Shown: positions 1-37,166 of the stretch, one piece after another
Numbering within the stretch: the first letter of the stretch is position 1
Layout: every line of letters starts with the position of its first letter
IMG/VR virus record: IMGVR_UViG_3300013092_000001
Coordinates: 1-37,166 of that record
Length of the DNA stretch: 37,166 nucleotides
Strand: one strand, 5' to 3'
Origin: a virus
Notes under the pieces: model-generated
Database searches by the model: none
Seen by the model: only the letters and a program-made list of their open reading frames with translations
What the model was told of the DNA's origin: nothing
Translations under genes and position numbers: made by a program

Positions 1-35
1 ACGAAGACTTTCACTTTGAGTTGAGGGAAAGGTTC

Positions 36-500
36 ATGCCTCGCGGTTCACAATGGAAAGCGAAGACTCATTGCCCGCAGGGTCACGCCTACGACGCGAA
101 GAATACCTATCTCACGAAGGCCAACCGGCGCGCTTGTCGTGCGTGCGCGAGTGCCAGAACGCGCAAGCGGCAAATCGAACGGCCCGAGGATGGACGGGCC
201 GCATCGTTGCGTTGGAGGCGGCGCAATCTCAAACGTGCCCGCGCGGCTGACAATCTCCGGATGCTCCAAAGGTATGGTCTGACCCCGGAGAGCTACGCGG
301 AGTTGCTCGACCGGCAAAACGGCTTGTGTGCGATCTGCCTCCGGCGATGTCCAACGGGTCGACATCTAGCGGTCGATCACGATCACACAACCGGCAAAGT
401 GCGCGGTCTCCTCTGCGCCAACTGTAACCGAGGTCTCGGTCTCTTCGCCGAAGATCGCGCGCGCATAGAGCGGGCCGTTCAATATCTCACTCTCACCTGA
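36..500 (+). CDS. Endonuclease VII-type HNH nuclease
   Basis: The 154-residue product ends in a classic recombination endonuclease VII (His-Me finger) domain. It has Cys98 and Cys101, then DHDH at 114-117, then RGLLCANCN with Cys127 and Cys130; these give one structural zinc site plus the catalytic histidine region. The N-terminus carries a second CPQGH...CRAC cluster (Cys13, Cys34, Cys37), common in phage HNH proteins. ATG at 36 is preferred over an in-frame TTG at 21 because AGGGAAAGG lies just before it. Proteins of this fold cleave branched DNA or act as homing nucleases, and HNH proteins beside terminase genes can assist packaging. The position just upstream of the terminase block allows any of these roles. 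Confidence 0.9.
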   Translation: MPRGSQWKAKTHCPQGHAYDAKNTYLTKANRRACRACASARTRKRQIERPEDGRAASLRWRRRNLKRARAADNLRMLQRYGLTPESYAELLDRQNGLCAICLRRCPTGRHLAVDHDHTTGKVRGLLCANCNRGLGLFAEDRARIERAVQYLTLT

Positions 501-512
501 TCCGAGGATCGT

Positions 513-782
513 ATGAACCGCATCTTCATCATCGGTTGGCGGCGGCAAAACGTGAATGCGATCGACCTCACCATCGACGCACAGTTCACGACGCCGAACC
601 CGTTCGATCCGCCGAACATCTTCTCCGCGAATCAGGCGACGACACTCCCGCTCGCGGATCCCGTCTCGAACGATGCCGTCCTCGCGGGAATGCGCGCGGC
701 GTTCCCGCTGGCGACGGTCGAACTGATGCCCGCGCCGGTCGTCGAGGCGCCGCCGGTTGCGGATCCGGTCGTCGCTCCGTAG
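513..782 (+). CDS. Small hypothetical protein, Pro/Ala-rich C-terminus
   Basis: An 89-residue protein of unknown function lies between the HNH nuclease and the terminase genes. GAGGATC precedes the ATG at a good distance. The N-terminus (MNRIFIIGWRR) is hydrophobic/basic, the middle is rich in Asn and Pro, and the last 20 residues are a Pro/Ala/Val tail. No domain is recognised. The strong ribosome site, fit between neighbours and same strand support a real gene. Nothing in the sequence gives a role; a virion-associated or packaging accessory is only a guess from position. Confidence 0.6.
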   Translation: MNRIFIIGWRRQNVNAIDLTIDAQFTTPNPFDPPNIFSANQATTLPLADPVSNDAVLAGMRAAFPLATVELMPAPVVEAPPVADPVVAP

Positions 783-808
783 GTTGGGGGAGTAGGTCAC
801 TCCCCAAC
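783..808 (+). terminator. Hairpin after the small gene, possible weak terminator
   Basis: GTTGGGGGAGT (783-793) pairs with ACTCCCCAAC (799-808), with one bulged G and a five-base loop AGGTC. It starts directly after the stop codon at 780-782. The tail (TTCTTAGGAG) has only a weak T-run and already holds the next ribosome site, so this may be a partial terminator or an mRNA-stability hairpin. Confidence 0.35.
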
Positions 809-824
809 TTCTTAGGAGCCAGCC

Positions 825-1238
825 GTGCCGCTAACCGCGCATCAGATCCGTCGAAAGGACTTGCTCGCGATGAACTCCGCCCTCGGCGTTCTCGCGAAGA
901 AGACGCTTCCTTCACTCCCCGCCGAACTGAAGGTCGCGAAGCTGATCAAGGCGATTCGCCCGACGGTCGAGGCGATAAACGAAGCCCTCGCCAAGTTCAG
1001 CGAAGCGAACTCGAAGGACGATGGCAACGGGAACCGCGTCCCGCTGAACGCGTTCGAGTATAACAAGCTCACCGACGCCGAGCTTGTGAAGGACGAGGAA
1101 GTTTCGCTCCCGGATACGCGGATCACGAAGGATGACCTTCCGGCCGCGCTGAAGGGCGAGAAGGGCGACGCGAACCGCGAGATGAACGCGGGCGTGATCG
1201 CGGACCTCGGCTTCCTGTTCACGACGCCCGAGGACTAG
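825..1238 (+). CDS. Hypothetical protein upstream of terminase
   Basis: A 137-residue, charged, helix-rich protein starts at GTG 825 after TTAGGAG. Its stop (1236-1238) directly abuts the terminase ATG. The middle is Lys/Glu/Asp-rich and probably helical (residues about 30-70), and the end reads ADLGFLFTTPED. No family is recognised with confidence. Its position before terL is where a small terminase subunit often sits, but there is no obvious HTH, and a better TerS candidate lies at 32854. It is probably a real gene of unknown role. Confidence 0.7.
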   Translation: MPLTAHQIRRKDLLAMNSALGVLAKKTLPSLPAELKVAKLIKAIRPTVEAINEALAKFSEANSKDDGNGNRVPLNAFEYNKLTDAELVKDEEVSLPDTRITKDDLPAALKGEKGDANREMNAGVIADLGFLFTTPED

Positions 1239-2804
1239 ATGTCCGCCGCCGCGCCAATGGTGCGGCTTCCGACGCGCGACTCCATTCAGGCGGAACTCGC
1301 GCGTCGCTCGTTGGCGGAGTTCGTGCGGCAGCAATGGACCGTCCTCGAACCTGAAACGGTGCTCGTCTGGAATTGGCACATTCAGGTGGTCTGCGACCAC
1401 GTGCAAGCGCTGCTCGAAGACCGTATCCCGAAGCGCAACCTCTTGATCAACGTGCCGCCCGGCACCATGAAGTCGCGCATCGTCAGCGTGTGCACGCCGG
1501 CGTGGTGGTGGATCAACCACGGGACTTCCCGATTCATCTTCGCGAGCGCCAATCCCCGCGTGTCCTCCCGCGACTCGATGCTCTGCCGCCAACTCATCGA
1601 ATCAGACTGGTATTTGCGCAATTTTCGGCCGAAGTGGAACATCGTTTCCGACCAGAACACGAAGCTGCTCTACAAGACCACGCTTGGCGGTTTTCGACAG
1701 GCAGTGACCGTCAACGCCAAGATCACGGGCGATCGAGCGGACTATCTCTTCGGCGACGATCTGCTCGACGCGGCCGACGCCAACTCCGTCGCTGCACGCG
1801 AGACGACCATCGAATGGCTCGACCACGCATTCCTGAATCGTCTGAACTCGATGACCACTGGCAAGCGGTGCATCATCGGCCAGCGGTTGCATGAAGGCGA
1901 TCCGTACGGGCACCTCGCCAAGTCGGGCGAATGGGAACGGCTGGTGATCCGTCAGGAATATGAGCCGCCGAAGCCAGAAGGCGCGAAGAAAGACAAGGAT
2001 GCCATCCCGCCGACATCGCTCGGCTGGACTGATCCGCGCACAACCGAAGGCGAACTCCTCGATCCGGTACGGTTCCCGCGCGACGTGCTGGCCATCGAAC
2101 GCCGGCGACTCGGTTCGAGCGGCTATGCCGGCCAGCACCAGCAGCAGCCGACCGCCTCGGAAGGTGCGCTCTTCAAGCGACAATACTGGCGCTACTACAA
2201 AGCCACACGCGCGGGAGAACTGATTCTACGCGCCGAGCTGCTAAAGATGCTCGGCATCACGCGCATTATCGTTTCGGCCGATACGGCGATGAGCGAGAAG
2301 AAGAGCGCCGATAACACGGCGATGGTCGCGTGGGGTGAAGCGCCGGCCATGTTCTACCTGCTCGATCTCTGGATGCAGCAGGTCGAGGCGCCCGAGGCAA
2401 AGAAACAGATCGTCACGTTCTCGGCCAAGTGGACGCCGACCGCCGTTGTCATTGAGGGTGGCGGGTCCCATTCAGGCAAGATCATCTCGCAGGAATTGCG
2501 GCGCGAAACGCGGCTTCCCGTAATTGAGATTCCGAATGTGACGGATAAGATCGTGCGCGCGAACATCGTGCTGCCGACCGTCGAGGCGGGCAATGTGTCG
2601 CTGCCGGAAGACCTCGACTGGACGGCCGATTTTGTGGATCGCATGGCCGCCTTCCCGAAGGGTCTCCACGATGATGACACCGACGCCTTTGACATCGGGC
2701 TCGAATACCTGATCATGGGCGGTGGCGGCATGGGAATGCTCGACTATATGCGCGAGGAGGCGGAGCGCATCGAACGCCGGAAGCGTGGCGAGCAGGTGGA
2801 ATAG
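1239..2804 (+). CDS. terL: Terminase large subunit
   Basis: The 521-residue product is the ATP-driven DNA packaging motor with a headful or cos nuclease. The ATPase half has a Walker A variant NVPPGTMKS (71-79), an adenine/arginine-loop region FASANPR (about 101-107) and a Walker B YLFGDDLLD (169-177). The C-terminal RNase H-like nuclease shows VSADTAM (about 343-349), VVIEGGGSHS (about 402-411) and DDDTDAFDIGLEYL (about 477-490), giving the acidic metal-binding residues. Length is normal for the family. The start is fixed by abutment with the preceding stop. It is followed by the portal gene, the usual order. Confidence 0.97.
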   Translation: MSAAAPMVRLPTRDSIQAELARRSLAEFVRQQWTVLEPETVLVWNWHIQVVCDHVQALLEDRIPKRNLLINVPPGTMKSRIVSVCTPAWWWINHGTSRFIFASANPRVSSRDSMLCRQLIESDWYLRNFRPKWNIVSDQNTKLLYKTTLGGFRQAVTVNAKITGDRADYLFGDDLLDAADANSVAARETTIEWLDHAFLNRLNSMTTGKRCIIGQRLHEGDPYGHLAKSGEWERLVIRQEYEPPKPEGAKKDKDAIPPTSLGWTDPRTTEGELLDPVRFPRDVLAIERRRLGSSGYAGQHQQQPTASEGALFKRQYWRYYKATRAGELILRAELLKMLGITRIIVSADTAMSEKKSADNTAMVAWGEAPAMFYLLDLWMQQVEAPEAKKQIVTFSAKWTPTAVVIEGGGSHSGKIISQELRRETRLPVIEIPNVTDKIVRANIVLPTVEAGNVSLPEDLDWTADFVDRMAAFPKGLHDDDTDAFDIGLEYLIMGGGGMGMLDYMREEAERIERRKRGEQVE

Positions 2805-2852
2805 ACGCACCGAACGGTGTAGGTTGGGGGCAGACTCTCGGGAGGTGGCGCG

Positions 2853-5045
2853 ATGGCTCGGGGCACCGGCGGGAAGGAAACGGCGATCACGCCGACAGTC
2901 GTTTCGCGCGCAGCAGGCGCCATCACGGGAGCCGTGCGCGGTGCCTTCGACGGGTGGTTTGGCCCCGGTCGACCGCTGACCGCCATCGCGCCGGAGCAGG
3001 TCGCGGGGCGCGGCTACGACTATCCGTATGGCATCAATCTCACCTACACGCCGCGACAGGAGCAGGGACAGGAAAACGTCGGCTTCCCGATGCTCCGTCG
3101 GTTCGCCGAGCCGACGCAGGGTGGCCTTGATCTGTTGCGCCTCGCGATCGAGACGCGCAAGGATCAGATGGCGTCCCAGAAGTGGCAACTGCGTGGCCGA
3201 AAGAAAGACGACGATGGAGGGGACAAGGCGCGCGCCGTGGAAATGCTCATGCGTCGCCCGGACGGTGTGAACACCTTTCACGGTTGGATGCGCCAGATCC
3301 TCGAAGACCATCTCGTCATCGATGCCGTGGCCATTTACCCGCGCACGGCAGGCGGCCGGCCGCTCTTTGAGGTTGTGGATGGGGCGACCATCAAGCGCGT
3401 GATCGATGAGGGCGCGCGAACGCCGCTGCCGCCGCTCCCTGCCTATCAGCAGGTGTTGAAGGGACTGCCGGCGGTCGATTACACCACGACCGAACTCGGG
3501 TACTATGCCTACAACCTGCGGTCGAATCGCCTCTATGGCATGTCGCGCGTCGAGCAGGTGATTGGCATTGTCTCGATCGCGCTCAATCGCCAGCTCTCGG
3601 TGCTTTCCTACTACACCGACGGCAACGTGCCCGACGCGTTCATTGGGGTGCCGGACACGTGGAACCCTGATCAGATCCGCCAGTTTCAGCAGTATTGGGA
3701 CGCGCTGCTCGCCGGCAATGTCGAAGACCGGCGCAAGGCGCGATTCATTCCCGGCGGAACAACCATCACGTTCGCGAAGCCGGACTTGCTGAAGAACGAG
3801 TTTGACGAATGGCTCGCGCGGATCATCTGCTTTTGTTTTTCGCTCTCGCCGGAGGCATTGGTCAAGCAGACCAATCGTGCCACGGCCGAAACCGCGAAGG
3901 AAGCCGCGACCGAGGAAGGACTAGAACCGATGAAGCTCTGGTTCAAGGATGTGGTCGACGATCTGCTCGATCGGATGGGCGCGGCGGAGCTGGAATTCAC
4001 CTACTTGGACGAAGAGATCCTTGATCCGATGGTGAAGGCGCAGGTGATCCAGATTTTCACCGGCAACAAGCCGATCATCAGCCTGAACGAAGCGCGACGC
4101 ATGGCGGGCCTCATTCCCGCCACGCCGGCCGAGATGGAAGAGATTCGACCGCCCGCACCAGAGATCCCGCCGCCCGGCACAGAGGAACCGCCGAAGAAGC
4201 CGGGCGCCAATGGTGAAGTCGTTCCCTCGAAGGACAAGGCGGAGAAGCGTCATTCCGCCGGGAGGACACTTCCCCGACTCGACACAAACACCAAGCTCGA
4301 CCGCCGCACGGAAACGGCTCTACGCCGCGCTGCCCGAAAGTCCCTGACCGCCATCCGTCGCGCGATGCTTGCCGCGCTCGCCGATCGTCGCTCGGCGACG
4401 AAGCTCGCGAAGGCAGATCTCGGCGAGGATGATATCCGGCGTCTCTTGGCGGCGCTCACGCCGGCGCAATTGAAAGCGCTGCGCGACGCGATCGAGGACG
4501 CAGCAGCCAGCTACGCCTCGGAGCGTGCGACCGCCGCGATGTTCCACGTCGAAGATCTGGTGCGCGGAGACTTCGACGCCCTGCTCGAACAGGCCAATCG
4601 CGATGCTGTGGCGTGGGCGAGCGATCGTGCCGGCGAACTGGTGACCGAAGTCACGGAAAGTACGATTGACGGAATCCGTGAATTGGTGACCTCCGCGATC
4701 GACGAAGGCGCGACCGTATCGGATCTCGCCGATCATCTCAGCGATGCGTTCGAGTTCAGCGACGCACGCGCCGCCGTGATCGCGCGCACCGAGACCAGTT
4801 TTGCCGAGAACGCCGGGACCTTGCTCGGCTGGCGGCGATCGGGCGTCGTTTCCGGCAAGGTCTGGCTCGTCGGGGACGCCGAGGTCTGCGATGAATGCGA
4901 CGCACTCTCGGACGTCGAAGTGCCCCTTGACGCCGACTTTCCGAACGACGGTGGCGATGGACCGCCACTCCATCCGAATTGCCGGTGCACGACGGCGCCG
5001 GTAGTCATCGACCGCAGCGACGAAATCGGCGCCGAAGGCGAGTAG
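2853..5045 (+). CDS. Portal protein fused to a MuF-like head morphogenesis domain
   Basis: Residues 1 to about 440 look like an SPP1/HK97-type portal, the dodecameric DNA channel at the capsid vertex (LDLLRLAIETRKDQM near 90-105; a long helical clip/crown region; the NxARRMAGL-type helix near 410). A Pro-rich linker (about 425-460) leads to a second domain. Its end is typical of phage Mu F/SPP1 gp7 minor head proteins: AVIARTETSFAEN near 640, CDECDALSD near 678 and LHPNCRCT near 705. The 730-residue length is portal plus minor head protein in one chain. GGGAGGTG precedes ATG 2853. In many phages these are adjacent separate genes; here no stop or frameshift divides them. Confidence 0.9.
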   Translation: MARGTGGKETAITPTVVSRAAGAITGAVRGAFDGWFGPGRPLTAIAPEQVAGRGYDYPYGINLTYTPRQEQGQENVGFPMLRRFAEPTQGGLDLLRLAIETRKDQMASQKWQLRGRKKDDDGGDKARAVEMLMRRPDGVNTFHGWMRQILEDHLVIDAVAIYPRTAGGRPLFEVVDGATIKRVIDEGARTPLPPLPAYQQVLKGLPAVDYTTTELGYYAYNLRSNRLYGMSRVEQVIGIVSIALNRQLSVLSYYTDGNVPDAFIGVPDTWNPDQIRQFQQYWDALLAGNVEDRRKARFIPGGTTITFAKPDLLKNEFDEWLARIICFCFSLSPEALVKQTNRATAETAKEAATEEGLEPMKLWFKDVVDDLLDRMGAAELEFTYLDEEILDPMVKAQVIQIFTGNKPIISLNEARRMAGLIPATPAEMEEIRPPAPEIPPPGTEEPPKKPGANGEVVPSKDKAEKRHSAGRTLPRLDTNTKLDRRTETALRRAARKSLTAIRRAMLAALADRRSATKLAKADLGEDDIRRLLAALTPAQLKALRDAIEDAAASYASERATAAMFHVEDLVRGDFDALLEQANRDAVAWASDRAGELVTEVTESTIDGIRELVTSAIDEGATVSDLADHLSDAFEFSDARAAVIARTETSFAENAGTLLGWRRSGVVSGKVWLVGDAEVCDECDALSDVEVPLDADFPNDGGDGPPLHPNCRCTTAPVVIDRSDEIGAEGE

Positions 5046-5061
5046 GGCATCGCTCCACGCA

Positions 5062-5087
5062 TTGCGCGGACGGGCGGCGCTTATATC
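5062..5087 (+). promoter_or_regulatory. Weak sigma70-like promoter candidate before the protease gene
   Basis: TTGCGC (5062-5067) and TATATC (5082-5087) are separated by only 14 bp, shorter than the ideal 17. The site lies in the 80-bp gap between the portal and protease genes, and TATCTTCGG here resembles TAGGTTSGG motifs in three other gaps before late genes. The call rests on position and weak similarity only. Confidence 0.2.
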
Positions 5088-5125
5088 TTCGGGGAAGTGG
5101 AAGGAGGCGCGATCCGGGGGATGTG

Positions 5126-6490
5126 ATGCGGTTATTCGGCTCAATCGAGAAGATCGAGGAACAAGATGACGGGACCGTGAAGGTCTTTGGCGTCGCGTCC
5201 TCGGAAGCCGAAGATGCCGATGGCGAAGTGATCCTCGCGTCGGCCATGAAGGAAGCCATCCCGGACTACATGACCTTTGGCGCGGTGCGCGAAATGCATC
5301 AGCCGAACGTCGCTGCCGGGACCGCCATCGAAGCCGATGTGCGCGCGGACGGCACCACATGGTTCGGCGCACATATCGTCGATCCGCTGGCCGTGAAGAA
5401 GGTTCTCGCCCGCGTCTATAAGGGGTTCTCCGTCGGCGGGAAGGTCACCAACCGCGACCCCGCGCACAAGAACATCATCACCGGAATGAAGCTCTTCGAG
5501 ATCTCGCTTGTGGATCGCCCGGCGAATCCGCAGGCGGTCTTCTCGCTCGTGAAGTTCAGTGAGCCAGATACAGGAGACGAAACGATGCCGCGTCCGCGCG
5601 TGAAGACTGCTGATGGCGACAAGGTCAAGAAGGGCATGTGGGATGTCTCGCAGCTCGCGAGCCTTCTTGGATCGCTGAACAGTCTGAGGAGTTCGACCGA
5701 ATGGGAGGCGCAGAACGAGGGCGACAGTTCGGCCGTGCCGGGCAAGCTGCGCGACGCCGTCGAAGCATTGGGGACGATCCTCGTCGAGATGGTCGCCGAG
5801 GAGACCCGCGAGCTGAACGAGGAAGGGCTGGCCCTCGCTGCCAAGGTTGAGAAGGGCGCAGATGCCGCCGCTGGCGAAGGTGCTGAAGCTGGCGCCGCCA
5901 CCGATGATGCGGCGGCTTCGGCCACTGTGACTACCGCAGCCGACGCGGAGAAGGCCGCCAGTGAGGCTGCCGCAGCTTCGGCGGCATCGGCTGGCACGGT
6001 TACCGAGCCCGTGGAGAAGAAGGGCGCCAAATTCTCGGCCTCTGCGCGGAAGTCGCTCACCGACATTCACGCGATGGTCAAGAAGTGCGACGACATGATG
6101 AAGGGACTCGGCTATGACCAGACGGACGACGAGGCCGAGAAGAGCGCGATAGTGGAGGCGGAGGACGTGCTCGCCAAGGTGACGGCCGTCACCGCCGAAC
6201 GTGACACGCTCGTGAAGGCGATCAAGGAACAGGAAGGTCGGATCGTCGCGCTTGAAGCCGAGGTGAAGGCGTCCAACGACAACCTGAAGAAGCTCGCCGA
6301 CGAGTCGGATAAGCTCGTCGAATCGCTGAAGGCGAAGGGCGTCCTGAAGGTCATCGGCAAGGGCGAGGACGTCGTGGCGCCCGAGACGACCGTCGCCGAT
6401 GGTGGCGCCGGCGCAGATCCGATCGAAGCCATGAAGAAGGTTCACCGGGGCGGCGGAAGGATGATCTTCGCGCAGCCCGCCGGCGCGTAA
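5126..6490 (+). CDS. Prohead protease (XkdF/HK97-like) fused to a scaffold-like C-terminus
   Basis: Residues 1 to about 145 form a phage prohead serine protease: a beta-rich start (IEEQDDGTVKVFGVAS), a His in REMHQP (His58), a Ser in KGFSVGG (Ser102), and FEISLVDRPANP (124-135), the hallmark end of this fold. Such enzymes cleave scaffold and capsid during maturation. The rest (about 150-454) is Lys/Glu/Ala-rich, with an Ala tract (about 245-290) and a predicted coiled coil (about 350-415), as expected of an internal scaffold. ATG 5126 (or GTG 5123) is chosen because the protease fold begins there; the open frame reaches back to 4979 but only as shadow of the portal gene. The capsid gene follows. 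Confidence 0.87.
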   Translation: MRLFGSIEKIEEQDDGTVKVFGVASSEAEDADGEVILASAMKEAIPDYMTFGAVREMHQPNVAAGTAIEADVRADGTTWFGAHIVDPLAVKKVLARVYKGFSVGGKVTNRDPAHKNIITGMKLFEISLVDRPANPQAVFSLVKFSEPDTGDETMPRPRVKTADGDKVKKGMWDVSQLASLLGSLNSLRSSTEWEAQNEGDSSAVPGKLRDAVEALGTILVEMVAEETRELNEEGLALAAKVEKGADAAAGEGAEAGAATDDAAASATVTTAADAEKAASEAAAASAASAGTVTEPVEKKGAKFSASARKSLTDIHAMVKKCDDMMKGLGYDQTDDEAEKSAIVEAEDVLAKVTAVTAERDTLVKAIKEQEGRIVALEAEVKASNDNLKKLADESDKLVESLKAKGVLKVIGKGEDVVAPETTVADGGAGADPIEAMKKVHRGGGRMIFAQPAGA

Positions 6491-6523
6491 GCGTCGAATG
6501 ATCACTCTGAAGGAGACCAGACG

Positions 6524-8014
6524 ATGAACATCGAAAAGACGCTCGACGCGCTGAAGAAGGCGCAGGCGAACCCGCTGACTGCCTCGCTGACGAAGGCGTG
6601 GTCGGTCGGCTCCGGCCTCGTCAACTACGACCTGCAGGCGCCGGCCCTTGCGCTCTACCCGTGGGGCGAGATGTTGACGCCCTTGCGCAACGAGATCACC
6701 CGGGTCAAGGGCGATGGCGACACGGCGACGCGCTGGAAGGTGATCACCGGCATCAACACGACGAAGCTCCCGGTCGGCCTTTCCGAAGGCAACCGGGGCG
6801 GCGTGCTGACGTCGACGCTCGCCAACTACACGGCCGCGTATGTCGGCCTTGGCATCGAAGACAACGTCACTTTTGAGGCGGATTATGCCTCGGAGGGCTT
6901 CGATGACGTGCGCGCGCGCGCCGTGGAAGGCACGCTCCGCTCGCTCATGATCAGCGAAGAGAAGATGATCTTCGGCGGCAATTCCTCGATCGCGCTCGGC
7001 ACGACCCCGACGCCCTCGCTCAGTCAGGCGACGACCGGCGGTGCACTCTCCGATGGCACGTTCAAGGTCGTCTGCGTGGCGCTCAGTCACGACGGATGGG
7101 ACCGCGCGACGGTCGCGGCCGGTGTGGTGCAGACCATCGTGCGCACGAACGCAGATGCGACATCCGATACGATCAACGGCGGCACGGCGCAGCAGTCCGC
7201 GATTGCCTCGATCACGGTCAACGGCGGCGGCACGACGCAGGTCGTGAAGGCGACGGTGACGGCGGTCAAGGGCGCAGTCGCGTACGCGTGGTACATTGGA
7301 CCGGACGACACCCACCAGTACCTCGCCGCGATCACGACGATCAACTCGTACGTCTTCACGGCGACCCCGGCGAACACGTTCCAGAACGCCGCATCGCTCA
7401 CGGCAGCCGACTACTCGAAGGACAACACCTATTCCTTCGATGGTCTGCTTTACCAGACCGGGTTCGCAGCGGCCGGCGCGTACTTCGTGCAGATGGCGAC
7501 GGGTGTCGCGGGCACGGGAACGCCGCTCACCTCGGACGGCGCCGGTGGCATCGTCGAGATCAACACGATGCTGAAGTCCTTCTACGACAACTACCGCCTG
7601 TCTCCGGACACGCTGTGGTGCAATTCGCAGGAGATCGTGAACATCTCGAACAAGGTGATCGCGGGCGGGGCGGCCCCGCTCTTCCGCTTCAACATGGACG
7701 CGAAGACGGAGAATCTGTCGATCGTGGCCGGCGCGGTGGTCGGCTCCTACCTGAACAAGATCACCGGCCAGTTGGTGCGGGTGCGCGTGCATCCCTTTGC
7801 GCCGCCCGGGACGATTCTCGCCTCCTCGAAGACGCTGCCCTATCCGCAGAGCGGCGTGACCACCGTCGCGGAGATGAAGACGCGGCGCGAGTACTATCAG
7901 GTCGAATGGCCGCTGAAGACCCGGAAGTACGAATACGGCTGCTACGTCGACGAGACGCTGGCGGTGCGGTTCATTCCGGCCTTCGGCGTGATCACGAACA
8001 TCGCGAACGGCTAA
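6524..8014 (+). CDS. Major capsid protein with an inserted Ig-like domain
   Basis: The 496-residue product follows the protease/scaffold gene and has the features of an HK97-fold capsid protein: an N-terminal helix, an extended region with GDGDTATRWKV (63-73), an EEKMIFGGN helix end (145-153), a central domain (about 305-410) and a C-terminal beta section ending at FIPAFGVITNIANG. Residues about 160-300 are Thr/Val/Ala-rich beta sequence (GTFKVVCVALSHDGWD, AYAWYIGPDD) that interrupts the fold and looks like an Ig/FN3-type insertion, probably exposed on the capsomer surface. AAGGAG precedes ATG 6524. No separate decoration gene is obvious. Confidence 0.9.
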   Translation: MNIEKTLDALKKAQANPLTASLTKAWSVGSGLVNYDLQAPALALYPWGEMLTPLRNEITRVKGDGDTATRWKVITGINTTKLPVGLSEGNRGGVLTSTLANYTAAYVGLGIEDNVTFEADYASEGFDDVRARAVEGTLRSLMISEEKMIFGGNSSIALGTTPTPSLSQATTGGALSDGTFKVVCVALSHDGWDRATVAAGVVQTIVRTNADATSDTINGGTAQQSAIASITVNGGGTTQVVKATVTAVKGAVAYAWYIGPDDTHQYLAAITTINSYVFTATPANTFQNAASLTAADYSKDNTYSFDGLLYQTGFAAAGAYFVQMATGVAGTGTPLTSDGAGGIVEINTMLKSFYDNYRLSPDTLWCNSQEIVNISNKVIAGGAAPLFRFNMDAKTENLSIVAGAVVGSYLNKITGQLVRVRVHPFAPPGTILASSKTLPYPQSGVTTVAEMKTRREYYQVEWPLKTRKYEYGCYVDETLAVRFIPAFGVITNIANG

Positions 8015-8039
8015 CCGCCGGGCACGATCACGGAGCGAT

Positions 8040-8090
8040 GGGCGGGCGTCGGAGGCGATAGGCGTCTCTGGCGCCCGTCCGCACTTTCAG
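8040..8090 (+). terminator. Strong hairpin after the capsid gene, probable terminator or attenuator
   Basis: Bases 8040-8057 pair with 8063-8080 as an 18-bp helix (three to four G-T wobbles, no bulge), with a five-base loop ATAGG. The helix lies in the 89-bp gap after the capsid stop and is followed by GCACTTTCAGG, a short T-run. This is the position where phages often reduce read-through from the highly expressed capsid gene. The T-tract is weak, so partial termination or mRNA 3'-end protection is more likely than complete termination. Confidence 0.55.
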
Positions 8091-8103
8091 GGAGGAGCAG
8101 GTC

Positions 8104-8343
8104 ATGGCCCGGATGAAGCTTGAACAGAAGGGCGGCTCGATCTCGCATGGCGGCGAAGAATTCGCGGTGGACGCGCAAGGCTTCGCGACCGTGCCCGCCG
8201 AGGTCGTGCAGGTCTTCGTGGCCTCGCATGGCGCCGTCTCGGTGGCCGATGACGATGGCTTGGTGCAGTCCGCGCCGGCGCCGGTCGCTGATGGTCAAGA
8301 AGGCGAAGTGCCGCAGGCGCCGGTGGCTGAGACCGAGGGTTGA
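8104..8343 (+). CDS. Small acidic protein between capsid and connector genes
   Basis: A 79-residue protein starts at ATG 8104 after GGGAGGAGCAGG. The first half is compact (MARMKLEQKGGSISHGGEEFAVDAQG is the visible start, cut here to its main part) and the second half is Ala/Pro/Glu-rich and probably disordered. Similar short proteins between capsid and head-tail connector genes occur in many siphoviruses, usually without assigned function. It could be a head accessory or decoration protein. The gene is well supported by its ribosome site and by the near-coupled next gene (GTG at 8348). Confidence 0.75.
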   Translation: MARMKLEQKGGSISHGGEEFAVDAQGFATVPAEVVQVFVASHGAVSVADDDGLVQSAPAPVADGQEGEVPQAPVAETEG

Positions 8344-8347
8344 TTCC

Positions 8348-8923
8348 GTGACCGACGTTGTGCCAGACGACGGCCTGCTGACGACGGTCGGGAACGTCAA
8401 GAACTACCTCGGCATCACGGCGGCCACGGATGACGCGCTGCTGCAACGTCTCGTGAATGCGGCCTCCGCGTGGATCAAGCAGTTCTTGAATCGTGACATC
8501 GTCTCGCGCACCTACAGCGAGATCCGGGACGGCACTGGCGGCAATACGCTGGTGCTCGCGAACTATCCGGTGACGGCGGTCGCCTTACTGCAGCTCGGCG
8601 CCCCAAACGTCGCGAAACACACCTTGGTCGAGGGCACGGATTTCGTGGTAGGCCCCGATGGGTTGATTCGGGTGTTCACCTGCGCATTGCCGCGCGGCAT
8701 GGCAAACATCACGATCAACTACACGGCGGGCTTCGTGCAGGTGCCAGCGGATATCGAACAAGCCACGGTTGCGCTGGTGGCATGGCGCTACAAGGAGAAG
8801 GAGCGCATCGGACAGTCGTCGAAGACGCTCGGCGGTCATGAAACGGTCGCGTTCCAGACGAAGGACGTGCCTGAGGACGTGAAGACCTCGCTCGCCAACT
8901 GGAAGAAGGTGACGCTCGTATGA
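8348..8923 (+). CDS. Head-tail connector (gp6-like adaptor)
   Basis: The 191-residue product resembles the HK97 gp6/phage connector family (Phage_connect_1), which forms the ring under the portal. Typical features are TTVGNVKNYLGIT (about 11-23), DALLQRLVNAASAWIKQFLNRDI (about 27-50, two helices), a central beta part ending YTAGF (about 127-131) and a late helix with VAWRYKEKERIG. GTG 8348 is chosen because the family motif begins right after it; the frame is open upstream only inside the previous gene. It overlaps the next gene by ATGA (8920-8923). Confidence 0.87.
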   Translation: MTDVVPDDGLLTTVGNVKNYLGITAATDDALLQRLVNAASAWIKQFLNRDIVSRTYSEIRDGTGGNTLVLANYPVTAVALLQLGAPNVAKHTLVEGTDFVVGPDGLIRVFTCALPRGMANITINYTAGFVQVPADIEQATVALVAWRYKEKERIGQSSKTLGGHETVAFQTKDVPEDVKTSLANWKKVTLV

Positions 8924-9438
8924 TCGAGATCGAAGGCCGTGTCGTCGGCTCCGAGGCCGTGGTGGGCCGTCTCGCGACGGCCTCGGATCGCATTCGGGCG
9001 CGCATCCGCACGGAAGTCGACCGGCTCGGCATCGAGTTGCAGGGCAAGGTGCGCCGGGAATATCTCACGGGTCAGTCGCTCCACGTGCGCAGCGGGCGCC
9101 TTCGTGCCTCGATCAACGAACGGCTGGTCGACACGGGCTCGACCATCGAAGCGCGCGTCGGCACCGCCGTCCCGTATGGCCGATTCTGGGAGCTTGGATT
9201 CACCGGCGTCGAAAATGTGCGCGAATTCGTGCGGCGGCAGCGGCGCAGCGATGTGATGGTCTCGAACATCAAGAGCCAGAAGTCGCGGCGCATCGCGCAG
9301 GGCATCGAGTTCGTGCGCGCGCACCAGCGCCACGTAAACGTCGCGCCGCGTCCCTTCCTGAAGCCCGCGTTGCTCGCCATGCGACCCAAGGTGCTGGAAA
9401 TGCTGGCCCTCGCCTTCAAAGCGGACACGGTGTTCTGA
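8920..9438 (+). CDS. Tail completion / HK97 gp10-like protein
   Basis: The 172-residue basic protein matches the HK97 gp10-type family seen between connector and tail terminator. It has an N-terminal helical part with QGKVRREYLTG (about 47-57), a VRSGRLRASI motif (about 63-72, the characteristic xxGxLrxSI element), VPYGRFWELG (about 86-95) and the end motif APRPFLKPAL. It helps join head and tail. Start and stop are fixed by ATGA and TGATG overlaps with the neighbours. The insert of basic residues around 110-135 is somewhat longer than in minimal family members. Confidence 0.85.
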   Translation: MIEIEGRVVGSEAVVGRLATASDRIRARIRTEVDRLGIELQGKVRREYLTGQSLHVRSGRLRASINERLVDTGSTIEARVGTAVPYGRFWELGFTGVENVREFVRRQRRSDVMVSNIKSQKSRRIAQGIEFVRAHQRHVNVAPRPFLKPALLAMRPKVLEMLALAFKADTVF

Positions 9439-9923
9439 TGGCCGCCCAACGGGAAGCGATCTTCGCCGCGCTCTTCGCGCGCCTGCAGGCCCGCGTGACC
9501 GGGGTCAAGGTCTTCTCGCGGAAACTCACCAGCTTCGACGATGTCGCGGCGGCCGACCAGCCCGCCGTCTTCCTCGTGAAGGGCAACGAGGACCCGACGC
9601 CCAAGCAGGGTTTTCTTCCGCTCTGGAAGCTGCATGCGGATATCGTGGTCTTTTGCCGGAACGATGCGAGCCCGGATGCGCCACCTTCGGTGCAGCTCAA
9701 CGATCTGCTCACGGACATCGAAGCGGCGCTGGAACGCCAGCCCTCGGAAGGGCCCATTGCCGACGCCCCGTTTCCAAACACGCCGGGCGGCTCTAGCTTT
9801 GGAACGTCGCTTGGCGGGCTCTGCTCGCATTGCTGGATTGCCGGAACGGTCGAGGTTGGGGAAGGCGCGATCGGCGATCAGGCCATTGCGATTATCCCGA
9901 TCGAGATCCTTACCACCGCATGA
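9438..9923 (+). CDS. Probable tail terminator protein
   Basis: A 161-residue protein sits exactly where a tail terminator (lambda gpU/HK97 gp-type) is expected, between the gp10-like gene and the tube gene. It begins with a helix (AAQREAIFAALFARLQAR), followed by beta-strand pairs (QPAVFLVKGNED, LHADIVVFCRND), a second helix (LNDLLTDIEAALE) and a last strand pair ending IAIIPIEILTTA. This alpha-beta order fits the family. The sequence is divergent, so the call rests on fold pattern and synteny. It starts within the previous stop (TGATG). Confidence 0.75.
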   Translation: MAAQREAIFAALFARLQARVTGVKVFSRKLTSFDDVAAADQPAVFLVKGNEDPTPKQGFLPLWKLHADIVVFCRNDASPDAPPSVQLNDLLTDIEAALERQPSEGPIADAPFPNTPGGSSFGTSLGGLCSHCWIAGTVEVGEGAIGDQAIAIIPIEILTTA

Positions 9924-9934
9924 AGGAGGAACCG

Positions 9935-10153
9935 ATGGAACGGGGCACTGATGGTCCGGCGGGTGATGCTGCAGTATCGGCACCGGTCACCAAGCCGTCG
10001 AACGGCCCGCAGGACAACGCTGCCCGCGTCGTCGATGCGTGGTTTTCCGATCTCGTGTTGAGCGTCGGCCCCTCGCTGACGACGGAAGCATTCAACAAGA
10101 TCACGGTCGCGAAGGATACCTTGAAGTCGGCGCTCGCCGCCGCGCTCGCCTGA
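9935..10153 (+). CDS. Small hypothetical protein before the tail tube gene
   Basis: A 72-residue protein starts at ATG 9935, with AAGGAGGA just upstream (9923-9930); an in-frame ATG at 9920 would lie before this site. The first 30 residues are Gly/Pro/Ala-rich and likely disordered. The rest is predicted helical (ARVVDAWFSDLVLSVG, ITVAKDTLKSALAAALA). No family is recognised. Its place between terminator and tube genes suggests a structural accessory, but that is inference only. Confidence 0.65.
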   Translation: MERGTDGPAGDAAVSAPVTKPSNGPQDNAARVVDAWFSDLVLSVGPSLTTEAFNKITVAKDTLKSALAAALA

Positions 10154-10169
10154 CGGCGAAGGAGGATCG

Positions 10170-10901
10170 ATGCAGTACAACTTCGGCGTCGGTTTGCTGA
10201 CGCTCATTCCCGCCGGCTCGAATCCGACCCCGCAACAGGTCGGCATCCTGCAGGACGTCACGCTCGATATCGCGGTGGCCTCGAAGGAGCTGTATGGCTC
10301 CTACCAGTTCCCGATCGACGTCGCGCGCGCCGCCGGCAAGATCTCGGGCAAGGCGAAGTTCGCCGCCATTCGCGGTTCGATGATCTCGAACCTGCTCGGC
10401 GGCTCCTCGATCGCGACCGGCGCAACCTACGCCTCGCAGAACGAGATCGGCACGATCCCGACGCCCTCGGGGCCGTATACCATCACGGTGACGAACTCGG
10501 CGACGTTTGTCGAAGATCTCGGCGTCTTCGACACGGTATCGGGCGTCTTCCTGACGCGCGTGGCGAGCGCGCCGGCGACCGGCCAGTACAGCGTCGCGGC
10601 CGGCGTCTACACCTTCGCGGCGGCCGACACCGGGCACCTCGTGTGGATTTCGTACTCCTACACGGCGGCGACGGGCAAGACGGTCACGCTGACCAACCAG
10701 TTGATGGGCACGGGCAACACGTTCTCGCTGTCGCTCTTCAACTCGTTCCGTTCCATGAATTCCGGCATCAAGCTCTTCGCCGTGCAGGTGCCGAAGCTGT
10801 CGTACGCGCTGAAGAACGAGGACTACACCATGCAGGATCTCAACTTCGACGCGTTCGCCAACGGCGCGGGGAAGGTGCTCGAACAGTACACGGCGGAGTG
10901 A
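10170..10901 (+). CDS. Major tail tube protein
   Basis: The 243-residue product has the pattern of siphovirus tube subunits: an N-terminal strand MQYNFGVGLLTLIP, a conserved VTLDIAVASKELYGSYQFPIDVAR-type segment (quoted only in part: VASKELYGSYQFP), KISGKAKFA (helix/strand) and a C-terminal set of strands ending near NFDAFANGAGKVLEQYTAE. The middle (about 98-175) is Thr/Val-rich beta sequence containing TRVASAPATGQYSV and may form an extra surface domain. AAGGAGG precedes ATG 10170. It is followed by the tail chaperone and tape measure genes, the canonical order. Confidence 0.87.
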   Translation: MQYNFGVGLLTLIPAGSNPTPQQVGILQDVTLDIAVASKELYGSYQFPIDVARAAGKISGKAKFAAIRGSMISNLLGGSSIATGATYASQNEIGTIPTPSGPYTITVTNSATFVEDLGVFDTVSGVFLTRVASAPATGQYSVAAGVYTFAAADTGHLVWISYSYTAATGKTVTLTNQLMGTGNTFSLSLFNSFRSMNSGIKLFAVQVPKLSYALKNEDYTMQDLNFDAFANGAGKVLEQYTAE

Positions 10902-10903
10902 CG

Positions 10904-11245
10904 ATGTCGCCCACGCCGCAGTTCGAAGGCGTCAAGGTCAACGCCGGGGGGCGCGAACTCGTTCTCCCGGCGCTGAACTTGGGCGCATTGAAGAGGCTCC
11001 GCGAACAGTTCAAGGTGATCTCGGGCATCGATCCGGCCACGCAAGGGGCCACCCTGACGGACGCACAAGTCGATGCGATGACGGACATCATCCTCGCATC
11101 GGTGCGCCGCAACTATCCCGAGATCACGCGCGAGGAGATCGAGGAGCTGGTTGACCTCAACAATCTGCCGAGTGCGATCGAAGCGATTCTCGGGCAGAGC
11201 GGATTCGCGAAGCGCACGCAACCGGGGGAAGCGGGAAGTCCGTAG
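10904..11245 (+). CDS. Tail assembly chaperone, upstream frame (gpG-like)
   Basis: The 113-residue product lies between tube and tape measure, where siphoviruses encode the tail assembly chaperone. It begins with a beta segment (FEGVKVNAGGRELVLPALNLGALKRL), of which VLPALNLGALKRL is typical, then helices (DAQVDAMTDIILASVRRN, TREEIEELVD), ending SGFAKRTQPGEAGSP. Just before the stop is a GGGAAGT heptamer (11233-11239) in the phase G GGA AGT, close to lambda's G GGA AAG. A -1 shift there joins the frame of the next ORF. ATG 10904 is used; the longer open frame from 10643 overlaps the tube gene. Confidence 0.85.
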   Translation: MSPTPQFEGVKVNAGGRELVLPALNLGALKRLREQFKVISGIDPATQGATLTDAQVDAMTDIILASVRRNYPEITREEIEELVDLNNLPSAIEAILGQSGFAKRTQPGEAGSP

Positions 11246-11487
11246 AGGAGTTGGATTGGAGCGCGCTCTACGGACTGCTGATCACGGGGACGGGATGGAC
11301 GTTGCCCGTCGTCGATGCGCTGACGATGGCCGAAGCGCTGGACTTGCTGAACTACTGGACGGACTTCCCGCCCGCGCACATCGCGATCCGAGCGCTTGCG
11401 GGAACGAGCAGCAGTGCGGCGCCCGCCGAGCGACCCGTGCCGATCGATGAGGCAGGCATGAAGGAGCTGGTGAAGATGTTCGGGTAA
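11239..11487 (+). CDS. Tail assembly chaperone extension reached by -1 frameshift (gpT-like)
   Basis: This frame encodes a helical stretch (DWSALYGLLITGTG, LTMAEALDLLNYW, HIAIRALAG) and an end KELVKMFG, just before the tape measure gene. It has no good start of its own: TTG 11251 directly abuts GAGGAG with no spacing. Reading it as a -1 extension of the 10904 gene, entered at GGGAAGT (11233-11239), gives a fusion of about 194 residues. In lambda-like phages, the short form and the fused form coat the tape measure during tail assembly. The alternative is weak independent initiation by coupling to the upstream stop. Confidence 0.7.
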   Translation, partial: SVEELDWSALYGLLITGTGWTLPVVDALTMAEALDLLNYWTDFPPAHIAIRALAGTSSSAAPAERPVPIDEAGMKELVKMFG

Positions 11488-11498
11488 CCGGAGCGACG

Positions 11499-13859
11499 AT
11501 GGCAGACGACAATATCGAACAGAACATCCTCGTCCGCATCGTCGCCCAAATCGACGGCCTCTTGGGCGGCATGAAGGGCGCCGCCGCCGGCGTGAAGGAA
11601 ACGACGACGGAGATGAAGGCGAGCCTGTCGTCGCTCTCGACCGTCGTCGACTCGGTGAAGAAGCCGTTTCTCGCGCTCACCGCACTGCTGGCTGGCGGAA
11701 AGATCTTCAAGGATGCCATCAACGCGACGCAGGAATGGACCTATTCTTCGGTCCTCCTCGGTCGCCAACTTGGCATCACGGCCGAAGATGCCTCGGTCCT
11801 GAAGGTCGCCCTCGACGATATCTACGTGTCGAGCGAGAGCTACAGCCATGCCGTGCAGATGATGACGCGCAACATCGCGGCCGGTGGCAAGGGCTTTGAA
11901 CGGCTCGGCATCGATACGAAGGATGCGAACGGCAACCTGAAGTCCTCGGGCGCGCTGATGACCGAGGTGCTGGCGAAGCTGAACGGCCTGAAGGAAGGCA
12001 CTGATCGCAACGTCGCCGGCACGGCAATCTTTTCGCGTTCGTGGGGGGAAGCGTCGAAGCTCCTGAAGCTGAACGCCACGGTGATGGAGGAGGCGCGACA
12101 GAAGGCCGAACGATTGAATCTCATCGTCGGGCAGGATGCGGTCGAGGCCAGCATGCGCTACAAGGCCGCGATGCAGGAACAGCATGACATCATGGAAGGC
12201 TTGCGGATCACGATCGGCAAGAATCTTCTGCCGATCCTCACCGCACTCTCCGAGTGGATGTCGCAGAGCGGCCCAACCGCGATCGAGGCCGCCTCGAACG
12301 TGATGAAGGGATTCGTGCAGGTGATCTATACCCTGCAATACGCCCTGAATCAGGTCGGCAACATCCTCGTCGGCGTCGGCGCCTTGCTCTTCGATCTCGG
12401 CAGCACCTTCGCCAAGGTGATCGACAACATCGCCCGGGGGAACATCGTCGGCGCGTTTGCTGCCGCCTCTACCGGCGCGAACAACCTGAAGGCGGACTGG
12501 ACGGCAGCGCTCGCGACGATGAGCGCCGATACCGACGCGCTGGTCAAAAAGACGAACGAGCTGTGGAACCCGGCCAAGCGCGCCGCCAAGATCGAGAATC
12601 CCGGCACCGATACGTTCGACCCCGATAAGGGCGACCAAGACAAGATCCTGCAGAAGTTCAAGCTGCAGCTCGAAGAACTGAAGGCGAAGGAAGAAAACTG
12701 GTTCACGTGGAGCGAAGCACGGGAACTCGCTTTCTGGCGCGAGAAGCTGGCGGGCGTGAAGAAGGGCACGGCGGCCTACGCGGCCGTGCTCACCGAGGTC
12801 AACCGGCTGCGACGCGAGATTCAGACGAAGGAAAAGGAAGAGCAGAAGAAGGTCGACGACGAAATGAAGGGCCTGATGGAAGATGCGGTGAAGAGCCGCG
12901 AAGCCATCTTGCTCGAAGGACTGACGCTTGAAGAAGGCGTGGTCGCTCAACGCCGCGCGTCGAATGAGATCTCGGCCGAACAGGAAATCGCGGCACTCCT
13001 CGCCATCGAGAATCGGAAGTACGAGATCCGGCGCGAGGCACTGCTGGCGCAATTGCAGATCGAGCATCTGACGGCGCTGCAGATCCAGCAGCTTCACGAA
13101 CAGCTCGATCTCCTCGCCGCACAGCACGCAACTGCTTCGGCCGGGATCGCTGCCAAGGGCATGAAGGACATTTCGAAGGAAGCGGCGGCGCTCTTCGGTC
13201 CACTCACCAGCGCGTGGAATTCGGCCCTTGCCGGCATGCTCGCGAACACGAAGTCCTTCTCGCAGGCGATCGGGGAAATCTGGCTCGGGCTTGGGCGCAC
13301 GCTCGACAAGATGATCATGGACAGCCTGAACAACTGGATTGCCGGTGAGGCGAAGAAGCTCGCAGTCTACGTGGCCGGCAAGCTGAAGATGCTGACGGTG
13401 CACACCGCCACGAATACCGCCGCCGCCGCGTCCACCGCTGCGACCGCGACCGCGCAAGTGGGCTCCGAGGCGGCGGTAGCCGGCGCCGGTGCGGCGGCCT
13501 CTGCCTCGGTCATTCCCGGCATCGGCTGGCTGATTGCGATCCCGGCCGCACTGGCGGTCATCGGATCGGTCATGGCCATGCGGCACTCGATCGCCTCGGC
13601 CGCCGGCGGATGGGGCAACATCCCGAACGACCAACTCGCGATGGTGCACAAGAACGAGATGGTGCTTCCCGCACCGCTCGCCGGCGCCGTGCGCGACATG
13701 GCGAACCGAGGTGGCCCGAACGGCGGCCAGATGACGGTCAACATTTCAGCGATGGACGCTGCCAGCTTCCACGACTTCGCCAAGCAGAACAAGGCCGCAT
13801 TCGCGAGCGTCATCCGTGATCTCGTGCGCAATGGCGCCCTGACGCCAGCGAGAACCTGA
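11499..13859 (+). CDS. Tail tape measure protein
   Basis: The 786-residue protein is the longest of the early tail block and sits directly after the chaperone. It is largely helical, with coiled-coil sections (about 385-560), and has Ala/Thr-rich hydrophobic helices near 630-700 (IPGIGWLIAIPAALAVIGSVMAM), expected to interact with membrane during DNA ejection. The C-terminal WGNIPNDQLAMVHKNEMVLP (about 706-725) is a recurrent ending of such proteins. Using the general rule of about 0.15 nm per residue, the tail would be roughly 118 nm; this is an estimate. The start has a modest CGGAG ribosome site. Confidence 0.92.
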   Translation: MADDNIEQNILVRIVAQIDGLLGGMKGAAAGVKETTTEMKASLSSLSTVVDSVKKPFLALTALLAGGKIFKDAINATQEWTYSSVLLGRQLGITAEDASVLKVALDDIYVSSESYSHAVQMMTRNIAAGGKGFERLGIDTKDANGNLKSSGALMTEVLAKLNGLKEGTDRNVAGTAIFSRSWGEASKLLKLNATVMEEARQKAERLNLIVGQDAVEASMRYKAAMQEQHDIMEGLRITIGKNLLPILTALSEWMSQSGPTAIEAASNVMKGFVQVIYTLQYALNQVGNILVGVGALLFDLGSTFAKVIDNIARGNIVGAFAAASTGANNLKADWTAALATMSADTDALVKKTNELWNPAKRAAKIENPGTDTFDPDKGDQDKILQKFKLQLEELKAKEENWFTWSEARELAFWREKLAGVKKGTAAYAAVLTEVNRLRREIQTKEKEEQKKVDDEMKGLMEDAVKSREAILLEGLTLEEGVVAQRRASNEISAEQEIAALLAIENRKYEIRREALLAQLQIEHLTALQIQQLHEQLDLLAAQHATASAGIAAKGMKDISKEAAALFGPLTSAWNSALAGMLANTKSFSQAIGEIWLGLGRTLDKMIMDSLNNWIAGEAKKLAVYVAGKLKMLTVHTATNTAAAASTAATATAQVGSEAAVAGAGAAASASVIPGIGWLIAIPAALAVIGSVMAMRHSIASAAGGWGNIPNDQLAMVHKNEMVLPAPLAGAVRDMANRGGPNGGQMTVNISAMDAASFHDFAKQNKAAFASVIRDLVRNGALTPART

Positions 13860-13862
13860 TCC

Positions 13863-14228
13863 ATGCCGACGCCCACGTTCCCGACCTTCCCGGGCCTCCG
13901 GATCGAAGTGCACCGCCGGCCGGTCTTCTCGACCGGCATTCAGGTGTCCGCCAGCGGCAAGGAACTGCGCGCCTCATGGTGGTCGACGCCGCGCTATGAG
14001 TACGACCTCACCTTCGAGATTCTCCGCGAGGACTCCTCCTTCACGGAAGTCTCGACCTTGCTCGCGTTCATCGCCGCGCGGCTCGGCGCATACGACTCCT
14101 TCAACTTCACGGATCCATACGACGCCTCGACGGTCCTCTGTCGATTCAAGCAGGATAGCTTCGACTTCGCGCGGATCGTTGACAAGAAATGGGAACTTCG
14201 GACCCTGACCCTGATCTCGCTAAAGTGA
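13863..14228 (+). CDS. DUF2460-like distal tail protein
   Basis: The 121-residue product has the look of DUF2460/gp12-like tail tip proteins: FSTGIQVSASGKELRASWW (about 20-38), YEYDLTFEILRED, a helix STLLAFIAARLGAYDSFNFTDPYD and a final strand WELRTLTLISLK. Such proteins form part of the distal tail ring below the tube. It starts 3 bp after the tape measure stop and overlaps the next gene by GTGA. It is the first member of a four-gene tip module also seen in gene transfer agents. Confidence 0.82.
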   Translation: MPTPTFPTFPGLRIEVHRRPVFSTGIQVSASGKELRASWWSTPRYEYDLTFEILREDSSFTEVSTLLAFIAARLGAYDSFNFTDPYDASTVLCRFKQDSFDFARIVDKKWELRTLTLISLK

Positions 14229-15118
14229 AGACCGCTCCCGGCGCCCTGATCTCGCTCTTGAACGGAACGAATAAGTTCCTCATGGCGGACCTTTACACGA
14301 TCACGCTCTTCGACGGGACGGTTCTCTACTGGACGTCCGCCGATACGGCGATCGTGTATCCGCCCGCCGGTCAGTCGTACGCGTGCGCGACCGAGGCCGG
14401 GACAACGGTTCCGCTCGTCAAGCGCGGGCCGACGAAGACGATCGTCGGGCTCGAAGTCGATGAACTGGAAATCACGCTATCGCAAGGCGCCGGTCAGGTG
14501 CTTCTCGGCGGACTTCCGCTCTCGCGCGCGGCGGCGAATGGGATCTTCGACGGCGCGAACATCGTCGTGACGCGGGTCTTCATGGCGACATGGGGCGACA
14601 CGACTCCGGGCGGCGTCGTCCTCTTCTCGGGCGCCGTTGCCAGCGTCGAGCCGACGTCGACGACGGTGAAGCTCAACCTGAAGTCCGACCTCGATCAGTT
14701 GCTCGTCGCGATGCCGAGGAACCTCTTCTCGCCCGCTTGCACTCATGCGTTGTTCGACGCGGGATGCTCGCTCACGCGCGCGAGCTACGTCGTCACTGGC
14801 ACGATCGCGGGCTCGCCGATGCCGACGGCGAACGCCTTCGCGACGAACCTCACGCAAGCGGATGCGTACTTTCAACTCGGCGTCCTGATCATGACAAGCG
14901 GACCGGCCAGCGGCGCGCGGAGTGCGGTGAAGACCTACCTCAATGCGGCGGGCGCGGTGACGCTGGCGTTGCCGCTCTCGGCGGTGCCGGTCGCGGGGAA
15001 CACGTTCTCGATCGTGCCGGGATGCGACAAGACTCAGGCGACCTGTCTCGCCAAGTTCGCGAACCTCGTCCACTTCCGAGGCTTCCCCTTCATCCCGAAG
15101 CCGGAGTCGGCGCGATGA
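14225..15118 (+). CDS. DUF2163 / Gp84-like tail protein
   Basis: The 297-residue product matches the DUF2163 family (phiJL001 Gp84 C-terminal domain, RcGTA gp13-like). It opens with LISLLNGTNKFLMADLYTI and has a beta-rich middle. It ends in the diagnostic C-terminal block with CTHALFDAGCSL (about 175-186) and GCDKTQATCLAKF...RGFPFIP. These Cys residues bind a metal (Fe-S) in related proteins by analogy. GTG 14225 is chosen because it gives a GTGA overlap; ATG 14189 would overlap the previous gene by 40 bases. It is part of the baseplate hub of the tail tip. Confidence 0.85.
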   Translation: MKTAPGALISLLNGTNKFLMADLYTITLFDGTVLYWTSADTAIVYPPAGQSYACATEAGTTVPLVKRGPTKTIVGLEVDELEITLSQGAGQVLLGGLPLSRAAANGIFDGANIVVTRVFMATWGDTTPGGVVLFSGAVASVEPTSTTVKLNLKSDLDQLLVAMPRNLFSPACTHALFDAGCSLTRASYVVTGTIAGSPMPTANAFATNLTQADAYFQLGVLIMTSGPASGARSAVKTYLNAAGAVTLALPLSAVPVAGNTFSIVPGCDKTQATCLAKFANLVHFRGFPFIPKPESAR

Positions 15119-15585
15119 TCGAGGCCGTGATCCGGGTCGACGTCGAGGCGCTCGTCCGCGCGGCGATCGTCGCCGAGGCGCGGTCATGGCTCGGGACGCC
15201 GTATCATCACATGGCGCGCGTCAAGGGCGCGGGCGTCGATTGCGGCCAGTTGCTCGCGGCCGTCTATGAGAACGCGGGCGTCACGCCGCACGTCGAGCCC
15301 GAGTCCTACTTCCCCGATTTCATGATGCACCGGGACGAGGAGCGGTTCCTCGGCTACGTCGAACGCTACGCGCGACAGGTGTTCAATCTCGAACCGCTTC
15401 CCGGCGATGTCGCGCTCTTCCGGTTCGGCCGCGTGATCAGTCACGGCGCGATTGTCATCGCATGGCCGGAAGTCATTCACGCCTACATCGACACCGGCGA
15501 CGTGACGCTCGACAACATCGAGACGAACCTTCGGCTCCGCGATCGTTTCGTCGGGATCTGGACGGTCTTCGGGGGAATCGCCTGA
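15115..15585 (+). CDS. NlpC/P60-type tail cell-wall peptidase
   Basis: The 156-residue product is a compact NlpC/P60 hydrolase. Cys43 in GAGVDCGQLL is the nucleophile, His110 in RVISHGAIVI the base and His122 (PEVIHAY) the third residue. ARSWLGTPYHH (23-32) matches the usual start of the fold. In tail modules this enzyme cuts the peptide stems of the murein to let the tail tip through (RcGTA gp14-like). It starts at ATG 15115 (ATGA overlap) and ends in a TGATG overlap with the large tip gene. Confidence 0.9.
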   Translation: MIEAVIRVDVEALVRAAIVAEARSWLGTPYHHMARVKGAGVDCGQLLAAVYENAGVTPHVEPESYFPDFMMHRDEERFLGYVERYARQVFNLEPLPGDVALFRFGRVISHGAIVIAWPEVIHAYIDTGDVTLDNIETNLRLRDRFVGIWTVFGGIA

Positions 15586-18500
15586 TGTCGGGTCTCTTCG
15601 GCGGGAAGAAGTCCGCGTCGATCGAGGCGCCGACGCTGGCCGGGATCCAAGTCCAGACGTCGGCATACGGCGGCGTCGTGCCGATCGTGTACGGGACCGC
15701 GCGCCTCTCGGGGAACGTGATCTACCTTCCGGATAGCGACTTCGTCGCGATCGCGCACAAAGACAAGCAAGGCGTCGGGAAGGGCGGCGGCTCGGTCACG
15801 CAAACGAGCTACACCTACGACGCGACGCTGATTCTCGCCTTGTGCGAAGGGCCGATCGCCGGAGTCAATCTCGTATGGGCCGATAAAGATCGCCTGACCT
15901 CCGGGCTCGCGAGCTATGGCTTCTCGCTCTTCACCGGGGCGCGCGGTCAAGCCGTCTGGACGTATCTCTCCTCACATCATCCGTCGGACGCGATCGCCTA
16001 CTCGGGGACGGCCTACGTCGCCGCCGCGCCGATCCATCTCGGGTCTACGGCGTCGCTGAAGAACTTCGGCTTCGAGGTTCAGGGCTTCAACATCATCGGC
16101 GGCGGCATTCAGGACGCGCATCCGGCCGACATCATCCTCGACTTCCTGACGAACGTCTACTTTGGCGCCGGTTGGAACGGGGCGCGCGTCGCGAATATGG
16201 CGATCGGTCCGGATGGCACGGCCGCATCGAGCTACCGGCAATACTGCACGGCGGCGACCTTCTTCCTCTCGCCCGCGTTCAAAGATCAGCGGCCCGCCTC
16301 GCAACATCTCCGCGATCTCCTCGACGCGACGAACGCCGACGTGATCTTCAGTCAAGGCGTCCTGAAGGTTCTCGCGTACGGCGACGTGCCGCAAACCGGG
16401 AACGGCGTCACCTTCACGCCGTACACGACGCCGATCTATGACCTCACCGACGACGACTTCCTCGTCGACTCCCCCGGTCAGGATCCGATCACGGTCACGC
16501 GTCCGCCGCTTCGCGACACCTTCAACGTCTTGCCGGTCGAGTTCGCCGATCGCGCAGGGGACTATAACCCGAACGTCGTTCAGGACGTCGATCCTGTCGA
16601 CGCCGATCTCTACGGCATTCGACAGGGCGCGACCGCCGCGCTTCATGCGATCACGGCGCAACCGATGGCGCTCGCGATCTCGCGGATCCGCGCGCAACGG
16701 TCGCTCTACGTCCGGAACGTCTACACCTTCCGCCTCGGCTGGAAATACATTCTTCTCGATCCGATGGACCTCGTCACGCTCACCGAGCCGACGTTCGGCC
16801 TGACCGCGAAGGTCGTCCGGATCCGGGAGATCGTCGAGGATGATCGCGGCACGCTGACCGTCACGGCCGAGGAGTGGCCCTTCGGCGTGGCCTCGCCGAC
16901 GCTCTACGCGACACAGACGGGCGACGGCGGCACGCCGAACACGGCGGTCGATCCCGGCAACGCGGCGGCGCCGTTCATCTTCGACGTGCCCGCGCTCTAC
17001 GGCAAAGAGAACGCGGCGACGGCGAACCCGCAGGTCGGCATTGCGGCGGCGGGCGGGAAGTGGTTCGGCGGTTGTGATGTCTACGTCTCGGGCGACGGCG
17101 GCACGACCTACGCGCTCGCGGGCACGCTGAACGGCAAGTCGCGCTATGGCGTGACGACGTCGGCGCTCGCGGCCGGGGCGAGCTTCGACACGACGCACAC
17201 GGTCGGCGTCGACCTCACGATCTCGGGCGGCGCGCTGGCGTCGGTCTCGGACGCGGCGGCGCAATCACTCCTCCCCTTGTGCCTCCTCGATGGCGAGTTG
17301 CTTGCTCCGGCGACGGACGCGCTGACGTCGGCCTATCACTACACGCTTTCCCGGATCCAGCGCGGCGCCTACGGCACGGTGAACGGCGCGCACTCGTCGC
17401 CCGTGAACTTCGTTCGCCTCGACGAGAACGTCTTCCTCTACTCGATCCCGACGGAATGGCTCGGGGCGACGCTGAAGTTCAAGCTCGTCGCCTTCAACAT
17501 CTTCGGCGGCGGGTATCAGGACATCGCCTCGGTGAGCGTTTACACGTTCACGCCCTCGACGACGACGAGCCTGATCCCGCCAATGCCGGATACCGTGATC
17601 CTCAGCATCTCCTCGACGCCGCCCGCCGGTTATCCGAGTTCGGTCGTCCTGAAGACGCTGACGAACTATGTCGCCGCGCCGGACGGTACGGATCCCGTTC
17701 AGCCCGGATTCAGGCCGGGACGCTATGCGACCGTGACATGGTCTCAGGTTTCGATCAAGCCCGCTTCACTTCTGACCGGCTTCGAGGTCGCCCTCTTCAC
17801 GGGCTCGGACCCGAACGACCTGTCGAGTTATGTCGTCCCGAAGGAGATCGTCGCGGCCTCGGCGCAGGGCATCGCGACGAACCTTCCGGCGGCGGTCGGA
17901 TCGGTGACGATCAACGCCGCCGTGCGCGCGATCTATGGCGCGGATCCGTCGTCGTGGCGTCTCTCGACGGGAAGCGCGGTCCTCTCGCCCGGAACCGTCC
18001 CGCTGAATGTGCCGGTCTCGATCGCTTTCACGCAGACCGCCAGCGACCGCGACACCGTGACATTCACGGTCTATGTAACGGATCCGCTAAGTCAGTACGT
18101 CACCGCGCCGCTCTATGTGCAATGGGCGGGCCTGACGAGCGTCATCGACAACCAGACGGGCAACCCGGTCGCCGCGTCGTTCTCCTGCACGCTTGGCGCG
18201 GGCTACTCGTTCACGGCGCACCTGAACCCGCAATTCCGAGGCGCCGGGTATATCCGCTTCCGGATGAACGTCGCCGGTCGCGCCGATAGTTACGCGACGT
18301 GGCTCGCGGCCGAGCGCGATCAGGACGCCGCGCCGAACACCGAACTCTCAATCGACAACGCGGGCGTGACCGCGATCGCGATCAACACGCCGAACAATGT
18401 CGCGACCGTGAAGTGGCTCGCGTCGAACTCGGCCTACCCGACAACCGCCGCCGTGATCGCGGGCGGCACGATCGCGAGCGGCGGCTCGCCGTTCCTCTTC

Positions 18501-19067
18501 GCGTTGGGAATCACCCTCGCACTCGGGGAGACCATCTACTTCACGGGGATCCCATACGACACCTACGGCACGGCCGGTCAGACGCTTCAGGTGAAGAAGA
18601 CCCGCGAGACCATCTCCGCGTCGAAGACGATCCAGTTCACGGCTTCGCAGTTCGTCGAAGAAAATGTCAGCGGCGTCCCCGTGTGGCAACATCTCATAGA
18701 TCAGATCACGACGGGTTTTCCCGGCGGCGGCTATGACTTCTTCTTCTATGCGAACTTCATCCTCCCGGACAATGCGACCGTGACGGCCGTCGGCGCGGAA
18801 CTCTATCGCGACGGCACGCACGGGCCGGTCGCCGCGTCCTTCTATGCGACGCCGGTCGGATCCGCTCCGGGAGGGAACTTCGCCATAGTGAACGCGACCA
18901 ATACAGCGGCGTGGCAAGTCGTCGCCGCGAGTTGTTCTCAGAGTACGACGGGTCAGCGTTTTCAGGCGGTCGTCGAGCTTGATCCAATCGACAATACGGT
19001 CGTGAAGTTGGCGTTCCGGTCCATTAGCGTTACTTATACTCCGGCGAACACACAGGCGACGATATGA
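15585..19067 (+). CDS. Large tail tip / central fibre protein (gpJ/GTA gp15-like)
   Basis: The 1160-residue product starts MSGLFGGKK and has the recurrent tip-protein N-terminus QTSAYGGVVPIVYGTARLSG and TYDATLILALCEGPIAGV (about 80-97). A hub-like domain follows (about 100-450), then beta domains resembling FN3/Ig repeats (about 500-900) and a C-terminal beta region likely to contact the host. It combines the hub and host-specificity roles of lambda gpJ. ATG 15585 is set by the TGATG overlap. The C-terminal third has more Thr/Ala/Val beta repeats and may set host range. The frame is open from 15462, but that part overlaps the peptidase gene. Confidence 0.87.
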   Translation: MSGLFGGKKSASIEAPTLAGIQVQTSAYGGVVPIVYGTARLSGNVIYLPDSDFVAIAHKDKQGVGKGGGSVTQTSYTYDATLILALCEGPIAGVNLVWADKDRLTSGLASYGFSLFTGARGQAVWTYLSSHHPSDAIAYSGTAYVAAAPIHLGSTASLKNFGFEVQGFNIIGGGIQDAHPADIILDFLTNVYFGAGWNGARVANMAIGPDGTAASSYRQYCTAATFFLSPAFKDQRPASQHLRDLLDATNADVIFSQGVLKVLAYGDVPQTGNGVTFTPYTTPIYDLTDDDFLVDSPGQDPITVTRPPLRDTFNVLPVEFADRAGDYNPNVVQDVDPVDADLYGIRQGATAALHAITAQPMALAISRIRAQRSLYVRNVYTFRLGWKYILLDPMDLVTLTEPTFGLTAKVVRIREIVEDDRGTLTVTAEEWPFGVASPTLYATQTGDGGTPNTAVDPGNAAAPFIFDVPALYGKENAATANPQVGIAAAGGKWFGGCDVYVSGDGGTTYALAGTLNGKSRYGVTTSALAAGASFDTTHTVGVDLTISGGALASVSDAAAQSLLPLCLLDGELLAPATDALTSAYHYTLSRIQRGAYGTVNGAHSSPVNFVRLDENVFLYSIPTEWLGATLKFKLVAFNIFGGGYQDIASVSVYTFTPSTTTSLIPPMPDTVILSISSTPPAGYPSSVVLKTLTNYVAAPDGTDPVQPGFRPGRYATVTWSQVSIKPASLLTGFEVALFTGSDPNDLSSYVVPKEIVAASAQGIATNLPAAVGSVTINAAVRAIYGADPSSWRLSTGSAVLSPGTVPLNVPVSIAFTQTASDRDTVTFTVYVTDPLSQYVTAPLYVQWAGLTSVIDNQTGNPVAASFSCTLGAGYSFTAHLNPQFRGAGYIRFRMNVAGRADSYATWLAAERDQDAAPNTELSIDNAGVTAIAINTPNNVATVKWLASNSAYPTTAAVIAGGTIASGGSPFLFALGITLALGETIYFTGIPYDTYGTAGQTLQVKKTRETISASKTIQFTASQFVEENVSGVPVWQHLIDQITTGFPGGGYDFFFYANFILPDNATVTAVGAELYRDGTHGPVAASFYATPVGSAPGGNFAIVNATNTAAWQVVAASCSQSTTGQRFQAVVELDPIDNTVVKLAFRSISVTYTPANTQATI

Positions 19068-19555
19068 TCTCTCGACTCTCTGCCGAAACTCAGGCGCTCC
19101 TCGCGGCGATCGTTCCGGATGAGGGGAAGATCTCGACGGCGCACACAGATGCGTTGTATGAACAGACGGCGCCGATTCACGACGCGCTCGAACACGTCCG
19201 CGCGAAGATCGCCGAGGTTCAGCGACTCCGCCGGAAGGCGGACGCGACCGAGGAGGACGAATACGGATACTCGTTCTTCGAGCGGATCAAACAGACGTGT
19301 GACGCGGCCGAGCGCATCTCGCGCGAGACGCTGAACGCGGTCGACGCGCTCCGGGACGTCTGCTTCCAACTCGACTCCTATGCCCTCGATATGGCGCGGT
19401 CGATCGAGGGGCGGGACGCGCGGCTCGCCGACGCGGCGAAGCGTACGGCGGGCGTCGTCATGCTCTCGAAGGACGAACACGAACACTTACTCGCGCGAGC
19501 CGCGCAAGGCGAGAACGCCGCGATCGCCGTCGCCGCGTCGGAAACCATCCCCTGA
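19064..19555 (+). CDS. Helical protein after the tail tip gene
   Basis: The 163-residue protein is almost entirely predicted helix with coiled-coil character (IHDALEHVRAKIAEVQRLRRK, about 36-56; CDAAERISRETLNAVDALRDV). No signal peptide or membrane segment is seen and no family is recognised. It overlaps both neighbours (ATGA and TGATG), so it is co-translated with the tip protein and the small membrane protein that follows. A tail accessory, fibre-attachment or lysis-regulation role is possible but unsupported. Confidence 0.7.
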   Translation: MISRLSAETQALLAAIVPDEGKISTAHTDALYEQTAPIHDALEHVRAKIAEVQRLRRKADATEEDEYGYSFFERIKQTCDAAERISRETLNAVDALRDVCFQLDSYALDMARSIEGRDARLADAAKRTAGVVMLSKDEHEHLLARAAQGENAAIAVAASETIP

Positions 19556-19890
19556 TGGAACACCTTACCGAGATCGCGCTCGGCGCCGCCGGGACGGTGG
19601 CGACGACAAGCGTCGGCATCTTCGGCCGCTGGCTGATGAAGAAGCTCGACCGCATCGAGAAGAACGGCCTGAAGGCGATGAAAGACGTCGCCGACGTCCT
19701 GAAGAAAATCTACGGCGATCCGCGCGATGAGTCGCCCGACGGGCTCGTCGCGCGCCAGAACCGCAACACCGGGAACGTCGAGGTTCTCTTCAACGAGGTC
19801 AACGAGTTGAAGGGGCGCGTCGCGGACGTCGAACAGACGTGCGTCCTGATTCACGGGAAGGTGATCGTTCGCCCGCCGGGAATGCCGTGA
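19555..19890 (+). CDS. Single-span membrane protein, holin-like candidate
   Basis: The 111-residue protein begins with an Ala/Gly-rich hydrophobic stretch (IALGAAGTVATTSVGIFGRWLM, about 6-27), then a long helical, charged segment (KKLDRIEKNGLKAMKDVADVLKK) and a coiled-coil-like part near 75-93. It precedes another membrane protein and the endolysin. One weak transmembrane segment plus a cytoplasmic coiled coil fits a pinholin/holin partner or a small membrane accessory. The function is inferred from position only. Confidence 0.65.
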   Translation: MEHLTEIALGAAGTVATTSVGIFGRWLMKKLDRIEKNGLKAMKDVADVLKKIYGDPRDESPDGLVARQNRNTGNVEVLFNEVNELKGRVADVEQTCVLIHGKVIVRPPGMP

Positions 19891-20264
19891 CGCGCCGTCG
19901 CGAGGTCGATCGTTTGCACGTCGCCGGGATCCTCGGCGGCGCGTTCATGTTCGTCTTCGCGTTCCTCGTCGATGGCTGGCACGGTCTTAGTCTCACGCGC
20001 ATGATGGCGATTTACGTCATCCTCTGGACGATGAACATCGCGCACGACGCGACGCTGATCACCGGGAACGACGTCATCGTGATCGTCTTCTGTCTCGCCG
20101 CCGCGTTCGGGAAGGGCGTCTTCGAGTTCGCGCTCATGCGCTGGCGCGGGTCCGTCGCCTCGACCGATACGACGGTCAACGTGAAGGTCGACGAGACGAT
20201 CCGGAAAGAAGTGGCCGAGCGCCGGGACGCCGGGAAGGAGTTCGGCGTCGAGCCGACACCGTGA
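19887..20264 (+). CDS. Three-span membrane protein, probable holin
   Basis: The 125-residue product starts at GTG 19887 (GTGA overlap). It has three hydrophobic segments: about 13-29 (AGILGGAFMFVFAFLVD), about 36-52 (RMMAIYVILWTMNIAHD) and about 60-80 (DVIVIVFCLAAAFGKGVFEFAL). A charged C-terminal tail follows (VDETIRKEVAERRDAGKEF). The size, topology, charged tail and location directly before the endolysin gene fit a class I-type holin that opens the inner membrane. Identification is by topology and synteny, not by a sequence family. Confidence 0.75.
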   Translation: MTRRREVDRLHVAGILGGAFMFVFAFLVDGWHGLSLTRMMAIYVILWTMNIAHDATLITGNDVIVIVFCLAAAFGKGVFEFALMRWRGSVASTDTTVNVKVDETIRKEVAERRDAGKEFGVEPTP

Positions 20265-20767
20265 AAGCGGCCGATGCGCGCAGCGCCTTTGCGGCCGAGG
20301 CAAGGCGCTACGATGGCACGAAGGAGATCCCGCAGAACCGGGGAATCCGCGTTGACTATTGGAGCCTCGAAGCGGGCGCCGATCCGGTCACCTCGCCGGC
20401 GTGGTGCGCCAGCTTCGCTTCGCAGACGGGTGTGCAGGCGTTCGGCCGGGCGAACTACCCGCTGAGGCGGTCGGCTAGCGTACAGGCCATCGTCGACGAT
20501 GCGAAGGCGCGATCGCTTTTCACGACGGACATCGAGCTGGCCGCCAAGCGGGCGGTGCTCGCAGTGCTCTGGTTCCCGTCGCTCGGTCGCTATGGCCACA
20601 TTCTGGTTGTTGCTGACATCGATGTCGCAGCGCGCACCGTGGCCGGCATCGAAGGGAATTCAAACGACGATGGGTCCCGCGACGGATACGAGGTCGTCGA
20701 ACGAAAGGGAAAGAAGGCCCGGCCGATCACGGATCGCGTCGGGTTCATCCTTTGGCCGGAGTCCTGA
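20261..20767 (+). CDS. CHAP-domain endolysin
   Basis: The 168-residue product has the CHAP amidase/peptidase pattern: catalytic Cys49 in SPAWCASFAS, His113 in RYGHILVVAD, and Glu131/Asn133 in GIEGNSNDDG. A final strand follows near VGFILWPES. There is no signal peptide and no separate wall-binding domain, so it needs a holin for release. The N-terminal 40 residues are helical and short. It starts at GTG 20261, overlapping the holin stop, and is followed 2 bp later by a membrane HExxH protein. It cleaves the murein to lyse the host. Confidence 0.88.
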   Translation: MKAADARSAFAAEARRYDGTKEIPQNRGIRVDYWSLEAGADPVTSPAWCASFASQTGVQAFGRANYPLRRSASVQAIVDDAKARSLFTTDIELAAKRAVLAVLWFPSLGRYGHILVVADIDVAARTVAGIEGNSNDDGSRDGYEVVERKGKKARPITDRVGFILWPES

Positions 20768-20769
20768 TC

Positions 20770-21150
20770 ATGCTTCACGTCATTCTGGTGGTGGCCATGC
20801 TGTGGCTCGCATGGTTCTTTTTCGTGCTCTGGCAGATGCAGCGTCCACGCGGCGGGGTGATCTACAATCGGATGGTCGCGGCCTTCCTGCCGGCGGGTGA
20901 GGTGATCTCCTTCTGGCGGGTCATCTATGTCAAAGAGCCCTCGCAAATCGCCCTGATGCTCGCCGAGGGCCCGGCGCGTGCGCATGAGCTTTTCCACATT
21001 GACCAGCAGTGGGCGCGCTGGCCGCTCAGTTTCGAGTTCCGCTACCTCTGGCAGGCATGGCGCCGAGGGTACGGCTGCAACCCCTTCGAGGAGGCCGCGC
21101 GCGCGGCAGCAGGCCAACCCTCGGAGTGCCCGGTCAAGGGGGCCCTGTGA
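20770..21150 (+). CDS. Membrane-anchored HExxH protein in the lysis cassette
   Basis: The 126-residue product has one N-terminal membrane segment (about 2-22) and a short soluble domain. This contains AHELFHIDQQW (71-81), which gives the zinc motif His72-Glu73-x-x-His76. It is followed by NPFEEAAR (104-111), where Glu107 or Glu108 can be the third ligand. The pairing of HExxHxxQ with a later NPFE-type acidic helix is seen in small zincin-like phage and bacterial proteins. ATG 20770 follows a CGGAG site. Substrate is unknown; it may process an envelope or lysis protein. Confidence 0.75.
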   Translation: MLHVILVVAMLWLAWFFFVLWQMQRPRGGVIYNRMVAAFLPAGEVISFWRVIYVKEPSQIALMLAEGPARAHELFHIDQQWARWPLSFEFRYLWQAWRRGYGCNPFEEAARAAAGQPSECPVKGAL

Positions 21151-21824
21151 ACCTCTCGACGAAGCTGGCGGCGCTTCCCGGGTCGGTGCGCAGCGGGGCC
21201 ACGCTTGCGCTCCTTGGCGCGCTGACGGGCTTTGTGGCCGGTTGGGGCGTCTTCCATGCCAGACCCGCACCGGTCGAGTCCTACGCCCATGCAGCGCGAC
21301 AGCGCGATTCCAGCCTCGTGCTGGAACGGACGCCGGACGCGGCGGCCAAGCCGACGGCCCTGATCCCGAAGGGCGGCACGGTCGAGCGGATCGTGCGGGT
21401 AAAGGTTCAGCCGAATGCCGTGCCGGTTGCTCGACCAGAACAACCGTCTGCGCCTATCGCCGAAGTGACGACAGCGCCGCCGGTTACGGTGCCGAACGTT
21501 CCACGTGGAACATTGTCGACGGTTGATTCAGTGACCTGCCCGTCGGTCGATATCGAATTGGCGCTGGTGCGCATGAAGGACCAGACGCGCCGGGTCGTAG
21601 TCTCCTCGCCCAATGGCAAGGTTTTAGGCGGTGTCGATATTCCGGTCGAATCTGCCAAGGTGCCGCCCTTGATCCGGTGGGCCGTAGGCCCGATGGTCGA
21701 TCCGATCACGCGCAAGATCGGCGCTTTCCTGACGCGCGAGATCGGTCCTTTCCGGGCGATCGCGACGGCGCTGCCGAATGGCAACGGCTGGCAGACCGGC
21801 GTCGGAGTGGCCCTCCGGTTCTAG
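21147..21824 (+). CDS. Membrane-anchored envelope protein, last gene of the lysis cassette
   Basis: The 225-residue product starts at GTG 21147 (GTGA overlap). It has one N-terminal membrane segment (about 14-33), then a Pro/Ala/Val-rich, probably extended periplasmic section (about 35-130). The C-terminal part ends GWQTGVGVALRF. A final aromatic residue after alternating hydrophobics resembles the last strand of outer-membrane proteins. Together these suggest a protein spanning the periplasm, possibly with a spanin-like role, but there is no lipobox and no known family match. A perfect -10 hexamer follows the gene. Confidence 0.7.
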   Translation: MNLSTKLAALPGSVRSGATLALLGALTGFVAGWGVFHARPAPVESYAHAARQRDSSLVLERTPDAAAKPTALIPKGGTVERIVRVKVQPNAVPVARPEQPSAPIAEVTTAPPVTVPNVPRGTLSTVDSVTCPSVDIELALVRMKDQTRRVVVSSPNGKVLGGVDIPVESAKVPPLIRWAVGPMVDPITRKIGAFLTREIGPFRAIATALPNGNGWQTGVGVALRF

Positions 21825-21833
21825 AATAATTCC

Positions 21834-21842
21834 TGTTATAAT
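21834..21842 (+). promoter_or_regulatory. Extended -10 promoter element after the lysis genes
   Basis: TGT followed by TATAAT (21837-21842) is an exact extended -10 box. No good -35 hexamer is seen at 17 bp, which is tolerable for extended -10 promoters. It lies 10 bases after the last lysis gene and 24 bp upstream of the next -35 box, so the early operon may have tandem starts. Confidence 0.5.
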
Positions 21843-21860
21843 CTGCGCGGGAATGGTCAC

Positions 21861-21894
21861 GGGGCTTGCGGAATCGCAAGCCCCGCGCTATTAT
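21861..21894 (+). promoter_or_regulatory. Early promoter with palindromic operator
   Basis: TTGCGG (21866-21871) and TATTAT (21889-21894) are separated by exactly 17 bp, a good sigma70 promoter. The -35 lies inside a perfect 10-bp inverted repeat (GGGGCTTGCG at 21861-21870, loop GAAT, CGCAAGCCCC at 21875-21884). The inner 16 bp CTTGCGGAATCGCAAG recurs at 29184 with the same -10 spacing, so it is read as an operator. The start would be near 21901, about 54 bases before ATG 21955. Confidence 0.7.
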
Positions 21895-21954
21895 GTCGAG
21901 GTCGGCAACAGCGATGGCGAAATGCCAGATTCTCGAGACGGAGAGGCCGAGCCC

Positions 21955-22224
21955 ATGAGCCGCGATCGTTCCCTTCTGCACGTCAAGCACCTCGCCGCCT
22001 TCATCGGATTCTGCGAAGGGCGAGGGTGGATGCGGCTAGCGAGCTGCGGTGAATTCGAAGCCTTGCGCATGCACAATCCGGCCATGCAAGATCCGCTCAT
22101 CGTGCACCGGAAGGCACATACCCTCGCAGGTGGTGAGCCGGTGCACCTGACCGTCTGGGGCAACAGCGAAATCCTTGCGCGAGAGTTCATTGCGCAATCA
22201 CGCCGCTTGCGCAGAGTAGAGTAA
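21955..22224 (+). CDS. Small hypothetical protein, first gene of the early operon
   Basis: The 89-residue protein begins MSRDRSLLHVKHLAAFIGFCEGRGW and starts at ATG 21955 after GGAGAGG. It is a mixed helix/strand protein without a membrane segment; no domain is recognised. The frame is open from 21778, but that part overlaps the lysis gene and the promoter. As the first gene after the operator-controlled promoter and just before the HTH gene, it could be an early regulator or anti-host factor; nothing in the sequence decides this. Confidence 0.7.
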   Translation: MSRDRSLLHVKHLAAFIGFCEGRGWMRLASCGEFEALRMHNPAMQDPLIVHRKAHTLAGGEPVHLTVWGNSEILAREFIAQSRRLRRVE

Positions 22225-22235
22225 CGACCTACCTT
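22206..22235 (+). promoter_or_regulatory. Possible third promoter with operator half-site
   Basis: CTTGCG (22206-22211) matches one half of the 16-bp operator. TTGCGC (22207-22212) and TACCTT (22230-22235) have a 17-bp spacing, the same geometry as at 21866 and 29185. The -10 is poor (three of six consensus bases). It could provide autoregulated expression of the HTH gene that follows, or be chance. Confidence 0.3.
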
Positions 22236-22266
22236 CGTGGTGATTGTTACCCAACTCGGAGGCTCG

Positions 22267-22518
22267 ATGGATAGCCCGGCTCGCCTTCCCTTGACTGACT
22301 CGAAGTTTTCCGCATGGATCGACAAGACCGGAGCGCCGACGATCGCGCGCGCTCTCGGCGTCACGAAGTGGACCGTGTACGGCTGGCGCGATGGGGCCCG
22401 TGGCCTCCCGCGCGGTACACGGCCCGACCCTTCCCGGCTCGGGGAAATCCTGAAGCTGGCAAAGGGCAAGCTGAAGGCCACGGACATCTACCCTCACCGC
22501 AACGGGAGACACGCATGA
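22267..22518 (+). CDS. Cro-like helix-turn-helix regulator
   Basis: The 83-residue protein carries a DNA-binding helix-turn-helix at about 24-42 (PTIARALGVTKWTVYGWRD), typical of Cro/YdaS-like small regulators. A basic C-terminal tail follows. ATG 22267 is preceded by GGAGG; an in-frame GTG at 22237 would add ten residues without a better ribosome site. It overlaps the exonuclease gene by ATGA. It is the best candidate in the window for the factor that binds the two 16-bp operators, although that link is inferred. Confidence 0.85.
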   Translation: MDSPARLPLTDSKFSAWIDKTGAPTIARALGVTKWTVYGWRDGARGLPRGTRPDPSRLGEILKLAKGKLKATDIYPHRNGRHA

Positions 22519-23558
22519 CCGCACCAGAAAGCAGCACGCCCGCCATTCCCGCACCTGCACTTCCCCTCATCCTTCGCAACGATCCGGCTGCGATGGCCGA
22601 TCGCCGGGCAGCATGGCTCGCCGATCGGCGCCGTGCCATCACCGCGACCGACGCCGCGATGATCCTCGGCCTCTCGAAGTTCGGCGGCCCGATGGACGTC
22701 TTTCTCGACAAGACCGGGCAGGCTATCGAGAAGCCGGTCTCGGCCGCGATGGAGTGGGGCCGCCGGCTCGAACAGCCGATCCTCATCGCGTACGCCGATG
22801 CGATCGGCGGCGGGATCGCCTTCCGCGATTCCTTTACGCTCTCGCGCGCCCGCGAGATTCCGCTGGTCGGCGCCACGCTCGACGCGGTGCGGCTCGATGA
22901 TGGGCGGCCGGTGGATGCCAAGAACGTCCGTTTTCCCTCGGCCGAGTGGGGGGAAAGCGGCACGGACAAGATCCCGCTCTACTACGCCGTGCAACTGTAC
23001 CTGCAGATGTTCGTCGAGGAAAAAGGCATCGCGGATCTCGCCGTGCTCTTCGGCGGCCATGATTTCCGGATCTACACGCTGCAGCGCACGGAAAGCACGA
23101 TGGACTGGATCATCCAGCAATGCCTCGCCTTCTGGACGAAGCATGTCGAGGTGATGGTCCCACCGCCCATCGACGGATCGGCGCAGTACGCCGACTACCT
23201 CGCACGGACGTTGGTGCAGACGAGCGACGTCATGCTCGATGCGTCGCCGGAGTCGGAAGAAATCGCCAGCAAGCTCTCCTTCGCACTCGACGAGGAGGCG
23301 GAGGTCGAATCGCGCATCGAGACCTACAAGTCGACGCTGAAGGCCGCGATCGGGGAAGCGAAGGGTCTCGCCGGCGCCGGCTTCCGCGCAACGTGGTCAA
23401 CCTCGAAGGACCGCAAGAGCACCGACTACGAATCGGTCGCGGCAGATCTGCTGCGGCTTGCGGGTGTGGCCGAGTTCGGCCATGTGTTCAACGACCTCGT
23501 GCTGAAGCATTCGACCACAAAGCCCGGCACGCGCAGTTTCCGATTCAGCCCGAAATAG
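22515..23558 (+). CDS. YqaJ-like recombination exonuclease
   Basis: The 347-residue product has the lambda-exonuclease/YqaJ fold. It opens with WLADRRRAITATDAAMILGLSKF (core ITATDAAMILGLS, 42-54), then Glu80 and Glu86 in MEWGRRLEQPI, Asp123 in GATLDAV, and the metal-binding Asp134-x-Lys136 in RPVDAKNV. Gln160 in YYAVQLYLQMF is the last signature. It would resect 5' strands for annealing by the next gene's product. The C-terminal third (about 240-347) is an extra helical region. It is co-translated with the HTH regulator. Confidence 0.88.
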   Translation: MTAPESSTPAIPAPALPLILRNDPAAMADRRAAWLADRRRAITATDAAMILGLSKFGGPMDVFLDKTGQAIEKPVSAAMEWGRRLEQPILIAYADAIGGGIAFRDSFTLSRAREIPLVGATLDAVRLDDGRPVDAKNVRFPSAEWGESGTDKIPLYYAVQLYLQMFVEEKGIADLAVLFGGHDFRIYTLQRTESTMDWIIQQCLAFWTKHVEVMVPPPIDGSAQYADYLARTLVQTSDVMLDASPESEEIASKLSFALDEEAEVESRIETYKSTLKAAIGEAKGLAGAGFRATWSTSKDRKSTDYESVAADLLRLAGVAEFGHVFNDLVLKHSTTKPGTRSFRFSPK

Positions 23559-23591
23559 GCGAGTCTCATTTACCCTGAGCGAGGAGAGCCC

Positions 23592-24665
23592 GTGACCGCA
23601 ACGGTTCAGCCCCAAGGACAGCCACCCGCCACCCGTGTTGAGGTCTACACGCCGCCGGCCGCTGTCGCTGTCACCCAAACCAACGAGACGGCCTCGGCCG
23701 TGCTCGCCGCCCGCGCCAGCGCCGAGGTGCAGGCGCGCGCGCTCATCGCGATCAACCGGCCGCGATCCTTTGACAACTTCCGCCTGCGCATTCTGAACGC
23801 CTGTGCACGCACCCGGTTCGCCGATGCGGCGATGTACGAGCGGAAGATCGGCACGAACACCATCACCGGCCTGTCAATCCGTTTTGCCGAAGAATGCGTA
23901 CGACACTACGGCAATCTCGACGTCAGCGCCATTCTGGTCAGCGAGGATGATGATCGCCGGGTCTTCGATGTCGCGGCCATCGACCTCGAAACGAACTCCG
24001 GTTATCGGACGCCGGTGGTCGTGACGAAGACGGTCGAACGCAAGAACACGAGCGGGGCCGAGGTCATCCGGTATCGCAAGAACTCCAAGGGCGAGACGAT
24101 CGGCATCATCCGGGCCGACGACGACGCGCTGCTCGTCAAGCAGAGCGCGTTGCTCGCCAAGGCGCAGCGCGAAGTGGTACTGAAGCACATTCCCTCGGAC
24201 GTGAAGGAAGAGGCAATCGAGGCGATCGAGAAGCTGCTGAAGTCAAAGGTCGAGGCTGACCCCGAGGGCGAAAAGAAGAAGGTCATCGATGGCTTCTTCA
24301 GCGTGGGCGTCATGCCGGCGCAGGTCGAGGAGTTCCTTGGCCATTCGCTCGGGACGCTGAATCCGGCCGAGCTGCACATCCTGCGCCGCATCTGGCGCGG
24401 AGTAGCCGATGGCGAGGGCACATGGGCCGAGGTGATGGCCGAGAAGGGCAAGGCGGCTTCGGCGCCGGCGTCGCCATCTGGTGCCAACAGCGGACTCGCC
24501 AAGGCGGCGGAAAAGGCTGCGCCAGTGCCGGCGGCTCCTTTGCCGGTGCTGCAGATGCCGGAACGCGTCGCCAGCCTGTTCAAGGCCGAGGAGGCCGGTG
24601 CGCCACTCTCGGACGAGGAAAAGGAGGAGCTGCGTCAGTGGCGGCTCGACCATCCGCCGGTCTAG
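23592..24665 (+). CDS. Probable phage recombination (single-strand annealing) protein
   Basis: The 357-residue protein lies directly between the YqaJ exonuclease and a RecF/SMC-like ATPase. It has a conserved-looking core NTITGLSIRFAEECVRHYGNL (shown as GLSIRFAEECVRHYGN, about 92-107), then strands around RRVFDVAAIDLETNSGY, and LVKQSALLAKAQREVVLKHIP (about 178-198). A helical tail includes FLGHSLGTLNPAELHILRRI. This pattern occurs in phage proteins in recombination clusters, and position fits an annealing protein. No exact family is assigned. The last 80 residues are Ala/Pro-rich and partly disordered. GTG 23592 follows GAGGAG. Confidence 0.65.
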   Translation: MTATVQPQGQPPATRVEVYTPPAAVAVTQTNETASAVLAARASAEVQARALIAINRPRSFDNFRLRILNACARTRFADAAMYERKIGTNTITGLSIRFAEECVRHYGNLDVSAILVSEDDDRRVFDVAAIDLETNSGYRTPVVVTKTVERKNTSGAEVIRYRKNSKGETIGIIRADDDALLVKQSALLAKAQREVVLKHIPSDVKEEAIEAIEKLLKSKVEADPEGEKKKVIDGFFSVGVMPAQVEEFLGHSLGTLNPAELHILRRIWRGVADGEGTWAEVMAEKGKAASAPASPSGANSGLAKAAEKAAPVPAAPLPVLQMPERVASLFKAEEAGAPLSDEEKEELRQWRLDHPPV

Positions 24666-24676
24666 ATTAGCATCAC

Positions 24677-24702
24677 GGCGCGCGGTATTTCGGCCGCGCG
24701 CC
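24677..24702 (+). other. GC-rich hairpin in the gap before the ATPase gene
   Basis: GGCGCGCGG (24677-24685) pairs perfectly with CCGCGCGCC (24694-24702) around an eight-base loop. It has no T-run after it (TGTCTC), so it may be an mRNA-processing, attenuation or protection hairpin rather than a full terminator. Confidence 0.45.
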
Positions 24703-24729
24703 TGTCTCACTCGCAACGAGGAGCCATTC

Positions 24730-25989
24730 GTGAAGATCCTGAAGCTGACTGCCGAGAACATCAAGAAGCTCGTCGCGGTCGAAATCACTCCCTCTGGCAA
24801 CATGGTACAGATCACCGGGCCGAACGGCTCGGGGAAGTCGTCCGTGCTTGACGCCATCTTTTGGGCGCTCGCCGGCACGAGCGGCGTTGATGCGGTGCCG
24901 GTCCGCACCGGGGCGCAGAAAGCCCGCATCCGGTTGGATCTCGGCGATCTCATCATCACCCGCCGATTTACCGAAGGTGGTGGGACGTCGCTGGTCGTCG
25001 AGAATGGAGAGGGTGCGCGATATCCCTCGCCTCAATCCATGCTCGATGCCCTGCTTGGGGCACTCTCCTTCGATCCACTCGCGTTCGCCCGCATGGACAC
25101 GCGTGCGCAGATGGAGGCGGTACGAAAGATCGTGCCGCTCGATGTCGACCTCGACGCGCTCGACGCCACGATCAAGGCGGCCGAGGAAGCCCGGCGCGAC
25201 GCGAAGCTGCAGGCGAAGAGCTTTCACGCCCGCCGGGCCGCCGTCATCGTCGACGTCACGCTTTCGCAGGAGTCGGTCGACGTGCAGGCATTGCTTGCCG
25301 AGCATCGAGACGCTGTTGCGCGAACGGCGGAACGCGACGCGAAGATTCGTCGGCGCGAGCAGATCCATGTCGAACTCGATGAGACGGCGCACCGCGTTGA
25401 CGAGCTTCGCCGCCAAGCCGATCTGCTCGAAGAGCACCAATCCCACCTTGAAGAGCAGAGAGAACAACTCTCCGAACTGATCGGCGGGGACGCGGGCATT
25501 GGCGTGACTCCCGACGCGATCCTTGCGGAGATCGCCAACGCGGAGAAGATCAACGCGAACGCGAATGCGGCGAAGGAAGATGCCCATCTGCGCGAAGCCA
25601 TCGAGCGCGCCGAACGGCAGACGGTCGAAGCGGACGCTGATATCGATACGCGCCGCGCCGAGAAAGCGGCAGCGATGGCGCGCGCACCAATGCCGATCGA
25701 TGGGCTTGCCTTCGGCGAGGACGGATTGCTCTACAACGGCATCCCGCTGGCGCAGGCATCGAGTGCCGAACAGTTGCGCGTCAGCGTGGCCATCGCCATG
25801 AAGCTCAATCCGACGCTCCGGGTGCTCCGCATCAAGGATGGCTCCCTGCTCGATCTCAGTTCGCTTTCCCTCGTCGCCGAGATGGCCGATGCCGAGGACT
25901 ATCAGGTCTGGATCGAGCGCGTCGATACGACGGGCAAGGTCGGCATCGTGCTTTCCGACGGCCACGTCGTCGTGGAGGGTACACCATGA
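24730..25989 (+). CDS. RecF/SMC-like AAA ATPase
   Basis: The 419-residue product has an ABC-type head split by a coiled coil: Walker A GPNGSGKSS (30-38), a long charged helical middle (about 140-310, with ELDETAHRVDELRRQADLLEEHQ in the register of a coiled coil), then SSAEQLRVSVAIAMKLNPTL (signature-like, near 341-360). A weak Walker B region follows (LRVLRIKDGSLLDLSSL). It is shorter than SbcC/RecN. Placed after the exonuclease and annealing genes, it probably assists recombination-dependent replication. GTG 24730 follows GAGGAG. Confidence 0.85.
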   Translation: MKILKLTAENIKKLVAVEITPSGNMVQITGPNGSGKSSVLDAIFWALAGTSGVDAVPVRTGAQKARIRLDLGDLIITRRFTEGGGTSLVVENGEGARYPSPQSMLDALLGALSFDPLAFARMDTRAQMEAVRKIVPLDVDLDALDATIKAAEEARRDAKLQAKSFHARRAAVIVDVTLSQESVDVQALLAEHRDAVARTAERDAKIRRREQIHVELDETAHRVDELRRQADLLEEHQSHLEEQREQLSELIGGDAGIGVTPDAILAEIANAEKINANANAAKEDAHLREAIERAERQTVEADADIDTRRAEKAAAMARAPMPIDGLAFGEDGLLYNGIPLAQASSAEQLRVSVAIAMKLNPTLRVLRIKDGSLLDLSSLSLVAEMADAEDYQVWIERVDTTGKVGIVLSDGHVVVEGTP

Positions 25990-26195
25990 GGCGCACGCGT
26001 CAACCTCGCCGCCGGACGGAGGCTTCCCGGTGGGTCCGGCTCTACCGGATCTATCTCGACAAGAATCACTCGATCGATTACGTCGAGGATGAGTTCGAGA
26101 AGGCCCGGCTCGTCGTGAAGGTTATGGAGATCCTTGGGCGTTCCTGTCGCGTGACGTCCGACAACTCCGGGATCATCTTCCGAGGCCGTCGATAG
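25986..26195 (+). CDS. Small basic protein coupled to the ATPase gene
   Basis: The 69-residue, Arg-rich protein starts in an ATGA overlap with the ATPase stop. It shows a strand-helix-strand pattern (WVRLYRIYLDKN, IDYVEDEFEKARLVVKVMEILG, CRVTSDNSGIIFRGRR). No family is recognised. Its basic N-terminus suggests nucleic-acid contact, but this is inferred. The overlap and continuous operon support that it is translated. Confidence 0.65.
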   Translation: MRRTRQPRRRTEASRWVRLYRIYLDKNHSIDYVEDEFEKARLVVKVMEILGRSCRVTSDNSGIIFRGRR

Positions 26196-26244
26196 CATTC
26201 TCCTTTCGCACTTCACGTTTTTCCCTCTTTTTCTGGAACCTGCA

Positions 26245-26754
26245 ATGGACAAGACTCCCGCCGCACCCGTTGTCGCAGCAGACGCCACCGTAGGCGAGAA
26301 CAAGCCGGCCGTGGCCACGATGGCTGTCCAGACGGCCTACGACGCCTCGCTCCTGCGTGATGCGCTCCGCGCGCGCATTGAGGACCTGAACAGCCTCGCG
26401 AAGAAGTGTCAGGACAACAACTACCTTCGGCAGGCGTCGGAAATCCGCATGGATGCCGACCGCCTGAAGCTGGAATATCTCATCAAACTCGAACCGCAGG
26501 CGGAATTGTCGTTCGGGCCGAGCGATCCCCGCGATGCGGCGAAGTTGCTCATTGGCACGGGGCTGCGTGCGACGATCAAGGATCGCGCGCTCGTCGAGAA
26601 GATCCTCGACAAGCTGGCTGGCCCGGTGGCCGACGTGCTGCACAACGGCATCGTGCTTGGCTACGAGACCGGCAACGCCGGCGCCTCCTCGGCCATCTCC
26701 GCGCTCGCTTTGCGCGCCTTCGCCCGCACGATCGAGAGCGGCCAAGACGCATGA
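26245..26754 (+). CDS. Hypothetical helical protein in the early operon
   Basis: The 169-residue protein is mainly helical (YDASLLRDALRARIEDLNSLAKK, about 32-54; EIRMDADRLKLEYLIKL). It ends with GLRATIKDRALVEKILDKLAG and a Gly/Ala/Ser-rich segment. The gap before it is pyrimidine-rich (26199-26235) and the ribosome site (GGAA) is weak, unlike neighbours, so translation may depend on other signals. No function is recognised. Confidence 0.65.
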   Translation: MDKTPAAPVVAADATVGENKPAVATMAVQTAYDASLLRDALRARIEDLNSLAKKCQDNNYLRQASEIRMDADRLKLEYLIKLEPQAELSFGPSDPRDAAKLLIGTGLRATIKDRALVEKILDKLAGPVADVLHNGIVLGYETGNAGASSAISALALRAFARTIESGQDA

Positions 26755-27134
26755 GGCGGCCGGCGCGGTTCGTGCAAGCGACACTCTTCGACACGATCGA
26801 TCGTCGTCCCGGCCCCGTGCACCGGGACGCGGCGATCGCGCAGACGATCCGTCGCTGCAAGCTCTCGAAGGACGAAACCTTCCTCGTGAAGACGTCGCAA
26901 GCCAAGCTGGTGAACAGGGCCAGCCTGCGAAAGCATCAATTCACCGTCGATGATGTCGGCCTCATTCTCGACGAGGCCGGCCTTGGCCGCGAGATGATCT
27001 TGCGACGGCGCATCGTCTCCGCGATTCTCAATGGCGGGCGAGGCAAGCTCTGGAAGGTCAGCACCATGATGGTGATGTCGCATGATCCGATCCGCCACGC
27101 CCGTCGTGTACCCGTCTGGTTCCTGATTCGCTGA
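26751..27134 (+). CDS. Hypothetical basic protein
   Basis: The 127-residue protein starts at ATG 26751 (ATGA overlap). It begins MRRPARFVQATLFDTIDRR and has a helical core with KLSKDETFLVKTSQAKLVNRASL, then LILDEAGLGREMILRRRIVSAIL. It is strongly basic, and its helix pattern might form a winged-helix-like DNA-binding unit, but no family is recognised. The frame is open upstream to 26406 only as shadow of the previous gene. Confidence 0.65.
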   Translation: MRRPARFVQATLFDTIDRRPGPVHRDAAIAQTIRRCKLSKDETFLVKTSQAKLVNRASLRKHQFTVDDVGLILDEAGLGREMILRRRIVSAILNGGRGKLWKVSTMMVMSHDPIRHARRVPVWFLIR

Positions 27135-27145
27135 GGTATACAGGA

Positions 27146-27331
27146 ATGCCCGCTCTGCTAGAAATCGGTGATTGCCCGGTGCACGGCACGGTCGAAGTGA
27201 TCCGCGTCGGCTCGGTGCGGATGCCGGAAAAGAAGACGCGCGCGCTCTGCCTGCTCTGCTACATCGAGTTCTTCGACGAGTCGGTAACTAAGTGCGAGAA
27301 TCCACGTCTCGCCGAGGTACCCACCGCATGA
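27146..27331 (+). CDS. Small putative zinc-binding protein
   Basis: The 61-residue product has Cys10-x2-His13 in GDCPVHG and Cys35-x2-Cys38 in ALCLLCY, a spacing that can hold one zinc (treble-clef or zinc-ribbon type). The remainder is short and acidic. It overlaps the VRR-NUC gene by ATGA. Small zinc proteins of this kind are common in phage early regions; the target is unknown. Confidence 0.7.
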   Translation: MPALLEIGDCPVHGTVEVIRVGSVRMPEKKTRALCLLCYIEFFDESVTKCENPRLAEVPTA

Positions 27332-27837
27332 CCGCGATCGACTTCGAAGACCTCGATGAGGCTGCGCAACGCATCGTGCGCGAACGTCTCGGCACCACGC
27401 CAGACAAGATTCGTGCCGATCTGCTGACCGCCCTTGGGATCGGCCCGGAACGATTGAAGCGCCACTACAGCTATGGGGAAAGTCGCATCCAGCGCGCCTT
27501 CATCGCGCGCGTGCGCACCGATCCTCGCACGCGAGATCTCGTGATCGCGGCGGTCCCCAATGGTGCGCGCCGTTCGAAGATTCAGGGCGGTCGTTTGAAA
27601 GCCGAGGGCATGCTGGCCGGTTATCCCGATGTGCTGGTGGACGTCGCCTGCGGCGGCTACCACGGCCTCCGCTTTGAATTCAAACAGCCCGGCGGCAAGA
27701 CCTCGCTCGCGCAGGGTGCTGTCGGCATGAAGCTCATGGCCGCCGGCTATTGCGTGTTCCTCGTCGATGAGGAGCTGACCGCATTCGAAGTGCTGATCGA
27801 TTACCTGAACGGCACCATTCGCCGGGAGATGCCATGA
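27328..27837 (+). CDS. VRR-NUC domain nuclease
   Basis: The 169-residue product has an N-terminal helical part and a VRR-NUC (PD-(D/E)xK-type) domain: ESRIQRAFIARVR with Glu51, GYPDVLV with Asp101, and RFEFKQPGGK with Glu117-x-Lys119. ALAQGAVGMKLMAAGYCVFLVD-type ending is visible as SLAQGAVGMKLMAAGY with Gln129. Such single-domain phage nucleases act on branched DNA, including Holliday junctions. With the exonuclease, annealing protein and ATPase, it completes a recombination set. ATG 27328 is fixed by the ATGA overlap. Confidence 0.85.
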   Translation: MTAIDFEDLDEAAQRIVRERLGTTPDKIRADLLTALGIGPERLKRHYSYGESRIQRAFIARVRTDPRTRDLVIAAVPNGARRSKIQGGRLKAEGMLAGYPDVLVDVACGGYHGLRFEFKQPGGKTSLAQGAVGMKLMAAGYCVFLVDEELTAFEVLIDYLNGTIRREMP

Positions 27838-28334
27838 TTGCGCCGCGTTGGATCGGCAAGGCCGCTTTCGGCCTCATTTTCGCTGCTGCGGTGATCGGCG
27901 GCGTGCACTATTACACGTCCCCGCACTTGCCGCCGCTCCCGACGACCCTGTCTGAGATCAAGGGAAAGGTCTCGATCTACCCCGGCACGGAACGGATGAT
28001 CGACTATCACGCGCTCGCGAAATGCCTGAAGCTTCCACAGGCTCCGTTCAGCCAGATCCGATTTTTCGTCGTTGATCGCGTGCACGTGCTCGGCAACCGA
28101 TGGGGCGGCTACGGCGGCATTGCCTTCGGCCCGACGACGCGAGACGGCTTCGCGGCTGTCGTGCTTGCGAGCGAGGACACCGCCCAACGGTGGCTATGGC
28201 TGCACGAGGAGGCGCACGTATTGGCGATCATCAACAAGATCCCGAACCAGCAGAATCATCCGCCCGAGATCTTCAACGCGCGATGCATGACGGCAAATCC
28301 GTTCTTCGCTGACGCCCCCTCGGACGCCCCATGA
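27834..28334 (+). CDS. Membrane-anchored HExxH protein in the early operon
   Basis: The 166-residue product has one N-terminal membrane segment (about 8-26) followed by a Pro-rich stalk. A soluble domain then carries WLHEEAHVLAI (122-132), giving His124-Glu125-x-x-His128. A later NHPPEIFN (about 141-148) offers Glu145 or His142 as third ligand. This is a zincin-type motif in a short extracytoplasmic domain. It is unrelated in sequence to the HExxH protein of the lysis cassette (20770). Function is unknown; surface modification or superinfection effects are possible. It overlaps both neighbours (ATGA). Confidence 0.65.
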   Translation: MIAPRWIGKAAFGLIFAAAVIGGVHYYTSPHLPPLPTTLSEIKGKVSIYPGTERMIDYHALAKCLKLPQAPFSQIRFFVVDRVHVLGNRWGGYGGIAFGPTTRDGFAAVVLASEDTAQRWLWLHEEAHVLAIINKIPNQQNHPPEIFNARCMTANPFFADAPSDAP

Positions 28335-28621
28335 GAAAGAAGCCAAATGATGCGCACGCGGTGGAGCGATTCTACCGCGCGATGCATACCGAACCATTCA
28401 ATACCCAGATGGCCGCGATTGAATGGCTCGGGAAGCGATTTGTGCGCGACAAGGATCGTCGGATGCTGGCCACGGCAGTCTCGACCGACGAGATGCGTAC
28501 GGCACCACTGCGCGTCGCCATTGGCCTTCGCCGGCGCTTGAAGGCGCGCGCGCTCAATCGTGTGATCCGCTGGACACTGCAGCTTCAAGCCCTGCTCGAT
28601 CGCGAGCTGGACACGCAGTAG
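28331..28621 (+). CDS. Small basic helical hypothetical protein
   Basis: The 96-residue protein starts in an ATGA overlap. It is Arg/Lys-rich and predicted helical throughout (AVERFYRAMHTEPFNTQMAAIEWLG, then RVAIGLRRRLKARALNRVIRW, shown by their cores). No domain is recognised. Nucleic-acid binding is suggested by charge only. Confidence 0.65.
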   Translation: MRKKPNDAHAVERFYRAMHTEPFNTQMAAIEWLGKRFVRDKDRRMLATAVSTDEMRTAPLRVAIGLRRRLKARALNRVIRWTLQLQALLDRELDTQ

Positions 28622-28646
28622 CCCATACCCCGAAACAACGCGAGCA

Positions 28647-28913
28647 ATGGCAACCTTCATCGAGCAGACCTTTCACATCGCCGGCGGCTATGAGATCACG
28701 CTGACCGCGAAAGGCGCATCGATCGTCGACACCGCCTCGGGCGACCCGGGCACCGACGAATATACCGATCAGGTCATGCTTGAACCGACGACCTCGGCCG
28801 AAGCCCGTGAACTCTCGGTTGCCCTCCGTTTCGCGCAGCGTCGCATCGAAGCGATCTGGCACGAAATGCGCAACGTCGAAGATGCTGGCCGCCCGAAAAA
28901 GATATCCACATAG
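28647..28913 (+). CDS. Small hypothetical protein at the end of the early operon
   Basis: The 88-residue protein has an N-terminal beta pair (TFHIAGGYEITLTAKGASIVDTAS, visible core GGYEITLTAKGAS) and a C-terminal helix (ARELSVALRFAQRRIEAIWHEMR). No family is recognised. Its last codons contain the first DnaA-box-like site, so the end of this gene overlaps the probable origin. Confidence 0.65.
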   Translation: MATFIEQTFHIAGGYEITLTAKGASIVDTASGDPGTDEYTDQVMLEPTTSAEARELSVALRFAQRRIEAIWHEMRNVEDAGRPKKIST

Positions 28914-29110
28914 AGCGATGTGGATAACTACGATGATTCACGACGGCGGCAGTTGTTCACAAGCTTTCCACAGGCAATTCACATTCGATGGCGCCAACTA
29001 AAAGCCAAACACGTGCAGGGTTAGCCCGCTTTTCCACATTTCCACATGCCTCTACTATTACTAGTCTTCATTCTATCAGCGGTTTAGTAGCACAGACGGG
29101 ATGTGGAAAG
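28902..29110. other. Probable DnaA-dependent replication origin
   Basis: Six 9-mers close to the DnaA box TTATCCACA lie within 210 bp: ATATCCACA (28902), TGTGGATAA (28919, reverse of the perfect consensus), CTTTCCACA (28964), TTTTCCACA (29030), ATTTCCACA (29038) and TGTGGAAAG (29102, reverse). The first two form a perfect 9-bp inverted repeat with a six-base spacer. A locally AT-richer stretch (29050-29090) could be the unwinding region. This is the only long gap (28914-29267) in the window. It fits an origin opened by host DnaA; no phage initiator gene was seen. Confidence 0.65.
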
Positions 29111-29126
29111 CTCTGAGATTGCCGAT

Positions 29127-29151
29127 GACACCCAAAGGGTGATAGGGTGTC
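29127..29151 (+). other. Inverted repeat beside the origin
   Basis: GACACCC (29127-29133) pairs with GGGTGTC (29145-29151); an alternative CACCC-AAA-GGGTG hairpin lies inside it. It sits between the DnaA boxes and the promoter at 29184. It might be a cruciform, a terminator of the early operon or a protein site; there is no T-run. Confidence 0.4.
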
Positions 29152-29183
29152 AGGAGAGAGGGAATTCTGGCTCAGATTGAGGA

Positions 29184-29213
29184 CTTGCGGAATCGCAAGG
29201 ATGATGCTACACT
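29184..29213 (+). promoter_or_regulatory. Second operator-controlled promoter
   Basis: TTGCGG (29185-29190) and TACACT (29208-29213) have a 17-bp spacing. The -35 is embedded in CTTGCGGAATCGCAAG (29184-29199), identical over 16 bp to the palindrome at 21865, with the -10 box starting 24 bp after the first base in both. The start would fall near 29220, about 48 bases before ATG 29268. A shared regulator is the simplest reading. Confidence 0.7.
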
Positions 29214-29267
29214 CCCCCACGTCAGGCGAGATGCCATAGCTTTCTCCCTCGGAATGAGGATGGACGA

Positions 29268-29855
29268 ATGACCGAAACCGCAGAGCACGCAGCCGCGACG
29301 TTTGATTTCGGCGATGGATGGGGCGCGGTTCCTGCAACGCGACGGCCGAACGGCGCGTGGTGCGCGAAAAGCGCGAAGATCGGGTCGTACGCGAAGATCG
29401 GGTTGTACGCGAAGATCGGGTCGTACGCGAAGATCGGGTTGTACGCGAAGATCGGGTCGGACGCGGAGATCGGGTCGTACGCGAAGATCGGGTCGGGCGC
29501 GGAGATCGGGTCGGACGCGAAGATCGGGTCGGGCGCGGAGATCGGGTCGTACGCGGAGATCGGGTCGGGCGCGGAGATCGGGTCGGGCGCGGAGATCCTG
29601 CAGGTCGGCCCGGTGGGTTCGCGCAATGCGATGTTGCACGTCTATCCGCTGAAGGATGGCAGCGCAGCGTGCTCGACCGGCTGTTTCTGCCAGCACACGC
29701 TCGCCGAGCTGCTGGCTGCCTGCGAGGATACGCATGGCGCCGACTCGCCGCACACCCGCGACTACAAGCTGGTTGCGACCGCTGCGTTCGCGGTGATCGA
29801 AGCGCGCATTGCTGCACGCGCGAAGCCGGCGAAAGCTGTGAAGCGGGGAAAGTGA
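29268..29855 (+). CDS. Hexapeptide-repeat (left-handed beta-helix) protein
   Basis: The 195-residue product has 12 exact hexapeptide units at about 36-107, type A-(K/E)-I-G-(S/L)-(Y/D/G), plus a partial thirteenth. Ile at every sixth position with a small residue four later is the left-handed beta-helix pattern, enough for about four turns. A C-terminal domain follows, with GCFCQHTLAELLAACEDTHG (about 130-149; Cys131, Cys133, His135) and a final helix. It has no catalytic His triad of acyltransferases within the repeat. GAGGA precedes ATG 29268. It is the first gene after the probable origin and the operator promoter. Confidence 0.82.
   Translation: MTETAEHAAATFDFGDGWGAVPATRRPNGAWCAKSAKIGSYAKIGLYAKIGSYAKIGLYAKIGSDAEIGSYAKIGSGAEIGSDAKIGSGAEIGSYAEIGSGAEIGSGAEILQVGPVGSRNAMLHVYPLKDGSAACSTGCFCQHTLAELLAACEDTHGADSPHTRDYKLVATAAFAVIEARIAARAKPAKAVKRGK
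29373..29588 (+). repeat. Twelve tandem 18-bp repeats inside the beta-helix gene
   Basis: The unit gcgaagatcgggtcgtac repeats 12 times without a gap, in frame with the gene, with changes mostly at the codons for Lys/Glu and Tyr/Asp/Gly. Near-identity at DNA level, not only protein level, suggests recent expansion or ongoing copy-number change by slippage. Confidence 0.95.
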
Positions 29856-29858
29856 CCG

Positions 29859-30107
29859 ATGCGTGTCACTGCGACGAAGATTGAAATCGAGCGGCCCTTC
29901 CTCCGTGTGATTGCCGGTGAGATCGCACGGCAAGCAAAGGGTCACCTGCAATTCAATGACCAGTTGCGCTGTCCGGCCGGCGCGGCCTTCTTCTCGAAGA
30001 TTGAGGATCTAGTCGAACACCTCCTCATCTGCGATCTCTATCACGCGGAGATAGAAGGTGTCACGCTTGCCGGTCCCTCGACGTCTCATGCGGTGGAGAA
30101 GTCATGA
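29859..30107 (+). CDS. Small hypothetical protein
   Basis: The 82-residue protein starts 3 bp after the repeat gene stop. It opens with a strand MRVTATKIEIERPF, then a helix LRVIAGEIARQAKG, then a short Cys-containing section and a helix KIEDLVEHLLICDL. No family is recognised. It ends in an ATGA overlap with the HTH gene. Confidence 0.65.
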   Translation: MRVTATKIEIERPFLRVIAGEIARQAKGHLQFNDQLRCPAGAAFFSKIEDLVEHLLICDLYHAEIEGVTLAGPSTSHAVEKS

Positions 30108-30319
30108 CACGAATCAGCCACTACACCAAGCCGATGATCTCGCGGGCGCTCGGCGTCTCGCTCTCAGCGGTCACGGCCCGGATTGCTGTGGGCCGCATGA
30201 AGACCGAGCGCGTGAATGGCGTGACGCTGGTTCCGGCCGCCGAGGTGCGGCGTTGGGATCGCGAACGCCAGCGCGCCGCGCGGGATCGTTCGGCGCGTTC
30301 CGGCGGGGAGGTCCAATGA
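30104..30319 (+). CDS. Small excisionase-like HTH protein
   Basis: The 71-residue protein has a MerR/excisionase-type helix-turn-helix: PMISRALGVSLSAVTARIAVG (about 10-30, core ISRALGVSLSAVTARIA), then MKTERVNGVTLVPAAEVRRW, which fits the wing and following helix. The C-terminal tail is Arg-rich. It probably binds DNA. No integrase is present, so excision is unlikely and transcription control more likely. Confidence 0.75.
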   Translation: MTRISHYTKPMISRALGVSLSAVTARIAVGRMKTERVNGVTLVPAAEVRRWDRERQRAARDRSARSGGEVQ

Positions 30320-30708
30320 TCGGTTCGCGAATCTTCCTCTTGGGCTGCATCGTTGCCGCTCTGGCACTTTTCAATCTCATCGGCGCCGGCGTGCTCGTTT
30401 GGCGCGCGCGGCGCCGATTCTCGAATGACGAGAAGGAGATCTTGGCGAGGAGCGCGCAAATTGCCGCGCGCGAATCGGAACGTCGTGCACGTCGAGCAGA
30501 ACCCATCACCCGACGCGAATGGGCGTTTTTCTGGCTGCTCGTGCTGGTCGGCTCGTTCGCGATCCTTTTCACGCAGGGCTGTCATTCACCGACTGCGCCG
30601 ATTCACCGCGAGCCGCAGGCCATCATCGAGTATCGCACGCCTCGCATTGATACGCTCGTTGCCCCGGAGCCAACGCCCGAATCTGCGGTGCTGTGGAGGC
30701 GCCGATGA
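30316..30708 (+). CDS. Two-span membrane protein
   Basis: The 130-residue product starts in an ATGA overlap. It has hydrophobic segments at about 5-29 and 69-87, separated by a basic helical loop (RARRRFSNDEKEILARSAQIA). Its Pro-rich C-terminal tail starts with GCHSPTAP; the Cys just after the second span resembles a lipidation site but lacks a clean lipobox. Function is unknown. Confidence 0.65.
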   Translation: MIGSRIFLLGCIVAALALFNLIGAGVLVWRARRRFSNDEKEILARSAQIAARESERRARRAEPITRREWAFFWLLVLVGSFAILFTQGCHSPTAPIHREPQAIIEYRTPRIDTLVAPEPTPESAVLWRRR

Positions 30709-30977
30709 CCAACGCCGAAGCGCGCGCCCTGCACAAGGGCATGTTCGTGGCGAGCCCCCATTCAACGCCCGCCTATCGTATCCGGAAGCTCGCAGAAGAT
30801 CCGTGGGTCAGTGAGGACTTGTCGATCGTGCGACTGCTCATCGTGGGCAATGCCGGCGCTTGGGTTCCCCCGGATGATTACATGGCCGCCCCGGGGCCGG
30901 AGACGGCTTTCACGTGGAGCATCAGCAAGCACATGTTCGTCTCGCGGTACGCCGAGAGGGAGCATCACCATGCCTAA
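30705..30977 (+). CDS. Small hypothetical protein
   Basis: The 90-residue protein starts at ATG 30705 (ATGA overlap; an upstream ATG at 30693 lies inside the previous gene). It contains ARALHKGMFVASPHSTPAYRIRKL, visible core KGMFVASPHSTPAYRI, then a beta section LSIVRLLIVGNAGAWVP. Two short basic-hydrophobic strands suggest a small beta-barrel, but no family is recognised. A His-rich end overlaps the next gene. Confidence 0.6.
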   Translation: MTNAEARALHKGMFVASPHSTPAYRIRKLAEDPWVSEDLSIVRLLIVGNAGAWVPPDDYMAAPGPETAFTWSISKHMFVSRYAEREHHHA

Positions 30978-31167
30978 GCTTTGGCGGACGACCTGCTGCG
31001 GCGCGCACGTCGACGATTACAAGACCGTCGAATGCCCGGATTGCGGCGCCGAGTGCGAGACGGAGGCGGCTGATATCGGGTTCGACGAGGAGGAACCGCA
31101 CATGACGCTCGCGCAACAGCGAGAAGCGTGGGGCGGCGAGAATGGCGGCGATGGACGGGACGACTAA
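30970..31167 (+). CDS. Small zinc-ribbon-like protein
   Basis: The 65-residue product has TTCCGAHV (Cys9, Cys10) and CPDCGAEC (Cys22, Cys25, Cys29), a zinc-ribbon arrangement. An acidic tail follows. It overlaps the previous gene by eight bases. The role is unknown; such ribbons often bind nucleic acids or partner proteins. Confidence 0.65.
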   Translation: MPKLWRTTCCGAHVDDYKTVECPDCGAECETEAADIGFDEEEPHMTLAQQREAWGGENGGDGRDD

Positions 31168-31188
31168 CCCCAAGGAGGCGCAACGCCG

Positions 31189-31344
31189 ATGAAGAAGCAA
31201 CTTCCCGAATGGCGACCGACGGATGGCCCACTTATTCCCTCGCGGCCGAAGACCTACAACGAGGAATGCGCCGCGACCGGCGGCCGGTCCTATCAGCTCG
31301 CGAAGAAACAGGAACCGGCCGCCGAAGTCGAGGACGACGAATGA
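31189..31344 (+). CDS. Very small hypothetical protein (51 residues)
   Basis: The start at ATG 31189 is well supported by AAGGAGG at 31172-31178. The product begins MKKQLPEWRPTDGPLIP, has a single Cys in YNEECAATGG and ends with an acidic tail. It overlaps a possible upstream start of the next gene by ATGA (31341-31344). No function can be assigned. Confidence 0.65.
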   Translation: MKKQLPEWRPTDGPLIPSRPKTYNEECAATGGRSYQLAKKQEPAAEVEDDE

Positions 31345-31406
31345 CCCGGCCGCTACGTGCTTCCGTTCTTCTGCGTCCGCAAGAGCCCATCACCCACGGA
31401 GTAACG

Positions 31407-31613
31407 ATGGACACGCAGCACATCTTCACGCACCACGCACCGATTGTCGACCAGATCGCTAAGTATCAGGCCATCCGGGAGGCCGGGAAGGTGCTCGCCG
31501 ATGTGATCATTGAAAACGCACCGGCCGGCGCAGATCAGACTGCCGCGATTCGCAAGGTGCGCGAAGCGGTGATGACCGCGAATGCCGCGATCGCATTGGA
31601 CGGGCGGCTGTAG
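31407..31613 (+). CDS. Probable Acb2/Tad1-family nucleotide-sequestering anti-defence protein
   Basis: The 68-residue product starts MDTQHIFTHHAPIVDQIAKY. It has a helical pair: KYQAIREAGKVLADVIIENAP (core YQAIREAGKVLADVI) and AAIRKVREAVMTANAAIAL. This pattern (short N-terminal H-x-P, first helix with IR, second helix ending EAVMTANAAIA) matches the Acb2/Tad1 hairpin domain of phage proteins that bind cyclic nucleotide signals of CBASS and Thoeris defence. ATG 31407 follows GGAG; a start at 31341 would give 90 residues. It lies just before a methyltransferase gene, in an accessory operon. The match is from recall of the family pattern. Confidence 0.7.
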   Translation: MDTQHIFTHHAPIVDQIAKYQAIREAGKVLADVIIENAPAGADQTAAIRKVREAVMTANAAIALDGRL

Positions 31614-32864
31614 GTGAAGCCTTCGTCCCTGCCCGCCATCCGGAATCGCATCACCGGCCACGGCGATGTTGACCCGGCGCAACTCCTCGCAAACGCGCGG
31701 AACTTTCGCCGGCACCCGAACGTGCAACGTGACGCCTTGCGCGGATCGCTTGACGAACTCGGCTGGCTGAAAACCATCATCGTCAACGAGAGTACCGGCA
31801 ACGTCGTCGACGGGCACGCCCGGATCGAGGAGGCCTTGCAGCGGCGCGAGCCGTTGGTCCCGGTGACCTATATCAACCTGACCGAGGCCGAGGAGCGGTT
31901 GGCGCTCGCCGTGCTGGACGAGATCTCCGCAATGGCGGTGCGCGACGATGACGCGCTCGCGGCGCTGCTCGGCGAGATCGAGACGACCGACACGGCGCTG
32001 ACGGCCTTGCTTGATTCGATGCAGCCGGCCGATGCCGGCTCCTCTGGAATCCTCGATGGAATGGACCCGGATGATGTGCCCGATCCGCCGCCGGTTCCGC
32101 GCTCGCGTCTCGGTGACATTTATCAGCTTGGAAACCACAGGTTGGTCTGCGGCGATTCTGCCGATGCCGCTGTATGGGAATCCTTGATGGCGGGTAGGGG
32201 GGGGGCCGACATGCTTTGGACCGACCCTCCGTACGGTGTCGCGTATGTCGGCAAGACGAAAGACGCGCTGACGATCGAGAACGACGCCCTGAGCACCGAG
32301 GGATTGTCGGATCTCCTGCGCGCCGTCTTCGATCTCGCGCTGGTGCACGGCCGACCCGGGGGCGCTTGGTATGTCGCTTCGCCCGCCGGGCCCTTGCAGG
32401 AGACCTTCGGCGCCCTGCTCATCGAACTCGGCGTCATGCGGCAGTGCTTGGCGTGGGTGAAGGATCAGTTCGTGATGGGGCGGTCGGACTATCACTATCG
32501 CCACGAGCCCGTCTACTATGGCTGGAAGCCCGGCGCGGCCCATCGCTGGTTCGGTGGTCGCGACAAGGATTCCGTGCTCGACGAGCCTCGGCCGCGCCGC
32601 AGCGTGGAGCACCCCACGATGAAGCCGGTCGCCTTAATTCAGCGCTGCATCGAGAATTCAACACTACCCGGAGACACCGTCGTCGACCCCTTTGGAGGCT
32701 CGGGCACCACGCTCATCGCCGCCGAAGCATGCGGTCGAACGGCTCTGATGATTGAACTTGACCCGCGCTATATAGATGTCATCGTATCCCGATGGGAACG
32801 CGCGACGGGAAGAGCGCCGGTGCTGACGCGGTTGACAGATAAGGAGATTGACGGTGACTCATAA
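31614..32864 (+). CDS. ParB-like domain fused to a DNA methyltransferase
   Basis: The 416-residue product has an N-terminal ParB/Srx-like domain (NARNFRRHPNVQRDALRGSL; TGNVVDGHARIEEA, about 61-74) and a beta-class methyltransferase. Catalytic motif IV DPPY is at 204-207, and AdoMet-binding motif I DPFGGSGTTL at about 355-364. It methylates adenine (N6) or cytosine (N4) in DNA, which can shield phage DNA. GTG 31614 directly abuts the previous stop. A run of nine G (32197-32205) sits just before motif IV. The gene partly overlaps the next start at 32854. Confidence 0.88.
   Translation: MKPSSLPAIRNRITGHGDVDPAQLLANARNFRRHPNVQRDALRGSLDELGWLKTIIVNESTGNVVDGHARIEEALQRREPLVPVTYINLTEAEERLALAVLDEISAMAVRDDDALAALLGEIETTDTALTALLDSMQPADAGSSGILDGMDPDDVPDPPPVPRSRLGDIYQLGNHRLVCGDSADAAVWESLMAGRGGADMLWTDPPYGVAYVGKTKDALTIENDALSTEGLSDLLRAVFDLALVHGRPGGAWYVASPAGPLQETFGALLIELGVMRQCLAWVKDQFVMGRSDYHYRHEPVYYGWKPGAAHRWFGGRDKDSVLDEPRPRRSVEHPTMKPVALIQRCIENSTLPGDTVVDPFGGSGTTLIAAEACGRTALMIELDPRYIDVIVSRWERATGRAPVLTRLTDKEIDGDS
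32197..32205 (+). repeat. Nine-G homopolymer inside the methyltransferase gene
   Basis: The run encodes part of AGRGGADM, directly before the DPPY motif. Loss or gain of one G would frameshift the enzyme before its active site. Homopolymer tracts in modification genes are known phase-variation sites in bacteria. It could also be a place of sequencing error. Confidence 0.9.
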
Positions 32865-33378
32865 TCAGACACATGCGCAACGGCTGGAATCCGCCGAGAC
32901 CACGGGGAAGGTGCTCGACCTCCGGAAGGGAGGGGCGAGCTATTCGCAGATCGCCGCCGAAATGACGAAGAACGGCCACAAGCTGTCGCGGCAGCGGTGC
33001 CATATCATCGTGCAGAACGCATTGAAGGAGCTGCGCGAGAAATTGTCGGTCGAAGCCGCCGACGTGCGCACGCTCGAACTCGAACGGCTGGACGCGATGT
33101 GGCTGGCGCTCTACCCGAAACGAAAGGAGCCGCGCGTCGCGGACTCGCTGGTGCGGCTCATGGACCGCCGGGCGAAGCTGCTCGGGCTCGATGCACCGAA
33201 GCGGATCGAGCAGACCGGCAGGGACGGTGGCCCGATCGAATACGATCTCTCCGGGCTCTCGGTCGAGGAATTGCGTGCACTCCTGATGGTGCTCGACAAG
33301 GCAACGCCGGTCATTCCGGCCGATGATGACGATGATGACGACGAAGGGGAGGAAGGGAACGATGCGCCAACAGGATGA
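32854..33378 (+). CDS. Terminase small subunit candidate
   Basis: The 174-residue product has an N-terminal HTH (SYSQIAAEMTKNGHKLSRQRC, core YSQIAAEMTKNG), then a helical stretch KELREKLSVEAADVRTLELERLDAMW and the block DRRAKLLGLDAP. This last pattern is common in phage small terminase-like proteins. A very acidic end follows (a run of eight Asp/Glu residues). GTG 32854 is preferred over TTG 32848 because AAGGAG at 32841 gives normal spacing. It would recognise phage DNA and load TerL, which lies about 5 kb downstream if the genome is circular. Confidence 0.7.
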   Translation: MTHNQTHAQRLESAETTGKVLDLRKGGASYSQIAAEMTKNGHKLSRQRCHIIVQNALKELREKLSVEAADVRTLELERLDAMWLALYPKRKEPRVADSLVRLMDRRAKLLGLDAPKRIEQTGRDGGPIEYDLSGLSVEELRALLMVLDKATPVIPADDDDDDDEGEEGNDAPTG

Positions 33379-33700
33379 ACGTGTACACCGACAGGAAGCG
33401 CTCTCTGCGCGGCCGATTGCCGAACTCGTTGCCGGCTATCCGGATCTCGCGCACCGCGTGCAGTCCGGCGTTGCCTTTCGTCTCGAAGCCGATCCGACCG
33501 GCGGCACTCCGAAGCATCTGCGAACGGGCGTGGATCTCGCGCGTGCTGAATTTGGCGGGCTGGCAATCTTGCTGGTGCGCAAGGGCCTCATCACCGAAGC
33601 CGAGTATTTCGCGGCCATCGTCGAGGGCGTGGAAGACGAGGTCGATCGCATGGAGCGCGCGATGGAAGGCACAACCGGCGTGAAGATCAAGCTCCTCTGA
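33362..33700 (+). CDS. Hypothetical protein after the TerS candidate
   Basis: The 112-residue product starts at ATG 33362 inside the end of the previous gene, after GGGGAGGAAGGG. It has a mid-section AHRVQSGVAFRLEADPTGG, a helix FGGLAILLVRKGLITEAEYF and a helix EDEVDRMERAMEG. No family is recognised with confidence. It may be a packaging accessory by position. The longer frame from 33323 would run through the Asp-rich region of TerS. Confidence 0.7.
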   Translation: MRQQDERVHRQEALSARPIAELVAGYPDLAHRVQSGVAFRLEADPTGGTPKHLRTGVDLARAEFGGLAILLVRKGLITEAEYFAAIVEGVEDEVDRMERAMEGTTGVKIKLL

Positions 33701-33702
33701 GT

Positions 33703-33730
33703 TTGACGGCGAGGGTGTGGCGGATATAGG
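33703..33730 (+). promoter_or_regulatory. Promoter candidate before the fibre genes
   Basis: TTGACG (33703-33708, one mismatch to TTGACA) and TATAGG (33725-33730) have a 16-bp spacing in the 53-bp gap before ATG 33754. It could drive the two fibre-like genes. The -10 box matches four of six consensus bases. Confidence 0.45.
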
Positions 33731-33753
33731 TTCGGACATTCCTCGGAGGAGCC

Positions 33754-34266
33754 ATGACCGAACCGACCGCCGTTCTTTATGCGCCCGCCGGCGTGACCGC
33801 CATCAACGGTGCGAACGGCATTGTGTACATCGTGTCCGCGACGCGCGAAGTCACGGTGCCAGTTTCGATGATCCCGACGCTGCTCGCCGCCGGCTTCCTG
33901 CAATCCTCGGTGGAGCCGGCGTCGATCACGAATGCGATGATCTCGCCGACGGCCGCGATTGCGAAGTCGAAGCTTGCCGCACTGGCGATCGTGAATGCCG
34001 ACGTGGACGCTGCCGCTGCGATCGCCAGCTCGAAACTGGCCGATGGTCCGACCGCGACGCCGACGGCTTCGAAGATCGCGAAGTACGACGCAAGCGCGAA
34101 CCTTGCCGCCGCGACCGGCGTGACCGTTGGTGCCGGCAAGGTGATCGGCGTTCAGGCGGCAGCGATCCCGAATGCGAGCGCCGGAACGATCATCGACGCC
34201 GAGGCACGCACGGCGTTGAATGCCCTGCTCGCCGCGTGTCGCACGCACGGTCTCATCGCGACGTAA
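33754..34266 (+). CDS. Fibre-associated or minor structural protein
   Basis: The 170-residue product is Ala/Thr/Ser-rich. It has a short beta N-terminus (AVLYAPAGVTAINGANGIVYIV) and repeated ITNAMISPTAAIAKSKLAAL and AAIASSKLADG segments. Close relatives of these (VTNAMINAAANIADTKL) appear in the large fibre at 34396. The pattern is typical of phage fibre shafts. GGAGGAG precedes ATG 33754. It may be a minor fibre, a head fibre or a fibre-base component. Confidence 0.7.
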   Translation: MTEPTAVLYAPAGVTAINGANGIVYIVSATREVTVPVSMIPTLLAAGFLQSSVEPASITNAMISPTAAIAKSKLAALAIVNADVDAAAAIASSKLADGPTATPTASKIAKYDASANLAAATGVTVGAGKVIGVQAAAIPNASAGTIIDAEARTALNALLAACRTHGLIAT

Positions 34267-34319
34267 GTACACTGGCCCGGCTGTGACGAGGCTCACGACC
34301 TCCGAACTTCAGGACCCCT

Positions 34320-34367
34320 GACCCGGACCCTGCGCGTTGCTCGCGGGGTTCGGGTCTTGTACCTTTT
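34320..34367 (+). terminator. Intrinsic terminator between fibre genes
   Basis: Bases 34320-34334 (GACCCGGACCCTGCG) pair with 34342-34356 as a 15-bp stem with two G-T wobbles and a seven-base loop, followed by TTGTACCTTTT. This is a good intrinsic terminator. It ends the transcript of the 33754 gene, and would limit read-through into the fibre. Confidence 0.65.
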
Positions 34368-34395
34368 GCCAAACGCCCGAACGAGGTAGCCGGCA

Positions 34396-37166
34396 ATGCC
34401 CGCAACGACCCGCTTCAGTCTCGATGGTGGCTTCGTGCCGCTCGCGCAGGAGATCGGCGGGTTCGTCGCCGGGGATCGCGCCGAGGCGGCGATCCTGATT
34501 ACCGGCTTTGATCCGGTCACCGACGTCATCGAGCAGATCGTCTTCACGGCGAAGCTCAACCCGGCCGACGCCGACAACGCGCCGACGACCGTCCAGAAGG
34601 TGCTCATTCCCGGCAATCCGGCGAATGGCACGATCACCGCGTACGAAGGCGGCGTGACGGTTCTCGCGCAATTCGACCTCCTGCCGGCGGACACGCTGGT
34701 TCTCCTGCAGCAGCACGTGTACGACGTTCGGATCTGGGTCGCACGTTCCGGATCGACGTACGATCGCACGGTGCAGACCGGCAACACGGTCTCCCTGCAG
34801 GGCGTGACGTCGCAAACACAGTACACCTATCCGACGGTTCAATGGGCGTCGATCCAGCACACGCCGACGACGATCGCCGGGTACGGGATCACGGACGCAT
34901 ACACGAAGACCGAGAGCGACGCGCGCTATCTCCTCGCGGCGGGCGGCGATGGCTCGCACCTGACGAACCTCTCGGCCTCGCAACTGTCGAGCGGCATCGT
35001 CCCCTCGGCCCGCATGGTCGGCGCCTATGCCGGGATTACCGGCCTCGGCACGCTCGGCTCGCTCGCCGTCACGGGCTCGATCACGGCCGCGTCGTTCGTG
35101 GGCGCGCTCACGGGATCCGTGACCGGCAACGTCGCGGGCGTCGTGACCGGCTCGCTCGTCGGCAACGCATCGACCGCGACTCAGCTTCTCAATCCTCGCA
35201 CGATCAACGGTGTCGCCTTCGACGGCACGGCGAATATCACGATCACGTCGACGCTCACGAATGCGCTGACGTTCGGGACGTACCTCACCGGCGGGAGCTT
35301 CAACGGCTCGGCGCCGGTCACGATCGGGATCAACGCGGCAACGGCCGCGACGCCCTCGACGATCGTCGCGCGCGATGCCTCGGGCAATATCACCGGGAAC
35401 CTCATCTCGGCGTACGACTTCGTCGGGCCGCTGACGGGCGTTGTCACGGGCTCGCTGATCGGCAACGCGGACTCCGCGACGAAGCTCGCGGTTGCGCGCT
35501 CGATCACGCTGACCGGCGACGTCACCGGCACGAACACGACGGATTTCTCGGCGGGCGTCTCGATCGCCCTCGCGATTGCGGCGGGCGCCGTGACGAATGC
35601 GATGATCAACGCGGCGGCGAACATCGCCGATACGAAGCTCGGCACGATCGCGACCGCGTCGAAGGTCTCAAACTCGGCGACGACGGCGACGGCATTGAAC
35701 ACGGCGTCGGCCATTGTGGCGCGCGACGGCTCGGGCAACTTTGCGGCCGGGACGATCACGGCGACGATCACCGGCAACGCCGACACGGCGACGAAGCTCT
35801 CGACCGCGCGCACGTTCGCGATCACGGGCGACGGCTCCGGCTCGTCCTCGGCGGATCTCGCGACCGGCGTCTCGATCGCGCTGACGCTGGCAACCGTGCC
35901 GACGACGAAGGGCGGGACCGGCCTGACGAGCTTCACGGCGGGCGACGTGCCTTATTTCGCGACGGGGACCGCGCTCTCGAAGCTCGGCATCGGCGCCGCG
36001 AATGCGGTCATGACGTCGAGTGGCACGGCGCCGCAATGGTCGACGGCCTTGACCGGCTTGACCTCCGTGACCTCGACGGCCTTCGTCGGTACGCTCTCGA
36101 CGGCCGCGCAACCGAACGTGACGAGCCTCGGGACGCTAACCGCGCTCACGATCTCCGGCGCACTCTCGGCCGGGGCGACGACCTGCACGTCGACGATCGC
36201 GGTCGCGGGAACGTCGTCCTTCGGGAATACGCTGACGATCAGCCTCGGCGGCGCGGCGATCACGGGGAACGTGACGATCTCCGGCACGCTCGCCAGCGGC
36301 TCGCAAACGATCACGGGAACGATGATCTCCTCGGGCGCGTTGACGGTCTCCTCGGGCGGCGCCTCGATCACGGGCGCGGTGACGCTCTCCTCGACGCTGG
36401 CGATCGGCGGCGCGCTCTCGGGCGTGACAACGCTCGCGACGTCCTCGACGATCAACGGACAGACGATCAGCGCGACGGCCGCGCTCACGGGCTCGCTGAC
36501 TGTCGCGACGACGCTCGGCGTGACGGGCGACTTCTCCGTGAATGGCGCACAGTTCACCGTCGCCTCGGCAACCGGGAACGCCGTCCTCGCGGGCACGCTG
36601 ACCGTCAACGGCGCGGCGACGTTCGCGCCTTCGGGCGTCGCGGCGATCCCCGCGACGTTCACGGGCAAGTACGGCGTCTCAGGGGCGGTCAGTCTCGGCG
36701 TGTGGCAACGGCTCGGCGGCGCGGTCGCGGCGGCAATGATCTACGACGACGCGCAATCACCGCTAAACATCGGCGTCGGCACGACAACGGATCATGGCTT
36801 CCGGATCCTGACGAATAACACGACGCGGCTTACCGTCGATCATCTCGGTCGCGTGACGATCGGCGCGACGCCTTTCGGCAATACGAACGTCTTCGGCATC
36901 GAGTTGAACAACGCGTCGACGTCGCTGATCGAGGGCGCGGCGATCGACGTCAACAATGCCGACACGACGGTCGGGAACTATTCCGCGCTCACGCTCTCGC
37001 AAACGGTCGGCGCGACCGGGAACAACGGCGTCACGCTGGCCGCGAAGCATACGAGCCGGACGGGCGGAGCGCGGACTTCGGACTTCGAGCTTTACACCTA
37101 CGCGGTGAGCGCGCCGGTCCTCGCGCTGCAGATCACGAGTGCGCTCGCGGCGACATTCGGCGGGAC
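34396..37166 (+). CDS. Very long tail fibre protein, 3' end beyond the window
   Basis: ATG 34396 (GAGG upstream) opens a frame that remains open to the last base, at least 923 codons. The N-terminus (MPATTRFSLDGGFVPLAQEIG; first 150 residues) is a compact beta domain likely to attach to the virion. AGYGITDAYTKTESDARYL (near 160-178) is a recurrent fibre motif. Long Thr/Ala/Ser/Gly-rich repeats with VTGNVAG/TGSLVGNA and GALTVSSG-type units follow, plus TKGGTGLTSFTAGDVPYF (about 503-520). After about residue 800 the sequence changes to a mixed domain (LTNNTTRLTVDHLGRVTIG) typical of a pre-tip intramolecular chaperone or knob region. It is partial here. Confidence 0.87.
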   Translation, partial: MPATTRFSLDGGFVPLAQEIGGFVAGDRAEAAILITGFDPVTDVIEQIVFTAKLNPADADNAPTTVQKVLIPGNPANGTITAYEGGVTVLAQFDLLPADTLVLLQQHVYDVRIWVARSGSTYDRTVQTGNTVSLQGVTSQTQYTYPTVQWASIQHTPTTIAGYGITDAYTKTESDARYLLAAGGDGSHLTNLSASQLSSGIVPSARMVGAYAGITGLGTLGSLAVTGSITAASFVGALTGSVTGNVAGVVTGSLVGNASTATQLLNPRTINGVAFDGTANITITSTLTNALTFGTYLTGGSFNGSAPVTIGINAATAATPSTIVARDASGNITGNLISAYDFVGPLTGVVTGSLIGNADSATKLAVARSITLTGDVTGTNTTDFSAGVSIALAIAAGAVTNAMINAAANIADTKLGTIATASKVSNSATTATALNTASAIVARDGSGNFAAGTITATITGNADTATKLSTARTFAITGDGSGSSSADLATGVSIALTLATVPTTKGGTGLTSFTAGDVPYFATGTALSKLGIGAANAVMTSSGTAPQWSTALTGLTSVTSTAFVGTLSTAAQPNVTSLGTLTALTISGALSAGATTCTSTIAVAGTSSFGNTLTISLGGAAITGNVTISGTLASGSQTITGTMISSGALTVSSGGASITGAVTLSSTLAIGGALSGVTTLATSSTINGQTISATAALTGSLTVATTLGVTGDFSVNGAQFTVASATGNAVLAGTLTVNGAATFAPSGVAAIPATFTGKYGVSGAVSLGVWQRLGGAVAAAMIYDDAQSPLNIGVGTTTDHGFRILTNNTTRLTVDHLGRVTIGATPFGNTNVFGIELNNASTSLIEGAAIDVNNADTTVGNYSALTLSQTVGATGNNGVTLAAKHTSRTGGARTSDFELYTYAVSAPVLALQITSALAATFGG

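Follow-up and report, generated by a model that had tools for sequence, protein, structure and literature searches.

Two distant positions in the genome of an uncultured phage, here called sites A and B, are probably two σ70-type promoters that share one operator lying over the -35 element and the proximal spacer. The genome is the IMG/VR virus record IMGVR_UViG_3300013092_000001, and its 37,166 bases constitute the window, that is, the whole stretch of DNA that was analysed. The reading of two promoters with a shared operator is well supported by the position of the sites, their promoter scores, the rarity with which inverted repeats occur in duplicate, and the presence of the same layout in distant phages. 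The biology is the familiar shared-operator principle of lambda, a common phage strategy, applied to a new operator sequence. For a phage without a close sequenced relative, this provides a regulatory map composed of two promoters, one operator, and one candidate repressor encoded in operon A.

Genomic Setting of Sites A and B

Essentially all genes of the window are carried by the + strand, according to the gene map. The 5′ part contains, in order, TerL, portal, the capsid region, and tail genes, and the endolysin and small lysis-type genes extend up to 21824, where site A follows. After this site come a small gene (21955), the gene of a helix-turn-helix (HTH) protein (22267), and a YqaJ exonuclease gene (22515), and 3′ of the latter a phrog_3657 protein, an SbcC-like ATPase, a resolvase-like protein, and more small genes until 28913 (Table 1). 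Based on its position next to the exonuclease, the phrog_3657 protein is possibly a recombinase partner. Site B is located inside a 354-bp gap, the only long intergenic gap of the window. Downstream of it are found a hexapeptide-repeat protein, whose gene includes an 18-bp tandem repeat (29372-29597), small genes, a ParB-like DNA methyltransferase, and finally tail-type proteins (33754-37164). Site A is thus the junction between the lysis and the early genes, with 36 nt separating its stem from the last lysis gene, and from the gene order both sites are natural promoter positions for two non-structural blocks. The second block had been described in the first-pass annotation as anti-defence; its ParB-like DNA methyltransferase is a strong assignment, while the Lar-like hit is weak (E 0.016).

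The first gene of operon A deserves a comment. The start at 21955 was preferred over the called upstream start at 21853 for its better ribosome-binding site; the alternative start has none, and its use would place site A in frame.

Table 1. Coordinates of the features at and around sites A and B (all on the + strand).
Feature	Position	Strand	Evidence or remark
Competing promoter element TGTTATAAT	21834..21842	+	Perfect extended -10, poor -35; σ70 scan rank 28
Site A, extended perfect palindrome CGGGGCTTGCG-GAAT-CGCAAGCCCCG	21860..21885	+	11-bp stem
Site A, operator-like 16-bp inverted repeat CTTGCG-GAAT-CGCAAG	21865..21880	+	Exact match
Promoter A: TTGCGG (21866-21871), 17 bp, TATTAT (21889-21894)	21866..21894	+	σ70 scan rank 3/74,232
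Operon A gene 1, 89 aa, function unassigned	21955..22224	+	No family hits
HTH protein, 83 aa, candidate repressor	22267..22518	+	phrog_35 transcriptional repressor, E 4.8e-7
YqaJ/RecE-like exonuclease	22515..23558	+	PF09588, E 2.9e-17; phrog_434
Phage protein phrog_3657, adjoins exonuclease, function unassigned	23592..24665	+	
SbcC-like AAA ATPase	24730..25989	+	phrog_1499
Site B, operator-like 16-bp inverted repeat, same sequence as site A	29184..29199	+	Exact match
Promoter B: TTGCGG (29185-29190), 17 bp, TGC-TACACT (hexamer 29208-29213)	29185..29213	+	σ70 scan rank 5/74,232
Operon B gene 1, hexapeptide-repeat (left-handed beta-helix) protein	29268..29855	+	PF00132, E 4e-23
ParB-like/DNA methyltransferase, operon B	31614..32864	+	PF01555; phrog_498, E 2.9e-110

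The Shared Inverted Repeat and the Predicted Promoter Elements

The sequence CTTGCGGAATCGCAAG has two exact matches in the window, at 21865-21880 and 29184-29199, both on the + strand. The first-pass annotation had placed the palindrome at exactly these two positions, with TTGCGG as the -35 box and TATTAT or TACACT starting 24 bp from the palindrome start, and both the coordinates and the geometry are right. TTGCGG begins one base into the palindrome, the distance from the first base of the palindrome to the start of the -10 is 24 bp at both sites, and the resulting spacer of 17 bp falls within the 16-18 bp that separate the -35 and -10 of σ70-type promoters. In promoter B, the -10 hexamer TACACT is accompanied by an extended TG. 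The identity between A and B takes in 10 bases beyond the -35 hexamer, and the flanks near the 16-mer differ between the sites except for GCTA-N3-T at the -10. The dyad is centred near -28, counted from the predicted starts (21901 and approximately 29220), and covers the -35 together with the adjoining part of the spacer. The same dyad therefore overlaps core elements at two predicted promoters, the arrangement by which a phage operator is recognized (the same dyad at at least two promoters, overlapping core elements).

The -35 hexamer matches the consensus at three of its six positions, and because of this a simple consensus promoter scan of the window lists neither site above its threshold. 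A σ70 weight-matrix scan, which used approximate E. coli weights, ranks sites A and B third and fifth among 74,232 positions, and they are the top two among the intergenic ones. The shared TTGCGG contributes part of both scores, so that the -10 boxes are the independent evidence: scores as high as theirs are reached by 0.02-0.03% of all window positions and by 0.2-0.3% of the non-coding ones.

Chance Expectation

The proposal that a pair of 16-mers is unlikely by chance in 37 kb is not borne out. With the tandem-repeat gene set aside, ten 16-mers occur more than once in the window, against 1.7 expected under a first-order Markov model, and the repeat by itself is not strong evidence. What is unusual beyond chance is the combination of features. 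The other nine repeated 16-mers are all coding, whereas both copies of the palindrome fall within the 3.65% of the gene map that is non-coding (for site A, this assumes that operon A gene 1 starts at 21955). In addition, no other inverted repeat of at least 16 nt (with 6-bp arms) is duplicated in the window, and any such duplication was seen in 5 of 400 windows simulated with an order-2 model. A chance duplication could draw on these nine further repeats and five simulated cases, but it would have to account for two copies that are both non-coding, both top-ranked promoters, and identical in geometry, which makes it very improbable.

The half-sites CTTGCG and CGCAAG are not enriched in the window (35 seen versus 31.9 expected). 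A half-site at 22206 had been taken as a sign that the HTH gene regulates itself. It is coding, lying inside the 21955-22224 open reading frame, and another CTTGCG occurs at 22174; this part of the proposed two-operon regulon is not supported, while the reading of a shared operator at two promoters is. Two candidate third copies of the palindrome, at 24065 and 33568 (one or two arm mismatches), were rejected, both being coding and the second having no -10 at the matching distance.

The Hairpin at Site A

At site A, the palindrome extends beyond the shared 16 bp and forms the longest perfect hairpin of the window with a loop of 3-8 nt. Its stem has a predicted energy of -24.8 to -28.2 kcal/mol and a z of about -5 relative to shuffled sequences. 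At site B, only 6 pairs are formed and the folding is no better than that of shuffles (z -0.22). The longer stem at site A suggests a second, RNA-level role, and the extended palindrome is possibly an RNA hairpin or a weak terminator of the lysis operon. As an intrinsic terminator it falls short, a strong stem being followed by a weak U tract, and the terminator scan omits it.

These features raise the question of whether the shared element as a whole acts as RNA, being a terminator or leader hairpin at A and a leader hairpin at B, for example in a lambda boxB-like antitermination or protein-binding function. The 11-bp perfect stem situated 36 nt past the last lysis gene would agree with this, as would the loop, which has one sequence and one orientation at A and B alike, and the perfect extended -10 TGTTATAAT just upstream of site A; a promoter at this element, if used, would leave the hairpin in the 5′ leader of its transcript. 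However, the 6-bp stem of site B with its lack of folding excess, the poor U tract at A, and the identical spacing to the -10, which would become a coincidence, all argue against RNA as the common function, and transcripts that start from promoters A and B would lack the hairpin. Nor was any common boxA-like sequence found upstream of the two sites, or any Rfam match, as would be looked for in a lambda nut/boxB system. We consider an RNA hairpin quite unlikely as the explanation of both sites. There is also little probability that the palindrome of site A has a triple role, as -35 and operator, as terminator hairpin of the late transcript, and with the -10 as its U-rich tail, site B being operator only. 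If true, this would constitute a compact switch that isolates late from early transcription.

Predicted Repression and the Candidate Binder

Returning to a shared operator on the DNA, σ70 does not need the 10 shared bases outside the -35, which points to a DNA-binding protein that reads the dyad. With the dyad centred at about -28 and a normal spacer of 17 bp, occlusion of the promoter, and thus repression rather than activation, is predicted. Activators of the MerR type require a spacer of 19-20 bp, and the spacer found here does not fit them. A dimeric repressor bound to CTTGCG-N4-CGCAAG would cover the -35 and exclude the host RNA polymerase, so that operons A (21955 onward) and B (29268 onward) would be turned down together.

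The likeliest binder would be the HTH protein, for which a role at both sites is plausible from its sequence. It resembles the repressor family phrog_35 (E 4.8e-7), a family without a curated cut-off. The family models of Cro and YdaS stay below their cut-offs on this protein, with 18 bits against 30 for YdaS_toxin (E 0.0027) and 14.2 against 30.2 for P22_Cro (E 0.038), and the AlphaFold model is poor (pLDDT 47), its fold being unusable. The gene appears to be the second downstream of promoter A, and autoregulation, if real, would consequently act via site A. Such an arrangement would generate a Cro-like negative feedback loop, the simplest scheme for an early shut-off of the two blocks, in which the early genes would be switched on at infection by the host polymerase and switched off as the repressor accumulates.

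The same operator might be read by another protein, such as a second phage protein, a repressor encoded off the contig, or a host regulator. The product of 30104-30319 has weak hits to terminase small subunits and excisionase regulators and is a possible HTH protein, the virus record is possibly incomplete, and the dyad is compatible with many HTH dimers. Nevertheless, none of these alternatives is as specific as the repressor-family match of the 22267 protein. For a host regulator in particular, the exact 16-mer occurs in other viral contigs without a promoter-like setting, so that the viral contigs offer no indication of a host regulon. A different reader is therefore somewhat unlikely.

Relatives and Distant Phages

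Megablast and distant blastn searches against phages returned no relative covering site A or site B. IMG/VR was scanned with the YqaJ, TerL, ATPase, tail, methyltransferase, endolysin, and resolvase-like proteins, plus one genome scan. Fragments of a relative were recovered (L037 and L047, 73-80% nucleotide identity), which reach neither site, together with an identical contig (L127) that begins at 29486 and hence lies past both. The exact 16-mer is present in 32 other IMG/VR viral contigs, in no case with flanks resembling promoter A or B; 14 of the 32 have a family context in common, next to a distant YqaJ-type gene. Outside these contigs, the strict pattern is absent from the viral loci compared.

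In a systematic search of the compared loci, distant phages proved to have the same layout, built from different sequences. One case is L044 (IMGVR_UViG_3300048836_000092). Its ATPase (38% identity) identifies it as a distant relative, and in it TTGACACGGTGGGT recurs with a -10 located 17 bp after TTGACA. The record has six copies, and the one at 8535 follows the endolysin block and precedes the early genes, the same junction as at site A. Not every promoter retains the left arm of the palindrome, which indicates that the conserved unit in that phage is the -35 plus the proximal spacer and not a strict dyad. In L168, a 36-bp identical palindromic stretch covers the -35 at two places, and in L205, TTGACAACCACCACCACC is repeated at two promoters. 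These three cases support the architecture, rather than the sequence or the binder.

The same cases bear on a further explanation, namely that the repeat is a favoured core promoter, -35 plus proximal spacer, copied within the phage without any regulator and palindromic only incidentally. The repeated unit in L044 and L205 is indeed a -35 with 8-12 bp of spacer, the left arm varies in L044, and the two copies of our window cannot separate which part is constrained. On the other hand, none of the ten identical bases outside the hexamer is needed by σ70, and the dyad is perfect in each copy and even longer at A, for which reasons we regard such copying as improbable. In practical terms, the layout, seen again in L044 and L168, suggests a rule for uncultured phages: their early promoters can be recognized by an inverted repeat that is duplicated, or by a -35 plus spacer that is identical, at operon starts.

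Comparison with Known Systems

In lambda-type phages, the same operator is found at two separate early promoters (OL and OR), and one regulator, Cro, lowers both. The phage studied here resembles this system in the operator shared by two predicted early promoters and in the gene of the candidate regulator, placed early in one of the operons. It differs in that each promoter has a single operator where lambda has three, in that the two operons lie on the same strand, and in the operator sequence; moreover, neither a divergent cI-like gene nor an integrase was found among the genes scanned here.

Other phage regulators offer more partial parallels. The CP-933P YdaS and PaaR2 proteins bind repeats that overlap their own promoters, and the same repeats are also present at a distant PL-like region (PMC8630535). 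The likeness consists of a small YdaS-like HTH protein, sub-threshold in our case, and of operators overlapping promoters, while the CP-933P palindromes are of 18 bp with a GTTTAGTAA half, their consensus and spacing being unlike those described here (PMC8630535). The Cro protein of PY54 binds a single 16-bp palindrome, OR3, which has one copy in the genome, and represses cI but not cro (PMC4488713). A palindrome of 16 bp is thus the whole operator there, as proposed here, where two copies lie over two promoters of the same strand. Among the YdaT/CII-type sites, YdaT reads TTGATTN6AATCAA (PMC9986795), likewise an inverted TTG...CAA repeat recognized by a phage HTH protein; the arms and spacing of the present element are different (TTGC-N6-GCAA, or 6-4-6), and no YdaT-like protein is found among the genes scanned. 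Finally, the L044 promoters are distinguished by their six copies, other sequence, and variable left arm, and they share with sites A and B a -35 plus proximal spacer that is identical at several promoters, the 17-bp spacer, and a copy placed after the endolysin block.

Putative Replication Origin and Adjacent Repeat

The stretch at 28881-29120 has the lowest GC content of the window (42%) and carries six copies of TCCACA, counting both orientations, against 0.13 expected; these include a perfect DnaA box and TTTCCACA repeats. Judged from its sequence, this region, directly upstream of the operator-like palindrome at site B, is likely a replication origin.

The tandem repeat of the hexapeptide-repeat gene, the first one after site B, may be variable in copy number or misassembled, since L127, a contig identical to the window, breaks inside it. 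Both assemblies also stop at the same base (37166 in the window), within a tail-fibre-like gene, and this coincidence suggests that the genome truly ends there or that the two have a repeat in common.

Sequence features in the window and in other phages
Feature	Position	Description
DnaA box	28919	TGTGGATAA, perfect, among the TCCACA copies
18-bp tandem repeat	29372-29597	12.6 copies; codes for the hexapeptide-repeat beta-helix
L044 (distant relative phage) promoter-like copies	8535, 11520, 15081, 17953	others elsewhere in the record
L205 (another phage locus) consensus-like promoters (two)	755, 6598	TTGACAACCACCACCACC in common, with TATAAT

TTGCGC Cluster

The small gene preceding the HTH gene contains TTGCGC four times (22063, 22175, 22190, 22207), once within the palindrome ATTGCGCAAT (22189-22198). 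This cluster is possibly a second set of binding sites, and possibly a product of coding bias.

Repeated Promoter-like Sites in Other Phages

In L044, six promoter-like sites share TTGACACGGTGGGT, with the -10 placed 17 bp past TTGACA and a start codon shortly downstream of each. By its sequence, this element is a putative promoter repeated phage-wide.
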